Source: Bacteroidota bacterium (GTDB lineage Bacteria; Bacteroidota; Ignavibacteria; UBA10030; SZUA-254). Taken from it: 64,000 nucleotides of DNA. The stretch lies in the NCBI GenBank assembly GCA_036522515.1, contig DATDFQ010000015.1, forward strand, positions 62,001 through 126,000, in the 5' to 3' direction. Position numbers and translations under genes: made by a program. Every line of letters begins with the position of its first letter. Within the stretch, counting starts at the first letter, position 1. Below the pieces are notes generated by a model. The model saw nothing but the letters and a program-made list of their open reading frames with translations, searched no databases and was not told where the DNA came from. This document shows positions 1 to 64,000 of this stretch, one piece after another.

Positions 1-477
1 ACGGCGAATGAGCCCGGCCGGCCGGCCGCGGGCCGGGGGACGATTCTCGTCGTGACAGCCGGGACAAGCGATATCCCCGTCGCCGAGGAGGCGGTCATGA
101 CCGCCCGTATGTTCGGAAATCCCGTCGAAACGCTCTACGATGTCGGCGTGGCAGGCATTCACAGGTTGCTCGCGGGGAGCGAACAGCTCCTCCGCGCCGC
201 CGTAATCGTCGTCGTCGCCGGGATGGAAGGCGCGCTCCCGAGCGTGGTCGGCGGATTGGTGGATGTTCCGGTCATCGCCGTTCCCACCTCCATCGGGTAC
301 GGCGCGAGCTTTCAGGGCGTCGCGGCTCTCCTCGCGATGCTGAACTCCTGCGCAAGCGGCGTGACCGTCGTGAACATCGACAACGGCTTCGGCGCAGGCT
401 TCGCGGCGAGTCTCATGACCAGGAACGCCGCAGGGGACGTTCCCCGCGGCCGGCCTGCGCGCAAGCGGCACACCTGA
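1..477 (+). CDS. larB: LarB, nickel-pincer cofactor biosynthesis carboxylase (5' truncated by window edge)
   Basis: The reading frame is open from base 1, so the start lies outside the window and only the C-terminal PurE-like (AIR carboxylase) domain is seen. Visible features are the opening [14 protein letters not shown] segment, the [17 protein letters not shown] stretch and the [12 protein letters not shown] segment, all characteristic of LarB. From family knowledge, LarB carboxylates and hydrolyses nicotinic acid adenine dinucleotide in the first step toward the Ni-pincer cofactor of lactate racemase-type enzymes. LarC and LarE are not in the window and may lie upstream. The next gene, cystathionine beta-synthase, starts 25 bases downstream on the same strand, so co-transcription is possible. 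Confidence 0.88.
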
Positions 478-502
478 CCCACGAAGAAGACAAGGATCGA
501 TC

Positions 503-1891
503 ATGCTTACTGATGTCAAGAAACTGAAGGTCCAGGACACGATTCTCGGAACGCTCGGCAACACTCCCCTCGTCCGGCTCCACAAAGTGACGCGGGGATT
601 CAAAGGCCATTATTTCGCCAAGGTCGAGACGTTCAATCCGGGCGGCTCGGTCAAGGACAGAATCGGGCTTGAGATCATCGAGGAGGCGGAGCGGGAAGGC
701 CGCCTCCGTTCCGGAGGGACGATCGTGGAGGCGACCTCGGGCAACACGGGGATGGGGCTTGCGATCGCCGCGGCGATCAAGGGATACAAGTGCGTCTTCA
801 CGATGCCGGATAAGATGAGCATCGAGAAGATCAGGCTCCTGAGAGCGTTCGGCGCGGAAGTGATCGTGACTCCCACCGCGGTGCCGCATGACTCGCCCGA
901 AAGCTACACCGAAGTCGCGAAGCGGGTCGTCCGGGAGACCCCGAATTCGATCCTCGCCAACCAGTATTTCAATCCGAAGAATCCGGAAGCCCACTACAAG
1001 ACCACCGGGCCGGAGATCTGGGAGCAGACAGGCGGACAGATCGACTACTTCGTCTGCGGCGTGGGAACCGGCGGGACGATATCGGGAACGGGACAGTATC
1101 TGAAGGAACGGAACCCGAACGTGAAAGTCGTGGGTGTCGACCCCCGGGGCTCGATCCTCCGGGAGTATTTCTACACGAAGAAATTCTCCCCCGTCCTCAA
1201 GACCTATAAAGTGGAAGGGATCGGCCAGGACTGGCTCCCGGGAACGCTGAATTTCGACGTCATCGACGACATGGTCGAGGCGACCGACAAGGAATCGTTT
1301 CTCATGGCCCGGCGTCTCACGCGCGAGGAGGGGATCTTCGTCGGGGGGTCGTGCGGCACGGCGATGGCGGGAGCGCTCAAGTACGCCGACAGGATGAAAG
1401 ATCAGGATGTCATGGTCATCCTGCTCCCCGACACGGGTGAGCGATACCTCAGCAAGATTTATAACGACGATTGGATGCGGGAGAACGGATTCCTCATCCC
1501 GGACCGGGTGACGGCGCACTACGTCCTGCAGAGCAAATCGAGGAACGTCCAGCAGCTCATCGCCATCGACCCGAGCACCACCGTGCGCCGCGCGCTCGAC
1601 CTCTTCAAGGAGCACGACGTGTCGCAGCTTCCCGTCCTCGACAAGGGGAGGCCCGTGGGAACGATTCTCGACAACGACCTGATGTCCGCCGTCCTTGAGG
1701 ACAACTCGCGCCTCGACGCGGAGGTGAGCAAGCTGATGAAGCCCCCGTTCCCGGTGATCGGAGCCGCGTCTCCGATCGAGCATGCGATTGATTTTCTCAA
1801 GAAGAAGGACTCGGCGGTGCTCATAGAGGAAGACCACAAGCTGATCGGCATCCTGACGCGTTACGACGTTATCGAATACATGGCACGATAG
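503..1891 (+). CDS. cbs: Cystathionine beta-synthase (PLP domain plus CBS pair)
   Basis: A 462-residue protein with a fold-type II PLP domain (about residues 10-330) followed by two CBS motifs (about 335-462). TLGNTPLVRL opens the catalytic domain. K51 in GGSVKDRIG is the predicted Schiff-base lysine, SGNTGMGLA is the substrate loop, and GTGGTISGTG binds the PLP phosphate. It should condense serine (or O-acetylserine) with homocysteine to cystathionine. The CBS pair makes it resemble cystathionine beta-synthase more than plain cysteine synthase. A purine-rich AAGGA lies about 7 bases before the ATG. The downstream gene, 6 bases away, supplies the second step of reverse transsulfuration. The substrate choice is inference. 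Confidence 0.88.
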   Translation: MLTDVKKLKVQDTILGTLGNTPLVRLHKVTRGFKGHYFAKVETFNPGGSVKDRIGLEIIEEAEREGRLRSGGTIVEATSGNTGMGLAIAAAIKGYKCVFTMPDKMSIEKIRLLRAFGAEVIVTPTAVPHDSPESYTEVAKRVVRETPNSILANQYFNPKNPEAHYKTTGPEIWEQTGGQIDYFVCGVGTGGTISGTGQYLKERNPNVKVVGVDPRGSILREYFYTKKFSPVLKTYKVEGIGQDWLPGTLNFDVIDDMVEATDKESFLMARRLTREEGIFVGGSCGTAMAGALKYADRMKDQDVMVILLPDTGERYLSKIYNDDWMRENGFLIPDRVTAHYVLQSKSRNVQQLIAIDPSTTVRRALDLFKEHDVSQLPVLDKGRPVGTILDNDLMSAVLEDNSRLDAEVSKLMKPPFPVIGAASPIEHAIDFLKKKDSAVLIEEDHKLIGILTRYDVIEYMAR

Positions 1892-1897
1892 GAGACA

Positions 1898-3031
1898 ATG
1901 CGCTTCTCAACCAAGGCAATCCACGCGGGTCAGAGCCCCGATCCGCTTTCCGGCGCCGTGATGACGCCGGTGTACCTCACCTCCACGTACGTGCAGCAGG
2001 GGATCGGCAGGAACAAGGGGTACGAATATTCGCGCGTCAACAACCCGACCCGCGACGCCCTCGAGGCGAACATCGCCGCGCTTGAGAGCGGGAAGCACGG
2101 GATGGCGTTCGGCTCGGGGATGGCCGCGATCGACGCCGTCTTCCGGCTCCTGAAGCCCGGCGATCACGTCGTGGTGTCCGACAGCGTGTACGGGGGGACG
2201 TACAGAATCGGCAAGTTCGTGCTCGAGGAGTACGGCCTCGAGTTTGAATTCGTCAATACGACAAGGACGGAGACGGTGCGGAAGGCGATCCGGAAGAACA
2301 CGAAGATGCTCTTCATCGAAACTCCGACCAACCCGACGATGGAGATCAGCGATCTCGGCGCTCTCGCAAAGCTTGCCCGGAAGAGGCGCCTGCTGAGCGT
2401 ATGCGACAACACCTTCGCCACCCCGTACCTGCAGCGCCCGATCGAGCACGGATTCGACATCGTCGTCCACAGCCTCACAAAATACCTGAACGGCCACAGC
2501 GACATGCTGGGCGGAATGGTGGTCTCGAACCGGAGCGCGGTGGTGGAACGGCTGAGGTTTCTTCAAAAAGCGGCCGGGGGGATCCTGGCCCCCTTCGACG
2601 CCTGGCTCTGCCTGCGCGGCGTGAAAACTCTCGCGGTCCGGATGGAGCGGCACGGAGAGAGCGCGGCGCGGATCGCCTCGTGGCTCTCGAAGCAGCGGAG
2701 GGTCGTCGCGGTCCATTATCCCGGGCTCCCCACCCATCCGCAACACGCGCTCGCAAAACGCCAGATGAAGAATTTCGGAGGAATGATCTCGTTCGACCTC
2801 GGGAGCCTCTCCAACGCGAAGCGGATGCTCAGGCGCGTGGAGCTTTGCGCTCTCGCCGAAAGCCTGGGCGGCGTCGAAACTCTCATTTCGCATCCCGCAA
2901 CCATGACCCACGCCTCCATCCCTCCCGCGCAGCGCCGCAAGATCGGCGTGACGGACGGGCTGGTCCGGATCTCCGTCGGCCTCGAAGACTCCGACGATCT
3001 CATCGCAGACCTGAAGAGGGCGCTCAAATGA
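1898..3031 (+). CDS. Cystathionine gamma-lyase / gamma-synthase family enzyme
   Basis: A 377-residue Cys/Met-metabolism PLP enzyme of full family length. K195 in HSLTKYLNGHSD is the predicted PLP lysine. Other signatures are EYSRVNNPTR, FGSGMAAIDAVF, ETPTNPTMEI and the C-terminal SLGGVETLISHPATMTHA, which is typical of gamma-lyases and gamma-synthases. An AGGAG ribosome-binding site lies 4 bases before the ATG. Placed directly after cystathionine beta-synthase, it most likely splits cystathionine to cysteine, 2-oxobutyrate and ammonia (reverse transsulfuration). A gamma-synthase role cannot be excluded from sequence. A repeat hairpin begins 14 bases after the stop. Confidence 0.87.
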   Translation: MRFSTKAIHAGQSPDPLSGAVMTPVYLTSTYVQQGIGRNKGYEYSRVNNPTRDALEANIAALESGKHGMAFGSGMAAIDAVFRLLKPGDHVVVSDSVYGGTYRIGKFVLEEYGLEFEFVNTTRTETVRKAIRKNTKMLFIETPTNPTMEISDLGALAKLARKRRLLSVCDNTFATPYLQRPIEHGFDIVVHSLTKYLNGHSDMLGGMVVSNRSAVVERLRFLQKAAGGILAPFDAWLCLRGVKTLAVRMERHGESAARIASWLSKQRRVVAVHYPGLPTHPQHALAKRQMKNFGGMISFDLGSLSNAKRMLRRVELCALAESLGGVETLISHPATMTHASIPPAQRRKIGVTDGLVRISVGLEDSDDLIADLKRALK

Positions 3032-3044
3032 GTACCTTCTCACC

Positions 3045-3127
3045 ATGTCATCCTGAGCGAAGCGAAGGATCTCACCGATTGTCGTGTGGAGATCCTTCGC
3101 TTCACTACGTTCCGCTCAGGATGACAT
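3045..3127. repeat. Intergenic hairpin repeat, family 1, copy a
   Basis: Imperfect inverted repeat with arms TGTCATCCTGAGCGAAGCG and, at the right end, CGCTCAGGATGACA, around AAGGATCT / AGATCCTT inner arms. Five further copies occur in this window (12674, 23701, 26139, 40535, 45898). Its translations produce the CHPERSEG / ILSEAKDL-type peptides seen in spurious ORFs. It begins 14 bases after the preceding stop codon, where a 3' mRNA hairpin would form. Confidence 0.9.
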
Positions 3128-3142
3128 ATCCGATGAGGCGGG

Positions 3143-3171
3143 TTGCGAAGGAGCCTTTTTTTTGTTACATT
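3143..3171 (+). promoter_or_regulatory. Predicted sigma-70-type promoter for PTS EIIA-hisS operon
   Basis: TTGCGA (3143-3148), 17-base spacer, TACATT (3166-3171). It lies about 70 bases before the EIIA start and after the repeat, at the head of the 3243-7605 gene cluster. It matches the promoter pattern seen repeatedly in this window. No experimental support. Confidence 0.5.
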
Positions 3172-3242
3172 CGCAGATGTTTTTTCGATCTCTCTCACCG
3201 CGGTGTGCATCCCCCCTCTCTTTCTAGGAATGGTACCCAGGA

Positions 3243-3713
3243 ATGAAGATCAGTGATATCCTTGAAGACAAATTGGTCAGAACGAACCTCCCGGGCCAAT
3301 CGAAGGAAGAAATTATCAACGCAATGGTGGAGCTTGTGAGCCATTCTCCGAAGGTGCTGGACAAGGAGAAGGTGCGCGCGGCGATCCTCGACCGGGAGAA
3401 GATCATGTCGACGGGCGTCGGCAACGGCTTTGCGATCCCCCACGGAAAAACGGACGCGGTCGCCGATACCGTTGCCGCGTTCGGAGTCACCGCACAGCCG
3501 ATCCAGTACCAGTCGCTGGACGAGAAACCAGTCCGCCTCGTCTTCCTGCTCGTGGGGAAGGACAACATGGTGGGCCCGCACATCAAGCTCCTCAGCCGGA
3601 TTTCCCGGCTGATGAACAAGGAGGAATTCCGCGCCCGGCTTCTCGACACGAAGACTTCGCACGAGGTGCTGGAGATCTTCAGGCAAGAAGAAGCGAATTA
3701 TTCGGAGATGTAG
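3243..3713 (+). CDS. PTS EIIA-like protein (fructose/PtsN type)
   Basis: A 156-residue PTS_EIIA type-2 domain. H67 in GNGFAIPHGKTD is the expected phospho-accepting histidine, and the length equals that of a stand-alone EIIA. No EIIB, EIIC, HPr or EI gene is near. It is therefore more likely a PtsN-like regulatory phosphocarrier than part of a dedicated sugar importer, which is inference. A promoter-like site precedes it, and hisS follows after 63 bases. Cytoplasmic. Confidence 0.85.
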   Translation: MKISDILEDKLVRTNLPGQSKEEIINAMVELVSHSPKVLDKEKVRAAILDREKIMSTGVGNGFAIPHGKTDAVADTVAAFGVTAQPIQYQSLDEKPVRLVFLLVGKDNMVGPHIKLLSRISRLMNKEEFRARLLDTKTSHEVLEIFRQEEANYSEM

Positions 3714-3776
3714 GAGGGCCGGTCCGGTCCGCGCTCCCTTTCCCCCCATTCCCCGCCGCCGCTCAATGGAGCTTAC

Positions 3777-5045
3777 GTGAAATTTAAGTCCGTGAAGGGG
3801 ACCCGCGACATCCTCCCCGCCGAGAGCCATCGCTGGCAATTCGTCGAAGAAACGATCCGCACCGTGATGCGGCTCTTTAATTACCGGGAGATCCGGACGC
3901 CCGCGTTCGAAGAAACGGCCATGTTTTCCCGGAGCATCGGGGAACTGACGGATATCGTCGGGAAGGAGATGTACTCGTTCTCCGACCGGAGCGGCACCAG
4001 CCTCACCCTGAAGCCCGAGATGACCGCGTCGGTGATCCGCGCGTTCATCCAGCACAACCTCGGCGAACTGCAGCCCCTCGCCAAGCTCTACTATATCGCC
4101 CCGATGTTTCGCCAGGAGCGCCCGCAGGCCGGGAGATTCCGCCAGTTCCACCAGTTCGGCGCAGAGGCGATCGGCGGGCAGGAGCCCGCGATCGACGCCG
4201 ACATCATCGCCCTCTCCTCGCAGGTCTATGCAACCCTCGGCGTCCGTTCGGTCTCCATAAGGATCAATTCTGTCGGGTGCGAGAAATGCCGCCCCCCCTA
4301 CAAAAAGCTCCTGACGGAGTACCTGGGCGGGGTGCGGGAACAGCTCTCAGAAGAGAGCCGGAGGCGGCTCGATCAGAACCCCCTTCGCATCCTCGATTCG
4401 AAGGACGAGGGGGACCGGCAGGCGACCCGCGACGCGCCTTTAATGAAAGACCATCTCTGCGAGGAGTGCGCGGCGCATTTCAGCGAGCTTCAGCGCATCC
4501 TTCTCTCGATCGGGATCGAATTCGAAGTCGACGGGCGGATCGTCCGCGGGTTGGATTACTATACCAAGACCGCGTTTGAGATCATCAGCACCGATCTTGG
4601 CGCTCAGGATGCCCTCGCGGGGGGCGGCCGTTACGACCTCCTCGTGAAAGAGCTCGGGGGGAAGGCGACTCCCGGCGTGGGGTTTGCAGCGGGGCTGGAG
4701 CGCCTGTTGATGGTCATGGAGAAGCAAAAGATCGGAGGATCCTCTCCGCCCGCACCCCTGGTCTTCCTCGCCGCGGCCGACGAGGACGGAAAGCGCTGGG
4801 CGACGCGGGCGGCGATCGAGCTCCGCCGCGCCGGTCTCGCTGCCGAACTCGATCTCCTCGGGCGGAGCCTCAAGGCCCAGATGCGCGAGGCGGACCGCCA
4901 GGAGGCCGGTTTCGTGATCGTTGTGGGATCGGACGAACTGAGGCGGAACGAGGGCTCGCTCAAGAACATGCGGACGGGCGAGCAGGCCGCCGTCCCCCTC
5001 GACAATCTGGCGTCAGCGCTCACGGTTTCGAAAAAGGCCCGATGA
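3777..5045 (+). CDS. hisS: Histidyl-tRNA synthetase
   Basis: A 422-residue class II synthetase. The GTG start is preceded by GGAG at suitable spacing. Motif 1 region: RTPAFEETAMFSRSIG. Motif 2: FRQERPQAGRFRQFHQFG. Histidine-specific motif: RGLDYYTKTAFE. Motif 3: PGVGFAAGLERLL. The C-terminal anticodon-binding domain covers about residues 325-415. It charges tRNA-His in the cytoplasm. Its last four bases overlap the ATG of the next gene (ATGA), pointing to translational coupling. Confidence 0.97.
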   Translation: MKFKSVKGTRDILPAESHRWQFVEETIRTVMRLFNYREIRTPAFEETAMFSRSIGELTDIVGKEMYSFSDRSGTSLTLKPEMTASVIRAFIQHNLGELQPLAKLYYIAPMFRQERPQAGRFRQFHQFGAEAIGGQEPAIDADIIALSSQVYATLGVRSVSIRINSVGCEKCRPPYKKLLTEYLGGVREQLSEESRRRLDQNPLRILDSKDEGDRQATRDAPLMKDHLCEECAAHFSELQRILLSIGIEFEVDGRIVRGLDYYTKTAFEIISTDLGAQDALAGGGRYDLLVKELGGKATPGVGFAAGLERLLMVMEKQKIGGSSPPAPLVFLAAADEDGKRWATRAAIELRRAGLAAELDLLGRSLKAQMREADRQEAGFVIVVGSDELRRNEGSLKNMRTGEQAAVPLDNLASALTVSKKAR

Positions 5046-5452
5046 AAAAAGGGAAGCGGGTCAAGCCGAAGAATTCTCTCGAGTACCGCCTCCTCATCGT
5101 CCCGGGATACAACGAGGCGGAAAAGAAGGCGGTCGCCCTCGTTGCGCTCCGCACGGTGAACGAATTCACGAGCTTCCGGTACGAGATCGTCGTCGCGGCG
5201 AAGCTCACCGGCAAGACGCTCCGGCTGAACATCCACGGCCTGCGGGCCCCGCAGTTATCGCTCCCCGGGGCCGGTCCCGCCCTGTTTGAAACGGAGTTCG
5301 AGATGGCCCGCGGAACGTACTCGGTCGTGGTTTCAAAACTCGACCGCGAGGAGAACATCTTCTCGGTCCGAATCTCCCCGGAGGGGGTCGACGTGGAGGA
5401 ATCCCCCGACGTCAAGTTCGTCGATATCGTCACCCGGCGGGAAGATTGGTAG
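5042..5452 (+). CDS. Conserved-looking hypothetical protein, 136 aa
   Basis: The start codon overlaps the hisS stop in an ATGA junction. The protein is soluble, without a signal peptide or membrane segment. A basic N-terminus (KKGKRVKPKNS) is followed by alternating beta-type stretches such as YEIVVAAKL, LRLNIHGL and YSVVVSKLDREENIFSVRI, suggesting a small all-beta fold. I do not recognise the family. It sits between hisS and an Lgt-like gene on the same strand, so it is probably expressed with hisS. Confidence 0.7.
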   Translation: MKKGKRVKPKNSLEYRLLIVPGYNEAEKKAVALVALRTVNEFTSFRYEIVVAAKLTGKTLRLNIHGLRAPQLSLPGAGPALFETEFEMARGTYSVVVSKLDREENIFSVRISPEGVDVEESPDVKFVDIVTRREDW

Positions 5453-5502
5453 AAGCGGGGCCGGCCGGATTTCAGCAATAGCCCAACAACCAGAGCCAGA
5501 TC

Positions 5503-6330
5503 ATGCATCCAAAACTCTTCACCATAGGACCTCTTACGATCTACAGTTACGGACTGATGCTCGGGATCGGGTTCATCCTGGCGAGCTTCTTTCTGACGAA
5601 GGAACTGCGGCGGAAGGGGCTCGATTCGAACCTGGGAAGCACGATCACCCTCCTGGCGATCATCTTCGGAATTATCGGTTCGAAACTCCTCTACCTGATC
5701 GAAAACTGGAGCTATGCGTCGCGCGATCCGTTCGGGATGGCGTTTTCGCCCGGCGGTTTGACCTGGTACGGCGGGTTCATCCTCGCCACGGTCGCCATCA
5801 TGATCTACGTTCGCCGGCGCAAGATCCCGTTCCTCACGGTCTGCGACGCCGCCTCTCCCAGCCTTATGCTGGGGTACGGCGTGGCAAGGATCGGGTGCCA
5901 TCTTTCGGGGGACGGCGATTACGGCATGCCCACGAACCTTCCCTGGGGGTGCGTCTACTCGGAAGGAACCTATCCGCCTTCCCTGGCCTTTAAGAATTTT
6001 CCCGAAATCGTGCAAAAGTACGGGGTCAACGGGGTTGTGCCGGATACGATTCCGGTTCATCCCGCCCCTCTCTATGAATTTTTAATAGGGGTTCTGTTGT
6101 TCCTACTATTATGGAGACTCCGGAAAAAGCTCGCCGTCGACGGTTCGCTCTTCATGCTCTACCTCATCCTCTCCGGGACCGCCCGGTTCCTGATCGAATT
6201 CATCCGCCTGAACCCGCGGATCCTGTTCGGCCTTTCCGAGGCGCAGTTGATCGCGCTCGTGATGGTCGCCTGCGGCTTCGCCGGTTTCTTCATCCTCTCA
6301 CGCAAGAAACCGGTCTCCTCTCCGGCCTGA
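5503..6330 (+). CDS. lgt: Prolipoprotein diacylglyceryl transferase (Lgt) family membrane protein
   Basis: A 275-residue polytopic membrane protein with about seven hydrophobic segments and an Lgt-family signature: GVARIGCHLSGDGDYG, HPAPLYEFLIG and GTARFLIEFIRLNPRIL. Lgt transfers a diacylglyceryl group to the lipobox cysteine of prolipoproteins. At positions essential in the E. coli enzyme this protein differs: the SFHGG histidine region reads TWYGG, and the Asn of RIGN is Cys. Such variants occur in the wider Pfam family. It may be a divergent true Lgt or a paralogue. The stop overlaps the ATG of the next gene by one base. Confidence 0.82.
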   Translation: MHPKLFTIGPLTIYSYGLMLGIGFILASFFLTKELRRKGLDSNLGSTITLLAIIFGIIGSKLLYLIENWSYASRDPFGMAFSPGGLTWYGGFILATVAIMIYVRRRKIPFLTVCDAASPSLMLGYGVARIGCHLSGDGDYGMPTNLPWGCVYSEGTYPPSLAFKNFPEIVQKYGVNGVVPDTIPVHPAPLYEFLIGVLLFLLLWRLRKKLAVDGSLFMLYLILSGTARFLIEFIRLNPRILFGLSEAQLIALVMVACGFAGFFILSRKKPVSSPA

Positions 6331-6584
6331 TGGTTCTCGTCGAGATTTTTTCCAAGGAGGATTGCCACCTCTGCGACATCGCCAGGGCGTCGCTTGCGAA
6401 GCTTCGGCGGCGCCATCCGTTCGAGTTGCGGGAGACGAAGATCCGGGAGGGAGAGGGCCTCTTCGAGCAGATGAAAGACCGGGTTCCGGTCATTCACATC
6501 GACGGCAGAGAGGCGTTTCATTTTAAAGTGCCCGAGGAGGAGTTTATGGCTCGATTACTATCGGCGGAGGCCGGACACCGATGA
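6330..6584 (+). CDS. Glutaredoxin-like thiol protein (DUF836 type)
   Basis: The frame is open further upstream, but the ATG at 6330 overlaps the lgt stop (TGATG junction) and gives an 84-residue protein of normal size. C12 and C15 form a CHLC redox motif after a first beta strand (VLVEIFSKEDCHLC). PVIHIDG supplies the cis-Pro loop of the thioredoxin fold. This matches the small glutaredoxin-like DUF836 family. The partner is unknown. The next small gene overlaps its end by four bases. Confidence 0.78.
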   Translation: MVLVEIFSKEDCHLCDIARASLAKLRRRHPFELRETKIREGEGLFEQMKDRVPVIHIDGREAFHFKVPEEEFMARLLSAEAGHR

Positions 6585-6784
6585 GCGGAAAGTTGTACCC
6601 CGTTGCGAAGTTGCTCGAAGCGGGCGGAATCGCCGCCGTGATGCTCGGGCTGGTCCAGGGGATCTATGGGGACATGTGGGGCGAGTTGTACCTCTTTCTC
6701 GGCGGGATCCTGGTCTTTCTCATCGGCCGCCAGATGGAAAAAAGAGTCGTCCGGGGCGCCGGTACCCCGGAGAAGGCAGGCTAG
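6581..6784 (+). CDS. Small two-helix membrane protein, 67 aa
   Basis: It overlaps the glutaredoxin-like gene by ATGA. Two hydrophobic helices (about residues 12-28 and 33-48) are followed by a positively charged tail (GRQMEKRVVRG), so the C-terminus is likely cytoplasmic. No recognised family. The tight overlap with its neighbours supports it being real. Confidence 0.6.
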   Translation: MSGKLYPVAKLLEAGGIAAVMLGLVQGIYGDMWGELYLFLGGILVFLIGRQMEKRVVRGAGTPEKAG

Positions 6785-6804
6785 TATTCCTTGCAGAGGT
6801 GGAT

Positions 6805-7605
6805 ATGTTCGAAGAGGAGATGGAAAAGAATCGTCCTGCGGGCGCCGGGCATGACAGGCAGCCCGCTGTGAAAATCATCGCCGGGCGGAACCCAGTCATC
6901 GAGGCGTTAAAGGCGGGGACGATCATCGAAAAAATCGTCATTCTCGCCGGCGTGAAGGGGGAAGCGATCGAAAAAATCAAGGCGATGGCGAAGCGGGACC
7001 GCGTCCCCTGCATGGAAGTGGGAAAGCAAAAATTCCGCGAGCTCGTCAGCGACACGACCACCCAGGGAGTGGTGGCGGTCGTCGGCACGAAGGAGTACGT
7101 CGAGGTCGACGACATCCTCAAGGCCGCCTCCGGGCGCAACGAGCCCCCCTTCGTGCTCCTCCTCGACGAGATCGAGGATCCGCAAAACCTCGGAGCCCTC
7201 ATCCGGACCGCCGAATGCGCCGGCGTCCACGGAGTGATCATTCCCAAGCACCACTCCGCCGAAGTCAACACGACCGTGGCGAAAACCTCCGCCGGCGCGA
7301 GCGAGCATCTCCCCGTCGCGAAGGTCGTCAACGTCGCGAACACGATCGATGAGCTCAAGGAGAAGGGGGTGTGGGTGGTCGGGACCGATTCGGAGGCCCC
7401 GAAAATCTACACGGAGGTGGACTATTCGGGCCCCATCGCCATCGTGATCGGCAACGAGGGAAGGGGGATCCGGCACCTCGTGAAGGAGAAGTGCGATTTC
7501 CTCGTCAAGATCCCGGTCTACGGAAAAATCGAATCGCTGAACGCCTCCGTCGCCGGAGCGCTTGTCATGTACGAAGCGGTCCGGAAGAGAAAATCGTTGT
7601 CATAG
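6805..7605 (+). CDS. rlmB: 23S rRNA (guanosine-2'-O-)-methyltransferase RlmB / TrmH family
   Basis: The start chosen is ATG 6805, giving 266 residues, because the upstream part of the open frame is a shadow of the small membrane gene. An N-terminal substrate-binding domain begins with AGRNPVIEALKAG. The SpoU/TrmH knot contains the motifs NLGALIRTAECAG, IVIGNEGRGI and the C-terminal ESLNASVAGALVMYEA. It methylates a ribose 2'-OH, in the RlmB group at a conserved guanosine of 23S rRNA. The N-terminal domain favours RlmB over tRNA TrmH. Last gene of the cluster, convergent with the next operon. Confidence 0.9.
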   Translation: MFEEEMEKNRPAGAGHDRQPAVKIIAGRNPVIEALKAGTIIEKIVILAGVKGEAIEKIKAMAKRDRVPCMEVGKQKFRELVSDTTTQGVVAVVGTKEYVEVDDILKAASGRNEPPFVLLLDEIEDPQNLGALIRTAECAGVHGVIIPKHHSAEVNTTVAKTSAGASEHLPVAKVVNVANTIDELKEKGVWVVGTDSEAPKIYTEVDYSGPIAIVIGNEGRGIRHLVKEKCDFLVKIPVYGKIESLNASVAGALVMYEAVRKRKSLS

Positions 7606-7633
7606 GAGCAGAGGAATGCGCCGCCGCCGGCGG

Positions 7634-9013
7634 TCAGCGGCCCGCGTCCTTCGGGGGATCGCCGCCCTCGCCCCCCCGCTCGAGCCCGTACTTGTTGATC
7701 TTCGTATAAAGGTGGCTCCGCTCCATTTCCAGCGCTTCGGCGGTCCTTGAGACGTTCCAGTTGTGCAGCTCGAGTTGACGCTTGATGAACGCCGCCTCCG
7801 CGCGATCTTTGAACTCCTGAAAGCTGGTCCCCGAATGGAGGAGCTCCTCGACCATGCCGTTCCGGGCGGCCGGGAGCGACTCGAGGCCGGACCGCTCGAT
7901 CGTATCGCCGGGAGCCATGATGACCAGCCGCTCGACGATGTTCCGCAGTTCGCGCACGTTCCCGCTCCACTCCGCGCCGGCAAGCGCCTGCAGGGCCCCG
8001 TCCGTGATCTTCTTCAACGCCATCCCGTTTCTCGTGCAGGTGTCGATGAGGAACGCCTTCACGAGAATCGGAATATCCTCCCTCCGGTCCCTGAGAGGCG
8101 GCACCTCGATCGGTATCACGTTCAACCGGTGGTAGAGGTCCTCCCGGAAGGCGCCTCTCTTGACCTCGTCGATCAATTTCTTGTTCGTCGCCGCGATTAC
8201 CCGGACGTCGACCGGGATCATCTTGTTGCCTCCGACGCGTTCGATCTTCCCTTCCTCCAGGACCCGCAGCACCTTCGCCTGCGCCTGCGAGCTCATGTCG
8301 CCAATTTCATCCAAAAAGATCGTCCCGCCGTCCGCCTGCTCAAATTTTCCTATCCGCAGCGCTGTCGCGCCGGTGAACGATCCCTTTTCGTGTCCGAACA
8401 GCTCCGATTCGATCAGCTCCGCCGGGATCGCAGCGCAGTTCACCTCGACCAGGGGCATCTGCGACCGCTTGCTGGCCCGGTGGATGCCCTTGGCGACGAG
8501 TTCCTTTCCGCTGCCGCTTTCGCCCGAGATGAGGACGCGCGTGTCGGTCGGCCCGACCCGCTGGATCAGGGCGATGATCGCTTTGATCTTCGGGCTCTCC
8601 CCCAGAATCTGCTCCTTGTCGCGCACCTGCCGCAGCTCCTTCGAGAGCGCGCGGTGCTCGAGCGCGTTCCTCAGGACGATCAGCAGCTTTTCCCGGTCGA
8701 GCGGTTTCGGGAGGTAATCGAACGCGCCGAGTTTGGTCGCCTCGACGGCGGTCTCGAACGTCCCGTGGCCTGAAATCATGATCACGGGCAGGTCGGCGTC
8801 GAGGCGCATGATCTCCCGGAGCGCTTCGATCCCGTCCATTCCCTGGGGCATCTTGATATCCAGAAGCACCGCGTCAACCTGGCCGTCGCGGAGGCGCTCG
8901 AGCCCCTCCCGGCCGTTCTCCGCGGCGACAACCCGGTATTTCTCGTACTCGAGGATCATCCTGATCGAATCCCGCACGCTCTTTTCGTCGTCGACAACGA
9001 GAATCGTCTTCAT
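7634..9013 (-). CDS. Sigma-54-dependent NtrC-family response regulator
   Basis: A 459-residue regulator. The receiver domain is about 1-120, with acidic D8/D9, phospho-acceptor D52 and K103. The AAA+ domain is about 140-370, with Walker A GESGSGKE at 164-171, the sigma-54 contact loop GSFTGA at 211-216 and the arginine-finger region FREDLYHRLN. The C-terminal Fis-type HTH contains WNVSRTAEALEMERSHLYTKI. It should activate sigma-54 promoters when phosphorylated. No kinase lies next to it. The start overlaps the stop of the preceding gene (ATGA), which ties it to the acyl-CoA operon. Confidence 0.93.
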   Translation of the reverse strand: MKTILVVDDEKSVRDSIRMILEYEKYRVVAAENGREGLERLRDGQVDAVLLDIKMPQGMDGIEALREIMRLDADLPVIMISGHGTFETAVEATKLGAFDYLPKPLDREKLLIVLRNALEHRALSKELRQVRDKEQILGESPKIKAIIALIQRVGPTDTRVLISGESGSGKELVAKGIHRASKRSQMPLVEVNCAAIPAELIESELFGHEKGSFTGATALRIGKFEQADGGTIFLDEIGDMSSQAQAKVLRVLEEGKIERVGGNKMIPVDVRVIAATNKKLIDEVKRGAFREDLYHRLNVIPIEVPPLRDRREDIPILVKAFLIDTCTRNGMALKKITDGALQALAGAEWSGNVRELRNIVERLVIMAPGDTIERSGLESLPAARNGMVEELLHSGTSFQEFKDRAEAAFIKRQLELHNWNVSRTAEALEMERSHLYTKINKYGLERGGEGGDPPKDAGR

Positions 9014-9783
9014 CGCCCGTCCCCGATCCGCGAGGGAAGATCGCCGCCCGGGACTCCGGCCGAGACGCCGACCGTTTCCCGTTCCGCCCCCAGGAATTCG
9101 GAGGGCATCCGGCGGATGTCTTCCAGGAGAGCCCTTCCGAACCGCTGGCCCTCCTGGTCGGCACGCAGGTCCCGGTCATCTTTCACCCCTCCGACAATGA
9201 AGGCGTCCTCGCCCTCCTCGACGAAGAGGCCGATCCTCTCCGCGCCCTCCTCCGTTTCGAACAGGAGCGTCAGGAAGGCCGAGCCGAAGAAGTGCTGGAG
9301 CTTGTCGCGGTCACCGGCGGTCCCGGGGGGAGTGTCGCGGTACAGGTTCCGGGGGAGGCTGTTCACCCTCCGGTCGAACTCCTCCTCCGATTCGTCCGAG
9401 AGGGGGAAGTAGAAGCGGAAGACGGGCACCTTCAGCCCGACGAGGCGATGGTCGAAGGTTGCAATCGTGGCGAGCAGGAGCGCAACCGCCGTGTTGTTGT
9501 CCGTCAACTGCATCGCCCGCACGTAGAGCGCGTCGAGCGCCCCCACGTCGCCAAGCCCCGCGCGGAGGCGGCGGAATGTTTTGCTCCGGAGAAAGGCCTT
9601 CAATTCGATGCCGTGCTGAATGAACAGCGGGGGAAAATAGGTCAGGAGACAGCTCAGCGGCGCGTCGTCGTGGAGGGTGAGGTACGGCTTGAACTGTGCG
9701 GTCGAATCGATCTCCCTCGGCTGCGCCGGAAGGAGCTGCGAGGCCGAGGCCACGATCATGATCACGGCGGCTGGCATTCTCAT
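9010..9783 (-). CDS. Secreted/periplasmic hypothetical protein, 257 aa
   Basis: A hydrophobic N-terminus with an Ala-rich end (IMIVASASQLLPAQ) looks like a signal peptide. The mature part is soluble. A conserved-looking DKLQHFFGSAFLTLLFE segment sits near residue 160. The C-terminal third is polar and Gly-rich (FIVGGVKDDRDLRADQEGQRFGRALLEDIRRMPSEFL). I do not recognise the family. It lies 3 bases after the acyl-CoA carboxylase gene and overlaps the regulator by 4 bases, so it is a member of the same transcript. Confidence 0.72.
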   Translation of the reverse strand: MRMPAAVIMIVASASQLLPAQPREIDSTAQFKPYLTLHDDAPLSCLLTYFPPLFIQHGIELKAFLRSKTFRRLRAGLGDVGALDALYVRAMQLTDNNTAVALLLATIATFDHRLVGLKVPVFRFYFPLSDESEEEFDRRVNSLPRNLYRDTPPGTAGDRDKLQHFFGSAFLTLLFETEEGAERIGLFVEEGEDAFIVGGVKDDRDLRADQEGQRFGRALLEDIRRMPSEFLGAERETVGVSAGVPGGDLPSRIGDGR

Positions 9784-9786
9784 CCG

Positions 9787-11442
9787 CTAGACCTGGATCA
9801 CTCCCGGATTGAAACGGGGAAGCTCGGGGTTATTCGAAGCGATCTCGATGCCGCGGGAAATGAGCGAGCGGGTTTCGACCGGATCGACGATGCCGTCCAC
9901 CCAGAGCCGAGCCGCGGCGAAGAGCGGGTCGAGCTCGCTGTTATAGCGCTGGGAGATCTCCTTCAGGAGGAGTTCCTGCTTCTCCTTCGGAATCTGCGTG
10001 CCGGACTTCGACATGACCTGCTGCAATTTGATGCTGAGCAGGGTTTCGCTCGCCTGCTTCCCGCCCATCACGGCGATCTGCGCCGTCGGCCAGGCAAAAA
10101 TGAAACGCGGATCGTACGCCTTCCCGCACATGGCGTAGTTTCCCGCCCCGTAGCTGTTTCCGATGATGAAGGTCAGCTTCGGGACCACGCTGTTCGCCAC
10201 GGCGTTGACCATCTTGGCGCCGTCTTTGATGATTCCCCCCTGCTCGGCGCGCGAGCCCACCATGAATCCTGTGACATCCTGAAAAAACACCAGGGGGATC
10301 TTCTTCTGATTGCACCCCATGATGAACCGGGCTCCCTTGTCCGCGCTCTCGCTGTAGATCACCCCTCCGACCTGCATCTCCCCCGACCTGGTCCTGGTGA
10401 CCGACCGCTGGTTCGCGACGATGCCGACCGCCCAGCCGTCGACGCGGGCATAGGCGGTGATGATCGTCTTGCCGTAGCCGCGCTTGAACTCGTCGAATTC
10501 CCCCTCGTCCACGATCGTCGAAAGCACGCCGTACATGTCGTACGGCTTCGCGCGGTCGTCCGGGATCATGCCGTAGACGTCGGCCGGATCGAGGCGCGGA
10601 GGCTTCGGCGCGATCCGGTCGAATCCGGCCTTCGGGGTGTGTCCGAGCTTCGAGATAAGTTCGCGGATGGTTTCGAGGCAGACCTCGTCGTTCGGCATCC
10701 GGTAATCGGTGACGCCGCTGATCTCGCTGTGCATCCCGGCCCCGCCCAGTTTCTCCACCTCCACCTCTTCGCCGATCGCGGCCTTCACGAGAAACGGCCC
10801 GGCGAGGAAGACGCTTCCTGTCCCGTCCACGATCAGTGCTTCGTCGCTCATGATCGGAAGGTAGGCTCCGCCCGCGACGCACGGTCCCATGATCGCCGCG
10901 ATCTGCGGAATCCCCATCGATGAGAGGACGGCGTTATTCCGGAAAATGCGGCCGAAATGCTCCTTGTCGGGGAAAATCTCGCTCTGGAGGGGAAGGAAGA
11001 CGCCGGCGGAGTCGACGAGATAGACGATCGGCAGGCGGTTCTCCATCGCGATCTCCTGCGCCCTGAGGTTCTTCTTACATGTGATGGGAAACCAGGCCCC
11101 CGCCTTCACGGTCGCGTCGTTCGCCACCACGACCACGTCCCGTCCGTGGATTTTGCCGACTCCGAAGACCGTTCCCGCCGAGGGCGCCCCACCGTACTCC
11201 TCGTACATTCCGTACGCGGTAAAAAGTCCGATCTCGAGAAACTCCCCCGGCGGATCGATCAGTTTCCGGATCCGTTCCCGCGCGGTCAGCTTTCCCCGCT
11301 TGTGATGCTTCTCGACCGCCTCCTTGCCGCCCCCGGCCTTCACGCTCTCGGCTTTGGCGTTCAGGACCCGGAGCATGTTCTTGAAATTATCCTGGTACGT
11401 GTTGAAGGTGAGGTCTTTCTTGACCGCGGCGGACGGGGCCAT
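9787..11442 (-). CDS. Acyl-CoA carboxylase, carboxyltransferase (beta) subunit
   Basis: A 551-residue crotonase-fold carboxyltransferase. The start at 11442 (MAPSAAVKKDL) is chosen because the further upstream frame is a shadow of the dehydrogenase gene. Features are KLTARERIRKLID, the oxyanion motifs GAWFPITCKK and GPCVAGGAYLPIMSDE, and the C-terminal QIAVMGGKQASE. It transfers CO2 from biotin to an acyl-CoA (propionyl-, methylcrotonyl- or related). It resembles the Bacteroidota acyl-CoA carboxylase beta group. The biotin carboxylase and carrier are not in the window. It lies 23 bases after an acyl-CoA dehydrogenase, consistent with branched-chain amino acid or fatty acid breakdown. The exact substrate is unresolved. 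Confidence 0.92.
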   Translation of the reverse strand: MAPSAAVKKDLTFNTYQDNFKNMLRVLNAKAESVKAGGGKEAVEKHHKRGKLTARERIRKLIDPPGEFLEIGLFTAYGMYEEYGGAPSAGTVFGVGKIHGRDVVVVANDATVKAGAWFPITCKKNLRAQEIAMENRLPIVYLVDSAGVFLPLQSEIFPDKEHFGRIFRNNAVLSSMGIPQIAAIMGPCVAGGAYLPIMSDEALIVDGTGSVFLAGPFLVKAAIGEEVEVEKLGGAGMHSEISGVTDYRMPNDEVCLETIRELISKLGHTPKAGFDRIAPKPPRLDPADVYGMIPDDRAKPYDMYGVLSTIVDEGEFDEFKRGYGKTIITAYARVDGWAVGIVANQRSVTRTRSGEMQVGGVIYSESADKGARFIMGCNQKKIPLVFFQDVTGFMVGSRAEQGGIIKDGAKMVNAVANSVVPKLTFIIGNSYGAGNYAMCGKAYDPRFIFAWPTAQIAVMGGKQASETLLSIKLQQVMSKSGTQIPKEKQELLLKEISQRYNSELDPLFAAARLWVDGIVDPVETRSLISRGIEIASNNPELPRFNPGVIQV

Positions 11443-11465
11443 GGGATTCTGCGGCGGGGAAGGAG

Positions 11466-12644
11466 TTATCGTGAATTCAGGAGCTCGCGGGCGATGACCA
11501 TCTTTTGAATCTCGGATGTCCCCTCGCCGATGGTCACGAGTTTGACGTCGCGATAGAATTTTTCGACCGGGAAGTCCTTGATGAACCCGTAGCCGCCGTG
11601 GATCTGGACCCCCTCGTTCGTCGCCTGGACCGCCACCTCGCTGGCGAAGAATTTCGCCATCGACGACTCGAGCGTGATGTCGCGGCCCCGGTTCTTGAGA
11701 AACGCGGCGCGGTAGGTCAAGAGGCGCGAAGCTTCGATCCCGACCGCCATGTCGGCGAGCTTCCACTGGATCGCCTGGAATTCACCGATCGGCTTTCCGA
11801 ATTGCTTCCGTTCGCGCGCGTATTTCAGGCTGGCGTCGAGGGACCCCTGCGCGATCCCGACCGCGAGGGCGGCGATGCTGATCCTGCCCCCGTCGAGCAC
11901 CGCCAGCGCCTGGGCGAATCCCGTCCCCTCCTCGCCGAGGAGATTCTCTTTTGGAATCCGGCAGTTGTCGAAGGCGATCGCGGAGGTGTCGCAGCAGCGC
12001 ATCCCGAGCTTGTTCTCCTTCTTGCTCACGATGAACCCGGGCGTGTCGTTCTCGACGAGGAACGCCGAGATCCCTTTCTTCCCTTTTGTCTTGTCGAGAT
12101 TCGCCATCACGACGGTCAGGTTGCCGACCGAGCCGTGGGTGATAAAATTCTTGCTGCCGTTGAGAACGAAGCAGTCCCCTTCCCGCGCCGCCGTCGTGAG
12201 CATGCCCGCCGCGTCGCTCCCTGCGGTCGGCTCGGTGAGCGCCCAGGCTCCGATCGTCCGGCCGGAGGCGAGCCCGGGGAGGTACTTCTTTTTCTGGGCT
12301 TCGGTGCCGAAGGTGTAGAGGTGGTTCGAGCAGAGGCTGTTATGGGCGGCGAGACTCAGTCCGATCGAAGGATCGACCCTGGAGATCTCCACGAGAATGG
12401 TCACGTATTCGAGGTAGCCGAACCCCGAGCCTCCGTACTCCTCGGGGATGATGATCCCCATGAACCCGAGCTCGCCGAGCTTCCGGATCAGGTCGTGCGG
12501 AAACTCCTGCGACTCGTCATACTTCATCACAACCGGCCTGATCTCCTTCTCGGCGAAATTGCGCGCAGATTCCTGAACCATCCGCATGCTCTCGGTGAAT
12601 TCGAACTCGGGTGTGGCTGCCTCCACGGCGATCTGCTCAGGCAT
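11466..12644 (-). CDS. Acyl-CoA dehydrogenase (short/branched-chain type)
   Basis: A 392-residue flavoenzyme when started at ATG 12644 (MPEQIAVEAATPEF). A longer in-frame start at 12692 is rejected because those codons lie in hairpin repeat copy b. Signatures are ALTEPTAGSDAAGM (FAD/substrate), RKQFGKPIGEFQAIQ, HGGYGFIKDFPVEKFYRD and catalytic E374 in EGTSEIQ. It oxidises an acyl-CoA to the 2-enoyl-CoA, with electrons passing to ETF. First gene of an operon with the carboxylase. The predicted promoter lies upstream of the repeat, so the repeat would be in its 5' UTR. Confidence 0.93.
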   Translation of the reverse strand: MPEQIAVEAATPEFEFTESMRMVQESARNFAEKEIRPVVMKYDESQEFPHDLIRKLGELGFMGIIIPEEYGGSGFGYLEYVTILVEISRVDPSIGLSLAAHNSLCSNHLYTFGTEAQKKKYLPGLASGRTIGAWALTEPTAGSDAAGMLTTAAREGDCFVLNGSKNFITHGSVGNLTVVMANLDKTKGKKGISAFLVENDTPGFIVSKKENKLGMRCCDTSAIAFDNCRIPKENLLGEEGTGFAQALAVLDGGRISIAALAVGIAQGSLDASLKYARERKQFGKPIGEFQAIQWKLADMAVGIEASRLLTYRAAFLKNRGRDITLESSMAKFFASEVAVQATNEGVQIHGGYGFIKDFPVEKFYRDVKLVTIGEGTSEIQKMVIARELLNSR

Positions 12645-12673
12645 CAACTTTCTCGGCTGGGTGGTGAGTATAC

Positions 12674-12747
12674 TGTCATCCTGAGGGAGCATCGCGACCG
12701 AAGGATCTTTGCTATCGGCGAGATCCTTCGCTTCGCTCAGGATGACA
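12674..12747. repeat. Intergenic hairpin repeat, family 1, copy b
   Basis: TGTCATCCTGAGGGAGC left arm and GCTCAGGATGACA right arm around AAGGATCT / AGATCCTTCGCTTC. It lies between a predicted promoter (12756-12784) and the dehydrogenase start, so it would be transcribed as a leader hairpin. Confidence 0.9.
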
Positions 12748-12755
12748 TTTCAATT

Positions 12756-12784
12756 AATGTAGGAGGATTTCGGTAGAATTGCAA
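12756..12784 (-). promoter_or_regulatory. Predicted promoter for acyl-CoA dehydrogenase-carboxylase operon
   Basis: On the minus strand TTGCAA (12784-12779), 17-base spacer, TACATT (12761-12756). It would give a 5' UTR of about 105 bases containing repeat copy b. Confidence 0.45.
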
Positions 12785-12789
12785 TCCGC

Positions 12790-12926
12790 GGTAGTGGCGC
12801 ACTTTCATCTTATCTCGTCATCCCGACATGTTTTAGGTCGGGATCTTTATAAAAGAGTTGAAAGATGCTGACCAGGAGCATGTCAGCATGACGAGGTGGA
12901 GAGAGACGTTCGGCCAAATTGAGACC
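12790..12926 (-). repeat. Long intergenic repeat, family 2, copy A
   Basis: Read on the minus strand it runs from GGTCTCAATTTGGCCGAA to GTGCGCCACTACC. Inner hairpins are built on TCATGCTGACATG / TGGTCAGCAT and on GATCCCGACCT / ATGTCGGGATGACGAG. It is nearly identical over about 135 bases to copy B (21362-21495), which has the opposite orientation, and is similar to copy C (23376-23511). Confidence 0.9.
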
Positions 12927-12939
12927 CCACCCAATCCGG

Positions 12940-13896
12940 CTACTTGTTGACTTTCCCGAGCAACTGCTCTGCAATATCGTACGGAGTGGTCTCGCCCGAA
13001 AGCATCCGCCGGACCTCGGAGTCGAGCGCGCGCTCCCTCCCCTCGTCCCAGAACTCGACCCGCATCCGCTCGCTCACGATCTCCCTGATCCGCTCGACGG
13101 CCCGTTCAACCCTCTTCTTCTCCAGCATGCCGCCCGCCCGGAGAAATTGGGTGTGCGCCGCAATCTGACCGGCCACTTCTTCGATCCCCGTCCCTTTCGT
13201 CGCGACCGTCTGTACCACCTCGGGGTTCCAGCCGTCGGACGCGGGCCTCAGGCTCAGCACGGTCTTGATCGCCCTGACCGCCTGTTCCGCTCCCGGGCGA
13301 TCCGACTTGTTCAGAGCGAAGAAGTCTGCAATTTCCATCAGCCCCGCCTTCATCGCCTGAATGGAGTCGCCCGACTCGGGCACGAGGACGACGATCACGG
13401 TATCGGCCGCCCGCACGATGTCGAGTTCCGACTGCCCCACCCCGACCGTCTCGAAGAAAATGATGTCGCACCCCGACGCGTCGAGGACGTCGGCGGCTTC
13501 TTTCGCCTTCCGGCTCAACCCGCCCAGGCTTCCGCGGGACGCCATGCTCCGGATGAAGACGCCGGTGTCGAGCTCGATGTCGCTCATGCGCACGCGGTCT
13601 CCGAGCAGCGCTCCTCCGGTAAACGGACTTGAGGGATCGACGGCGATCACGCCGACGCGCAGTTGACCGGCAGGCCCGGTGCGATAGTGGCGCGCGAGCT
13701 TGTTCGTGATCGTGCTCTTGCCGGAGCCGGGGGGACCGGTGATGCCGACGCGGCACGCTTTCCCGGTGGAGGGATAGAGGGTTTTCAGCAGCCCGACCGC
13801 GTCGGGATGCCCGTTCTCAACCATCGAGATTGCCCTCGATACGGCCCCGCGGTCGTTTCCGAGAATACGCTCTATGAATTCGGGCCCGGCCGACAT
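12940..13896 (-). CDS. meaB: MeaB/ArgK-family GTPase, methylmalonyl-CoA mutase chaperone
   Basis: A 318-residue G3E-type GTPase. Walker A GPPGSGKS is at 54-61. The characteristic motifs DPSSPFTGGALLGDRVRM, FIRSMASRGSLGGLS and FFETVGVGQSE are present, with guanine-specificity NKSD. MeaB protects and reloads the B12 cofactor of methylmalonyl-CoA mutase. The mutase is not in the window. With the acyl-CoA carboxylase nearby, this suggests a propionyl-CoA to succinyl-CoA route (inference). Last gene of the guaB-purD operon, 3 bases after the epimerase. Confidence 0.93.
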   Translation of the reverse strand: MSAGPEFIERILGNDRGAVSRAISMVENGHPDAVGLLKTLYPSTGKACRVGITGPPGSGKSTITNKLARHYRTGPAGQLRVGVIAVDPSSPFTGGALLGDRVRMSDIELDTGVFIRSMASRGSLGGLSRKAKEAADVLDASGCDIIFFETVGVGQSELDIVRAADTVIVVLVPESGDSIQAMKAGLMEIADFFALNKSDRPGAEQAVRAIKTVLSLRPASDGWNPEVVQTVATKGTGIEEVAGQIAAHTQFLRAGGMLEKKRVERAVERIREIVSERMRVEFWDEGRERALDSEVRRMLSGETTPYDIAEQLLGKVNK

Positions 13897-13899
13897 CGG

Positions 13900-14826
13900 T
13901 TATCGCCCTGCGGCGTTCCGGAAATAGTCGACTGTCCGCCCCAGCCCGTCGGCCAGCGACACAGCCGGAGTCCAGCCCATCACGCGCCGGGCGAGGGAGG
14001 AATCGATGACGCTTCGCGTCTGCTCCCCCTTCTTGGCCGGGCCGTGGACCTCCGGAGTATCCGATCCGGTCAGCGCGCGAAGGCCCCGGAAGATATCGTT
14101 CACCGAAGTTTCAATCCCGGTCCCGATATTGAAGACGCCCGACCCCTTCACCCCGGGCGCGAGCAAGTTCGCCGCCACCACGTCGCCGACGAAGACGTAA
14201 TCTCTCGTTTGCCCGCCGTCGCCGTTGATGACCGGTTTCGATCCCTCCAGCATCTTGCTCACGAAGATGGCGACCACCCCCGCCTCCCCGTGCGGGTTCT
14301 GTCTCGGACCGTAGACGTTCGCGTAGCGCAGGACGGTGTACTCCAGGCCGTTGACCACGCGATAGTAGTGGAGATACTTCTCGACAGAGAGCTTGGAGAC
14401 CCCGTAGGGCGAAACCGGACGGGTGGGGTGATCTTCGGTGGCGGGAAAGGCCTCCTGTTCCCCGTAGATCGCCCCTCCGGTCGACGCGAAGATGAATCGC
14501 CCGACCCCGTGCGCCACGCAATTCTGAAGCAGGTTCAGTGTTCCGAGGATATTCACGTCCGCGTCGTTTGAAGGGTCCTCGACGGATTTCCGGACGTCCA
14601 TCTGGGCCGCATGGTGGATGACGACGTCGAATCTGTTCTCGCGGAAGAGCTCCCCGATCCGGGGATTCCGGATATCGAGCTCCACGAACTCCGCGCCCGG
14701 CGGCACGTTCTCCTTCCGGCCCATCGAGAGATCGTCGAGCACGGCGACCTTGTGCCCGGCCCCAAGGAACGCCTCCGCAACGTGAGACCCGATAAAACCC
14801 GCCCCGCCCGTGACCAGAATTTTCAC
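13900..14826 (-). CDS. NAD-dependent sugar-nucleotide epimerase (UDP-glucose 4-epimerase-like)
   Basis: A 308-residue extended short-chain dehydrogenase. Rossmann GGAGFIG is at 7-13, and the catalytic Y141-x3-K145 pair is in SPYGVSKLSVEK. NVYGPRQNPHGEAGVVAIF and the NIGTG segment are typical of the UDP-sugar epimerase group (GalE/WbpP/Gne). It probably interconverts UDP-sugars for surface polysaccharide, fitting the glycosyltransferase two genes upstream. The exact sugar is unknown. Its start overlaps the purD stop by four bases. Confidence 0.86.
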   Translation of the reverse strand: MKILVTGGAGFIGSHVAEAFLGAGHKVAVLDDLSMGRKENVPPGAEFVELDIRNPRIGELFRENRFDVVIHHAAQMDVRKSVEDPSNDADVNILGTLNLLQNCVAHGVGRFIFASTGGAIYGEQEAFPATEDHPTRPVSPYGVSKLSVEKYLHYYRVVNGLEYTVLRYANVYGPRQNPHGEAGVVAIFVSKMLEGSKPVINGDGGQTRDYVFVGDVVAANLLAPGVKGSGVFNIGTGIETSVNDIFRGLRALTGSDTPEVHGPAKKGEQTRSVIDSSLARRVMGWTPAVSLADGLGRTVDYFRNAAGR

Positions 14827-16133
14827 CCGACCTCCGCTCTAGTTTTGATGAGCCGGCTTATCGCTTTCCTGCCGATATCGCTCCGGTAATACGCGCCGTC
14901 GAACGTGATCTTCCTGACCGCGCGGTAGGCGAGGTCGACCGTCGACTCGGGCGAGCGCTCCGGGCCCACGGCGGTGACGCCGAGCACCCTTCCGCCCGAG
15001 GTAACCACCCCGCCCTTTTCAAGCGCCGTCCCGGCGTGGAACACCATCACGTCTCCCTGCTCCGCCGCGCGGTCGAGTCCCACGAGAGGTTTCCCCGTTT
15101 CATACCTCCCCGGATATCCGCCCGAGGCGAGGACCACGCAAACCGCGACGGATTGTCTCTGCCGCACCGCGGCGCCGGAGAGGTTGCCCGAAACCGCATC
15201 GAGCATGAGCTCGACAAGATCGTTCTCGACCAGTGGCAACACCACCTGGGTCTCCGGATCGCCGAACCGGCAGTTGAACTCGACCACCCTTGGGCCGGTC
15301 TCCGTGATCATGAGGCCCGCATAGAGGCAGCCCTTGAAGGGCCTCCCCTCCTTCTTCATCGCCGCGAGGGTCGGCACAAGTATCAGGCGCTTTATTCTCT
15401 CGAGCATCTCTCCGCCCGCCACCGGGGCCGGGGCGAACGCACCCATCCCTCCGGTGTTCCTTCCCTGGTCGTCGTCAAGGATCCTCTTCTGATCCTGCGC
15501 CGGCGGGAGAAGGACAAAGTCGGTCCCGTCGGTGATGGCAAGGACAGACGCCTCCTCTCCCTCGAGGAACTCCTCGATGACGACCGTCGTCCCGGCGTCT
15601 CCGAAGATCTTCTTCCCCATCATCGCGTCGAGCGTCTCCAGGGCGGCCTCCTTCGTGTCGCAAACCGAGACCCCTTTTCCGGACGCGAGCCCGTCCGCCT
15701 TGATCACGAGCGGCACCGGCATCTCGTCGACGTAGCGCTCCGCGTCGAAGCGCTCGGCCGCGGTGAACGACCGGAATTCCGCCGTGGGAATCCCGTTCCT
15801 TTTCATGAACTCCTTCGCGAAGACCTTGCTTCCCTCGATGGCGGCGGCCGATTTGGACGGACCGAAGATCGCGAGGCCCTGCCTGTCGAACTCGTCGACG
15901 ATCCCGTCGACCAGCGGCTGCTCCGGCCCGACGACCGTCAGATCGATTTGCTGGTCGCGCGCGAACCTCACGAGGGAGTCGATATCGCCCGGCTTGATCG
16001 GGACCAGCTCCGCGATCTCGCCGATGCCCGGATTCCCGGGGGCGCAGTACATTTTCGCGACAAGGGGACTCTGGCGGATTTTCCAGGCGAGGGCGTGTTC
16101 CCGGCCGCCCGATCCGATGAGGAGTATTTTCAT
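14823..16133 (-). CDS. purD: Phosphoribosylamine-glycine ligase (GAR synthetase)
   Basis: A 436-residue ATP-grasp enzyme starting at ATG 16133 (MKILLIGSGGREHALAWK). The frame upstream of that is a shadow of the glycosyltransferase gene. Visible features are the N-domain GSGGREHALAWKI, VGPEQPLVDGIVD, the ATP-grasp FLEGEEASVLAITDG and the metal-binding VVEFNCRFGDPETQ. It catalyses the second step of de novo purine synthesis and shares the transcript with guaB. Both ends overlap neighbours by four bases. Confidence 0.95.
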   Translation of the reverse strand: MKILLIGSGGREHALAWKIRQSPLVAKMYCAPGNPGIGEIAELVPIKPGDIDSLVRFARDQQIDLTVVGPEQPLVDGIVDEFDRQGLAIFGPSKSAAAIEGSKVFAKEFMKRNGIPTAEFRSFTAAERFDAERYVDEMPVPLVIKADGLASGKGVSVCDTKEAALETLDAMMGKKIFGDAGTTVVIEEFLEGEEASVLAITDGTDFVLLPPAQDQKRILDDDQGRNTGGMGAFAPAPVAGGEMLERIKRLILVPTLAAMKKEGRPFKGCLYAGLMITETGPRVVEFNCRFGDPETQVVLPLVENDLVELMLDAVSGNLSGAAVRQRQSVAVCVVLASGGYPGRYETGKPLVGLDRAAEQGDVMVFHAGTALEKGGVVTSGGRVLGVTAVGPERSPESTVDLAYRAVRKITFDGAYYRSDIGRKAISRLIKTRAEVG

Positions 16134-17431
16134 TCGGAGAGAAAGCCGAAAATGACCGAAAGCTCCCTGGTCAGCTCGATCCGGTCGTACCTCGCGGCCA
16201 CATCCTCCCTCGTTTTCGGCAGGCCCGCGCCGCGGAACTGGTTGTAAAACCGGATGATCGCCGACGCGATCCCCTCCACGTCGCCGGGATCGACGCAGAC
16301 ACCGGCCCCCGTCTCTTCCACAGCCTGGCGGATAAACCCTTCCGGGACGCAGGCGAGGATCGGCTTCCGGGCACCGATATATTCGTACACCTTCCCCGGC
16401 GACTGGCGGTCGTTCGTCAGCATCATCCAGAGCACGTCGGACGAGCGGAGCTGTTCCACGCACCGGGCATGGTCGAGATACCCGGTCGTGACGACGGTAT
16501 CGTGCAGTTGCATCGAGGTGATCATCTGGAGATGCTCGCTGTGCAGGTGGCCCACGAAACACGCCTCGATCTTCCCCCGCATCTCCGGCCGCTCCGCGAA
16601 CACCTTCCGGAGGGCGTTGAGAAAATACTTCGGGGTCCTGTCGCCGAAGAAAACGCCTGCATGCGTGATGCGCATTTTCCCCGTGTTCGCGCGGGGCGGA
16701 TCCTCGTGCTCAAAGTCCCGGGGGTCGAACCCCTGCGGCAGGATCACGACATCGTCGTAGCTCAGGAATTTGTGGCGGTTCAGGATCAGCTCCTTGACCC
16801 GCCGGTTCGTGGTGACGATTTTCGAAGCGGCGTGGAGGGACTCCTTCTCGCGGCGGGCGTTCAGGTACCGGTGGACGGGGGTCGGGTAGTACTTGAACGG
16901 GAACTCGAGCCACGGGTCGCGGTAATCCAGCACCAGCGGTTTGTTCCACCTGCGGTGCAGTTCGAGCCCGATCAAAAAATCCGTAAAGGGCGGCCCGGTG
17001 GCGAAGAGGAGGTCGAATTGTTTCCGCGCATGGAGCGCCTCCGCCGCCCGCACCGCCTTCCGCTTCCAGAAGATCTTGTTGTCGGGGACGAAGAAGAGGT
17101 CGCTCACGAACGTCAGGATCTTTCGCAGCCGCTCGGAGGGCATTTTCACCACCCCCTTCTTCTGAAAAAACCTGTTCGGATCGAGCGAACCGACGCGCTC
17201 GATCTCGACGGAACGGCGGCTGATTTCCTCGAGAAGCGTGTAGTCCTCGGCGAAATAGCCGGTCGGCGTCACCGTCAAAACGGTCGGCTCCCAACCGTAC
17301 TCGGGTAGATACTTGACAAACTTCAAGGTCCGTTGAACTCCGCCCAATCCCATCGGCGGAAAGTAATAGGCGATGACGAGCACCTTCCGCAGTGCGGGCG
17401 CCTGGGACTGGTCGGGTGTACCCGTCGGCAT
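16130..17431 (-). CDS. Glycosyltransferase, GT4-like (GT-B fold)
   Basis: A 433-residue protein. The N-terminal Rossmann part carries AYYFPPMGLGGVQRTLKF, the typical acceptor-domain loop of GT4-like enzymes. A middle ITHAGVFFGDRTP starts the donor domain. YEYIGARKPILACVPEGF near residue 350 is the nucleotide-sugar binding region. It probably adds a sugar to a lipid-linked or surface glycan in the cytoplasm. The acceptor is unknown. It overlaps purD by four bases and lies 2 bases after the M24 peptidase gene. Confidence 0.84.
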   Translation of the reverse strand: MPTGTPDQSQAPALRKVLVIAYYFPPMGLGGVQRTLKFVKYLPEYGWEPTVLTVTPTGYFAEDYTLLEEISRRSVEIERVGSLDPNRFFQKKGVVKMPSERLRKILTFVSDLFFVPDNKIFWKRKAVRAAEALHARKQFDLLFATGPPFTDFLIGLELHRRWNKPLVLDYRDPWLEFPFKYYPTPVHRYLNARREKESLHAASKIVTTNRRVKELILNRHKFLSYDDVVILPQGFDPRDFEHEDPPRANTGKMRITHAGVFFGDRTPKYFLNALRKVFAERPEMRGKIEACFVGHLHSEHLQMITSMQLHDTVVTTGYLDHARCVEQLRSSDVLWMMLTNDRQSPGKVYEYIGARKPILACVPEGFIRQAVEETGAGVCVDPGDVEGIASAIIRFYNQFRGAGLPKTREDVAARYDRIELTRELSVIFGFLSE

Positions 17432-17433
17432 GC

Positions 17434-18537
17434 TCAGAGAACGATCAACTCCTTCGGCGACCGGTTGAGCACCTCGCAGTGATCGGCGCGGATGACGACA
17501 TCGTCCTCGATGCGCACTCCTCCCAGGCCCGCGATGTAGACCCCGGGCTCGATCGTCACGACGTTCCCCGATTGCAGCATCGACGTGCTCAGGACCGAGA
17601 TGCGGGGCGGTTCGTGGATCTGCAACCCCAGGCCGTGGCCCAGCGAATGCCGGAAATACCGGTCGTATCCCTCGCGCCGGATGAGGCCTCTCGCAACCGC
17701 GTCCAGGTCGCCGGTTTTCACCCCGCTTCTCGCCGCATCGATGGCGCGCAACTGGGCATCCAGCACGGTGTAGTAGATTTTTTTCGCCTCCGGGAGTGGC
17801 CTGCCCACCGCCACCGTCCTGGTCATGTCGCTGTGGTACCCGCCGTAGACGCAGCCGAAATCGAGCGTGACCATCTCCCTCGAAGCGATCTTCTTCATCG
17901 ACGCCCGGCCGTGGGGCAGCGCGCCCCTCTCGCCGCTGGCGACGATCGTCTCGAACGCGTCCCCTTCCGCCCCGTACTTTCGCTGGCGGTAGGAGATCTC
18001 GGCCGAGATATCCTGCTCGCGGAGCCCCGGTCTGATCATCCCCAGGATGTCCGAGAAGACGCGGTCGGTGATCTCAACCGCCTTCCTGATGTTGCCGATC
18101 TCGGCCTCGTCCTTGACCACGGCAATTTTTTCGATACAGTCGGCCTTGGGACAGAACACGGCTTTCGGAAAGCTCTTTTTGAAGAGGGAGTACTGCGCGT
18201 ACGTCAGCGTGTTGCCGTCGAATCCGACCCGTTGCCCGGGGAGCAGTAGCTTCCGGCGCTTCATTTCCTCGAGAACGCCGTCGGCGCAGATCGCGATCCG
18301 CCAGTTGCGCACCTCGTTCCGCACCTGATCGGTGTACCGTCCGTCGGTCAACAGAGTCGCCCCCCCGGAGGTGATCAGGCCGGCGCCGCTCGATCCGGAA
18401 AAACCGCTGAGGTAGCGGAGATGGGGCTGAAAGGTCACCAGGAACGAGTCGACCTTGAGAGAGGCAAACTGGGACCGGAGACTGTTGAGCCTCGCGCGGA
18501 AGGGCGGAAATATGCGCCTGGCCGGGACCTGGCTCAT
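17434..18537 (-). CDS. M24-family metallopeptidase (Xaa-Pro aminopeptidase-like)
   Basis: A 367-residue protein starting at ATG 18537, which overlaps the guaB stop by four bases; upstream codons in frame are a guaB shadow. A creatinase-type N-domain (LRYLSGFSGSSGAGLIT, LLTDGRYTDQ) precedes the pita-bread catalytic domain. Metal ligands are visible in TLDFGCVYGGYHSDMTRT (Asp pair), SLGHGLGLQIHEPP (His), TIEPGVYI (Glu) and RIEDDVVI (Glu). It likely removes N-terminal residues before proline from peptides in the cytoplasm. Confidence 0.92.
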   Translation of the reverse strand: MSQVPARRIFPPFRARLNSLRSQFASLKVDSFLVTFQPHLRYLSGFSGSSGAGLITSGGATLLTDGRYTDQVRNEVRNWRIAICADGVLEEMKRRKLLLPGQRVGFDGNTLTYAQYSLFKKSFPKAVFCPKADCIEKIAVVKDEAEIGNIRKAVEITDRVFSDILGMIRPGLREQDISAEISYRQRKYGAEGDAFETIVASGERGALPHGRASMKKIASREMVTLDFGCVYGGYHSDMTRTVAVGRPLPEAKKIYYTVLDAQLRAIDAARSGVKTGDLDAVARGLIRREGYDRYFRHSLGHGLGLQIHEPPRISVLSTSMLQSGNVVTIEPGVYIAGLGGVRIEDDVVIRADHCEVLNRSPKELIVL

Positions 18538-20000
18538 GAGTAGTAGTTGGGGGGTTCCTTGGTGATCGACACGTCGTGCGGGTGGCTCTCGCGGTTTCCC
18601 GCCTCGGAAACTCTGACGAATTGCGTTTCTTTTTTCATCTGTGCGACGCCGCGGCAACCGCAATATCCCATCGCCGCCCGGAGCCCTCCGATGAGCTGAA
18701 AGACGGTGTCGGAAAGGGGTCCCTTGTACGGCACCCTCCCCTCGATCCCCTCCGGGACCAGCTTCGGAAGGTCGTCCTCCACGTCCTGAAAGTAGCGGTC
18801 GCTGCTCCCCTTCTTCATCGCGTCGACGGATCCCATTCCCCGGTACATCTTGTAGCTCCTCCCCTCGAAGAGGATCTTCTCGCCCGGACTCTCGTCGACG
18901 CCGGCGAAGAGGTTCCCGATCATCACACAATCGGCTCCCGCCCCGATCGCCTTGGCGAGGTCGCCCGTCTGCTTGATCCCCCCGTCTGCGATCACCGGCA
19001 CCTTCGAGCGGGCGGCCGCCCTCGCACAATCGTAGATCGCGGTCACCTGCGGGATGCCGATGCCCGCGATGATACGGGTCGTGCAGATGGAGCCCGGCCC
19101 GATCCCCACCTTCACCCCGTCGACCCCCGAACGGACAAGGTCGAGCACGGCTTCCGCGGTTCCGACATTTCCGGCGATCAGTTCGCACTCCGGGAACTTC
19201 GCCTTGATGCGTTTGATGGCCTCGAGGACTCCGCGGGAATGCCCGTGCGCGGTATCGACGACGACGACATCGGCGCCGGCGCCGAGAAGCGCCGAGACCC
19301 GTTCGATCGCATCGGGAGTGACTCCCACTGCCGCCCCCACCCGCAGGCGCCCGTGCGGGTCCTTGCACGCGTTGGGATGATGCTTCTTCTTCTGCATGTC
19401 CTTCACGGTGATGAGGCCGCGCAGGTATCCCCGTTTGTCCACCACGGGGAGTTTCTCAATCCGGTGTTTCTGCAGGATTTTTTCGGCCCGTTCGAGCGTG
19501 GTTCCGACCGGAGCCGTGACGAGATCCTTGCCGGTCATAAGATCCGAAACAGGAAGGCCGTGGTCCGGTTCGAAGCGGATGTCGCGATGAGTGACGATGC
19601 CGGCGAGTTTCCCCCGGGCGTCCACGATCGGTATCCCGGAGATCTTGTACTTCGACATCAGCTGGATGGCATCCCCGACGGTCTGATGGGGCTGCATCGT
19701 GACGGGGTTGAGGAGCATGCCGCTTTCGGAGCGCTTGACCCTCTCGACCTGGATCGACTGATCCTCGATCGACATGTTCTTGTGGAGGATTCCGATCCCG
19801 CCTTCGCGCGCGAGCGCGATCGCCAGCTCCGCCTCCGTGACGGTGTCCATGGCCGCCGAAACGAGCGGGATATTCAGGGTGATGTGGCGGGAGAGCCTGG
19901 TGGTGACATCCGCTTCGCGGGGGAGGACGTCCGACTTGCGCGGCACGAGCAGCACGTCGTCGAACGTGATCGCATCGCCGAGGAATTTTCTAACGGGCAT
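18534..20000 (-). CDS. guaB: Inosine-5'-monophosphate dehydrogenase
   Basis: A 488-residue protein from ATG 20000, the same length as E. coli GuaB. An upstream in-frame TTG (20027) is rejected because the purine-rich ribosome-binding sequence lies between it and this [13 protein letters not shown] opens the barrel, with a CBS pair inserted at about 95-205. C306 in [10 protein letters not shown] is the catalytic cysteine. It oxidises IMP to XMP with NAD+, the committed step to GMP. Second gene of the operon, 57 bases after the acyl-CoA dehydrogenase. Confidence 0.96.
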
Positions 20001-20057
20001 CGGTGACACCTGCTCCTGTTGGTTCAATGACGGTGAATCCCCGCCGCCGCGATCGCA

Positions 20058-21227
20058 TCAGAGATACGCCGGAATTCCGGTGATATCCTCTCCGACGATG
20101 AGCGTGTGCATTTCGTGCGTGCCCTCATAGGTCTTCACGGATTCGAGATTCGCCATGTGGCGCATGACGGGGTATTCGTCGAGAATTCCATTCGCTCCGA
20201 GGACCTCCCGGGCCGTCCTTGCGATCTCCAGCGCGTGGAAGACGTTGTTCCGCTTCGCCATCGAGACCTGCTTGAAGCGCAGCTTGCCCTGGTCCTTCAA
20301 CCGCCCGAGCTGGAGCGCGAGGAGTTGCGCTTTCGTTATCTCCGTCACCATTCCGACGAGCTTCTCCTGGATCAGCTGGAACGAGGCGATCGGTTTGCCG
20401 AATTGGATCCGCGATTTGGCGTAGGCGAGCGCGGTATCGTAGCACGCCATCGCCGCCCCCGTCGCTCCCCACGCGATTCCGTACCGCGCCTGGTTCAGGC
20501 ACATGAGAGGCGACTTCAGGCCCTGGGCCTTCGGCAGCATGTTCTCTTTGGGGATCGTACAATCCTGAAAAATAAGTTCGGAGGTGACCGACGCCCGGAG
20601 CGAGTGCTTTCCCCTCATCTCCGGGGTGCTGAAACCTTTGGTCCCCTTTTCCACCAGGAAGCCGTGGATGACGCCGTTCAATTTCGCCCAGACGACGGCC
20701 ACGTCGGCGATCGTGCCGTTGGTGATCCACATCTTTGCGCCGTTGAGCACGTAGCTGTTGCCCCGCTCTTCGGCCCGGGTGATCATGCCGCCCGGGTTGG
20801 AGCCGTAGTCCGGTTCCGTCAGGCCGAAGCAGCCGATCTTCTCACCGGACGCCAGTTTCGGCAACCAGGAGTCTTTCTGCTCTTCGGAGCCGAAGGTATA
20901 CAACGGGTACATGACGAGCGCGCTCTGAACGGAGGAGAAACTCCGGATTCCGCTGTCGCCGCGCTCCAATTCCTGCATCACGAGGCCATAGGCCACGTTG
21001 TTCATCTCCGCGCAGCCGTATTTCGCCGGGAGGGTGGACCCGAACATCCCGAGGTCCGCCATCTTCCGGACGAGATCGACCGGAAACGTTCCCGCGCGGT
21101 TATGCTTCTCGATGATGGGCAGGACATGGTCATCGACGAACTCCCTGACGGTATCGCGCACGAGAAGCTCCTCCTCGGAAAGAAGGCTCGCGATATCGTA
21201 ATAGTCTACCCCGTAAAACTTTGGCAT
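20058..21227 (-). CDS. Acyl-CoA dehydrogenase, glutaryl-CoA dehydrogenase-like
   Basis: A 389-residue flavoenzyme. CFGLTEPDYGSNPGGM, AKMWITNGTIADVAVVWAK and the C-terminal TYEGTHEMHTLIVGEDITG (catalytic E368) are closest to glutaryl-CoA dehydrogenases, which oxidise and decarboxylate glutaryl-CoA from lysine or aromatic breakdown. The true substrate cannot be fixed by eye. First gene of a seven-gene operon otherwise devoted to nucleotide and glycan synthesis. A strong promoter-like site lies about 90 bases upstream. Confidence 0.9.
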   Translation of the reverse strand: MPKFYGVDYYDIASLLSEEELLVRDTVREFVDDHVLPIIEKHNRAGTFPVDLVRKMADLGMFGSTLPAKYGCAEMNNVAYGLVMQELERGDSGIRSFSSVQSALVMYPLYTFGSEEQKDSWLPKLASGEKIGCFGLTEPDYGSNPGGMITRAEERGNSYVLNGAKMWITNGTIADVAVVWAKLNGVIHGFLVEKGTKGFSTPEMRGKHSLRASVTSELIFQDCTIPKENMLPKAQGLKSPLMCLNQARYGIAWGATGAAMACYDTALAYAKSRIQFGKPIASFQLIQEKLVGMVTEITKAQLLALQLGRLKDQGKLRFKQVSMAKRNNVFHALEIARTAREVLGANGILDEYPVMRHMANLESVKTYEGTHEMHTLIVGEDITGIPAYL

Positions 21228-21311
21228 CGGAAGGTCTATTCGGTGATTACTACAAAAAAAGCCCCGTCCGCGAAATCGAACTCAGGGCGCAGTGTGCGTG
21301 ATACCGGCAGG

Positions 21312-21340
21312 AAATTACGAAAATATAGCAGGAATGTCAA
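21312..21340 (-). promoter_or_regulatory. Predicted promoter for the acyl-CoA dehydrogenase-guaB-purD-meaB operon
   Basis: On the minus strand a perfect TTGACA (21340-21335), 17-base spacer, TAATTT (21317-21312). It heads a tightly packed seven-gene transcript ending with meaB. Confidence 0.55.
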
Positions 21341-21361
21341 ACATTGGGGTCATTCCGTGGT

Positions 21362-21495
21362 GTCTCAATTTGGCCGAACGTCTCTCCACCTCGTCATGCT
21401 GACATGCTCCTGGTCAGCATCTTTCAACTCTTTTATAAAGATCCCGACCTAAAACATGTCGGGATGACGAGAGAAGGTGAAACTGCGGCGCTACC
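21362..21495 (+). repeat. Long intergenic repeat, family 2, copy B
   Basis: Starts GTCTCAATTTGGCCGAACG and ends ACTGCGGCGCTACC. The two inner hairpins are the same as in copy A. It is in inverted orientation to copy A (12790-12926) and nearly identical to it. Confidence 0.9.
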
Positions 21496-21515
21496 CGTCA
21501 CTCCGGCGCGGCGCG

Positions 21516-22856
21516 TCAGTCGACGACGATCCCGTATTCCTTGATCTTGAGATAGAGGCCTTTCTCGCTGATGTTGAGGGCCTCGGCGCTCTTTTTCCGG
21601 TTGCCCTTGAACATTTTCAGGACCTTCTCAATGTGCTGCTTCTCGAACGCCTCGATCGCCAGCGTCTCGGGAATGGCCTCGGAGTGGCGGTCGGTCAGGT
21701 GAAGGTCGGCGACGTCGATGACCTCGCCGGGCGAGAGGATGATCGCGCCCTCGATGACATGTTCGAGCTCCCGCACGTTCCCGGGCCAGTCGTACATCAT
21801 CAGGGCTTCGAGGGCCCGGTCGGCGAGCTTCTTGGGCTCCTTCGATTTCGATTTCTTCCTGAGGAAATATTGGACGAGCGAAGGAATGTCCTCGCGGTGA
21901 TCCTTGAGGGGAGGCATGCGTATCGTCACGACGTTGAGGCGGTAGAGCAGGTCTTCGCGGAAGCGGCCGGCCCGCGCCTCGTCCTGGAGGCTCTTATTCG
22001 TCGCCGACAGGACGCGCACGTCCGCTTTGAGCTCGACCGTCCCCCCCACCCGCCGGAAGTCCCCGGTCTCCAGAAACCGAAGCAACTTGGGCTGGATGAT
22101 GGGGCTGATATCCCCGACCTCGTCAAGGAAGAGCGTGCCGCCGTTGGCCACTTCCACGAGGCCCGGCTTCGCCTGGTATGCGTTGGTGAACGCCCCCTTC
22201 TCGTGCCCGAATAATTCGCTCTCGAGCAACGAATCCGGAATCGAAGAGCAGTTGACGGGAACGAACGGCCGCTCCTTCCGGGGGCTCGCCTTGTGGATCA
22301 GGTTTGCGATCAGCTCTTTCCCCGTTCCGCTCAGTCCGTAAATAAGCACGATCGAATCGCTCGCCGCGACGCGGCGCGCGCTTTCGATCACGTCCTGGAG
22401 GGCTTTGCTCCCGCCGACGAGCTCGAATCCGCCCGACTTCCGGTCCAGCTCGGTCTGGAGCAGCTTGTTGTCGATGGAGAGTTTCTTCCGCTCGATTGCG
22501 CGAAGGATCGTCTGCTCGATCTGCTCGATGTCGTACGGCTTGCCGAGAACCTCGTAGGCGCCGAGCTTCGTGCTTTCGACGGCCATTTTAAGGTCGGCGA
22601 ACTGCGAAAGGATGATGACCTGCGAGGAGGGCGAGTGGGCCTGGATGAACTGGAGCACCTCGCGCCCGTCGACGCGCGGCATTTTCATGTCGAGAAGAAC
22701 GACGTCGTACAGCTTCTTCTGGATGAGGTTGATTCCTTCGGCTCCGTCAAAGGCGAGGTCAACCTGGTAGGATTGGTGTTCTTCGAGCTCTTCTTTCAGG
22801 AGGGTCGTGATCGAGGCTTCGTCGTCCACGATCAGGATCTGGTAATGCTGCGACAT
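21516..22856 (-). CDS. Sigma-54-type response regulator with altered GAFTNA loop
   Basis: A 446-residue protein. The receiver is about 1-120 (D11/D12, phospho-acceptor D56, K107). The AAA+ domain has Walker A GLSGTGKE at 174-181 and Walker B-like GGTLFLDEVGDIS. The C-terminal Fis-type HTH contains KGNRKKSAEALNISEKGLYLKI. The sigma-54 contact loop reads GAFTNA at 221-226 instead of GAFTGA. It lies 36 bases after a single-domain receiver gene on the same transcript. The target genes and kinase are unknown. Confidence 0.92.
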   Translation of the reverse strand: MSQHYQILIVDDEASITTLLKEELEEHQSYQVDLAFDGAEGINLIQKKLYDVVLLDMKMPRVDGREVLQFIQAHSPSSQVIILSQFADLKMAVESTKLGAYEVLGKPYDIEQIEQTILRAIERKKLSIDNKLLQTELDRKSGGFELVGGSKALQDVIESARRVAASDSIVLIYGLSGTGKELIANLIHKASPRKERPFVPVNCSSIPDSLLESELFGHEKGAFTNAYQAKPGLVEVANGGTLFLDEVGDISPIIQPKLLRFLETGDFRRVGGTVELKADVRVLSATNKSLQDEARAGRFREDLLYRLNVVTIRMPPLKDHREDIPSLVQYFLRKKSKSKEPKKLADRALEALMMYDWPGNVRELEHVIEGAIILSPGEVIDVADLHLTDRHSEAIPETLAIEAFEKQHIEKVLKMFKGNRKKSAEALNISEKGLYLKIKEYGIVVD

Positions 22857-22892
22857 CAGGACGCTCCCCCTTCAGACAGCGAGAGGAAGAAT

Positions 22893-23261
22893 CTACTCAC
22901 TCAACACACGCTCGATGGTAGTCAGGAGGTCGACAAGATCGTACGGCTTGCTGACGAAATCCTCCGCTCCGTGCTTTTTCGACTCGATGGCGTTCTTCAG
23001 GTCGGCAAACCCGGTCAGCATGATCACCTTGACCTTGGGAAAGTCTTTCTTGATGAATTTGAGAACCTCGAACCCGTCCGGCCCGGGCATCTTGATATCG
23101 AGAAGGACCAGATCCACCTTCTTGTTTTGAACCGCGGAGATCGCGTCGTTCCCGTCCACGGCGGTCGCAACGTCGTATCCTGCGCCCGAAAGTTCGTTGC
23201 TCAGGACAGAGCGCAACGCATCCTCATCGTCGACTACCAGGATGTGACTCTTATCAGCCAT
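22893..23261 (-). CDS. Single-domain response regulator (CheY-like)
   Basis: A 122-residue receiver only. Acidic residues D11/D12, phospho-acceptor D55 in LVLLDIKMPGPDGFEV, Thr in VIMLTGFADLK and Lys in FVSKPYD complete the active site. No output domain. It is followed 36 bases later by the sigma-54 regulator, whose receiver is similar (both have QFADLK/GFADLK and an ES[TK]K.G segment), so the pair may be products of duplication or a phosphorelay. No chemotaxis genes are near. Confidence 0.92.
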   Translation of the reverse strand: MADKSHILVVDDEDALRSVLSNELSGAGYDVATAVDGNDAISAVQNKKVDLVLLDIKMPGPDGFEVLKFIKKDFPKVKVIMLTGFADLKNAIESKKHGAEDFVSKPYDLVDLLTTIERVLSE

Positions 23262-23323
23262 ACGCGATTTCCTTGAGAAGATTCATCGATCTGTGAACCG
23301 CCGATTCCGGTTCAGCGTGCCCT

Positions 23324-23352
23324 AAAGTAATCAAATCGGAGAAAAGAAGCAA
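23324..23352 (-). promoter_or_regulatory. Predicted promoter for the two response-regulator genes
   Basis: On the minus strand TTGCTT (23352-23347), 17-base spacer, TACTTT (23329-23324), about 60 bases before the receiver start. A weaker match than others in the window. Confidence 0.4.
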
Positions 23353-23375
23353 CGTTGAACTGCCGGCGGTAATGC

Positions 23376-23511
23376 CTCAGTTCGGCCGTCTCTCTCCCCC
23401 GCTCGTCATGCTGACATGCTCCTGGTCAGCATCTTTCAACGCTTTTAGAAAGATCCCGACCTGAAACATGTCGGGATGACGGCAAAAGATAAAACTGCGA
23501 AACTGCCCTAC
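23376..23511 (+). repeat. Long intergenic repeat, family 2, copy C (diverged)
   Basis: Same order of inner hairpins as copies A and B (CTCGTCATGCTGACATG, TGGTCAGCATCTTTCAAC, GATCCCGACCT, ATGTCGGGATGAC), with a more diverged left end (CTCAGTTCGGCCGTCTCTC) and right end (AAAACTGCGAAACTGCCCTA). Confidence 0.85.
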
Positions 23512-23564
23512 AGGCGGGTGGTGGAGGCGGAAAACCGGGCTCTCAGCGGAGTATCGAAATTGAG

Positions 23565-23638
23565 TCGGGATGCCGGGATTCGAACCCGGGACCTCCTGCG
23601 CCCAAGGCAGGCGCGCTACCGGGCTGCGCTACATCCCG
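23565..23638 (-). tRNA. tRNA-Pro (UGG anticodon)
   Basis: On the minus strand the acceptor stem is CGGGATG / CATCCCG plus discriminator A. The D arm is GCGCAGCCCGGTAGCGC. The anticodon stem CCTGC / GCAGG encloses loop CTTGGGC, with anticodon TGG reading proline CCA codons. The T arm is CCGGG-TTCGAAT-CCCGG. The gene is 74 bases and no CCA is encoded at the 3' end, so the CCA-adding enzyme at 53741-55183 is needed for maturation. A good promoter lies 11 bases upstream. Confidence 0.97.
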
Positions 23639-23648
23639 TCGGGATGGA

Positions 23649-23677
23649 AATATACTCAAATCATTCCGAAGTCGCAA
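23649..23677 (-). promoter_or_regulatory. Predicted promoter for tRNA-Pro
   Basis: On the minus strand TTGCGA (23677-23672), 17-base spacer, TATATT (23654-23649). The -10 ends 11 bases before the first tRNA base, a normal distance for a short-leader stable RNA. This anchors the promoter pattern used for other genes here. Confidence 0.65.
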
Positions 23678-23700
23678 AACCGGCGTGTCATTCTAATCGT

Positions 23701-23780
23701 GTGTCATCCTGAGCGCAGCGAAGGATCTTCTTGTCAAAGGATTGAGATCCTTCGGTCGCTTCGCTCCCTCAGGATGACAC
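23701..23780. repeat. Intergenic hairpin repeat, family 1, copy c
   Basis: GTGTCATCCTGAGCGCAGCG left arm and CTCAGGATGACAC right arm around AAGGATCTTC / GAGATCCTTC. It begins 6 bases after the stop of the minus-strand sugar-dehydrogenase-like gene. Confidence 0.9.
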
Positions 23781-23786
23781 GCACTA

Positions 23787-26021
23787 TCACCTCACCACCA
23801 TCATCTTTTTTACGCCGGTGAAACGGCCGGAGGTCAGCCGGTAGAGGTAGATGCCGCTCGGGAGGCCGGCCGCGTCCCAGGTGACCGACTTGACTCCCGC
23901 CTCTTCCATCCGATCGACCACGACGGCGACTTCCTCACCCAGAAGGTTAAAGACTTCGAGAGAGACGTGGCCCGCTGCGGGGACCGCATACTGAATCACC
24001 GTCCCGGGGTTGAACGGGTTGGGAAAGTTCTGGTCGAGGAGATACTCGGATGGCAGGGAGGCCATCTGCCCGTCGAGGTCCGGCGGCGGAGGAGGAAGCC
24101 CCATCGCGGGATCGATCCGCACCCTCGCCGGATTCTCCCCGGCCGCCGGGGAGGATGAGAGGATCAATTTCCCGTTCTCGACGGCCTTCACCCAGTACCC
24201 CTTCCCCGGATCGATGGAAGCGGCCGCCACGTAACTTCCCTGGTACGCGAAGAAATGGGATGTCACCATCGCAGCGGGGATCGATGAGATCTCCGTGACC
24301 GGTACCGGCCGTGAGACCGAGCCGATCATGTTCCAACCGGGGACGACATCAATCGTGTCGGCATACCGGGCGCCGCCCGCGACTCCGATATCGGCGGCCG
24401 CGCCGAATCTGAGCCAGTACCCTGAGCGCGGGATGAGCGTATCGCGGAAGGTATATCCCGCGGCCGAATCGTACACAACCGCGCGGGAGACCGCCGAGGG
24501 GAACAACGCCGAAGTCCGGGCGTCGGGAACGTCGAGGGGGAGCGAGACGAGGTTCCACGACATCATCAGATGATACGGGATCGAGAGCGATGCGGTCGTG
24601 AATCGGCGGAACGCCGAATAGGGAGTCGACCCGCCGCCGTTTTTCGCACGAACCCTCCAGAACAAGAGGGTCGAGTCGGGCAGAGGCCCGATCTGAACAC
24701 CGGTCCCCTGCACCGTGGTGTCCCTCAAGACGGCGGGAGTGAACGCGGAGTCGAGGGCAACCTGAATTTCATACCCGGTGGCCCCCGCCGAAGCGCTCCA
24801 CGAGAACGAGACGATGTTGGGCCGGTTGAGGGCGTGATCCGCCGGAGCGATCAATGAAAACGGTCCCGGAAGATTCGTCGTGAGCCGGTAGATCTTCCCG
24901 CCGTGGTTGCAAACGTAGATGGTACCGAACCGGTCCTCGCCGAACGAAGAGATGTTGAACGCCGCGTCCAGGAGATACTGGTTCGACGCTCCCGGCGTCA
25001 ACACCCAGATATCGCCCGTGCAATAATCTCCGTAGATATACTTCCCGGCGAGCGAAGGGAGTTCAGGGCTCCTCGACACGAACCCTCCCGTGATGCTGCA
25101 TCTCCCGGAGTCATGGCTGTACTCCCAGATCGGAAGCGTGAGACCGGTCTGAATACATCCCATGGACGGGCTGTAGCAATGGAACCCTTCCATGACGTTC
25201 CAACCGTAGTTTCCGCCGCTGACGATCGTGTCGACTTCCTCCCACTTGTCCTGCCCCACGTCGGCGCACCAGAGCGTTTGCCGGTCGAAGCTAAACCTCC
25301 AGGGATTGCGGAGTCCGTAGGCGAAGATTTCCTGTTTCTTCGTCGTGTCGCCGTGGAACGGATTGTCCGGAGGGATCGCGTAATGCTTGGTCCCCGAGAC
25401 CGTATCGACGTTGATGCGCAGAATCTTCCCGAGCAGGGTCGACGTGCTCTGGCCGTTCCCAAAAGGATCTCCCCCGCTCCCGCCGTCGCCGAAAGCGATA
25501 TAGAGATACCCGTCGGGTCCGAACGCAAGCTGGCCCCCGTTATGATTGTTGAAGGGCTGCGGCTGCTCGAGCAGGATGAACTCGCTTGCCGGATCGGCGG
25601 AGTCGGGGTTCGACGCGCTGACGCGAAACCGGGAAATTACGGTACGCAGCGGGTTGTTCCGCGTGTAATCGACGTAGAAGTAACCGTTCGCCGCGTAGTG
25701 CGGGTGGAAGGCGAGCCCGAGAAGCCCCAGCTCGCCGCCGCTGATCACCTGGTTGTGGATATCGAGAAATGTCTTTGCAACAGTAGCATTGGAATCTCTC
25801 GTGGCGATCCGGATCACACCTCCCTGTTCCACCACACAGAGCCTGTCGGTCGAATCGTTCGGAGGAACGACTCCGACGGGCAGGTTGAAGGTGAGATGCG
25901 GATACTGATCCCTCAGGATCACCTGGGAGGGCGCAGGGGCATGAAGCGTGAGAATAGACCCGGCGAGGATGACGCACGAGTTGAGCCGGCAAAGGGAGTG
26001 AAGGTATTCGAGGCCTTTCAT
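23787..26021 (-). CDS. Secreted glucose/sorbosone dehydrogenase-like beta-propeller with T9SS sorting domain
   Basis: A 744-residue protein with a signal peptide (about 1-32). A GSDH/HHIP-like propeller (about 40-385) has the motifs GELGLLGLAFHPHYAANGYF, FNNHNGGQLAFGPDGYLY, GKILRINVDT and AYGLRNPWRFSFD. A fibronectin-III-like segment (about 390-490, FSWSASAGATGYEIQV) and a linker domain follow. The C-terminal type A sorting domain (about 665-744) has QNFPNPFNPGTVIQY and GIYLYRLTSG. Family members oxidise sugars with PQQ, although many lack proven activity. Export would be by Sec, then T9SS with cleavage of the C-terminus. T9SS machinery is not in the window. A well-formed promoter precedes it. 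Confidence 0.9.
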   Translation of the reverse strand: MKGLEYLHSLCRLNSCVILAGSILTLHAPAPSQVILRDQYPHLTFNLPVGVVPPNDSTDRLCVVEQGGVIRIATRDSNATVAKTFLDIHNQVISGGELGLLGLAFHPHYAANGYFYVDYTRNNPLRTVISRFRVSASNPDSADPASEFILLEQPQPFNNHNGGQLAFGPDGYLYIAFGDGGSGGDPFGNGQSTSTLLGKILRINVDTVSGTKHYAIPPDNPFHGDTTKKQEIFAYGLRNPWRFSFDRQTLWCADVGQDKWEEVDTIVSGGNYGWNVMEGFHCYSPSMGCIQTGLTLPIWEYSHDSGRCSITGGFVSRSPELPSLAGKYIYGDYCTGDIWVLTPGASNQYLLDAAFNISSFGEDRFGTIYVCNHGGKIYRLTTNLPGPFSLIAPADHALNRPNIVSFSWSASAGATGYEIQVALDSAFTPAVLRDTTVQGTGVQIGPLPDSTLLFWRVRAKNGGGSTPYSAFRRFTTASLSIPYHLMMSWNLVSLPLDVPDARTSALFPSAVSRAVVYDSAAGYTFRDTLIPRSGYWLRFGAAADIGVAGGARYADTIDVVPGWNMIGSVSRPVPVTEISSIPAAMVTSHFFAYQGSYVAAASIDPGKGYWVKAVENGKLILSSSPAAGENPARVRIDPAMGLPPPPPDLDGQMASLPSEYLLDQNFPNPFNPGTVIQYAVPAAGHVSLEVFNLLGEEVAVVVDRMEEAGVKSVTWDAAGLPSGIYLYRLTSGRFTGVKKMMVVR

Positions 26022-26079
26022 GTGAGCTCAGTCCGCCGTTGCAGGATACGCCATCGCCATTTGTGTGGCGCCTGAATCC

Positions 26080-26108
26080 AATATAGAATTTTCAGGGCGA
26101 ACGGGCAA
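26080..26108 (-). promoter_or_regulatory. Predicted promoter for the secreted GSDH-like gene
   Basis: On the minus strand TTGCCC (26108-26103), 17-base spacer, TATATT (26085-26080), giving a leader of about 50 bases. Confidence 0.55.
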
Positions 26109-26138
26109 GTTTGGGTAGTGTCGCATTTTCGCCAACGA

Positions 26139-26217
26139 TGTCATCCTGAGGAAGCGTAGCGACCGAAGGATCTCGTCCTTCCGATCAGCGAGATCCTTCG
26201 CTTCGCTCAGGATGACA
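26139..26217. repeat. Intergenic hairpin repeat, family 1, copy d
   Basis: TGTCATCCTGAGGAAGCG left arm and CGCTCAGGATGACA right arm. Its left flank (26105-26130, GGGTAGTGTCGCATTTTCGCC) is the reverse complement of the right end of repeat family 2 with a few changes. It lies between divergent genes. Confidence 0.88.
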
Positions 26218-26317
26218 AAATAAGGCACTGCCAAGTTTCTGTTTCAATTGCTTTTTAGGTGTTTTTTCCACTAATTGAATCCAGACCCTCATGCATTTTC
26301 CCCAAGCGTTGTAGCGG

Positions 26318-28489
26318 ATGGTTTTCCTTAACCCCCTCGTCCTGCTCGGAATGGCGGCCGCCGCCATCCCCCTGATTCTCCATCTGCTCAACCTTCGAAA
26401 ACTCCGGACGATCCATTTCAGCACCCTCACGTTTCTTAAAGAGCTCCAGCAAACCAGGATCCGGAGGCTGAAGCTGCGGCAACTCCTCCTCCTCCTCATC
26501 CGGACTCTCCTGATCGTCTTTCTCATACTCGCATTCGCCCGTCCCGCCCTGCGCGGCACTATGTTCGGGGGATTCGGATCGCATGCGAACTCGACGCTCG
26601 TCTTCATACTCGACGACTCGTTCAGCATGACCGCCAGCGACGAACACGGGGAATTTTTCAAACAGGCCAAGGACGCTGCGGTGAGACTCGCGGGCCTGCT
26701 GAAGGAAGGCGACGAGGCATTTCTCATTCGCCTCTCCGATCTCCCGAGAGCGTCGATCGATCCTGCGACGCATGATGTTGCGGCCCTGAAGACGCTCATC
26801 CAGGAATCCCAGACCTCAAGCGTCCGGCGTCCCATGGGGGAGGCGCTCCGGCTGGCGTCGCGGCTCCTTCAAACCTCCAGGAACGCGAACAAGGAGGTCT
26901 ACATCGTCAGCGACATGCAACGCACGCTGTTTCAGGGATCCGGTCACGGCGCGGGCCCCGACTCGTCGTTCGAGGGGAGCGCGAAGATTTTCGTCGTCGA
27001 GATCGGCTCCAGGCAAGTTCCGAACATGGGGATCGATTCGCTCGAAGTGAGGACACAAATCTTCGAGCAGAACAAGCCCGTCACGGCATACGTCTCGGTC
27101 CGGAACTTCAACAACGTCGCCGCCCATGACATCGTGACGAGCCTCTTCCTTGACGGCACCAGAGTCGCGCAGGGAAACCTCTCCGCCGGGCCCTGGGAAT
27201 CTGCCGGGAAGGAATTCAGCGCAAGCCCCAAGCATTCCGGTTTCGCAAAGGGATACGCCGAGCTCGAGAGCGACGCCCTCGAGCCGGATAACCGGAGATA
27301 TTTCACGCTGTCGGTCCCGTCACGGATCGGGGTGGCGATGGTTTCGGGCGCTCCCGAGAATCTGCGCTTCGTGATGCTCGCCGCCGGGGCGAGCAAGACC
27401 GGCGAACACGAGAGGCCGTTGCTCGACGTCAGCCAGGCCTCGTACCAGAAATTTCCCTCCCTCAGCCTGAACGAGGCGGATGTGCTTCTTCTTTCGAACG
27501 TGCGATCGTTCACCTCCGGCGACGCGGAACGGATCGCCTCCTTCGTGAAACGGGGCGGGGGTCTGATTATCTTCCCGGGCGGGGACATCGATCGCGACAA
27601 CTATAACACGACCCTCTTTCCCCGGCTCAATATTCCGCCGATCGAGGGAATCGCCGCCGCCGACCCGCAGTCGGCGCTGACATTCCAGAGCCTCGACCTC
27701 GACCATCCGTTGTTCAGGACGATGTTCGAGCCGCAGGAGAAGAAAAAGAACGGCGCCGTCGAGTCGCCGAGGATTCTGACCGCGCTGAGGCAGCACTCCG
27801 GGAGACAGGGACGGACTCTCATTTCGCTCAACGACGGCGGGGCGTTTCTTTCCGAATACAAATCCGGCGAAGGGAGAATCCTTCTCTTTGCGGTCGCATC
27901 CGATCTCGGCTGGTCGGATTTCCCGCTCAAAGGGCTCTTCGCCCCGTTGGTTTACCGATCGATGATCTACCTCTCGTCCCTCGGCGAGGCGGTGCCGGCG
28001 TTCACCGCGGGAGAGGAGCCCGTCGTTTCCGTGCGGAGGCCCCCGCATCAGGGGGGAGAGAAGTATTCGCTCATATCGCCCGACGGATCGGAGGAACTCA
28101 TCCAGCCCGATTCACGGCGGACCGGACTCGCGGAGTCCGCCCTTCCCTTCCGGCTCAGGCGGCTCGTGCTGCCGGGCTTCTATGAGATCCGGTCCGGAAG
28201 CGCTCCGCTCACCGTCTTCGGCGTCAACATCGACCCCCGCGAGTCGGACACCCGGCGGATCGCGGGCAACGATCTTGCGGCGTTCTGGGCCGCGGCGGGG
28301 ATCTCGCCCCCGGCGGTCCGGTCCATCACCCAAACGGATCAGCTCGTCTCCACCATCCTGCAACTGAGATACGGCGTCGAGCTCTGGAAGCATTGCATCG
28401 CGCTCGCCCTCCTGATGGCCCTTCTCGAGATGGCGGTGGCGCGCGACAGCCGGTCGGCGGCACTGAGCCCAGCTTCGGGGGCTGCATGA
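26318..28489 (+). CDS. BatA-domain / VWA membrane protein (aerotolerance-type)
   Basis: A 723-residue protein. The N-terminal BatA-type domain has two membrane helices (about 5-22 and 55-76) around HLLNLRKLRTIHFSTLTFLKEL. A von Willebrand A domain follows, with MIDAS residues D99, S101 and S103 in ILDDSFSMTAS. The middle has a gatase-like segment with LLLSNVRSFTSGDAERI. A last helix lies near 695-712. This architecture is common in Bacteroidota beside MoxR/Bat operons, but those partners are absent here. The function is probably envelope-related. hflX starts inside its stop codon (ATGA), so the two are coupled. A weak TTGCTT-N18-TAATTG site lies at 26248-26277. Confidence 0.87.
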   Translation: MVFLNPLVLLGMAAAAIPLILHLLNLRKLRTIHFSTLTFLKELQQTRIRRLKLRQLLLLLIRTLLIVFLILAFARPALRGTMFGGFGSHANSTLVFILDDSFSMTASDEHGEFFKQAKDAAVRLAGLLKEGDEAFLIRLSDLPRASIDPATHDVAALKTLIQESQTSSVRRPMGEALRLASRLLQTSRNANKEVYIVSDMQRTLFQGSGHGAGPDSSFEGSAKIFVVEIGSRQVPNMGIDSLEVRTQIFEQNKPVTAYVSVRNFNNVAAHDIVTSLFLDGTRVAQGNLSAGPWESAGKEFSASPKHSGFAKGYAELESDALEPDNRRYFTLSVPSRIGVAMVSGAPENLRFVMLAAGASKTGEHERPLLDVSQASYQKFPSLSLNEADVLLLSNVRSFTSGDAERIASFVKRGGGLIIFPGGDIDRDNYNTTLFPRLNIPPIEGIAAADPQSALTFQSLDLDHPLFRTMFEPQEKKKNGAVESPRILTALRQHSGRQGRTLISLNDGGAFLSEYKSGEGRILLFAVASDLGWSDFPLKGLFAPLVYRSMIYLSSLGEAVPAFTAGEEPVVSVRRPPHQGGEKYSLISPDGSEELIQPDSRRTGLAESALPFRLRRLVLPGFYEIRSGSAPLTVFGVNIDPRESDTRRIAGNDLAAFWAAAGISPPAVRSITQTDQLVSTILQLRYGVELWKHCIALALLMALLEMAVARDSRSAALSPASGAA

Positions 28490-29763
28490 AGCTTGTCGAA
28501 ACCGCAGAGCGCGAGAGCGCTGTCGTCGTGGGCGTCGTCACCGGCCGCGACCGCAAGGAGCGCGTCGAAGAATACCTCGAGGAGCTCGCCCTTCTCGCCG
28601 ACACCGCCGGAGTCGCGGTGCTCCACAAGATCACCCAGGAACGGGAGCGGGTCGATCCCGCGCTCTTCATCGGCCGGGGGAAAGCCGTGATGATCGGTGA
28701 GCGCGTCGTGGCGGAGGGGATCGACGCCGTCATTTTCGACGACGACCTTTCGCCCGTCCAGGTGCGAAATCTCGAGAAACTCATTCCCTGCAAGATCATC
28801 GACCGGAGCGGCCTGATCCTCGACATCTTCGCCTCGCGGGCCAAGACGAAGGAGGCGATGACGCAGGTCGAGCTCGCGCAGCTCCAGTACCTCCTTCCGC
28901 GGCTGACGAGGCAATGGACCCACCTTTCCAAACAATACGGAGGGGTGGGGACGAAGGGGCCCGGCGAGCAGCAGATCGAGACGGATCGCCGCGCCATCCG
29001 CACGCGCATCAGCCATTTGAGGAAAAAGCTCGAGTCGATCAGCAAGGAACGCGAAGTGCAGAGGAAGGGAAGGCGGGGCTTGCCGGGCGTCGCGATGGTC
29101 GGTTACACGAACGCGGGGAAATCGACGCTCATGAACCTCCTCTCGGCCGCCGGGGTGTTCGTCGAAGACCGGTTGTTCGCGACGCTCGACACCACTGTCC
29201 GGGCGGTCCAGCTCCCTGCGGGGAAGAAAATACTCCTTTCGGACACGGTGGGCTTCATCCGCAAGCTCCCCCCGCACCTGATCGCGTCGTTCCGGAGCAC
29301 GCTTGCCGAGGCCGCCGAGGCGGACCTGCTTCTCCATGTCATCGACGTGAGCCATCCCGCGTTCGCCGAGCAGATCGAGGTGGTCAACTCGACGCTCGAT
29401 TTCCTGAACTGCACCGGAAAACCGATCGTCTTCGTCTTCAACAAGATCGACAGGCTGGCAGACCGTTCCATTTTCACGGGGCTCGCCGAGACCTACAAGC
29501 CGGCCGTCTTCATCTCCGCAGGGAGAGGAATCAATATCTCAAGCCTGGAGAACCAGATGCTGGACCTCCTCAACCGGGACACCGCGGAGCAGACCGCGAC
29601 GGTGAAGCAATCCGACTACCGGACGATCGCAAAGCTGCACGAGCTGACGGAAATCACGGGAAAAGTATATGAGGAGAACAGCGTGAAGGTTTCCTTCCGG
29701 GTCGACCGGAGGAACCTCGAACAGGTGAAGAACTTGTTGCATCCGAAAAGGAGCCGCAGGTGA
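28486..29763 (+). CDS. hflX: Ribosome-associated GTPase HflX
   Basis: A 425-residue protein starting at ATG 28486, which overlaps the previous stop; more upstream frame is shadow. The N-terminal HflX domain has ALFIGRGKAVMIGE and DDDLSPVQVRNLEK. A coiled linker contains the conserved GPGEQQIETDRR. G-domain: GYTNAGKST (G1), DTVGFIRKLP (G3), NKID (G4). It binds 50S subunits and splits or rescues stalled ribosomes in well-studied bacteria. suhB follows after 29 bases. Confidence 0.95.
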   Translation: MKLVETAERESAVVVGVVTGRDRKERVEEYLEELALLADTAGVAVLHKITQERERVDPALFIGRGKAVMIGERVVAEGIDAVIFDDDLSPVQVRNLEKLIPCKIIDRSGLILDIFASRAKTKEAMTQVELAQLQYLLPRLTRQWTHLSKQYGGVGTKGPGEQQIETDRRAIRTRISHLRKKLESISKEREVQRKGRRGLPGVAMVGYTNAGKSTLMNLLSAAGVFVEDRLFATLDTTVRAVQLPAGKKILLSDTVGFIRKLPPHLIASFRSTLAEAAEADLLLHVIDVSHPAFAEQIEVVNSTLDFLNCTGKPIVFVFNKIDRLADRSIFTGLAETYKPAVFISAGRGINISSLENQMLDLLNRDTAEQTATVKQSDYRTIAKLHELTEITGKVYEENSVKVSFRVDRRNLEQVKNLLHPKRSRR

Positions 29764-29792
29764 AGAGAAGTCACTCTCCTGCCAAGTGACCG

Positions 29793-30569
29793 ATGCTTGC
29801 CACGGCAATAGAAGCCGCCCGGGAAGCGGGCAAGATCCTGAAGCAGCACCTCGGAAACGTCCGGGACGTCCGGCGGAAATCAGGCCAGGAGAAAAACCTC
29901 GTGACGGAGATCGACAAGCGGTCCGAGGAGGCGATCATCCGCATCATTAAGCGGCATCATCCCGGCCATTCCATCCTCGCGGAAGAGACCGGCCGGAAGG
30001 GGGGCGAATCCGATTTCACCTGGATCATCGATCCGCTCGACGGAACGACGAACTACGTGCACGCGCTCCCGGTCTTCTGCGTCTCGATCGGCCTCGAGCA
30101 TAAAGGGACGATCGTCGCGGGCGTGATCTACGATCCGAATACGGACGAGCTCTTCTCCGCGGAACGCGGGGGTGGCGCGTTTCTCAACGGAAAGCGGATC
30201 CGGGTCTCGGACGTCGATTCGCTGGGCGGGAGTCTCCTCGTGACAGGATTTCCCTACACGATTGCGGAAGATCCCGGGCCCGCCGTCGCCCACTTCGTCC
30301 GTTTTCTGACGCGCGCGCAGGCGGTCCGACGCATGGGTTCTGCCGCGATCGATCTCGCCTATGTGGCTTCAGGCCGGTTCGACGGCTTCTGGGAGGCCTC
30401 TCTAAACCCCTGGGATATGGCGGCGGGAGTGCTGCTTGTCGAGGAGGCGGGGGGATGCGTAAGCGGGTTTTCGGGCCAGCCCTTCAGCATCTACGGGCAG
30501 GAGCTTGTCGCGAGCAACCGGCTCGTGCATCAGGAGATGATCGAAACCCTTTCATCCCGATCGGGATGA
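29793..30569 (+). CDS. suhB: Inositol-1-monophosphatase family protein
   Basis: A 258-residue Mg-dependent phosphatase. Metal ligands: E64/E65 in LAEETG, D80 and D83 in IIDPLDGTTNYVH, and the C-terminal NPWDMAAGVLLVEEAGG aspartate. GSAAIDLAYVASGRFDGFWE matches the substrate region of SuhB-type enzymes. It dephosphorylates inositol phosphate or related sugar phosphates. Its last 40 bases overlap the 3' end of the convergent histidine kinase gene. Start ATG 29793 fits the family N-terminus. Confidence 0.93.
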   Translation: MLATAIEAAREAGKILKQHLGNVRDVRRKSGQEKNLVTEIDKRSEEAIIRIIKRHHPGHSILAEETGRKGGESDFTWIIDPLDGTTNYVHALPVFCVSIGLEHKGTIVAGVIYDPNTDELFSAERGGGAFLNGKRIRVSDVDSLGGSLLVTGFPYTIAEDPGPAVAHFVRFLTRAQAVRRMGSAAIDLAYVASGRFDGFWEASLNPWDMAAGVLLVEEAGGCVSGFSGQPFSIYGQELVASNRLVHQEMIETLSSRSG

Positions 30570-32764
30570 GCCTGCGGGCCTTTCATCCGGCCCACAGGCG
30601 ACGGCACCGAAAAGTAGAACGTCGCGCCCTTGTCCACCGCCCCTTCCGCCCAGGTGGCTCCGCCGTGCCGGTGGACGATCCGGCGCACATTAGCCAGCCC
30701 GATGCCGGTCCCTTCAAACTGCTGCGCGGTGTGCAAACGCTGAAACACGCCGAAAAGCTTGTCCGCGTACTGCATGTCAAACCCCACGCCGTTATCACGC
30801 ACAAAGTAGGCGGGTCCATGTCCGTCATGCGGGGCGTATCCGATCTCGATCACCGCCGTGGGGCGGGGCCGCGTGTACTTGAGTGAATTGGAAATGAGGT
30901 TCGTGAAGACGAGCGCCATCAGCGCCGCATCCGCTTCGAGACGCGGGAGGTCTCCGATTTTCCATTCGATCTCCCGCCCCTTTGTCTCCATCTCGAGAGC
31001 CGCGATCGTCTCTTTCACGAGGAGGTTGGGATCGACAGGCGCCTTTTGCAATTCGACCCGGCTCATGCGCGAGAAGAGGAGCAGATTTTCAATCATGGTT
31101 CCCATATGCCTGGCGGACTCCGAGATGACGCCGAGATAACGCTCCCCCTCCCGGTTCAGCGAACCCGCCAGTTCCGTCCTGAGGAGCTCGACGAACCCGT
31201 CGATATGCCTCAACGGCGTGCGGAGGTCGTGGGAGACGGAATAGCTGAACGCCTCCAGCTCCTTGTTCACCATATTCAGCTCTGTGACGCGAAGCTCGAG
31301 CTCCTGCGCGACCGACCGAAGCTCCAGGTCGGCTTTCCTCCGCGCCGTGACATCCCGTGTAATCGCCGCAAAGCCGCGGAGCTCTCCGTTTGAGTCCCGC
31401 AGCGCCGTGACCACCAGGCTCGCCCAGTAGCGTGAGCCGTCCTTCCGGACGCGCCACGCTTCCTCCTCCAGCCGCCCCTGCGTCCGGGCAACCTCAAGCT
31501 CGATCCGGGGTTTTCCCCACCGCAGGTCGTCCTCGGAATAAAGGACGGAGAAATCCCGTCCGATGATCTCCTCCGCTTCATACCCGTGCAGGCACTTTGC
31601 GCCCTCCCCCCAGGTCAGGACGATTCCCCGCGGATCGAGCATAAAAATCGCATGGTCTTTCACGCCGGCCAGAATGAGACGGAAACGCTGCTCGCTCTCC
31701 CGGTATTTTTCCTCGGTGCGTTTTCGCCCGACCGATTCCGCCCGGAGGGCCTTGTTGGCGATGTCGAGGTTTCCGGTCGTTTCCTGGATCAGCGTTTCCA
31801 GATGGGACCGGGACCGGCGGAACTCCCGTTCCGACCTCTTGTACCGGTCGATCGTGGCCGACAGGATCAGCGCCGGCACCGAGAGGAAACCGAGAAACGT
31901 CTGCAGCATTCTGAATCCGTCATCGGGCTCCGGAGTCGCAAAAGGACCGTGACCGTGCTGAGTGCCGGCGACCGCGACCGCCGAGAGAGCGACCAGCGAG
32001 AGGGTGACTCCCCGCGGGCCGAACCGGAGGGCCGACCAGATGACGAACGGGACCAACAGAAAGGGCGAGGGAACATACCCGAACGGAAGCCGGAGCGGCC
32101 AGCCGAAGACGACCTGGGATGCCAGCGCGGTCAGGAGCGCCAGCGCCACGCCCTCGAGCGCGCGCCGCAGGTGGAAGCGGATCCGGGGCACGTGCTGCCA
32201 GGCGAGGAAAAACGGCGCGATCAGAACGACCCCCGCGCAATCTCCCAGCCACCATGTCCACCAGAGATTTCCGTAAGCCGTCCATCGCGCGAAGCCCGCG
32301 ACGCAGAGCGCGGTAACGCCGAACAGCGGCGCCACGAAACAGCTGTAGACCTCGATCACCACGATCGCGAACACATTCTGCGCGCGGTCGAAGAGGTCCT
32401 TCGAGCCGACAAAATTCCTGATCAGGAGAGCGCCGAGCAGCGCCTGGAATGTCGAACCGGTGGCAATGATCGCCGTGGTGACAAGGGTGTAGGGCGCAAG
32501 CGGGTCGGTGATGCCGGTGAAGAACCAGGTGTTCGCGACGAAGGAGCCGAGCCAGACGCCGAGCCACATCCGCTCACCCAGGATCAGAATGACGGCGAGC
32601 GCGATCCCCGAAGGAGGCCAGACGACGGAAACATTTCCGGGAGGGACAGCCATAGCGAAACTCAGCTTGGCTGTCAAAGCGTAGGACGCTGCGACAAGGA
32701 AGGTTTCCAGAAGCCACCAACCCACTTTCCTCCCTCGCTCCAATCGTCCGTGTAGTTCCATCAA
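30530..32764 (-). CDS. MASE1-PAS hybrid sensor histidine kinase
   Basis: A 744-residue membrane kinase. The N-terminal MASE1 domain (about 15-310) has many hydrophobic helices and VVWPPSGIALAVILILG. A coiled segment leads to a PAS/PAC domain (about 365-480, with DGSRYWASLVVTAL). HisKA has the phospho-histidine in FSYSVSHDLRTPLRHIDGF. HATPase_c has an N-box NLISNSLKY, G1 DNGVGFD and G2 GTGIGLANVRRIVHRHGG, and resembles bacteriophytochrome-type kinase cores. No receiver domain and no adjacent regulator, so the partner is unknown. Its C-terminal tail is encoded opposite the end of suhB. A strong promoter is present. Confidence 0.93.
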   Translation of the reverse strand: MMELHGRLERGRKVGWWLLETFLVAASYALTAKLSFAMAVPPGNVSVVWPPSGIALAVILILGERMWLGVWLGSFVANTWFFTGITDPLAPYTLVTTAIIATGSTFQALLGALLIRNFVGSKDLFDRAQNVFAIVVIEVYSCFVAPLFGVTALCVAGFARWTAYGNLWWTWWLGDCAGVVLIAPFFLAWQHVPRIRFHLRRALEGVALALLTALASQVVFGWPLRLPFGYVPSPFLLVPFVIWSALRFGPRGVTLSLVALSAVAVAGTQHGHGPFATPEPDDGFRMLQTFLGFLSVPALILSATIDRYKRSEREFRRSRSHLETLIQETTGNLDIANKALRAESVGRKRTEEKYRESEQRFRLILAGVKDHAIFMLDPRGIVLTWGEGAKCLHGYEAEEIIGRDFSVLYSEDDLRWGKPRIELEVARTQGRLEEEAWRVRKDGSRYWASLVVTALRDSNGELRGFAAITRDVTARRKADLELRSVAQELELRVTELNMVNKELEAFSYSVSHDLRTPLRHIDGFVELLRTELAGSLNREGERYLGVISESARHMGTMIENLLLFSRMSRVELQKAPVDPNLLVKETIAALEMETKGREIEWKIGDLPRLEADAALMALVFTNLISNSLKYTRPRPTAVIEIGYAPHDGHGPAYFVRDNGVGFDMQYADKLFGVFQRLHTAQQFEGTGIGLANVRRIVHRHGGATWAEGAVDKGATFYFSVPSPVGRMKGPQAHPDRDERVSIIS

Positions 32765-32796
32765 AAACTACTAATTGTCGCTGATTTTTTCAAATT

Positions 32797-32824
32797 AATA
32801 TAACAGAATGTTGCGGAAAGTCAA
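32797..32824 (-). promoter_or_regulatory. Predicted promoter for the MASE1 histidine kinase
   Basis: On the minus strand TTGACT (32824-32819), 16-base spacer, TATATT (32802-32797). The predicted leader is about 25 bases. Confidence 0.6.
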
Positions 32825-32899
32825 CTCTCCACCTTTGGAATAAGCCCGAATGCCCGATTATTCCCGAAAAACAGACATTTCAGGAGAAAAGGCACCGTT

Positions 32900-33340
32900 T
32901 TAGCGCCCTGTAGCGAGTTCAACCAGGAGCCTTCCCACAACGGCGAGGAGCGCCCCTCCGAAGAGGAGCCATATGGAGAGGAGCGTAAGCCGCTCCCTGG
33001 TGAGCCGCCAGTCGATGGCGACGACCGGGTAGAGGTTGAGGGCAATATCTTTCGTCACGGCGATCCGGCAGGCGAGGCGTACGTTCTTCGGAATCGCCCG
33101 CGCGTAAAACGGAGCGAGGCCGACCAGCGCCGAATCTTCCAGAGGCGACATCGGGGGAGCGCCCTTCCCGTCCACTACTTCCACGCGGCATGTCCCGCAC
33201 AATCCGTTTCCGAGGCAATTCAGGAACTTGTCCTTCCCCCGGTACGGGGAGATCCCGTTTTTCAGGAGGACTTTCCGAAGGTTCGCGCCCTCGGGCACTT
33301 CGATCGTTTTTCCGCTGCTTGCAATCGTGACAACAGGCAT
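32900..33340 (-). CDS. Membrane-anchored [2Fe-2S] ferredoxin
   Basis: A 146-residue protein. The plant-type [2Fe-2S] domain (1-105) has ligands C42, C48, C51 and C91 in NCLGNGLCGTC and LACR. A single C-terminal transmembrane helix (about 119-140) would tether it to the membrane with the cluster domain in the cytoplasm. No signal peptide. The electron partner is not evident. The upstream neighbour is a CBS-pair protein (31 bases). Last gene of the murI operon. Confidence 0.85.
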   Translation of the reverse strand: MPVVTIASSGKTIEVPEGANLRKVLLKNGISPYRGKDKFLNCLGNGLCGTCRVEVVDGKGAPPMSPLEDSALVGLAPFYARAIPKNVRLACRIAVTKDIALNLYPVVAIDWRLTRERLTLLSIWLLFGGALLAVVGRLLVELATGR

Positions 33341-33370
33341 TCCGTGACTCCGTGTTATGGTTGCTGAGGA

Positions 33371-33826
33371 TCAGGCTCCCGGCCGCTTCTCCGAATCGGG
33401 CGGGAGATGAAACATGTAGCTGGTCAGGAACTCCAGTTTTTCTTCGCGCTCGGTGAGCTCGCCCTGCAGCAGATCGCGAAGAGAGAGAATTCCGACGAGG
33501 GTCTCGCCGGAAACCACCGGCAGATGGCGGCAATGCGCCGCCTTCATCTTCCGGAGGCACGATTCCTCGTTCTCGGACGCGTCCGCAACCACCAGCTCCC
33601 GTGTCATGATTTCGCCCACCTGAACGGCGCCGGGATCGAGCTTTTCGGCGACGACCTTCCGGATCACGTCGCGCTCCGAGACGATTCCGACGAGCCGCTT
33701 CTCCTCGAGGACCGGTATCGCCCCGATATTCCTCTCCGCCATGCACCGCGCCGCCTCCAGCACCGAACTATCCCGCTGAACCGCGTAGACGGGCCGATCG
33801 CCGATCAAGCTTCCGATTGATGCCAT
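33371..33826 (-). CDS. Stand-alone CBS-pair protein
   Basis: A 151-residue protein with two CBS motifs (about 5-60 and 73-125). Characteristic stretches are NIGAIPVLEEKRLVGIVSERDVIRK and HCRHLPVVSGETLVGILSLRDLL. Such proteins bind adenosyl nucleotides and regulate a partner. The target is unknown, and its neighbours are a pyrimidine phosphorylase and a membrane ferredoxin. Cytoplasmic. Confidence 0.88.
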   Translation of the reverse strand: MASIGSLIGDRPVYAVQRDSSVLEAARCMAERNIGAIPVLEEKRLVGIVSERDVIRKVVAEKLDPGAVQVGEIMTRELVVADASENEESCLRKMKAAHCRHLPVVSGETLVGILSLRDLLQGELTEREEKLEFLTSYMFHLPPDSEKRPGA

Positions 33827-33887
33827 GGCCGGAATCCTTTGTTGTGGATCATCGCGAAGAAAAAGATATGAAAATATTTCTCACAAT

Positions 33888-35213
33888 TCAAGAGGGGTGC
33901 ACCCCGCGCTCATCGATCATCGCGTGGATCAGAGGCGGCGGTTTTCGCGGCGCCTCCGCGATGCCGAAGGCGCCTCTCACCCGGGACTCCACCCCGGCGA
34001 GGCTCTCCGTCCGGTCGGTATGCACCGAGGCGAGCGTCTCCCCTTTCGCGATTGGGTCGCCGACCTTCTTCCTCAGGACGATCCCCGCCCTGGGATCGAT
34101 CGGCTCGTCGATCCTCATCCTCCCTGCGCCGGCGGCGATTCCGGCCAGCCCGATTTCGAGGGCGTCGATCGAGGCGATGGCTCCCGCCTGCGGGCTCGCG
34201 ATTTCCACGATATGCCTCGACGCGGGGTAGGCCCGTTCTCCGGTGAGATAGGAGAGATCGCCGCCCTGGCGGCGCACAAGTTCATGAAACTTCGCCAGGG
34301 CGCTCCCGTCCTCAATTGCCCGGCGGCACAGCTTCCGCCCCTCCTCGACCGACGCCGCCCTGCCCCCCAGCATGACCATGGCGCCCCCGAGAAGATAGGT
34401 CACTTCCATCAGGTCCGGAACATCCGTCCCCTGCATGCAATCGACGCATTCCCTGACCTCAAGCCAGTTCCCGACCGCGTAGCCGAGAGGCTGGCTCATG
34501 TCGGTCAGATATCCGATCGTCTTTTTGCCGAACGAGGACCCGATCGAGATCAGGGTTTTGGCGAGCTCGATCGCCGCTTCATCCGTCCGCATGAAGGCGC
34601 CGCCCCCCACCTTTACATCGAGCACGAGGGAATCGATCCCTTCGGCGATCTTCTTGCTCATGATGCTCCCGGCTATCAACGGAATGCTTTCGACGGTGGC
34701 GGTGACATCCCTGAGGGCGTAGATCATCCGGTCGGCGGGCACCAGGTCGCGGGTCTGTCCGCTCATGACGACGCCGACCTCGCCGATGACAGAGCGGTAT
34801 TCTTCGAGGGAGAGGTTCGTTCTGAAGCCGGGAATCGATTCGAGCTTGTCGAGCGTCCCTCCGGTGTGCCCGAGTCCGCGCCCCGATATCATCGGGACGG
34901 GCACCCCGCACGCCGCGACCATGGGGGCAAGGATCAGGGAGACTTTGTCTCCGACCCCCCCGGTCGAGTGCTTGTCGACTTTGACGCCCGGGACGGAAGA
35001 GAGGTCGACGACCGTTCCCGAGCGCAACATGACGTCGGTCAGGATCGAGGTCTCTTCAAATTGCATTCCGCGGAAGTAAACGGCCATGAGGAAGGAGGAC
35101 ATCTGATACTCCTTCACGCTGCCGTCCAGGTAGCCCCGGATCAGAAACTCCAGTTCCCCCCGCGACAACGCGGCTCCGTCGCGCTTTTTCCTGATGAGCT
35201 CTACGGGATTCAG
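33888..35213 (-). CDS. deoA: Thymidine/pyrimidine-nucleoside phosphorylase, likely CTG start
   Basis: Body signatures are KVDKHSTGGVGDKVSLILAP, the GRGLGHTGGTLDKLESIPG phosphate-binding region and SGQTRDLVPADR. It phosphorolyses pyrimidine nucleosides to base plus (deoxy)ribose-1-phosphate. The first standard start, a TTG at 35168, would remove the family N-terminus. The frame upstream encodes NPVELIRKKRDGAAL, which matches the usual N-terminal helix, back to a CTG at 35213 that follows the previous stop by one base and has GAGG six bases before it. I take that CTG as the start (441 aa). The TTG start is the conservative alternative. Confidence 0.9.
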   Translation of the reverse strand: MNPVELIRKKRDGAALSRGELEFLIRGYLDGSVKEYQMSSFLMAVYFRGMQFEETSILTDVMLRSGTVVDLSSVPGVKVDKHSTGGVGDKVSLILAPMVAACGVPVPMISGRGLGHTGGTLDKLESIPGFRTNLSLEEYRSVIGEVGVVMSGQTRDLVPADRMIYALRDVTATVESIPLIAGSIMSKKIAEGIDSLVLDVKVGGGAFMRTDEAAIELAKTLISIGSSFGKKTIGYLTDMSQPLGYAVGNWLEVRECVDCMQGTDVPDLMEVTYLLGGAMVMLGGRAASVEEGRKLCRRAIEDGSALAKFHELVRRQGGDLSYLTGERAYPASRHIVEIASPQAGAIASIDALEIGLAGIAAGAGRMRIDEPIDPRAGIVLRKKVGDPIAKGETLASVHTDRTESLAGVESRVRGAFGIAEAPRKPPPLIHAMIDERGVHPS

Positions 35214-35214
35214 T

Positions 35215-35403
35215 TCACGCCTCGACCTTCACCACGAATTTTCTCCTGCAACGGTTGCACTGCAGCTCGACCGTCACCCAATTGTTGCGCTCATAGTACG
35301 AGATCTCCGCGAGCTCGCCGTCGCATTCGCTGATGATGCAACGCTTGAGGTCGAGCCTGTAGGCCCGGCCCCCCGGATCGTCTCTGTGGGAAGCGTCTTT
35401 CAT
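35215..35403 (-). CDS. Small zinc-ribbon-like protein, 62 aa
   Basis: Starts at ATG 35403, overlapping the NUDIX stop by four bases; the longer open frame upstream is a NUDIX shadow. Two cysteine pairs, C22/C27 (RCIISEC) and C49/C52 (QCNRCRRK), suggest one zinc site. The C-terminus is basic and hydrophobic (RKFVVKVEA). No family recognised. It ends one base before the phosphorylase CTG, so translation of the two is probably coupled. Confidence 0.68.
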   Translation of the reverse strand: MKDASHRDDPGGRAYRLDLKRCIISECDGELAEISYYERNNWVTVELQCNRCRRKFVVKVEA

Positions 35404-35939
35404 TTCCCGACCAGCCGTTCCGTGAGGAGAATGCCGCAGATCGTCTTGGCGTCCTTGATCTCTCCCCGTCCGATCATGTCGATCGCCTCCCCGAGAGGCA
35501 ACACCTTCATCGTCATCGTCTCCTCGCCTTCCTCCAGTCTTCGCTCGTCGGGGCCGCCTGCAAGGCCCCGCGCAAGGAACAGGTGCAACACCTCGCTGCA
35601 AAACCCGGGGCTCGTGTAGATCGATGTCAGCTTTTCCCACTCGGAGGCGCGATAGCCGGTTTCCTCCCCGAGCTCGCGCTGCGCGCAATGGAGCGGCTCC
35701 TCGCCCTTGTTCAGCTTGCCCGCGGGCAGCTCCCAGATGAATTCGTCGAACGGGTACCGGTGTTGGTTCACAAGGATGATCCGCCGGTCGGGAAAGAGCG
35801 CCAGAGCCACCGCGCCCCCTGAGTGTTCGGCAACCTCCCGGACGGATTTCCTCCCGGAGGAATACTCAACATCATCCACGATGATGTTGAAGACCCTCCC
35901 GTCGTACACTCTAGTGCGTTTGAGGAGCTTGAGCTTCAT
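35400..35939 (-). CDS. NUDIX hydrolase, ADP-ribose pyrophosphatase-like
   Basis: A 179-residue protein. The Nudix box is complete: G74, E80, R88-E89, E92-E93, G95 in GKLNKGEEPLHCAQRELGEE. The upstream WELPAG element and the FCSEVLHLFLARGL region match ADP-ribose pyrophosphatases (NudF type). It would hydrolyse ADP-ribose to AMP and ribose-5-phosphate, a step that fits the ribose-phosphate chemistry of its neighbours pyrE and the nucleoside phosphorylase. Its start lies 29 bases inside the 3' end of the mscS-like gene. Confidence 0.9.
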   Translation of the reverse strand: MKLKLLKRTRVYDGRVFNIIVDDVEYSSGRKSVREVAEHSGGAVALALFPDRRIILVNQHRYPFDEFIWELPAGKLNKGEEPLHCAQRELGEETGYRASEWEKLTSIYTSPGFCSEVLHLFLARGLAGGPDERRLEEGEETMTMKVLPLGEAIDMIGRGEIKDAKTICGILLTERLVGK

Positions 35940-36999
35940 GGGGATCGATCACCTGAATGAGACGCCGCGGGACCGGGAGTTCGATCCCCTCCTTCGCGAA
36001 GGAGGCGAGAATCTGCTCCCGAAGCCCCGTTTCAATTTCGAATCTCTTCCGGAAACTAAATGTCGTACAGATCAGCCGCATCTGGATGCCCGACTCGCCC
36101 GAGCCCATGACGACGACCCTCGGCGGCGGTTCTTGCTGAATGTCGCTCCGGCCGGCGGCCAGGGCGGTGAGGATCTCCCGCACCCGCTCCGGACCCGTCG
36201 AGGGCGAAACCGTCACATCGACGGTGACGGTCATGGCGCTGTCGGGGAAGGAATAATTGATGATCCGGCTTTTGATCAGTTCGCCGTTCGGGATGATCAT
36301 GAGGTTCCGCTCGGGATTGAGCATGCGCGTGCTCCGCAGGCCGATCTGGTGGACGTCTCCCTCTTCTCCGGTGGGAAGCTTGATGTGGTCGCCGATCCGG
36401 AAGGGTTGATCGATGAGGATCACGAACCCGGCGATCATGTTCGCGATCGTTTCCTGGGCCGCAAGCGCGACCGCCAGCGATCCCACACCGAGGGAGACGA
36501 AAAGGCTCCCCATGTTCACGCCGAAGTGGTCGAGGAGGATCATCCCGGCGATGAGGAACAGGACGATGTTCACGATCTTGGCGGTGAGGGGAGCCACCGA
36601 CGGAACGATTTCGCTGTGGGTCTTGGCGGCGACGTCCTCGAGGTACCAATCGAAGCTCGCGCGGATAATCCTGCTCACGAGCCTCGTCAGGATCACCACC
36701 AAAAACACGAACAGCGCGATTTCGACGTAGTCGAGTATCTGGTGGCGGGTGACATTCTCCGCGTTGAGCCCCTGGCGAACCTCCCGGATGGCGATATAGA
36801 CCCCGGCGATCAGGGAGAGCATCGCAAGCCGTTTGCGGACAAGCTCGAGCAGCTTGTCGTCGAGCGTCGTCCTTGTCGTGCCGCTGAGGCGCCGGGCAAG
36901 CCGCCCCCAGATCAGTTCGACGAGCTTGCCGACCAATCCCGCGGCGGCGATGATGAGCCCCGCGAAGATGAGATGTTTGACGAAGAGGTCTTCGAGCAT
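35911..36999 (-). CDS. MscS-family mechanosensitive ion channel
   Basis: A 362-residue membrane protein. The first helices are about 8-28, 60-78 and 88-110. The pore-lining TM3 region reads GVGSLAVALAAQETIANMIAGF, followed by the beta domain FRIGDHIKLPTGEEGDVHQIGLRSTRM, and the cytoplasmic cage follows. It opens under membrane tension to release solutes. The gene lies 13 bases after pyrE, and its 3' end overlaps the NUDIX start by 29 bases. Confidence 0.93.
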   Translation of the reverse strand: MLEDLFVKHLIFAGLIIAAAGLVGKLVELIWGRLARRLSGTTRTTLDDKLLELVRKRLAMLSLIAGVYIAIREVRQGLNAENVTRHQILDYVEIALFVFLVVILTRLVSRIIRASFDWYLEDVAAKTHSEIVPSVAPLTAKIVNIVLFLIAGMILLDHFGVNMGSLFVSLGVGSLAVALAAQETIANMIAGFVILIDQPFRIGDHIKLPTGEEGDVHQIGLRSTRMLNPERNLMIIPNGELIKSRIINYSFPDSAMTVTVDVTVSPSTGPERVREILTALAAGRSDIQQEPPPRVVVMGSGESGIQMRLICTTFSFRKRFEIETGLREQILASFAKEGIELPVPRRLIQVIDPHEAQAPQTH

Positions 37000-37011
37000 G
37001 AGTTCAGCCGA

Positions 37012-37596
37012 TCATCGGAGATCCGCCACGCCCTCGCGGCTTCCCGGTTTTTGCGCCGGAAGTCCGGCCGCGCAGAGGGGGCATTCGCCCGGAGGGTAGG
37101 TCTTGACGTCGAGGGTGACGACCGCGAAGAATTCTTCGAAACCGGCTTTTCCGCCGCTCCGGTCGACGATCGCCCCGATGCCCAGAACCGTGCCGCCGGC
37201 GTTCCGGACGATCGCCAGAATCTCGTGCACCGATCCGCCGGTCGTGATGACATCTTCACACACCAGGACGCGCTCTCCCGGAAGAATCTCGAACCCGCGG
37301 CGCAGAACGAGCGCGCCCTGCCGCCGCTCCGCGAAGATCGTGCGCGCCCCGAGCTGGCGCCCGACTTCCTGGCCCACGACGATTCCTCCGAGCGCGGGGG
37401 AGATCACCACATCCACCCGCTTCTCCTTGTACCGGCGGGCGATTTCACCGCAAAGGCGCGCGGCGTGAGCCGGATACTGGAGAATCCTGGCGCATTGGAT
37501 GTAAGAGGGACTGTGCAATCCGGACGTCAGGACAAAGTGCCCCTCCAGGAGGGCATCGGTTTCCCGGAACAGCGAGGTGATCTCTTCTTTCGTCAT
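37012..37596 (-). CDS. pyrE: Orotate phosphoribosyltransferase
   Basis: A 194-residue protein. The PRPP-binding loop is VLVCEDVITTGGSVHE. The N-terminal GHFVLTSGLHSPSYIQCARI and VDVVISPALGGIVVGQEV match PyrE, especially the longer thermophile-type variants with a C-terminal CPLC motif (GECPLCAAGLP), which may bind metal. It forms OMP from orotate and PRPP. Part of the murI operon. Confidence 0.93.
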   Translation of the reverse strand: MTKEEITSLFRETDALLEGHFVLTSGLHSPSYIQCARILQYPAHAARLCGEIARRYKEKRVDVVISPALGGIVVGQEVGRQLGARTIFAERRQGALVLRRGFEILPGERVLVCEDVITTGGSVHEILAIVRNAGGTVLGIGAIVDRSGGKAGFEEFFAVVTLDVKTYPPGECPLCAAGLPAQKPGSREGVADLR

Positions 37597-37633
37597 CCCT
37601 TCGGCGAGAGGTACCCGGGGGCGGTCGAGCTAC

Positions 37634-37909
37634 TCACAGGCTGTCGATTTGGGTAGCGAGGTCGAAATCCTTCGTCGTGAGCCCCCCGGCGCTATGGGTG
37701 GAAAGAGCCAGTGTGATCCTGTTCCACCGGATATCGATGTCGGGATGATGGTTCGCCCGTTCCGCCAGAAGCGAGACTGAGTTGACGAAGCCGATCGCAT
37801 GAACGAAATCCTTCATTTCCCAGGTCTTCCGGATTTCGGATCCGACGAGCTTCCACCCTTTCATCCCGGCGAGCTTCTTCGCGATTTGGTTCTTGGCAAG
37901 CAGCGGCAT
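37634..37909 (-). CDS. phhB: Pterin-4a-carbinolamine dehydratase
   Basis: A 91-residue protein of typical PCD length. The active-site histidines H54, H55 (RANHHPDIDI) and H72 (LSTHSAGGLT) are present. It dehydrates 4a-hydroxytetrahydropterin in recycling of pterin cofactors, and family members also act in folate-related or molybdopterin contexts. No aromatic amino acid hydroxylase is in the window. It directly follows the CADD-like gene (51-base gap) on the same strand, hinting at a shared pterin or folate theme. Confidence 0.93.
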   Translation of the reverse strand: MPLLAKNQIAKKLAGMKGWKLVGSEIRKTWEMKDFVHAIGFVNSVSLLAERANHHPDIDIRWNRITLALSTHSAGGLTTKDFDLATQIDSL

Positions 37910-37960
37910 GGTTCCTCCGGATTATCGGTTCATGGATTCATGGCGACGGCGGGCGCTGTC

Positions 37961-38650
37961 TCACCGTCCTTGTGGCGAGACGAACTCCCGCTCGACGCCG
38001 TCGAGCAGTTTCAGCATGGCCCGGGCGGATGTCCGGGCTGCCTCGACACAGGAGCGCCTCTCTTCCGGGTCGAGCGCCCCGTTCGCGAGAATCTCCCGCT
38101 CCGATTGCGAATGGTGCACGTCGGCTTCCTGGTGCACCGTGAAAAATGAGAGCGCTTCGGGATCGGTGATCCCGTAAAACCGCTTCAGGCCGTCGATCTT
38201 CACTCCGGCCACCTCCGGGATCTGCGATTCGTACGCGTAGAGCGCCGAAACTCCTTCGAGGGAGGAAGCGTCGCGCGTGAGGGAACGCATCGTATCAAGG
38301 GCCTCTCTGGTTTCGGGAAGCAACCTGGTCTGCGCCGCCTCTTTGTCTGATATTCCCAGCGAGCGGGCGAACCGCATCCAGAGATCGGGATGATTTCCGG
38401 GCCCCCGTTCTTCTTCGATGAGATTCTCAAGGAGCACCTGCCGCACGGAGAGATCCGGCGTGTTCGCGTGTGTGGCGCTCAGGTATGTGGGGAACGCCTG
38501 CACGAAATGATGGTATTGCGCGGCATAACCCTTGAGCGCCTCCCGGCTCAGCTTGCCCATGGTCCATGTTTGGTAAAAGGGGTGCCGGAGCATTTTGTTC
38601 TGGTCAATGGCGTCGTCCAGCTCGCGCAAGAAGCGATCGACTTCGGTCAT
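37961..38650 (-). CDS. CADD-family protein, candidate self-sacrificing p-aminobenzoate synthase
   Basis: A 229-residue all-helical protein of the heme-oxygenase-like TenA/PqqC superfamily, CADD branch. Compared from memory with chlamydial CADD, all six dimetal ligands are present with a constant offset of one: E80, H87, E141, H173, D177, H180. The sacrificial tyrosine (CADD Tyr27) is Y26 in HPFYQTW and the lysine (CADD Lys152) is K151 in GVKIDGL. Another active-site tyrosine, CADD Tyr170, is F169 here. CADD makes p-aminobenzoate from its own tyrosine using O2, which replaces PabABC for folate. The following gene is a pterin carbinolamine dehydratase. Function is inferred. Confidence 0.87.
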   Translation of the reverse strand: MTEVDRFLRELDDAIDQNKMLRHPFYQTWTMGKLSREALKGYAAQYHHFVQAFPTYLSATHANTPDLSVRQVLLENLIEEERGPGNHPDLWMRFARSLGISDKEAAQTRLLPETREALDTMRSLTRDASSLEGVSALYAYESQIPEVAGVKIDGLKRFYGITDPEALSFFTVHQEADVHHSQSEREILANGALDPEERRSCVEAARTSARAMLKLLDGVEREFVSPQGR

Positions 38651-38683
38651 GGAATCTCCTTTGATGGTTGTGTGATGGTCCGG

Positions 38684-39499
38684 TTAAAATCCTTCCGCCT
38701 TCCGCACCCGGCCCAATTTTTGTCCGAGAAACATCTCCCCCACCTCGGTAAACTTGTAGGGGATATCGCTCACATAAAACTGAACGTTGGCCTTCTGATC
38801 GCTCGGGTTCCGCAATCCGAGCTCCGTCAACGTCTGCGCGACCTCCAGAGCCGTCGCCTCGCCGGAGTCGATCAGGCTCACCGCCCCGTCGAACACGCCG
38901 GCGATCACGTCCCTCAGGATCGGATAATGCGTGCAACCGAGGACAAGGGTGTCGATCTTCTGAAGCCCGAGCGGGAACAGGTACTCGCGCGCGATCAATT
39001 CGGTGGCCTTCTGCGCTATCCACCCTTCTTCCGCCAGAGGGACGAACAGCGGACACGCCTGGCCGACGACCGTGGCTGACGGATCGAGTTGCCGGATTGC
39101 GTTGGAGTACGCGTTGCTGGCAATCGTGCCGATCGTCGCGATCACGCCGATCCGCTTGTTCCTCGTCGCCGCCACCGCCGCCCTCGCGCCCGGCGCGATC
39201 ACCCCGGCGACGTGGACTTTCGAATGCTTCTGCACGACATCCAGCGCGACGGAGGAGACGGTGTTACAGGCGACCACGATCATCTTGACGTCGTGTCGGA
39301 CGAGAAAATCCGTATCCTGGGCGGCATATTCACGGACAACCTGGGCGGATTTCGATCCGTAAGGAACCCGCGCGGTGTCTCCGAAGTAGACGATATTTTC
39401 GTGCGGCAGCCGGCGCATGAGCGCTTTCACGACCGTCAGGCCTCCGATCCCTGAATCAAAGACGCCGATCGGCTTGGCCTGCTGGGACTGGTCGCTCAT
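38684..39499 (-). CDS. murI: Glutamate racemase
   Basis: A 271-residue protein. The two catalytic cysteines are C78 in VVACNTVSS and C189 in LGCTHYPIL. GVFDSGIGGLTV and FGDTARVPYGSKS complete the active site. It makes D-glutamate for peptidoglycan, so the organism has a cell wall. First gene of a ten-gene minus-strand operon. Two promoter-like sites precede it, the nearer of which would leave only about five untranslated bases. Confidence 0.95.
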   Translation of the reverse strand: MSDQSQQAKPIGVFDSGIGGLTVVKALMRRLPHENIVYFGDTARVPYGSKSAQVVREYAAQDTDFLVRHDVKMIVVACNTVSSVALDVVQKHSKVHVAGVIAPGARAAVAATRNKRIGVIATIGTIASNAYSNAIRQLDPSATVVGQACPLFVPLAEEGWIAQKATELIAREYLFPLGLQKIDTLVLGCTHYPILRDVIAGVFDGAVSLIDSGEATALEVAQTLTELGLRNPSDQKANVQFYVSDIPYKFTEVGEMFLGQKLGRVRKAEGF

Positions 39500-39510
39500 A
39501 CGCTAAAATA

Positions 39511-39539
39511 AATATAGGAAAAGGGTCGTGGATTCACAA
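39511..39539 (-). promoter_or_regulatory. Predicted proximal promoter (P2) of murI operon
   Basis: On the minus strand TTGTGA (39539-39534), 17-base spacer, TATATT (39516-39511). The start point would fall near 39504, only about five bases before the murI ATG (39499), with no room for a ribosome-binding site. Confidence 0.45.
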
Positions 39540-39554
39540 GCCGGAGATCAGGCA

Positions 39555-39583
39555 AACATACTCAAATCCCCACGGCATGTCAA
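39555..39583 (-). promoter_or_regulatory. Predicted distal promoter (P1) of murI operon
   Basis: On the minus strand TTGACA (39583-39578), 17-base spacer, TATGTT (39560-39555). It has the better -35 box of the two sites and would give a leader of about 50 bases. Confidence 0.5.
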
Positions 39584-39610
39584 GCCAGCGGAGGGCGGTA
39601 GCCGAACGAA

Positions 39611-39672
39611 CGCAGGCTAAAGCCTGCGCCTACCGAGCCCGAGGCATCGGTAGGCGCGACCTTCAGGTCGCG
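39611..39672. repeat. Hairpin repeat family 3, copy a
   Basis: Two back-to-back hairpins: CGCAGGCTAAAGCCTGCG and CGCGACCTTCAGGTCGCG, linked by CCTACCGAGCCCGAGGCATCG. The last ten bases contain the stop codon and final codons of the methyltransferase gene. The same element, in three hairpins, is at 61155-61254. Confidence 0.88.
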
Positions 39673-40460
39673 TGATCTTCCCCCGTTTCGGGCACCCTCG
39701 CCACGATCAAGAAATTCTGATGGAACGGGAAGAGAACCAGGCTCGCCACCCGCTCCGCGGCGTTGTAGGCCTTTACCGACAGAGAGGAATTCATGAGCGG
39801 CGAGCGGATGCCGCTCAGCAGGTTGCGGGGAAGCCAGCCGTACCGGGTTACTGATAGAACCTCCAACCCCGCCTCGCTCCAGAGCGCCCTGATCTCCTTC
39901 GTTGTGAAACGGAACCGGTGAGTGAACTTCGACCGCGTAAGATGACGGGTGAGGAATTCTATCCAGCTGCGCCGGTTAGGGAAGTGCGCGCACAAAAACA
40001 CCCCTCCCGGCCTTAGGATGCGCCGGATCTCACGAAGGCTCGCGCTCTCTTCGCCCCCGGTTTCCCGAACATGCTCGAGGACGCCCATGCTCACCACCGA
40101 TCCGAACTCTCCCGAGGCAAACGGGAGGGTCCGGGGGTCTTTCTCTGTTCCACTCACGAATTCAAAGCGGCCGCCGGGATCGCCGATCAGGCGGGGAGCC
40201 CCCAGGAAGGAAAACCCCGTCACCCGGTATCCCGCCTTGAGAAGGAAATACGAGAAATGGCCGTTCCCGCACCCCCAATCGAGGACCTTCTCCCCCCGCG
40301 GCAGGTGTGCGAGCGCGGCCTCATAGACGATCGTGTACTGGCCGGAGGTGACACGGTTTCCGAATACCTCGAGGTTGAGCGCGCCGTCTTTCCAGCGGAA
40401 GGCGATAAGGTCTCCGGCTACCTCATCGAGAAGTACTTCCTGTGGCGGATTTAATTCCAT
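39663..40460 (-). CDS. Class I SAM-dependent methyltransferase
   Basis: A 265-residue protein. Motif I is VLDWGCGNGHFSYFLLKAG. Post-motif and motif II areas are GSVVSMGVLEHVRETGG and ILRPGGVFLCAHFPNRRSW, the pattern of UbiE/Methyltransf_11-type enzymes acting on small molecules or lipids. The substrate is unknown. The final codons and stop (DHAT) lie inside hairpin repeat family 3, so the original C-terminus may have been replaced. The predicted promoter places the transcript start at the ATG itself. Confidence 0.84.
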   Translation of the reverse strand: MELNPPQEVLLDEVAGDLIAFRWKDGALNLEVFGNRVTSGQYTIVYEAALAHLPRGEKVLDWGCGNGHFSYFLLKAGYRVTGFSFLGAPRLIGDPGGRFEFVSGTEKDPRTLPFASGEFGSVVSMGVLEHVRETGGEESASLREIRRILRPGGVFLCAHFPNRRSWIEFLTRHLTRSKFTHRFRFTTKEIRALWSEAGLEVLSVTRYGWLPRNLLSGIRSPLMNSSLSVKAYNAAERVASLVLFPFHQNFLIVARVPETGEDHAT

Positions 40461-40465
40461 GGTCC

Positions 40466-40494
40466 ATCATACCTAAAAACGCAAACGCAGTCAA
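40466..40494 (-). promoter_or_regulatory. Predicted promoter of methyltransferase gene, leaderless arrangement
   Basis: On the minus strand TTGACT (40494-40489), 17-base spacer, TATGAT (40471-40466). Only five bases separate the -10 box from the ATG at 40460, so the first transcribed base should be at or very near the A of the start codon. Confidence 0.55.
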
Positions 40495-40534
40495 GCCGCC
40501 TGCCCTGCGGGTCGGGTCTCAATTTGGCGGAACA

Positions 40535-40613
40535 TGTCATCCTGAGGGAGCGTAGCGACCGAAGGATCTCCTCCTTCCGATCTGCGAGATCCTTCGCTTC
40601 GCTCAGGATGACA
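40535..40613. repeat. Intergenic hairpin repeat, family 1, copy e
   Basis: TGTCATCCTGAGGGAGCG left arm and GCTCAGGATGACA right arm. Its left flank is GTCTCAATTTGGCGGAA, the same end sequence that opens repeat family 2 copies A and B. It lies between two divergent genes. Confidence 0.9.
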
Positions 40614-40649
40614 ATATAAGGCGATACCTCCCGTCGAAGGGTGCCAATC

Positions 40650-40678
40650 TTGAGACTCTCGAAAACATTTTGTATCTT
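40650..40678 (+). promoter_or_regulatory. Predicted promoter for the 40741-45890 operon
   Basis: TTGAGA (40650-40655), 17-base spacer, TATCTT (40673-40678), about 60 bases before the GTG start of the first gene. Confidence 0.55.
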
Positions 40679-40740
40679 TATCACCCCCCGGGGTACCCGG
40701 CCCGGACCAAGAGCTCAGCTTCTCTGAAAGGCATGCACGA

Positions 40741-41220
40741 GTGGCACAAGAACTGGTTCTCCTCTTCCACCTCATCGGCTTCGGTTTGCTCGCCACCACG
40801 ACTGTGGCCGGGCTGTTCCTCCATCTGCAGTACCGCAAAGCCCCCGATCTTGACGCAAAGGCGGCCCTGTTGCGGGCGCTGAGACCGATCGGACTCCTGA
40901 GTCCCGTCGCAGTCCTCATCCTCCTCGTCACCGGCATCGGGAACATGCACGCGATCGGCGCCGGATTGCTGACGCTCGGGTGGCTCACTGCCAAGATCAT
41001 CTTTTTCGCATTGGCCGTCATCAGCGGAGCGCTGTTCAGCATCAAGACGAAACAGCGGAGCGCCCTGGTTCAGAAAATGATTTCCGGGGGGGCACCCCCT
41101 TACTCTGAAGAGCGCATCGAGGTGCTCGACAGGCAGATTCTGCTCTTTCATATCGTCATGCCGTTGCTGATTCTCATCATTCTCTACCTATCCGTCATCG
41201 GCCGGCTCGGAGCTCAATAG
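40741..41220 (+). CDS. Four-helix integral membrane protein, 159 aa
   Basis: GTG start at 40741. Four hydrophobic helices lie at about 4-28, 47-70, 75-97 and 133-153, with short polar loops. A first-helix histidine (LLFHLIG) and a later LLFHIVMP could be heme ligands as in DUF2269- or CopD-like proteins, but I cannot assign the family. It stands first in a five-gene operon, 3 bases before the aldehyde dehydrogenase. Confidence 0.7.
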   Translation: MAQELVLLFHLIGFGLLATTTVAGLFLHLQYRKAPDLDAKAALLRALRPIGLLSPVAVLILLVTGIGNMHAIGAGLLTLGWLTAKIIFFALAVISGALFSIKTKQRSALVQKMISGGAPPYSEERIEVLDRQILLFHIVMPLLILIILYLSVIGRLGAQ

Positions 41221-41223
41221 CGG

Positions 41224-42723
41224 ATGCGCGAATACCTTCTGTATATCGGCGGCGAATTCGTCGAATCTGGGTCGAAGGAGCGCTTCGACTCGATCAACCC
41301 CTTCAATCAGGAAGTCGTCGCTAGCGTGGCGCGGGCAGGAGCCCCGGACGTTCAGAAGGCCGTCGCGGCCGCGCGTAAGGCGTTCGACGACGGTCCCTGG
41401 AGCAGGATGACCGGAGCCGAGCGGGGATCGCTTCTCAAGGCGGTCTCCGACGCGATCAACGCCGGCAAGGACTCCCTCGCGGAGCTCGAGTCCCTCGATT
41501 CGGGTTCGACGATCCGAAAAGCCAGGGAGGATGTCCACCTCAGCGCACGCGCCGTCAATTACTTTTCGAAGGTCGCTTCGACCGATTTCACCGAGCCGAT
41601 CGACGGCCTTTCCAGGCCCGGCGTCAGCCGGAACTTCGTGGTCCGCGAGCCCGTGGGTGTGGTGGGAGCCATCATCCCGTGGAATTTTCCCCTTAAGATG
41701 GCGATCTGGAAGCTCGGACCCGCGCTCGCAGCCGGCAATACCGTCGTTCTCAAACCGTCGGAGCTGACGCCCGTCACCGCAATGGAACTGGCGTCGATCG
41801 TGCAGGCGGCCGGCTTTCCGCCGGGAGTCGTCAATATCATCCCCGGGTTCGGGGAGGAAGCCGGCGAAGAGCTCGTCAAGCACCCCATGGTGGACAAGAT
41901 ATCGTTCACCGGCTCGACCGCAGTCGGCCGGCGGGTGATGGGACTCGCGGCGTCGATGCTGAAGAACTGCACGCTCGAGTGCGGGGGCAAATCCGCGAAC
42001 ATCGTCCTGGAGGACGCGGATATGGATCTCGCGGTCGACGGCGCGTTATACGCGATCTTTTATCACCAGGGGCAGTGTTGCGAAGCGGGATCGAGGCTCT
42101 TCCTTCCCGCGGGGATCCGTGAGGAATTCGTCTCGAGGATGGTCGAGAAGACGAAGAGAATCAGGCTCGGAGATCCGATGGATCCTGCGACAGACATGGG
42201 TCCGGTGATCTCGGAGCGACAGCGCGAGCGGGTCATGGCCTATATCAGGAGCGGATCCGAGGAGGGCGCCACGCTGGTCACGGGAGGGCGGAAGCCGGAG
42301 GCCCCCGGCCTCGGGCGCGGGTTCTTCATCGAGCCGGCGATTTTCACCGGAGTCAGGAACTCGATGACGATCGCCCGGGAGGAAATCTTCGGCCCGGTCC
42401 TTTCGGTGATCCCCTACCGGAGCGTGGACGAAGCGATCGCGATGGCGAACGAGAGCATGTACGGCCTCGCCGGCGGAGTCTGGTCGCGCGACCCGGAGAA
42501 AGCGATGGAGGTCGCCCGGCGGCTCCGGGCCGGGACGGTCTGGATCAACGAGTGGCATTTGTTGTCGGAGAAAGCCCCGTTCGGCGGGTACAAGCAAAGC
42601 GGAATCGGGCGCGAATTCGGCGTAGAAGGAGTGCAGGAGTACATGGAATCGAAGCATGTCCATGTCGACGAGGTCGGTCTCCGGGGGAAGAAATTCTGGT
42701 ACGATACGGTAGTTCCCAAATGA
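41224..42723 (+). CDS. NAD(P)+-dependent aldehyde dehydrogenase
   Basis: A 499-residue enzyme of full ALDH length. Catalytic C286 is in HQGQCCEAGSR and general-base E252 in LECGGKSANIV. NAD-binding stretches are IIPWNFPLKMAIWK and FTGSTAVGRRV. NEWHLLSEKAPFGGYKQSGIGRE closes the active site. It oxidises an aldehyde to the acid, and resembles the betaine/retinal-type broad-specificity group. Substrate not deducible. Starts 3 bases after the membrane gene. Confidence 0.93.
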   Translation: MREYLLYIGGEFVESGSKERFDSINPFNQEVVASVARAGAPDVQKAVAAARKAFDDGPWSRMTGAERGSLLKAVSDAINAGKDSLAELESLDSGSTIRKAREDVHLSARAVNYFSKVASTDFTEPIDGLSRPGVSRNFVVREPVGVVGAIIPWNFPLKMAIWKLGPALAAGNTVVLKPSELTPVTAMELASIVQAAGFPPGVVNIIPGFGEEAGEELVKHPMVDKISFTGSTAVGRRVMGLAASMLKNCTLECGGKSANIVLEDADMDLAVDGALYAIFYHQGQCCEAGSRLFLPAGIREEFVSRMVEKTKRIRLGDPMDPATDMGPVISERQRERVMAYIRSGSEEGATLVTGGRKPEAPGLGRGFFIEPAIFTGVRNSMTIAREEIFGPVLSVIPYRSVDEAIAMANESMYGLAGGVWSRDPEKAMEVARRLRAGTVWINEWHLLSEKAPFGGYKQSGIGREFGVEGVQEYMESKHVHVDEVGLRGKKFWYDTVVPK

Positions 42724-42758
42724 ACAAAGGTCGATCACAACTCATCAGGGAGTCTTCG

Positions 42759-43751
42759 ATGAAACACTTAGCCCTCACCACGTTCCTTCTGATCCTGCTC
42801 CTTCCGGGGTGCGAGAAAAAAACGGGCCCCGTTGCGGTCGGGCAGATGAGCGAATACCGCGACGCGGGGTACGGGTTCTCAATCCAGTATCCGGCGGAGT
42901 GGAGACAACTCGGCACCACGGGAAAGCCGGTGTTCGTAAAATCTCAGGAAGTGTTGAACCGTTTTCTCGATCCGACCTCCGGTGAACCGGGCGCAGACGT
43001 CAGCGTGGAGGTCATCCGGTATGAGGGGAAGCCCCTCGCCCAGATCGTTCAGGCCGCGAAAGACGACATGAAGCAGTCGGCGATGGAGCTGAGCGCCGAC
43101 CAGGAAGTGACGGCGGGGGGGAAACAATCCCCCAAAGTCCCCTACCTGATCAAGGCGACCAACAAGACGAACATCTACGGATACCAGATCTTCGTGCCCG
43201 GCGACACCTGTGTCTATAAGCTCGAGTTCAAAGGCTACGGCGACCAATTCGCCGCCCACGAGGCGGTCTTCGACGCGGTCCTGAAATCGTTCCAGATACC
43301 GGCCGTCGTCGCGCAGAAACCCGACGTGTGGCAGGCCTCGGCGAATCTGGAGACGGTCTCGAATTCGCCGGTCTTCAGCATGCAGTATCCCGATAATCTC
43401 GCCGTTGCCAGCGTCCCGGCGAAGGGCAAGGATTACGTTCTCGAGTTGCGCGCCGACCGCCAGGACTGCAGCATCCACATCGACGTCTTCGGAGCCCAGA
43501 AACTCACGGTCGACAAGGTCTGGGCGCAGAACAAGGGGAAGTACAAGTCGAAGGGGACCGGGGAAACCACGATCGACGGAGCCACGGCCTACTGGGTCGA
43601 TTATTCGCCCGTCAAGGACATCTCGAGCCGGGCCTACTTCGCCGTGAAGAACGACAAGGTCGTCCGGATCTCGCTCAACTGGTATACGCCGCAGAAAGAC
43701 GTGTACTTTCCGGTCTTCGAGAAGTGCGTGAAATCGATAAAACTTAAATGA
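42759..43751 (+). CDS. Lipoprotein with two PsbP-like repeats
   Basis: A 330-residue protein from ATG 42759; the longer upstream frame is a shadow of aldehyde dehydrogenase. The lipobox LPGC has cysteine C18 after a hydrophobic signal, so it should be lipidated. Two similar modules begin DAGYGFSIQYPAEWRQ (about 30) and NSPVFSMQYPDNLAV (about 205), a PsbP/MOG1-like pattern. It probably resides in the periplasm or outer membrane. Partner unknown. YbjQ-like gene follows after 12 bases. Confidence 0.8.
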   Translation: MKHLALTTFLLILLLPGCEKKTGPVAVGQMSEYRDAGYGFSIQYPAEWRQLGTTGKPVFVKSQEVLNRFLDPTSGEPGADVSVEVIRYEGKPLAQIVQAAKDDMKQSAMELSADQEVTAGGKQSPKVPYLIKATNKTNIYGYQIFVPGDTCVYKLEFKGYGDQFAAHEAVFDAVLKSFQIPAVVAQKPDVWQASANLETVSNSPVFSMQYPDNLAVASVPAKGKDYVLELRADRQDCSIHIDVFGAQKLTVDKVWAQNKGKYKSKGTGETTIDGATAYWVDYSPVKDISSRAYFAVKNDKVVRISLNWYTPQKDVYFPVFEKCVKSIKLK

Positions 43752-43763
43752 GGGCGGACTAGA

Positions 43764-44096
43764 ATGGACCATACTCTGATCACCACCGCTTTCACGCTGG
43801 AAGGGTACAGGGTCGTCAGGCAATTCGGGCTCGTGCGGGGGATTACCGTGCGCTCGCGCTCGATCGTCGGCAACATCGGCGCGGCGTTCCAGACCCTGGT
43901 GGGAGGGAACATTTCCATCTACCAGGAACTCTGTGAGAGGGCCCGGCAGGACGCCTACCTGATCATGGTCGAGCATGCGCGCCAGATGGGAGCCAACGCG
44001 ATCATCGGGATGCGGTACGACGCGAACGAGGTCATGAACGGCGTGACCGAAGTTCTTGCGTACGGGACCGCGCTTCTCGTCGAAAAGACTTCATGA
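43764..44096 (+). CDS. YbjQ/UPF0145-family protein
   Basis: A 110-residue protein of the YbjQ (UPF0145, heavy-metal-binding-domain-like) family. Conserved segments are VVRQFGLVRGITVRSRSIVGNIGAAFQTLVGG, split across about residues 18-48, and GANAIIGMRYDANEV. The family forms a pentameric ring in solved structures; function unproved. Cytoplasmic, no signal. In the aldehyde dehydrogenase operon. Confidence 0.88.
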   Translation: MDHTLITTAFTLEGYRVVRQFGLVRGITVRSRSIVGNIGAAFQTLVGGNISIYQELCERARQDAYLIMVEHARQMGANAIIGMRYDANEVMNGVTEVLAYGTALLVEKTS

Positions 44097-44180
44097 CCGG
44101 GACGGCGGCGCTTCACCGCGCGTCCCCGGCCGCGCGGCCGGATTCGGATCGCAGGCCGGGAGCCGGGGCCAGGGTACCAC

Positions 44181-45890
44181 ATGGATATTAAGAACCGCAC
44201 CGTCCTCGTTCTCGGAGGCGGCGGGTTGGTCGGTTGCGCCATCTGCCGGAAACTCGTCGAGGAACGGCCGCGCCGGATCATCGTCACCTCCCTCCTCCAG
44301 TCGGAAGCCGAAGAGGCCGCCCGGTCGCTGCGGAAGGAATTTCCCTCTCTCGGGAAGAACTTTTTTGTCCCCTGGTGGGGGAATATTTTCGTGCGCCAAA
44401 CGCTCAAGGACACGCGCCGCGACGACATGATCGACGACCCCGCCATGCGGGCGATGCTCATCGAAGACAACCTGGGCGAGCTGACCGAGGAGACGATACG
44501 CCGCTCGACCATCTTCAGGCTGATCGACGCCTATAAGCCCGAGATCATCATCGATTGCATCAACTCCGCGACGGCGATCGCCTACCAGGACATCTTCCGG
44601 GGCGCCCGCAGGGTCCTCCAGCAGATCAAGAAGAACGAACGATCCGACAACAGCGCGGCCCTCCGGCGCGTGACGGAACAACTCCTCTGCACGCTCTACA
44701 TCCCGCAGCTGATCCGGCATGTCCAACTCCTCTACCGCTCCATGCACAAGTCGGGCACGAAGATCTATCTGAAAATCGGGACGAGCGGAACGGGAGGGAT
44801 GGGGTTGAACATCCCCTACACCCACAGCGAGGAGAGGCCGTCCAGCGTCCTGCTCAGCAAGTCCGCCGTCGCGGGCGCCCACACCCTGCTCCTCTTCCTG
44901 ATGGGCCGGACTCCCGATGCGCCGATCACGAAGGAGATCAAGCCGACCGCCGCCATCGCCTGGAAAAGGATCACGTACGGAGAAATCAAGCGGAGGGGGG
45001 CTCCCGTCAGGCTGTTCGATTGCCCCCCCGGACGCGCCGTGAAGCTGGGGAAGACCCTCGAGCTCAACATGGCGAACGGAGCGCGCGCGACGGGTGAAAC
45101 GCTCAAATCCGTCTTCATCGACACCGGAGAGAACGGGCTTTTCTCCCGGGGGGAATTTGAGACCATCGCCACTCCCGGGCAGATGGAGTTCGTGACGGCA
45201 GAAGAGATCGCCGAAGACGTGATCTACGAAATCCGGGGAGGGAACACCGGGCATGACATCATCAACGCGCTCGACAACGCGACCCTCTCCCCCACCTACC
45301 GGGCGGGCTACCTGTTCCACGGCGCGAAGCAGCGCCTGGAGGAGCTCGAGCGGAGGCACGGCGTCCGGAGCATCGCTTTCGAGATTCTCGGTCCGCCCCG
45401 CCTCTCGAAGCTCCTCTACGAGGCGCACCTCCTCGAACTCTGTTGCGCGAATGCGAAGACGGTGCTGGACACCAGCGCGACGGACCTCTCGCGGAAGCTT
45501 CTCCGGTTGATCTCGACCGACAGGAAGCTCCGCTCCCGGATCATCTCCATCGGCATTCCGATTCTGTTGCCCGACGGAAAGTCCCTCCTCCGGGCGAACG
45601 AGATCAAGATACCTCCCGACCGGGGCGAGAAGTACGTTCCGATCACCGCGAAGAGCATCGACCTCTGGTCGCACGACGGATGGATCGACCTGCGGGTTGC
45701 GAACATGCGCCGGTGGAAGGAACGGCTCCGGAAAATCATGCGGATGGTGGACGAGGTCCGGGCCCCCGATACCAGCTCGCAGTTCATGTACACTCGGAAG
45801 TACTGGAACGATTTCCGCGACATCGACCCGGGGAAGCTGGCGGGCTGGATTTTCAGCTTCGAGGAAGAAGGGATGCGGATGAAGGCGTAG
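44181..45890 (+). CDS. Large Rossmann-fold protein of unknown function, 569 aa
   Basis: The N-terminus is a nucleotide-binding Rossmann fold (VLVLGGGGLVGCAICRKL, glycines 13, 15 and 18), as in extended short-chain dehydrogenases. The rest is much longer than a normal epimerase. It holds KPEIIIDCINSATAIAYQ (end of a Rossmann strand), KIGTSGTGGMGLNIPYTHSE and LSKSAVAGAHTLLLFL, which resemble a Ser-Lys active site, plus a helical C-terminal half. No membrane segments. I do not recognise a characterised relative. Last gene of its operon, 84 bases after the YbjQ-like gene. Confidence 0.82.
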   Translation: MDIKNRTVLVLGGGGLVGCAICRKLVEERPRRIIVTSLLQSEAEEAARSLRKEFPSLGKNFFVPWWGNIFVRQTLKDTRRDDMIDDPAMRAMLIEDNLGELTEETIRRSTIFRLIDAYKPEIIIDCINSATAIAYQDIFRGARRVLQQIKKNERSDNSAALRRVTEQLLCTLYIPQLIRHVQLLYRSMHKSGTKIYLKIGTSGTGGMGLNIPYTHSEERPSSVLLSKSAVAGAHTLLLFLMGRTPDAPITKEIKPTAAIAWKRITYGEIKRRGAPVRLFDCPPGRAVKLGKTLELNMANGARATGETLKSVFIDTGENGLFSRGEFETIATPGQMEFVTAEEIAEDVIYEIRGGNTGHDIINALDNATLSPTYRAGYLFHGAKQRLEELERRHGVRSIAFEILGPPRLSKLLYEAHLLELCCANAKTVLDTSATDLSRKLLRLISTDRKLRSRIISIGIPILLPDGKSLLRANEIKIPPDRGEKYVPITAKSIDLWSHDGWIDLRVANMRRWKERLRKIMRMVDEVRAPDTSSQFMYTRKYWNDFRDIDPGKLAGWIFSFEEEGMRMKA

Positions 45891-45897
45891 GGGGCAT

Positions 45898-45972
45898 TGT
45901 CATCCTGAGGGAGCGTAGCGACCGAAGGATCCCGATCCACGAACAAGATCCTTCGCTTCGCTCAGGATGACA
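45898..45972. repeat. Intergenic hairpin repeat, family 1, copy f
   Basis: TGTCATCCTGAGGGAGCG left arm, GCTCAGGATGACA right arm, seven bases after the stop of the Rossmann gene. Confidence 0.9.
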
Positions 45973-45978
45973 ATGTAT

Positions 45979-46012
45979 CGGTAGCCGCAGCCTTCAGGCT
46001 GCGGTCTGAGCG
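45979..46012. repeat. Short hairpin related to repeat family 3
   Basis: CGGTAGCCGCAGCCTTCAGGCTGCGG forms one hairpin of the same design as family 3 (CGGTAGGCGCGACCTTTAGG), with a different stem sequence. Confidence 0.6.
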
Positions 46013-46048
46013 AAACGCAGTGAAGCGAAGAGAAGCGAAGCATCGCAT

Positions 46049-46082
46049 AAAAAAACCCGGGATCTGGTCCCGGGTTTTTTTT
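46049..46082. terminator. Bidirectional Rho-independent terminator
   Basis: A-tract (46049-46055), stem CCCGGGA (46056-46062), loop of five, TCCCGGG (46068-46074), T-tract (46075-46082). It lies between the convergent Rossmann gene (+) and T9SS cargo gene (-) and has a U-tract on either strand. The only clear intrinsic terminator in the window. Confidence 0.92.
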
Positions 46083-46106
46083 ATCCACGTGCGCTGCGTC
46101 GCCGCC

Positions 46107-47537
46107 CTACTTGAGCAGCACCATTCGCCTGACCGCCTGAAACTGTTGGTTATTCTGCCCCGCGCCGAACGCCTGGATCCGGTAGAAGTAGACCCCGGAC
46201 GGCATGTTGTTCGCGTCGAACTCGTACGATTGCTCCCCCTCCTGCAGCAACTCACGATCGAGCAGCGTCGACACCTCCTGCCCCAGCACGTTGTAAACCT
46301 TGAGAGTCACCAGGCTCGGCTGAGTCAGGTTGAACTCGATCGTCGTCGTCGGGTTGAAGGGATTCGGATAGTTCTGCCGCATCGTAAACTGGTCGGGCGT
46401 GTCGTCGAGGATCGAGTACCGCGACAACGTGGGAGTGACGGGCGCGGCCAGCGGATTTGGATGCAGGAACGGCGGCAAGGGCTGCGTCCCGTCGATCCTC
46501 AGGGGGCTGAACGAGACCGCAACGATCGGCCCGTCGAACGCCCTGTTGATCCTGCTGATGGCGGAATCCTGCCCGAAGTAGAACGGGGCCGTGAAATGTC
46601 CGCAATAGGTCAGCCCGGAATCGGTGAGCGCGATGATCTCCCGGATCGTCATGTTGTTGGACGGATCGCCCGGATTCCCGGGATCGTTATAAATCAGATC
46701 GCCGAGCCGGGTGGCGCCGCCGTCGAAGGGGGCCGTCACGCCCGAATCGTTCGCGATCACCGCGAGCAGGAGCACGTGGACTTCGCCGAGGAGGTGGTTA
46801 TTGTGTTTCTTCACGTGCGGGTTTTTCAACTCGCCGATGAAGGGGCGCTGCCCGCCTTCGCCCGTCTCGATGAAGTCGAAGCAACGCGAGCTGTCGGTAT
46901 GCGGGAAGAATTTCCTGTCGGCCGATTTGTACCGGATCCATCCCACGCCTAGGGTGTCGGTCTTCATCCCGAAGAGAAGCCCCTGCGGCCTGCGGACCTC
47001 GTGCTTGTAGAGAAACTCGAAGACATTCCCTCCGCCGGGCTGCTTCCGGAGCAGAAAGATGTTCGTGGCTTCCAAATCCTTGTTCACCGTGCTGGCCCGG
47101 GTGCCGGAGATATCCCACCACCACCTGTCGGCCTTTGCGTTGGGCACCCCCTTCTTGAAGAGGAACCTGAGCGTCACGGAGTCGTGGGCGGCAACGGTCC
47201 TGCCGGTAAAACTGAGGCTCTGTTTTTCGCCGGTGACGACGGTCGTAAATCCACCGGAATCCTCGACAACGACCACGTGGCCGTTGAATTTCACGTGGAG
47301 GCTGTTCACCGCGAAATCCGAATCGTTCCGGAAGGTGAACCATGCCCTGGTCGCCTCGACCTTTCCGACCTGATTCAGCTTCTTCGACGCGAATTCCGTC
47401 TGGCTGAAGGTTCGGTAGACCGGTTGCGGTGGAGGCTGTGCGATCGCCGCGGAGGATGCCAAAATGCCCGCCGTAAAAAGGATTCCGACGATAGCGTAGA
47501 GTTTATTCAAGTGGTCTCTCAGTGGTAAAGTTCGCAT
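46107..47537 (-). CDS. Secreted protein with T9SS type A sorting domain, 476 aa
   Basis: Starts at ATG 47537 (MRTLPLRDHLNKL), preceded by GAGGAGA at good spacing; codons further upstream are in the leader. Signal peptide about 1-34 ending in AAIAQ. The middle has beta-rich stretches with no recognised domain. The C-terminal sorting domain (about 395-476) contains QNYPNPFNPTTTIEF, YNVLGQEVSTLL and GVYFYRIQA. It should be exported by Sec and T9SS and anchored or released at the surface. Function unknown. It faces a bidirectional terminator. Confidence 0.85.
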   Translation of the reverse strand: MRTLPLRDHLNKLYAIVGILFTAGILASSAAIAQPPPQPVYRTFSQTEFASKKLNQVGKVEATRAWFTFRNDSDFAVNSLHVKFNGHVVVVEDSGGFTTVVTGEKQSLSFTGRTVAAHDSVTLRFLFKKGVPNAKADRWWWDISGTRASTVNKDLEATNIFLLRKQPGGGNVFEFLYKHEVRRPQGLLFGMKTDTLGVGWIRYKSADRKFFPHTDSSRCFDFIETGEGGQRPFIGELKNPHVKKHNNHLLGEVHVLLLAVIANDSGVTAPFDGGATRLGDLIYNDPGNPGDPSNNMTIREIIALTDSGLTYCGHFTAPFYFGQDSAISRINRAFDGPIVAVSFSPLRIDGTQPLPPFLHPNPLAAPVTPTLSRYSILDDTPDQFTMRQNYPNPFNPTTTIEFNLTQPSLVTLKVYNVLGQEVSTLLDRELLQEGEQSYEFDANNMPSGVYFYRIQAFGAGQNNQQFQAVRRMVLLK

Positions 47538-47592
47538 GGGTTGTCTCCTCATAGGTATATCCGTGGATGGACGGATCTGCGGGCGCTGTAAT

Positions 47593-47621
47593 AAGATAGC
47601 CCGATCGCCGGGGGAAGTCAA
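47593..47621 (-). promoter_or_regulatory. Predicted promoter for the T9SS cargo gene
   Basis: On the minus strand TTGACT (47621-47616), 17-base spacer, TATCTT (47598-47593), giving a leader of about 50 bases. Confidence 0.6.
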
Positions 47622-47705
47622 GTTAAAAATTGTTCATATGCAAGGAAAACGAGGAAAACAGGCGGGCTCTGAAGCGCGGAGGCCCGGGAACGGGGATGAA
47701 CCGGG

Positions 47706-47723
47706 GGGCGGGAGCTCCCGCCC
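47706..47723. other. Perfect 18-base palindrome at end of efflux operon
   Basis: GGGCGGGAGCTCCCGCCC, whose last base touches the stop codon of the last permease gene. No T-tract follows on the minus strand, so it is not a standard intrinsic terminator. It may act as a 3' stability hairpin. Confidence 0.7.
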
Positions 47724-48982
47724 TATTCGTACCGGAGAGCGTCGATCGGATCCAGGTTCGACGCTTTCCACGCGGGGTAGACCCCGAAGACGATTCCGAT
47801 GATCGAACAGATCGCGAAACCGATCGCCGCCCAATCGAACGGGATGATGGGGGGAACGCTCAAGAGGATCGCGGCGACATTGCCGCCGGCAATCCCCAGG
47901 ACAATCCCGATGATCCCGCCGAGCTGGCTGAGGACGATGGCTTCGAGGATGAACTGGGTCAGGATATTGTTGCGGCGCGCGCCGATGGCCTTCCTGATGC
48001 CGATTTCGCGCGTCCGTTCGGTCACCGAGACGAGCATGATGTTCATGATCCCGACACCGGCCGCGATGAGCGCGATCGCGCTGATGAGCATGATTCCCAG
48101 CCGGACGTACTTCGTAAAATCGTTGAACGACTGGATCACCGAATCGTTTGAAAAAATATAGAAATCGTCATCGTCGCCGGGGGCCACCCGCCGCGCAGTC
48201 CGGAGGATCCCCCGCACCTGCTCCATGCAATCGTCGTAGGAGTCGGATCCCCGGGCCGTCACCATGATGTGGATATCGCGGTCCTTGCCGTAGGCGTCGA
48301 AAAACGTCGTGAGCGGGATCGCCACAAAATTGTCCTCGTTGCCGCCGAGCATCCCCCCTTTGGACTCGATCACGCCGACGACCTCGTACTCATGCCCGTC
48401 GATCCGGACCGTCTGGCCGATCGGATCCGTTTTGGGAAACACTTTTTGGACCACGCCGCCCCCGAGGATCGCCACATTCTTGTTCGAATTCAGCTCGTCC
48501 TGGGTGAACAGCCTGCCGTCGCCGATATCCCAGTTGTTGGTGGCGAACCCCTCGATGTCCTCGCCGCCGATCGAGATGTTCGGGTTCGTCTTTTGTCCGT
48601 GCGGGCTCGCGACGACCTTCCCGAAGTCCCACGATTCCAGTCCCACCGCCTTTGCGAGAGAGGTCTTCTCCTTGACCTGGAGCCCCTGGTCGATCTTGAT
48701 GTTCTTGCGGGCCCTGATCTTCGCGCGCTCGCGCGGATTGTTCGAGCGGAACATCGGCGTTCGCTGAATCTGGAAGGTGTTGGCTCCGAGCTGGCTGATT
48801 CCGCTTTCGATGCCGTTTACAAGCACCCCCATGGCGGTCATCACCGCGATGATCGAGAACACTCCCACCGAAATACCGAGCAGCGTCAGGATCGAGCGAA
48901 GCCTGTTCGTCCGGACCGCCACGAGCGCCATGCTCAGGCTTTCCCGGATCTCATGGACGACGGTTTCAAATGTGCGGCTCAC
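47723..48982 (-). CDS. MacB-type ABC transporter permease (second)
   Basis: A 419-residue permease with an N-terminal helix (about 28-50), a large periplasmic MacB_PCD domain (about 50-270) and three C-terminal FtsX helices. Motifs: LTLLGISVGVFSIIAVMTAMG, GSICTT-free periplasmic core, and VTERTREIGIRKAIGARRNNIL. It works with the single ATPase encoded two genes upstream. Last gene of the tolC-macA-macB-like operon, 12 bases after the first permease, to which it is clearly related. Confidence 0.92.
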   Translation of the reverse strand: MSRTFETVVHEIRESLSMALVAVRTNRLRSILTLLGISVGVFSIIAVMTAMGVLVNGIESGISQLGANTFQIQRTPMFRSNNPRERAKIRARKNIKIDQGLQVKEKTSLAKAVGLESWDFGKVVASPHGQKTNPNISIGGEDIEGFATNNWDIGDGRLFTQDELNSNKNVAILGGGVVQKVFPKTDPIGQTVRIDGHEYEVVGVIESKGGMLGGNEDNFVAIPLTTFFDAYGKDRDIHIMVTARGSDSYDDCMEQVRGILRTARRVAPGDDDDFYIFSNDSVIQSFNDFTKYVRLGIMLISAIALIAAGVGIMNIMLVSVTERTREIGIRKAIGARRNNILTQFILEAIVLSQLGGIIGIVLGIAGGNVAAILLSVPPIIPFDWAAIGFAICSIIGIVFGVYPAWKASNLDPIDALRYE

Positions 48983-48994
48983 TGCCGGACCTCC

Positions 48995-50218
48995 TTATTC
49001 ATATCTGAGCGCCTCCACGGGATCCATCCGCGCCGCCCGGAACGCGGGGAGGAACCCGGACACCACGCCGACGAGAAGCGATACGAGGAGCGAAATGATG
49101 ACGACCGATACCGGCATCGCCGTCGGTAGGATCTGGTTCGCGATCAGGCTGAGCGGGTAGGCGATCACGAGCCCGATCACCCCTCCGATCAGGCAGATCA
49201 GGGCCGACTCGACCAGAAACTGCAGCAGGATCGTCCGCCGGAACGCGCCGATCGCCTTGCGGATGCCGATCTCGCGGGTCCGTTCGGAGACCGAAACATA
49301 CATGATGTTCATAATGCCGATTCCCCCGACGAAGAGGGAGAGTCCGGTGATGAAGAATCCGACGCCGGCGATCACGGCCGTGATCGCTCCGAAGACCTGT
49401 GTGAGCTGCTCCTGCTCGTTGATGTTAAAGTCGTCCTCCTGGAGCGGCGCGAGATGGCGCAATTTTCGCATGATGCCGCGGAGCTCCTCCTTCGCGTCGT
49501 CGATATCGGCGGCCTTCGCCACCCGGACGTTCAGGGTGATATCCCGGTGAGTCCCGAACTGCGTCAGGAACGCGTTGATCGGAACGTAGATCCGGTTGTC
49601 CGATGTGAAGGCGCCGAAGAGGCCCCCCTGCTTCTCGAACACCGCGAGGACCGTATAGGGGAACCCCCCCACTTTGATGGTCTGGCCGATCGGATCGACC
49701 GACGGAAAGAGCGTCTCGGCCACGTTGGCGCCGATCGCGCAGACCGGCCGGCCGCCGTCGGATTCATCCTGCGAGAAAAACCTCCCGTCGATGATGGTGG
49801 TGCCCGAGGCTTCCTGGTACTGGTTGGTCGTCCCCGTCACGAAGGCGCCGAGCATGATCCGCGATCCGTAGCGCGCGTCCTTGGAGGTGCTCGCCGCGGG
49901 AGCGATCGCGTCGATGAGCGTCGCCTGCCGGGCGACGCCGTCGGCGAATTCCACGCGCAGATCCTTCCGGTTACGGTATTTCCACCAGTCGTCCCCGCCG
50001 ACCCAGGGAAATTTCTGGATGTAGAGCACTTTCGATCCGAACGCCGAGGCGCTCTTCTCGAAGGACCGCGTGACCCCCTCGATGGCGGTCGCCATCATCG
50101 TCACCGATACGATCCCGATGACGATGCCGAGGGTGGTGAGAACCGAGCGCATCTTGTTCGCGCGGATCGCGCGAAACGAAATGAGCATGCCCTCTTTGAC
50201 TTCAGTCAGGAAATGCAT
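48995..50218 (-). CDS. MacB-type ABC transporter permease (first)
   Basis: A 407-residue permease with the same plan: first helix about 22-45, MacB_PCD periplasmic domain, then FtsX helices with VSERTREIGIRKAIGAFRRTILLQFLVE. It lies 9 bases after the ATPase gene. Two permeases from one operon suggest a heterodimeric transporter, whereas E. coli MacB is a fused ATPase-permease homodimer. Confidence 0.92.
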   Translation of the reverse strand: MHFLTEVKEGMLISFRAIRANKMRSVLTTLGIVIGIVSVTMMATAIEGVTRSFEKSASAFGSKVLYIQKFPWVGGDDWWKYRNRKDLRVEFADGVARQATLIDAIAPAASTSKDARYGSRIMLGAFVTGTTNQYQEASGTTIIDGRFFSQDESDGGRPVCAIGANVAETLFPSVDPIGQTIKVGGFPYTVLAVFEKQGGLFGAFTSDNRIYVPINAFLTQFGTHRDITLNVRVAKAADIDDAKEELRGIMRKLRHLAPLQEDDFNINEQEQLTQVFGAITAVIAGVGFFITGLSLFVGGIGIMNIMYVSVSERTREIGIRKAIGAFRRTILLQFLVESALICLIGGVIGLVIAYPLSLIANQILPTAMPVSVVIISLLVSLLVGVVSGFLPAFRAARMDPVEALRYE

Positions 50219-50227
50219 GAGGATCCC

Positions 50228-50950
50228 TCAGGCGTTGGACGAGACAATTTTGCGGGCGTCCACCTTGACATCGCTCTCCACCATGCCGTCGCGAACGCGG
50301 ATGATCCTGTGCGCGTGTTCGGCGATCGATTCCTCGTGCGTGACGAGGATGATCGTGTTCCCCTGCCGGTGGAGGTGCTCGAACAGGAGCATGATTTCTT
50401 CGCCGGTTTTCGTGTCCAGGTTCCCCGTCGGCTCGTCCGCGAGCAGAATGGACGGCTTGTTGACCAGCGCCCGGGCGACGGCCACGCGCTGGCGCTGGCC
50501 GCCGGAGAGCTCGTTCGGCTTGTGATGCTGCCGGTCGCCGAGCCCCACATGTTCGAGGGCCTCGCGGGCCAGTCGCTTGCGCTCCGCCGCGGCCACCCCG
50601 CCGTAGATCAGGGGGAGCTCGACGTTATGCAGAGAGTCGGACCGGGCGAGGAGGTTGAACGTCTGGAAGACGAACCCGATCTCCTTGTTCCGGATCTTGG
50701 CGAGCTGGTTGTCGTTCATCTCGCTCACGTTGATTCCGTTGAATTCGTAGAGGCCCGATGTCGGCGTGTCGAGGCACCCGATGATGTTCATGAGCGTCGA
50801 CTTCCCCGAGCCGGACGGTCCCATGATCGCGACGTATTCGTTCTTCACGATCTGGACCGAGACCCCCCGAAGCGCCAGAACCTCTTCGGCGCCCCCCATG
50901 TCGTAGCTCTTCTTGATTTGCTGCAGGTTGATGACGATGTCTTGTGCCAT
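50228..50950 (-). CDS. MacB/LolD-type ABC transporter ATPase
   Basis: A 240-residue ATPase. Walker [16 protein letters not shown], signature [15 protein letters not shown], Walker [13 protein letters not shown] and switch His in [14 protein letters not shown]. It powers the two adjacent FtsX-type permeases. It belongs to the type VII (mechanotransmission) ABC group together with MacA and TolC homologues upstream. Confidence 0.95.
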
Positions 50951-50977
50951 GATTGCTCCGAGTAATTGAAAAGAGCC

Positions 50978-52231
50978 TTACTTCGCGCCGGGGGTCGGGG
51001 ACTTCTTCTTGTTGTTGTCGACCTTGACCTTGACGCCGTCTTCCAGCTCGCGGTTGATGGCCTTATAGCTTCCGGAAACGACTTCCTTCCCTTCCGCGAG
51101 ACCCGAGACGATCTCGGTGTAGGAATCGTCCGAGATTCCACGCTTCACGCCGATGGTTTTCGCGTTGCTGTTGTCCACCACGAAGACGACTTCCTGCGGC
51201 TTTTCGTTCTTCTGCTGCTTGATCTTGGAATCGTTGGCGGCGAGCTGGTCGGACTCCGAAGGCTCCATCTTCTCCTTGTCCTTCTTATCGGACCGGATCG
51301 TGACGCTCTGGATCGGGACGGCGAGCACGTTGCTCTTGGTCTCCGTCTCGATCGTGGCCGTCTCCGACATACCGGGCCGCAGAACGACGTCCTTGTCGGT
51401 GATGCGGAGCTTCACCTCGAAATTCGTGACCTCTTCCTGCGTGCCGAGGCCCTTGGTCTTTGCGGAATTGCCGATCTCATAGACGACCCCCGTCAGCTTC
51501 CGGTCCGGGAGCGCGTCCACCGAAATCCGCGCCGTATCCCCGATCGAGATCAGCACGATGTCGTTCTCTCCGACATCGACGCGCGCCTCCATGCGCGAGA
51601 GGTCGGCCACGGTCATCACCTCGGTTCCCTGAAACTGGCTCGTCCCGAGCACCCGCTCGCCCAGCTCGACCTTCAGGCCGCTGATCGTCCCGTCCATCGG
51701 GGAGTAGATCGTGGTCTTGCGGAGGCTCTCCTGCGCCTGCTTCAGCGCGGCGTCCGCCTGGTCGTATTGCGATTTCGCCACCTGGTACCCGGTGCTGGCC
51801 GCCTCGAGCTCGGAGGTCGAGATCAGCCCCTTCTTGGAGAGGTCGCTCGCCCGCTTGTTCTGAGACTCGCTTTGCACGAGGCTGGCTTTCGCCGAACTGA
51901 GCTGCGCGCTCGCGCGATCCCGCTCGGCGAGATAGATGTCGGGTTTGATCTTCATCAGGAGATCGCCCTTCTTCACTTTCATTCCTTCCTTCACCGGAAG
52001 CTCGATGATCTCGCCGCTCACCTCGGGCGTGATCACGACCTGGACCTCGGGATTGATCTTCCCGGTCGCGGTCACGGTCTGCGTGATGGTCCGCCTCACG
52101 ACCTTCTCCGTCTCGACGGAGATGACCACCTCTTTCTTGCTTCCCATGATCACGAGCAGGGTCAGCACGATCACGAGAGCGCCGATGATCGAGAAGATGA
52201 TGAGTTTCTTTCGCGACTTTATGTTTGCCAT
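50978..52231 (-). CDS. MacA/HlyD-type periplasmic adaptor subunit
   Basis: A 417-residue protein with one N-terminal membrane helix (about 10-28), then a lipoyl-like half (VTATGKINPEVQVVITPEVSGEI), an alpha-hairpin rich in Ser, Ala and Lys (about 100-170), and the second lipoyl half DGTISGLKVELGERV, followed by beta-barrel and membrane-proximal domains. It bridges the ABC permease to the TolC-like outer-membrane channel. Gap of 26 bases to tolC upstream and 27 to the ATPase. Confidence 0.92.
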   Translation of the reverse strand: MANIKSRKKLIIFSIIGALVIVLTLLVIMGSKKEVVISVETEKVVRRTITQTVTATGKINPEVQVVITPEVSGEIIELPVKEGMKVKKGDLLMKIKPDIYLAERDRASAQLSSAKASLVQSESQNKRASDLSKKGLISTSELEAASTGYQVAKSQYDQADAALKQAQESLRKTTIYSPMDGTISGLKVELGERVLGTSQFQGTEVMTVADLSRMEARVDVGENDIVLISIGDTARISVDALPDRKLTGVVYEIGNSAKTKGLGTQEEVTNFEVKLRITDKDVVLRPGMSETATIETETKSNVLAVPIQSVTIRSDKKDKEKMEPSESDQLAANDSKIKQQKNEKPQEVVFVVDNSNAKTIGVKRGISDDSYTEIVSGLAEGKEVVSGSYKAINRELEDGVKVKVDNNKKKSPTPGAK

Positions 52232-52257
52232 TTGAAATCCCTTCTGAAGGACGACTG

Positions 52258-53625
52258 TTACTTGGAGAGCGTTCCGAGGGCGTACTCAGCCTGCTTTTTC
52301 GACAGGAGATAGCCGACCACGGCGTTAACTTTGTTGCTCAGCGCCGTGGTATAGTTCGCCGTGGCGACGAGCAGGTCCAGGAGCGTTCCCGCCCCCAGGT
52401 TATACTTTTCCTCCGCGATCTTTCTGTCCATCTCCGCGGACACGACGCTCGACTGCGTCACCGAAACCTGCTTTTCGGACGACTCCAGGTCCAGCAGCGC
52501 CTTCCGCACGTCGACCCTCACCTGCCGGAGATCCTGCTTGACCTGTTCGTTCGCGTTCCGTTTCTGCACCTGCGCCTGCTCGACCTGGTTCTGCGTCGAG
52601 AAGCCGCTGAAAATCGGGAGGTTGATATTGAAGCCGAAATAGAGATTCCGGTTGTCGGTCAGGTTGCTCAGCTCCGTGTTGTTGTAGCCGTAGGAGCCGT
52701 TCAGGCTCACCGTCGGCAGGTACCCGGCGCGGGCCATGGTGACCGAAGCGTCGGCGGTGTTCAGGTTCTCCACCGCGGCCAGGTAGTCGGGCCGCTTTTC
52801 GATCGCCGACTTGCAGAGCTCGTCGAAGTTCGCATACCGCGCGTTGAGCTGCGCGAATTCCGTCGTGTCGATGCTGTCCGGGATTCCGGTGAAATCAAAT
52901 TTGTACTCCTGATTGAAGTCGATCCCCAGGAACGCGATCAGGTCCGCCTTCGCCTTCTCATGGTTGCTCTGCGCCTGGATCAGGGCGAGCTCGTCCGACC
53001 CGACCTGGACTTTCTGCCGGTAAACGTCCGCCACCGCGACCGCCCCGACCTTGTTCGATTCGACGATCCGCTCGAGCTGCCGCTCGCCGCTCTTGAGATT
53101 ATCCTCGTTCACCTTCAGGAGCTGGAACGTCTGGACGACCCCGAGATAGAGCTGGTGAGTCTGATAGATCGCCGCCTGCTCGGTGCGGCTGAGGTTGTAG
53201 TCGGACGAGGCCGCGGCATACTGGGCGCGGCTCACGTTCGACGAATTGGCGAATCCGTTGAACAGGACGACCTGGCTCGAGATCCCGCTGCTGAAGGAAT
53301 TACTCGCGCGAAAGCCTGTTCCTCCCCCCACCGAGATCGGGATTCCCTGATAGAAGACCACGCCCGCCTCCTGGGTGCTCCAGGTCTGGGAGCGTGAAAA
53401 GCTCCCGGAAAGATCGAGGCTCGGGAGCATCGCCCCGACCGCGGCCTGCCTGGCCGACTGCGACGCCTCGACGGAATTGCGGGCCTGGATGACCGAAATG
53501 TTGTGCTCGACCGCCATATCGATTGCGCTCTGAAGCGTGATGGTTTTCGAATCCTGCCCCGGCGACGCCGTTCGGCAGGTCATGGTCAATACTATAAGAA
53601 AGGCGAGAGCGGAAACCTGTTTCAT
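52258..53625 (-). CDS. tolC: TolC-family outer-membrane efflux protein
   Basis: A 455-residue protein from ATG 53625 (MKQVSALAFLIVL), with AGGAG at good spacing upstream; the longer open frame is not used. A signal peptide of about 22 residues is followed by two OEP repeats with long coiled alpha-helical segments (QARNSVEASQSARQAAVGAM; LLDLLVATANYTTALSNKVN). It forms the trimeric exit duct of the efflux system. First gene of the operon. A hairpin and a tandem repeat lie just upstream. Confidence 0.9.
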   Translation of the reverse strand: MKQVSALAFLIVLTMTCRTASPGQDSKTITLQSAIDMAVEHNISVIQARNSVEASQSARQAAVGAMLPSLDLSGSFSRSQTWSTQEAGVVFYQGIPISVGGGTGFRASNSFSSGISSQVVLFNGFANSSNVSRAQYAAASSDYNLSRTEQAAIYQTHQLYLGVVQTFQLLKVNEDNLKSGERQLERIVESNKVGAVAVADVYRQKVQVGSDELALIQAQSNHEKAKADLIAFLGIDFNQEYKFDFTGIPDSIDTTEFAQLNARYANFDELCKSAIEKRPDYLAAVENLNTADASVTMARAGYLPTVSLNGSYGYNNTELSNLTDNRNLYFGFNINLPIFSGFSTQNQVEQAQVQKRNANEQVKQDLRQVRVDVRKALLDLESSEKQVSVTQSSVVSAEMDRKIAEEKYNLGAGTLLDLLVATANYTTALSNKVNAVVGYLLSKKQAEYALGTLSK

Positions 53626-53659
53626 CGCGTGAACTCCTGTGATTCGGTGGTTAAGTGGC

Positions 53660-53689
53660 AAGAGGGGATCCCACAGCATTACCCCTCTT
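53660..53689. promoter_or_regulatory. Inverted repeat upstream of tolC
   Basis: AAGAGGGG (53660-53667) and CCCCTCTT (53682-53689), 14-base loop, 35 bases before the tolC ATG. Could be a leader hairpin or an operator for the efflux operon. No T-tract. Confidence 0.5.
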
Positions 53690-53712
53690 AACGAAAAGCG
53701 GTGGTAAAAGTT

Positions 53713-53732
53713 GCAGAGGTTGGCAGAGGTTG
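53713..53732. repeat. Tandem direct repeat GCAGAGGTTG x2
   Basis: Two exact 10-base units in tandem (53713-53722, 53723-53732) between the cca stop and tolC. A 10-base period places both units on one face of the helix, as for some regulator sites. Confidence 0.6.
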
Positions 53733-53740
53733 ATTGCAGT

Positions 53741-55183
53741 TCAGCCCGTGCCCTGAAGGACCTGATCCTTGATCGCCAGGAGGTAGGCCAGAGCTGCATC
53801 GTGCTCGTTCGGAATCTCACCCTCGAGAATCGCCTCCTCTATCCGTTTCTTGAGGATTCCCACGACCGGACCCGGTTCGAGGCCGCAAACGCTCATAATC
53901 TCTTCGCCGCGCACGGGAGGCTGCCAGTTGCGGAGACGGTCTTTCTCCTCTACCTCGCGCATTTTCTCCATCACAATATCGTAATTTCTCAGGTACCGGG
54001 CAACTCTCCCGGGGTTCTGGGAAGTGATATCGGCGCGGCAGAGCGTCATCAGGTCGTCGATCAACTCGCGCGCCTCAAAAAGGAGCCTTCGCACGGCGGA
54101 ATCGGTCACTTCCTCGCTCACCAGGACCATCGGCCGGAGGTGCAAACGGACGAGCCGTTCGACGTACGGCAGTTTGTCGAGGGGAAGCTTCATCCTCCGG
54201 AAGACCGTTTTCATCATCCTGGCGCCCAGCTCCTCGTGCCCGTGGAACGTCCAGCCGGTCCCCTCCTTGAAGGCCTTGGTCCGCGGTTTTGCGATGTCGT
54301 GCACGAGCGCGGTGAACCGGAGCCAGACGTCCCCGGTGTTCTCCGAGATGTTATCGACCACCTTGAGCGTGTGAAGGAAGACATCCTTGTGGTGGTAATC
54401 CTTCCGCTGCTCCGTCCCGACAAGATCGACGAGCTCGGGAAAGACATGTTTGTCGAGCCCGGTATCGTGGAGGAGCTTGAGCCCGACGGAAGGTTTCTTC
54501 GACCGGAGTATCTTCAGGAACTCGTCCGTCACCCTCTCCTGGGAAACGATCGTAATCCGGCCCGCGTTGCGCACGATGGACTCAAGCGCCGGGGGGTCGA
54601 TCGCAAAATCGAGCTGCGACGCGAAGCGGATCGCGCGCATCATGCGGAGGGGATCGTCGTCGAAGGTGCGATCGGGCGCGAGCGGAGTCCGGATGACCTT
54701 CCGGGCGATGTCGGAGACGCCGTCGAACGGGTCGACCATCTCTCCCCGCCTCTCCCGGTTGAGCGACACGGCGATCGCGTTGACGCTGAAGTCCCTCCGG
54801 GCGAGGTCGCTGGCAAGCGACGCCCGTTTCACCGCCGGCTTTCGCGACGAAGCTTCGTACGACTCTTCGCGCGCCGAAACGAATTCGAGCTTCCGCTCCT
54901 CGAACGGGATCATCGCCGTCCCGAACTTCTCAAATGCGACCACCTGGCGCCCGCCCGATTTCCGGGCGAACAATTTTGCAAACCCTATGCCGTCCCCGAT
55001 GACGAGAAGATCGGCGTCGGAGACGGCCCTCTCCAGAAGCTTGTCCCGCACGTATCCCCCCACCACATAAAGTTCGATCCCCTCTTCGTCGGCGATACGG
55101 CCGGCGTCGAGGAGCATCGGATCGTCGATGAGGACCTGCTTCGGCTGATCCGGATTCCCGGGCGGTATGGATGTTCCGGCCAT
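53741..55183 (-). CDS. cca: CCA-adding tRNA nucleotidyltransferase with HD domain
   Basis: A 480-residue class II nucleotidyltransferase. The head domain has VVGGYVRDKLLERAVSDADLL with the catalytic Asp pair. FVSAREESYEASSRKP and SLASDLARRDFSVNAIAV are neck and ATP/CTP selection motifs. The second half carries an HD domain (ALVHDIAKPRTK; LVRLHLRPMVL). It matches the Bacteroidota CCA-adding enzymes. The tRNA-Pro in this window lacks encoded CCA, which fits this need. Poly(A) polymerase activity cannot be excluded. It lies 4 bases after the oxidoreductase gene. Confidence 0.92.
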   Translation of the reverse strand: MAGTSIPPGNPDQPKQVLIDDPMLLDAGRIADEEGIELYVVGGYVRDKLLERAVSDADLLVIGDGIGFAKLFARKSGGRQVVAFEKFGTAMIPFEERKLEFVSAREESYEASSRKPAVKRASLASDLARRDFSVNAIAVSLNRERRGEMVDPFDGVSDIARKVIRTPLAPDRTFDDDPLRMMRAIRFASQLDFAIDPPALESIVRNAGRITIVSQERVTDEFLKILRSKKPSVGLKLLHDTGLDKHVFPELVDLVGTEQRKDYHHKDVFLHTLKVVDNISENTGDVWLRFTALVHDIAKPRTKAFKEGTGWTFHGHEELGARMMKTVFRRMKLPLDKLPYVERLVRLHLRPMVLVSEEVTDSAVRRLLFEARELIDDLMTLCRADITSQNPGRVARYLRNYDIVMEKMREVEEKDRLRNWQPPVRGEEIMSVCGLEPGPVVGILKKRIEEAILEGEIPNEHDAALAYLLAIKDQVLQGTG

Positions 55184-55187
55184 GGCT

Positions 55188-56183
55188 TCAGAGCGTCAGC
55201 GGTTGCCCCTGGATGCGTATCATGATGTCGTGCGCGAGCTGCAACGCCCGCAGGCCCTCTTCCCCGGTGACGGCCGGTTCCTCGTCGCGCTGGACGGCGC
55301 GGATGAACCGCTCCAGTTCGTGCTGAAGGGCGTTGACCTCCTTCACCTCCGGCTGCTCGTACACGATTTTTCTCTTGACCGCGCCCGACTCGATTTCGCC
55401 GAGCAGGAGCGTGTTGTTCCCTTCCTCCGCGTCGCCGTCGTTCCGAAGACGGAACACCTCCGCCGCGCCCTCGGAGAAATCGATCGAGATATATGCGTCT
55501 TTCTGGAAGAGGCGCATTTTCCGCATTTTTTTCTGGGAAATCCTGCTCGCCGTTACGTTCGCCACGCAGCCGTTCTCGAACCGGATGCGGGCGTTGGCGA
55601 TGTCGATCGTATCGGAGACCACCGCGACGCCGTTGGCTTCAATCTCCGCCACCGGGGAGCGCACCAGGCTCACGATGATGTCGATGTCGTGGATCATGAG
55701 ATCGAGCACGACGGCCACGTCGGTGCCCCGGGGGTTGAACTGCGCGAGCCTGTGTGATTCGATGAACATCGGCGCCAGACGGTACTTCTCCAGCGCCAGG
55801 AGCGCCGGATTGAACCGCTCGATATGCCCCACCTGAAGCTTGAGGTTCTTCGCCCGCGCGAGGTCCACCAGCGTCCGAGCCTGCGCGACTGTGGTGGTCA
55901 TCGGTTTCTCGACGAAGAGATGGACTCCCGCATCGACCGCCCGGCGGGCGAGTTCAAAATGCTCGCTCGTCGGAGCGGCGATGATGACAGCTTCGACGGA
56001 CCCGAGGAGTTCGCCGGGAGTCCCGAAGGACGCGGCGCCCGTTTCGGCGGCGATCGCGTCGGCCCTGGACCGGTCGGCATCCAGCACCCCCACCAGGAGC
56101 GCCTCGGGGATCCCGGAGAGCATCTTCGCGTGGAGGGACCCGAGGTGCCCGACTCCGATGACGCCCACCCGCAGACGGCTCAT
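55188..56183 (-). CDS. Gfo/Idh/MocA-family oxidoreductase
   Basis: A 331-residue protein. NAD(P)-binding Rossmann fold GVIGVGHLGSLHAKML, AAPTSEHFELARRAVDAG, conserved EKP in LFVEKPMTTTVAQA. The C-terminal domain has VLDLMIHDIDIIVSLV, the usual substrate-site histidine region. It oxidises or reduces a sugar or sugar nucleotide. Such genes often serve surface glycan synthesis, in line with the upstream GT-C gene it overlaps by four bases. Confidence 0.9.
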   Translation of the reverse strand: MSRLRVGVIGVGHLGSLHAKMLSGIPEALLVGVLDADRSRADAIAAETGAASFGTPGELLGSVEAVIIAAPTSEHFELARRAVDAGVHLFVEKPMTTTVAQARTLVDLARAKNLKLQVGHIERFNPALLALEKYRLAPMFIESHRLAQFNPRGTDVAVVLDLMIHDIDIIVSLVRSPVAEIEANGVAVVSDTIDIANARIRFENGCVANVTASRISQKKMRKMRLFQKDAYISIDFSEGAAEVFRLRNDGDAEEGNNTLLLGEIESGAVKRKIVYEQPEVKEVNALQHELERFIRAVQRDEEPAVTGEEGLRALQLAHDIMIRIQGQPLTL

Positions 56184-57730
56184 TGCCCCGCCTCCGGTGC
56201 TTTCCCTGCGGGGACGGCGTGGCGAACGCGGTAGACCGTGAAATAATTCGTTCTCGGGTCGTTGAGACTCATGTTCGGAAACGGCTTCGAGAGGACCGGG
56301 ACGAGGTCAGAGTCGGATTTCAGCTCTTCGGGATCCGGGGCCCGGTGCACCACATATTCCGGGGCGCAGCACGCTTCGTAGAGCTTGCGCTCAATAATCT
56401 CATTCGGCTTGAGGCCCCGGTGAATCAACGGGAGAAGCGCGGGAGAGACCAGCCCCGCCGCGTCACACACCTTCCGGCCGGAGAAGTATCCGATCGCCCC
56501 GATGTCGCCGGTGACGACGGTCGAGCCCGGCGGCGTGCTCTCGTTGATCCACCGGCCGATGGGGATCAGGCAGCTCTCCATCCCCTCCTCGAACGCCTCG
56601 ATTCCGGGAAGGACGTACCGGTGATAGACGATCTGGTTTTGAAGCATGATCAGGGCGGTCAGAACGATCACCCCGGCGCTGGCGCCCCGCCGCCACGGGG
56701 AGGCCGCGAGGAGTTCGTAGAGAAAGAAGAAGGCGTAGATCGTTATCAAGGGCGACGTCATCAGGAGGTATCGCGACACCACGTTCGTTCCGCTCACGAC
56801 GTACAGGAGGAGAAGTCCGGCGACCCACACGATTCCGGGAAGGGATTGACGCGAGACATACTCCGCCCGCCCGGCATCCCGGCCGGCGTCCGCCCCGCGC
56901 CGGAATCGCATGAAGAGGAGGAATCCCGCCCCCAGGAACACGAGCACCGCGACTGCATCCGCGGCGAGGAGAGTCTTGACGGCGTCGGAGAAGGTGGCAA
57001 GAAGATCTCCCGGCGAAAGATTCCACCCCGCCTTTCCGAGGGCGGTGTTCGGAACCGGCGTTCCAAAGACGGAGGAGGCATAGAGCAGCCAGGGAAGAAT
57101 CAGCGCCCCGTAGATCAGAAGAACGGAAAGCGCTATTTTTAGGGCGCGCCTCCTGTTGTGAGAATTGAAGAGGACGTCCGCGGCGATCACTCCCGCCAGG
57201 AGCCCTCCCTCGGGCCGCGTCAGGGTGAGAAGCCCGGCGAAGACGACCGAAAGGAAATACTCGTTTCTCAGGCAAAAGAGGAGCGTTGCCAGCGTGAGAA
57301 GAACGGAGAGCGAGGTCTCCATCCCGGAGCCGGACCAGCGGAGAAACCACGCGTTGACGGAGAAGGCCACCGTCGCGGAGAGGGCGACCCCCACGTCCCG
57401 TATGATTTCGAAGGCCAGGAGGTAGACCGCCATGAGCGCGAGGCTCGCAAACACGAGGTCGATCGCTTTCGCCGCGACATAGAAATCGACCCCCATTTTC
57501 CCGCCAAGGGCGATGATGAACATCCAGAGAGGGCTCGTGATCCCGTACGTCTGCTCGCCGGCGTTGAACGAAATTCCGTTTCCCTGCGTGACGTTTTTGG
57601 CGAACTGCAGATAGATATAGGTGTCGTCCGGCGTGTAGGGAAAGTGGAGGCTGGCCGTGCCGTAAAAGAGCAGAACGATGAGGGGCAGGCTGATCAGCAG
57701 CAGAGTCCGGTGCGGGCGTTCCTCGTTCAA
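56180..57730 (-). CDS. GT-C-type polytopic membrane glycosyltransferase candidate
   Basis: A 516-residue protein with about ten to twelve transmembrane helices. A periplasmic first loop with acidic TPDDTYIYLQFAKNV after helix 1 is typical of GT39/ArnT- and arabinofuranosyltransferase-like GT-C enzymes. SGSGMETSLSVLL and LLTLTRPEGG follow family practice. It probably transfers a sugar from a polyprenyl carrier in the periplasm. Start is a TTG (57730) whose bases overlap the TGA of a 22-codon upstream ORF, pointing to coupled reinitiation. Confidence 0.82.
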   Translation of the reverse strand: MNEERPHRTLLLISLPLIVLLFYGTASLHFPYTPDDTYIYLQFAKNVTQGNGISFNAGEQTYGITSPLWMFIIALGGKMGVDFYVAAKAIDLVFASLALMAVYLLAFEIIRDVGVALSATVAFSVNAWFLRWSGSGMETSLSVLLTLATLLFCLRNEYFLSVVFAGLLTLTRPEGGLLAGVIAADVLFNSHNRRRALKIALSVLLIYGALILPWLLYASSVFGTPVPNTALGKAGWNLSPGDLLATFSDAVKTLLAADAVAVLVFLGAGFLLFMRFRRGADAGRDAGRAEYVSRQSLPGIVWVAGLLLLYVVSGTNVVSRYLLMTSPLITIYAFFFLYELLAASPWRRGASAGVIVLTALIMLQNQIVYHRYVLPGIEAFEEGMESCLIPIGRWINESTPPGSTVVTGDIGAIGYFSGRKVCDAAGLVSPALLPLIHRGLKPNEIIERKLYEACCAPEYVVHRAPDPEELKSDSDLVPVLSKPFPNMSLNDPRTNYFTVYRVRHAVPAGKAPEAGQ

Positions 57731-57792
57731 CTTCGACGGTCCCCGATCTCCGTGCCGTCAAGATTGAAGATTATGCAGGAGATTCGTTTCAT
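57727..57792 (-). CDS. 22-codon leader ORF coupled to the GT-C gene
   Basis: ATG at 57792, TGA at 57729-57727, product MKRISCIIFNLDGTEIGDRR plus a final Ser. Its stop overlaps the TTG start of the GT-C gene (TTGA). The ATG lies eight bases after a predicted -10 box, so the message would start at this codon. The CIIFNLDGTEI segment resembles HAD motif I (FDLDGT), so it may be a relic or chance. It could set translation of the downstream gene. Confidence 0.4.
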   Translation of the reverse strand: MKRISCIIFNLDGTEIGDRRS

Positions 57793-57799
57793 GCGCCAA

Positions 57800-57827
57800 A
57801 ATATACCAAAAATCGCGGGACATTCAA
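57800..57827 (-). promoter_or_regulatory. Predicted promoter for GT-C / oxidoreductase / cca operon
   Basis: On the minus strand TTGAAT (57827-57822), 16-base spacer, TATATT (57805-57800). The transcript start would coincide with the ATG of the leader ORF. Confidence 0.55.
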
Positions 57828-57840
57828 AGGCACGGAGGGT

Positions 57841-57870
57841 TTTCTCTTTACGCCCGATTTTTGTATATTC
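57841..57870 (+). promoter_or_regulatory. Weak predicted promoter for the aldolase gene
   Basis: TATATT -10 at 57865-57870 with a poor -35 (TTTTCT, 57841-57846, 18-base spacer). About 40 bases before the ATG and divergent from the GT-C promoter. Confidence 0.35.
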
Positions 57871-57911
57871 GCTCATTCTTTTCAGCCACCCTCAGACCAT
57901 AGGAACACAAC

Positions 57912-58967
57912 ATGACCTCTCAAGATATCGAAAAAATGCTGGGCGCCGACGCGAAGAGCCTCCTCGAGCACACCTGCAAGGGGATCCCGAAGTCGATGCT
58001 CCATACTCCCGGGCCCGATTACGTCGAACGGATCTACGCGCAATCCGACAGGCCGACGCCGGTCCTGAAGAGCCTGAACTGGCTGATCCACCAGGGGCGG
58101 CTCGCGCACACGGGTTATCTCTCGATCCTGCCGGTGGACCAGGGCATCGAGCATTCGGCCGGCGCGTCGTTCGCCCCGAATCCGATTTACTTTGACCCGG
58201 AGAACATCGTCCGGCTCGCGATGGACGGGGGATGCAACGCGGTCGCCTCGACCCTCGGGGTCCTCGGGTCGGTCGCCCGGAAATATTCGCACAAAATCCC
58301 GTTCATTCTGAAGATCAACCATAACGAATTCCTCTCCTACCCGAATTCGTACGACCAGATCATGTTCGGGCGGGTCAAGCAGGCGTTCGACATGGGGGCG
58401 GTGGCCGTGGGCGCCACCATCTACTTCGGATCCGAGGAATCGAAACGCCAGATCCAGGAAGTCGGACTGGCGTTCCAGCATGCCCATGAGCTGGGGATGG
58501 GAACGATTCTCTGGTGCTACCTCCGGAACGCGGCGTTCAAGACCCCCGAGAAGGATTATCACCTCGCCGCCGACCTGACAGGCCAGGCGAACCATCTCGG
58601 CGTCACGATCCAGGCCGATATCATCAAGCAAAAACTTCCGGAGAACAACGGGGGTTTCAACGCCCTGAAGTTCGGGAAGACGAGCAAAAAGGTCTACACG
58701 GACCTCTCGAGCGATCATCCGATCGACCTCTGCCGGTATCAGGTTGCAAACTGCTACATGGGCAGGGCCGGGCTGATCAATTCGGGAGGCGCATCCGGAG
58801 AGAACGACATGGCGGAGGCTGTCCGGACCGCGGTGATCAACAAGCGCGCGGGCGGGATGGGCCTCATCTCCGGACGAAAGGCTTTCCAGCGTCCGATGAA
58901 GGAGGGAATCGCCATCCTGAATGCGATCCAGGATGTGTACCTCTCGGGCGACGTCACGATTGCCTGA
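57912..58967 (+). CDS. Class I fructose-bisphosphate aldolase, DhnA/archaeal type
   Basis: A 351-residue protein. [22 protein letters not shown] opens the barrel, with [19 protein letters not shown] and [16 protein letters not shown], as in FbaB/DhnA-like aldolases that use a lysine Schiff base instead of zinc. It splits or forms fructose-1,6-bisphosphate in glycolysis and gluconeogenesis. The C-terminal [16 protein letters not shown] contains the phosphate-binding loop. The downstream methyltransferase is 38 bases away on the same strand. Confidence 0.92.
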
Positions 58968-59005
58968 ACGCCGTCTTCTCCCGGCGGGACTGCCGAGGGC
59001 CGGTC

Positions 59006-60181
59006 GTGCCTAAAGTCGTCACGTTGAGGAAAAATGAAGAGCGCCGGATCACCAACGGCCACCTCTGGGCGTTCAGCAATGAAATCCTGAGCATCGCGGG
59101 CGAGCCGGCGGCTGGAGATATCGTCGAGCTGCGCACCCACTCCGGCGGGCTTCTGGGGACCGGGTTTTACAATCCCGGCTCCCTGATCGCGGTGCGGCTT
59201 CTCACGCGGCTGGAGGAAGAGATCGACTTCCGTTTCTTCGCGAGGAGGATCGAAGCCGCCCTCCTCCTCCGGCGCACGCTTTACCAGGAGTCCGAAACCT
59301 TCCGCCTCATCCACGGCGAGAGCGATTTCCTTCCCGGCCTCATCGTCGACAAATACAACGACCAGCTTGCGATTCAGGCGCTCTCCTACGGCATGGACAG
59401 GCGGCTCACGTTGATCTGCGACGTGCTCGAATCGATCTTCCATCCGGCCTCGATCGTCGAGCGGAACGATGCGCCGGTCCGCTCGCTGGAGGGACTCGAG
59501 CAGCGGAAAGGAATCCTGAGAGGAGCGGCGTCTCCGGCGCGCATCACCGAACACGGAGTGGAGTATACCGTCGACCTCCTGGAGGGCCAGAAGACGGGAT
59601 TCTTCCTGGATCAGCGCGAGAACCGCCACGCCATCCGGCGCTACGCGGCGGGCCGCCGGGTCCTCGATTGTTTTTGCAACGAGGGAGGTTTTGCCCTGAA
59701 TGCTGCCGCCTCCGGCGCTTCGGAAGTGACCGGCATTGACGTCTCCGAGCGCGCAATCACGAGGGCGGCCGAGAACTCCTCCCGCAACAAACTCCCCGTG
59801 AGCCCCTCCTTCGTCAAAGCCGATTCCTTCGACTACATGAAGGAAGCGGTCGCCAGGGGCGAACAGTTCGACCTTGTCATTTTGGACCCTCCCTCCTTTG
59901 CGAAAAGCAAAAAATCCGTCCGCAAGGCGAAGAAGGGTTACAAGGAACTCCACTCGTACGCCTACAGGCTGTTAAGGCCGAACGGCATCCTCGCAACCGC
60001 CTCCTGCTCTCACCACGTGTTCGAAGAGACGTTTCTCGAGATCATCCACGATTCCGCCCGCGCCGCGGGAAAGACGATCAGCCTCCTGGAATGGCGCGGC
60101 GCTTCCCCCGACCATCCCGTGCTCCCCGGCATGCAGGAAACCCGGTATCTGAAATTTGCGGTAGTCGCCGTGCGGGCGTAA
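59006..60181 (+). CDS. RlmI-family 23S rRNA cytosine-5 methyltransferase
   Basis: A 391-residue protein from GTG 59006 (VPKVVTLRKNEERRI); upstream codons in the open frame are an aldolase shadow. The N-terminal PUA domain is about 2-75. SAM motif I is RVLDCFCNEGGFALNAAA, motif IV VILDPPSFAKSKKS, and CSHHV gives the late cysteine. FFLDQRENRHAIRRY is the family hallmark. It likely methylates a 23S rRNA cytosine as RlmI does. Exact site unknown. Confidence 0.9.
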   Translation: MPKVVTLRKNEERRITNGHLWAFSNEILSIAGEPAAGDIVELRTHSGGLLGTGFYNPGSLIAVRLLTRLEEEIDFRFFARRIEAALLLRRTLYQESETFRLIHGESDFLPGLIVDKYNDQLAIQALSYGMDRRLTLICDVLESIFHPASIVERNDAPVRSLEGLEQRKGILRGAASPARITEHGVEYTVDLLEGQKTGFFLDQRENRHAIRRYAAGRRVLDCFCNEGGFALNAAASGASEVTGIDVSERAITRAAENSSRNKLPVSPSFVKADSFDYMKEAVARGEQFDLVILDPPSFAKSKKSVRKAKKGYKELHSYAYRLLRPNGILATASCSHHVFEETFLEIIHDSARAAGKTISLLEWRGASPDHPVLPGMQETRYLKFAVVAVRA

Positions 60182-60182
60182 C

Positions 60183-60316
60183 GGGCGAGGCATGCCTCGC
60201 CCCTGCATCCACACTCGTTCCCACGCTCTGCGTGGGAACGCATATTGCGGCGCTCTGCGCCGCTACGAGGTTCGGACGCAGAGCGTCCGGGTATGCATTC
60301 CGCCGCGGAGCGGCGG
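60183..60316. repeat. Cluster of five consecutive small hairpins (family 4)
   Basis: Stems at 60183-60202 (GGGCGAGG/CCTCGCCC), 60216-60240 (CGTTCCCACG/CGTGGGAACG), 60247-60263 (GCGGCGC/GCGCCGC), 60274-60288 (GGACGC/GCGTCC) and 60300-60316 (CCGCCGC/GCGGCGG). Starts one base after the methyltransferase stop. Confidence 0.85.
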
Positions 60317-60355
60317 AACGAGATAAATAGAGGTGGTTTGTGTACGGGCGTAGGG

Positions 60356-60384
60356 TTGACTTTGCCGGAAGCCGGAATTATATT
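60356..60384 (+). promoter_or_regulatory. Predicted promoter for outer-membrane protein gene
   Basis: TTGACT (60356-60361), 17-base spacer, TATATT (60379-60384), one of the best matches in the window. The start codon options lie 32 and 56 bases further on. Confidence 0.65.
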
Positions 60385-60415
60385 GTGGAGGGGGGTGTTG
60401 GATACCTATAGAGAG

Positions 60416-61129
60416 ATGATCAATCGAGGGCGGTGTTCCGTGAGACCGGTACGAACCATAGCGGCAATTTCGGCATTCCTGCTCTTCCTCCTTCCCCTGC
60501 TCCACGCCCAGGATAAGTCGCGCGGCGACACCACCATCACCTTCGGCACGATTCAACAGGCGCAGAAACTCCCGGCTCTTCCGGTCGAGCGCACCAATTC
60601 GTGGGGCATCGACCTGATGGTGTCGACGAACGGGTTCGGCCTCGGAACCTTCTACCGTCACGAGTACAGCGACGAGCTCTCGGGGTTCCTCGATTTCTCG
60701 ATCTCGGAGGCGAAGGACGACGACGAGGTGGAGTACATCGACATTTACGGCAACACGTTTACGCCGGGGAAGGTCAACCGGTTCCTCGTGATGCCGGTCT
60801 TCCTCGGACTGGAGAAGCGCCTGTTCAAGGACGAAATCCTCGACAACTTCAGGCCCTATGTCAACTGCGCCGCGGGCCCGGCGATGATTTACGTCTTCCC
60901 GTACAATCAGGAGTATTTCAGCGCGCTCGGAAAAGGGCAGCCGAAATACACCTTCGGGGGATACGTCGGAGTGGGAGCCTTCTTCGGCTCGGAGCAGTCG
61001 AACCTCCTCGGCCTGAATCTGCGCTACTACTACCTCCCCTACTTCAGCGGACTCGAGAGCCTGCAGAACGTTTCCAAGACCCAGTTCGGCGGTTTTTTCA
61101 TCACGCTCAATTTCGGAAGCACGCTCTAA
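60416..61129 (+). CDS. Predicted outer-membrane beta-barrel protein
   Basis: From ATG 60416 the product is 237 aa; a GTG at 60440 with GAGGG before it is an equally likely start. A signal peptide (ISAFLLFLLPLLHAQ) is followed by amphipathic beta strands such as WGIDLMVSTNGFGLGTFY and NLLGLNLRYYYLPYF. It ends GGFFITLNFGSTL, with a hydrophobic and aromatic last strand and no T9SS domain. A small barrel of the porin/OmpA-like type is likely. Function unknown. A strong promoter precedes it. Confidence 0.78.
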   Translation: MINRGRCSVRPVRTIAAISAFLLFLLPLLHAQDKSRGDTTITFGTIQQAQKLPALPVERTNSWGIDLMVSTNGFGLGTFYRHEYSDELSGFLDFSISEAKDDDEVEYIDIYGNTFTPGKVNRFLVMPVFLGLEKRLFKDEILDNFRPYVNCAAGPAMIYVFPYNQEYFSALGKGQPKYTFGGYVGVGAFFGSEQSNLLGLNLRYYYLPYFSGLESLQNVSKTQFGGFFITLNFGSTL

Positions 61130-61154
61130 GTCGAGATCATTCTGACAGAGAATC

Positions 61155-61254
61155 GGTAGGCGCGACCTTTAGGTCGCGTGCCGTTTAACGCAGGCTAAAG
61201 CCTGCGCCTACCAAGCCCGATGCGTCGGTAGGCGCGACCTTTAGGTCGCGTGCC
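61155..61254. repeat. Hairpin repeat family 3, copy b
   Basis: Three hairpins: CGCGACCTTTAGGTCGCG twice and CGCAGGCTAAAGCCTGCG between them, separated by CCTACC / CGGTAGG linkers. Lies between two convergent genes and may end transcription or protect both messages. Confidence 0.88.
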
Positions 61255-61260
61255 GGTCGT

Positions 61261-64000
61261 TCATCTTGCAAGAACAAGCTTTTTCACCTGTACGAACGAA
61301 CCCGCCTCGAGACGGTAAAAATAGATGCCGCTCGCAAGGCCCCGGAAATCGGCGCTGAACATGTACGACCCCGCATCATACACCCCGTCCGCCAGCGTCA
61401 TCACGTTCCTTCCGAGCAGATCGTAAACCAGCAGCCTGAGGCGGCTCCTCCCCGGCACTCCGACCGTGATGGACGTGACCGGATTGAAGGGGTTCGGAAA
61501 ATTCTGGCTCAAGTTGAATGCCGTGGGAATCTCGCGGTCCCTGCTTACTCCTGTCGCCGGCGTATTCGTATCGATCCGGTAGCAGCTGTCATGCCCCGGC
61601 CAGCCTGTCGCGGGGTGAAGCCCCGTCACGGCTTCAACGGCAAGCCCTGTGCCCCCTTTCGCAATGTCGAAGTAACGGTAATCTCCTCCGACGTAATCCT
61701 TCATTCCCGTGAACGCGCCGGTTCCGTCGAACGAGGAGAGGACCGCAGGCCCGTAATCGAACTCGACGATGTTGGTCGTTTCATGGAGCCGGATCTGAAA
61801 ATTGAGCAGCGTGGCGTTGACGGAGCTGCAGCAGGGGGGCATGTTTTTCCACTGGACGACGAAGACGCGCGCCGGGGCCGTTCCTTCCGTAGCGGTGCTG
61901 ATGACCCCCGTCGTACCACCGGTGTATAAGTCGGACCACCAGGGCCCGAGCACTTTCGTCGGACGATCGGTCGTGGACATCACCACCCTGAAAAAACCTC
62001 CGATCTGCGCGGCCGTCGACAACCCCCTCACCGACCCCCTCGCTCCCGTGCCGAATTCCATCCACCCGTTCGTGCTGATCTGAACGGAGTCATAGAAGAA
62101 CCGGTCGTACTGAAAAGGGAACGGGAGCGCCATGATGCTTTGCACATCGTCTCCGCTCGGACCGGGCGCCCCGCCGGAGATCTCGGTATAGGGGCAACCC
62201 AGCTTGCTGACGAGAAACGAGGACACGTCGGCGGCCGAGAGAACCGTCATGCTCCCTCTCAGAGTATCGTCGCCGGGGGCCTGATCTCCCGAAAGGGAGA
62301 TCGCCTCCAGCGTGTACACACCCGTGTCCGGCGGATTAAAACCGCCTGCGAATGTCACATCCCTCTCCTCCGCCAAATTCATCCCCGCGGTGCGGCGGGT
62401 GTCGGAGTAGAGTTCTGTCTGGCCCCGGAGGATGCGGTATTGCACGTTGAACGAATCGGGATGGGCGACGGAACCGATGTTCCTGAACCGCGCCCGGATC
62501 GGCGTCACCGTCAGGCCAAGATCGCTGGTCGCGCCATCCGCGGGTGCCACAAGTTGCGCGGCCTTGATATCCAGAAAGTCGGGCGGCAGTTCACCGATCA
62601 GCTTCCGTTCGTAGACGCCGTTCCCGTGGGTCGCGACCCTGAGAGCCCTGTTCGAGGGAGAAATAGCAAGGTCGGCCACGATGACCGCGTCGGGCAGGCC
62701 CTCGCCGAACGCCGACCAGGTTGAGCCGGCGTCCGTCGACGCATAGACCCCCATGTCGTTTCCCGCATAGACGATATTCGTATGGAGCGGATCGATCGCG
62801 ACCGCGGATGTCGGCATGTCGGGGAGCGAACCGCTGATATCCGCCCAGCTCGCGCCCGCGTCAATCGACTTGAAGAGATGGCCCGATCCGAACCCCCCGA
62901 ACGCCGCGTACACCACGCGGGAATCGGCCGGATCCACCACGACGTCGAGCGGATAGCGGTCGGGCAGGGTTCCTGTCACGTCGCTCCATGAGGCTCCGCC
63001 GTTCACCGTGCGGAAGAGACGGGCCCGAGCGGAAACGGGCGCGACTCCGACAAAGACCGTGTCCGGGCTCGTGGGCGCGATCGCCATCGAGAGCGCCGGG
63101 TCGCCGTCGAGCATGATGCCGCTATTCGTCACGCTCCACGTGTTCCCCTGGTTCGTGGTCTTGTACACTCTCTGGTTTGCGAAGTAGAGCGTGGACGGAT
63201 TCGAGCGGGAGAGAGCAAAGGGGGAGTTCCACCCCCCGGTGCCGCCGAACCCCATACATGTGGAAAAAGAGACCCCCCGGTTGTCCGATCTGCAGACAGA
63301 GCTTCCGTTGCGATTGTCCGCATAGACGATCTGGTCGTTTGTCGGGTCGACCGCCGTCCATCCGACCTCATCGCTCACGCCGCGGGACCATACCCGGTTC
63401 CCGTGGTAGAGGTAGCCGGGAATGTGGTCCTGCGACTGGGTCACCGCGAAGAGCGAGTCCTGCTCGGAATTTGAAAAACCGTTGTAGAGTTGACCGGTCT
63501 GCATCCCGTCGCCGACGCTCGCAAATGTGAATCCAAAATCGGTCGTCCTGTAGACTCCGTCGTCGTTCACCACATAGACGATCTCCGGATTCTGCGGGTC
63601 GCGGGCGAACGCGTGATTATCGGAATAGAGCCCGCCGCTCGAATTGAACGACCTGCCGCCGTCGAGCGAGGATCCTGCGCTCACGGCCGCGTGGATGATT
63701 CTGCTCGAGTCCGCGGGGTGGACCGCCACGAAATGGGAATACCATCCCTGCTGCCCGAAACTGGGACCCGTCGACTGATCGCTTAGCTTTGACCAGCTCT
63801 CGCCGAAATTGGTCGTCCTCCAAAGGGCGCCGATTCCGGTCGTGCTGTCGGCGACGCTTGCATAGACGACATCGGGATGCGCCTCATAGACGTCGAGAAG
63901 CGTCTTGCCGGTCGAGCCGTTGGAAAAGACCACCTCCCAGGTTGTCCCGCCGTCCAGCGTGCGCCAGATCGCGCTCAACGGGTCGAGGTTTCCGATGGAG
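61261..64000 (-). CDS. Secreted Asp-box (BNR/sortilin-like) propeller protein with T9SS sorting domain (5' end beyond window)
   Basis: The frame is open to base 64000, so the N-terminus is missing; over 910 residues are seen. Repeated Asp-box motifs of the form T-x-D-G-G-x-T-W occur about seven times (RTLDGGTTW, RTTNFGESW, KTTNQGNTW, RTVNGGASW, KSIDAGASW, STDAGSTW), marking one or more beta-propellers. A CARDB-like stretch and a nidogen-like domain follow. The end is a type A T9SS domain with QNFPNPFNPVTSITV and GIYFYRLEAG. Probably a surface protein, perhaps glycan-binding. Function unknown. Confidence 0.9.
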   Translation of the reverse strand, partial: SIGNLDPLSAIWRTLDGGTTWEVVFSNGSTGKTLLDVYEAHPDVVYASVADSTTGIGALWRTTNFGESWSKLSDQSTGPSFGQQGWYSHFVAVHPADSSRIIHAAVSAGSSLDGGRSFNSSGGLYSDNHAFARDPQNPEIVYVVNDDGVYRTTDFGFTFASVGDGMQTGQLYNGFSNSEQDSLFAVTQSQDHIPGYLYHGNRVWSRGVSDEVGWTAVDPTNDQIVYADNRNGSSVCRSDNRGVSFSTCMGFGGTGGWNSPFALSRSNPSTLYFANQRVYKTTNQGNTWSVTNSGIMLDGDPALSMAIAPTSPDTVFVGVAPVSARARLFRTVNGGASWSDVTGTLPDRYPLDVVVDPADSRVVYAAFGGFGSGHLFKSIDAGASWADISGSLPDMPTSAVAIDPLHTNIVYAGNDMGVYASTDAGSTWSAFGEGLPDAVIVADLAISPSNRALRVATHGNGVYERKLIGELPPDFLDIKAAQLVAPADGATSDLGLTVTPIRARFRNIGSVAHPDSFNVQYRILRGQTELYSDTRRTAGMNLAEERDVTFAGGFNPPDTGVYTLEAISLSGDQAPGDDTLRGSMTVLSAADVSSFLVSKLGCPYTEISGGAPGPSGDDVQSIMALPFPFQYDRFFYDSVQISTNGWMEFGTGARGSVRGLSTAAQIGGFFRVVMSTTDRPTKVLGPWWSDLYTGGTTGVISTATEGTAPARVFVVQWKNMPPCCSSVNATLLNFQIRLHETTNIVEFDYGPAVLSSFDGTGAFTGMKDYVGGDYRYFDIAKGGTGLAVEAVTGLHPATGWPGHDSCYRIDTNTPATGVSRDREIPTAFNLSQNFPNPFNPVTSITVGVPGRSRLRLLVYDLLGRNVMTLADGVYDAGSYMFSADFRGLASGIYFYRLEAGSFVQVKKLVLAR

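Follow-up and report, generated by a model that had tools for sequence, protein, structure and literature searches.

Can a free-living bacterium make p-aminobenzoate (pABA) by consuming one of its own proteins? The question is raised by one gene in the window, the 64,000-nucleotide stretch of contig DATDFQ010000015.1 analyzed here, which a first-pass annotation had proposed to encode a self-sacrificing pABA synthase like Chlamydia trachomatis CADD. We conclude that the gene product is very probably a heme-oxygenase-like dimetal oxygenase, forming pABA from itself and replacing PabA, PabB and PabC in folate synthesis, because the whole CADD active site is present and the usual pABA genes are absent.

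A CADD-family protein with a complete active site

The open reading frame begins with ATG, preceded by AGGAGA a few bases upstream (Table 1), and is the only CADD gene in the genome. Its product scored 278.7 bits (E 2.9e-83) against the CADD-family profile TIGR04305, for which the cut-off is 200, and phmmer matched it to the solved structures 1RCW (Chlamydia CT610; E 8.5e-46) and 9PJ4 (E 2.6e-57). These E-values imply that the likeness to CADD is not a matter of chance. Together with 8VA9, which like 9PJ4 is named 4-aminobenzoate synthase, they are its best solved relatives; we take 9PJ4, a close sequence, to be NePabS, the Nitrosomonas europaea enzyme. Identity to 1RCW is 39%, and the AlphaFold model (pLDDT 95.9) has a helical heme-oxygenase-like fold whose top structural match is again 1RCW (rmsd 1.5 Å, TM 0.88-0.95).

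Table 1. Positions in the window of the CADD-family gene, its key codons and the genes of the same run
Feature	Position	Strand	Evidence
CADD-family (TIGR04305) self-sacrificing 4-aminobenzoate synthase candidate, 229 aa	37961..38650	-	profile, alignment, predicted model
Probable ribosome-binding site AGGAGA of the CADD gene	38655..38660	-	sequence
Tyr26 codon, equivalent of sacrificial CADD Tyr27 / NePabS Tyr25	38573..38575	-	alignment; invariant 104/104
Lys151 codon, equivalent of amine donor CADD Lys152 / NePabS Lys159	38198..38200	-	alignment; invariant 104/104
Tyr140 codon, equivalent of CADD Tyr141 / NePabS Phe148 (metal choice)	38231..38233	-	alignment; PMC11965152
Phe169 codon, equivalent of CADD Tyr170 / NePabS Phe177 (metal choice)	38144..38146	-	alignment; PMC11965152
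murI glutamate racemase, upstream gene of same run	38684..39499	-	profile, neighborhood comparison
phhB-type pterin-4a-carbinolamine dehydratase, 91 aa, next gene downstream	37634..37909	-	profile, neighborhood comparison
pyrE orotate phosphoribosyltransferase, downstream in same run	37012..37596	-	profile, neighborhood comparison

A residue-by-residue alignment with 1RCW, at a constant offset of one, pairs Y27 with Y26 and K152 with K151, and the metal ligands E81, H88, E142, H174, D178 and H181 with E80, H87, E141, H173, D177 and H180; all three carboxylate and all three histidine ligands are therefore present. Residues Y43, Y47, W92 and Y141 are also kept, as Y42, Y46, W91 and Y140, and Y170 is replaced by F169. 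We compared 104 family members, comprising the 80 named loci nearest the query, 23 proteins from a survey of the phylum and the window protein (some survey and named loci being from the same genome). All catalytic residues were invariant in 104/104, as were Y42, Y46 and W91, the counterparts of the activity-relevant Tyr41, Tyr45 and Trp99 of NePabS. Family and active site were thus observed directly, and both the residue matches and the family assignment of the first-pass annotation were borne out. The window protein belongs, as a complete and ordinary member, to a family that is known and widespread.

The mechanism is inferred from the two characterized relatives. The dimetal site would activate O2, and a radical would travel via the aromatic residues Y42, Y46, W91 and Y140 to Y26. 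The side chain of Y26 would then be cut out, leaving Gly, and its ring oxidized with O2 to the carboxylate, with the amine given by K151. Each copy of the protein would work once, one copy being destroyed for every pABA molecule.

The same fold also serves oxygenases with other substrates, and the protein might be one of these, of the PqqC, BesC or TenA type, in a cell that salvages its pABA. It does match Pfam TENA_THI-4 and, more weakly than TIGR04305, the profiles for PqqC (TIGR02111, 57 bits) and BesC (NF042919, 47 bits). These scores, however, fall far under the respective cut-offs of 240 and 500, and conservation of the sacrificial tyrosine and lysine and of the essential Y42 and Y46 in every member argues against such a role, as does the association, across phyla, of the CADD family with the absence of PabB (below). 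We regard this alternative as very improbable.

A short divergent CADD relative of 185 aa, about 25% identical, was seen at two loci, L026:1492-2049 (genome G109) and L027:344-901 (G160). It keeps the equivalents of Tyr26 and Lys151, has a shifted last metal motif (H-x2-E-x2-H), and carries Phe/Tyr at positions 140/169, the fourth pair, missing from the family proper. Both genomes contain DHPS and no PabB/TrpE match, which makes the short protein a candidate divergent pABA synthase.

Folate and pABA genes of the host

The genome assembly (3.50 Mb) is 99.9% complete, and family-by-family searches of it found neither PabB nor PabC. Its one chorismate-binding (PF00425) protein is TrpE, as judged from its PIAGT motif and the adjacent TrpG; PIAGT in TrpE corresponds to PIKGT in PabB. 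The one class-IV aminotransferase (Aminotran_4, 308 aa) is IlvE-like by inspection. We did observe other folate genes: folP is present, and folB (named by inspection) and folK lie side by side, all on contigs other than that of the CADD gene. The proposal that a CADD route takes the place of PabA, PabB and PabC is supported by these results, since the genome holds no full pabABC set and the protein has lost none of its metal ligands. Such searches could overlook a PabB that has diverged strongly, and salvage of pABA or folate by the organism is conceivable in principle.

A heme-copper oxidase is also encoded, implying that the host probably uses O2. The closest relatives of the window protein (74, 70 and 68% identity) come from Ignavibacteria MAGs of soil and groundwater, as judged by title, which would place the host in that part of the Bacteroidota.

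CADD and PabB across genomes

CADD and PabB were seldom found together. A survey of 296 genomes of the phylum contained 24 with CADD over the cut-off and 272 others. PabB over the cut-off occurred in 0/24 of the former versus 120/272 of the latter (Fisher p 3e-6, although the genomes are related and their independence is overstated, and the TIGR00553 cut-off is strict, being reached by 4/14 controls). Any PabB/TrpE-type match was wholly absent from 21/24 CADD genomes versus 5/272 others (Fisher p 2e-24, uncorrected for kinship). The matches in the remaining three CADD genomes (G000, G280 and G275) are TrpE-type proteins by inspection; G275 has an additional chorismate-binding protein adjoining a MenD-like ORF, which we read, again by inspection, as MenF. 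Within the window's own family, two genomes without CADD carry PabB-like proteins, a 655-aa PabB-PabC-like fusion in G255 and a protein with KGT in G172.

The pattern extends to named CADD genomes from about ten phyla, among them genomes of Cyanobacteria, Verrucomicrobia, Acidobacteria and Nitrosomonadaceae: PabB over the cut-off was absent in 38/39. The sole exception, a Chthonomonadales MAG, scored 335 against a cut-off of 328.4, and its protein may be TrpE. In many phyla a CADD-type enzyme thus takes the place of PabB. Respiration with O2 is consistent with the model but does not discriminate, as a COX1-family match was found in 80/80 genomes, with or without CADD.

As a separate observation, the 21 phylum CADD genomes lacking a PabB/TrpE-type match (G059, G043 and G271, for example) are apparently without TrpE and may need external tryptophan. 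We also note that L063 (JAGFIZ010000019.1), titled Bradyrhizobiaceae, encodes a CADD protein identical to that of G232, a genome of the window's class; this MAG is probably mislabeled.

The gene neighborhood

The CADD gene lies in a same-strand run, murI-CADD-phhB-pyrE, whose genes are 33-51 bases apart; a promoter-like site, recognized by consensus only, precedes murI. The first-pass annotation had drawn a pterin link from phhB. That gene does indeed follow, 51 bases downstream on the same strand, and murI, phhB and pyrE are all kept in three close relatives (L033-L035), as might be expected if the main role of the protein lay with phhB in pterin metabolism. However, a peptide deformylase sits between CADD and phhB in L034 and L035, no phhB match was found near CADD in the other compared loci, and neither phenylalanine hydroxylase nor any other pterin-dependent aromatic amino acid hydroxylase is encoded in the genome. 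With murI and pyrE also in it, the run looks like a mixed operon. We therefore consider a main role in pterin metabolism very improbable indeed. The adjacency stands and the link is weak: because the arrangement is local to L033-L035 and phenylalanine hydroxylase is lacking, the phhB neighbor says little about the function of the CADD gene. The window phhB is itself of note, as an orphan pterin dehydratase in a genome without an aromatic amino acid hydroxylase.

With these neighbors, the gene is not clustered with folate genes, a point that would favor a different substrate over pABA synthesis. Membership of a folate operon was considered as a general hypothesis and rejected: the first genes upstream and downstream in 45-47 relatives share no folate gene, with glycine cleavage and SHMT genes turning up only in isolated cases. 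Folate clustering does not define the family, however, because NePabS too lies outside a folate biosynthesis cluster (PMC11965152).

In a Kapabacteria/Ignavibacteria clade, CADD is followed by a conserved protein of the EgtC-like class II glutamine amidotransferase fold, with an invariant Cys2 and a score under the EgtC cut-off (L056:4703-5611, and in the same place in L045, L047, L058, L063, L067, L068, L069, L073, L078, L079 and L089).

The residue pair beside the metal site

Phe169 had been taken as a special loss of tyrosine and hence as a natural test of which tyrosines are needed. The family comparison contradicts this: Phe is the norm at 169, in 97/104 members. The 140/169 pair is Tyr/Phe in 86/104, Phe/Phe in 11/104 and Tyr/Tyr in 7/104, the Tyr140 share being inflated because one of the three peptide search patterns used for the named loci demands that residue and because these loci were chosen as the nearest to the query. 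Position 169 is in none of the patterns, and the phylum survey, which was pattern-free, gave Tyr/Phe in 23/23. The record titles of all 11 Phe/Phe members name Nitrosomonadaceae or Nitrosomonadales. A tree without Chlamydia CADD, made with columns 140 and 169 removed, shows a single change at position 140 and three or more at position 169. The need for a tyrosine here has, moreover, largely been tested already, as the NePabS studied has Phe at this position and both F177Y and F148Y were made (PMC11965152).

Both characterized enzymes, NePabS and CADD, carry minority pairs, and no natural enzyme with the majority Tyr/Phe pair is characterized in the literature examined. Since these unusual pairs lie beside the metal site, what is concluded from the two enzymes about metal choice may not apply to the majority of family members.

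NePabS, with Phe at both 148 and 177, works with Fe/Fe; its F148Y variant is cambialistic, its F177Y variant prefers Mn/Fe, and CADD variants at these two positions are reported to become cambialistic (PMC11965152). By alignment, Tyr140/Phe169 of the window protein is the same pair as in NePabS F148Y. By this analogy, the window enzyme should work with Fe/Fe and, somewhat more probably than otherwise, also with Mn/Fe; this prediction is the least certain step of the whole explanation. The enzyme could instead be strict, using only Fe/Fe like NePabS, whose Phe177 corresponds to Phe169, or only Mn/Fe like CADD, whose Tyr141 corresponds to Tyr140. The cambialism of F148Y, with its identical pair, and that reported for the CADD variants at both positions speak against strict use, which we see as a serious though rather doubtful possibility. 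We suggest, tentatively, that the commonest family form (Tyr140/Phe169) may be metal-flexible, accepting Fe/Fe or Mn/Fe, and that the Fe/Fe enzyme of Nitrosomonas and the Mn/Fe enzyme of Chlamydia may be derived specializations. If so, study of the window protein would give a first look at the general Tyr/Phe form.

Comparison with known systems

Overall, the central proposal of a CADD-type pABA route is right, and evidence from the entire genome now supports it well; the particular importance attached to Phe169 and phhB is not supported. At the genome level, these data widen the range of O2-dependent, single-turnover pABA synthesis to include bacteria of the Ignavibacteria type.

The heme-oxygenase-like oxidases PqqC, BesC and UndA share the fold of the window protein, but are only about 16-20% identical to it and act on free substrates. 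CADD (1RCW, 8VA9) shares the fold, the sacrificial tyrosine and lysine, the ligands and Tyr140, and differs in having Tyr170 in place of Phe169; it is described as using Mn/Fe, sitting in a folate gene cluster and having a proposed role in the host cell (PMC11965152, PMC13108848). For NePabS (NE1434), the function has been proven biochemically, and the enzyme rescues an E. coli strain devoid of pabABC (PMC11965152). It has in common with the window protein the family, the sacrificial tyrosine and lysine, Tyr42, Tyr46, Trp91, the six ligands, Phe169 and a free-living host, whereas it differs in its Phe148 at position 140, an additional loop some 10 residues long and a gene that lies beside glyA.
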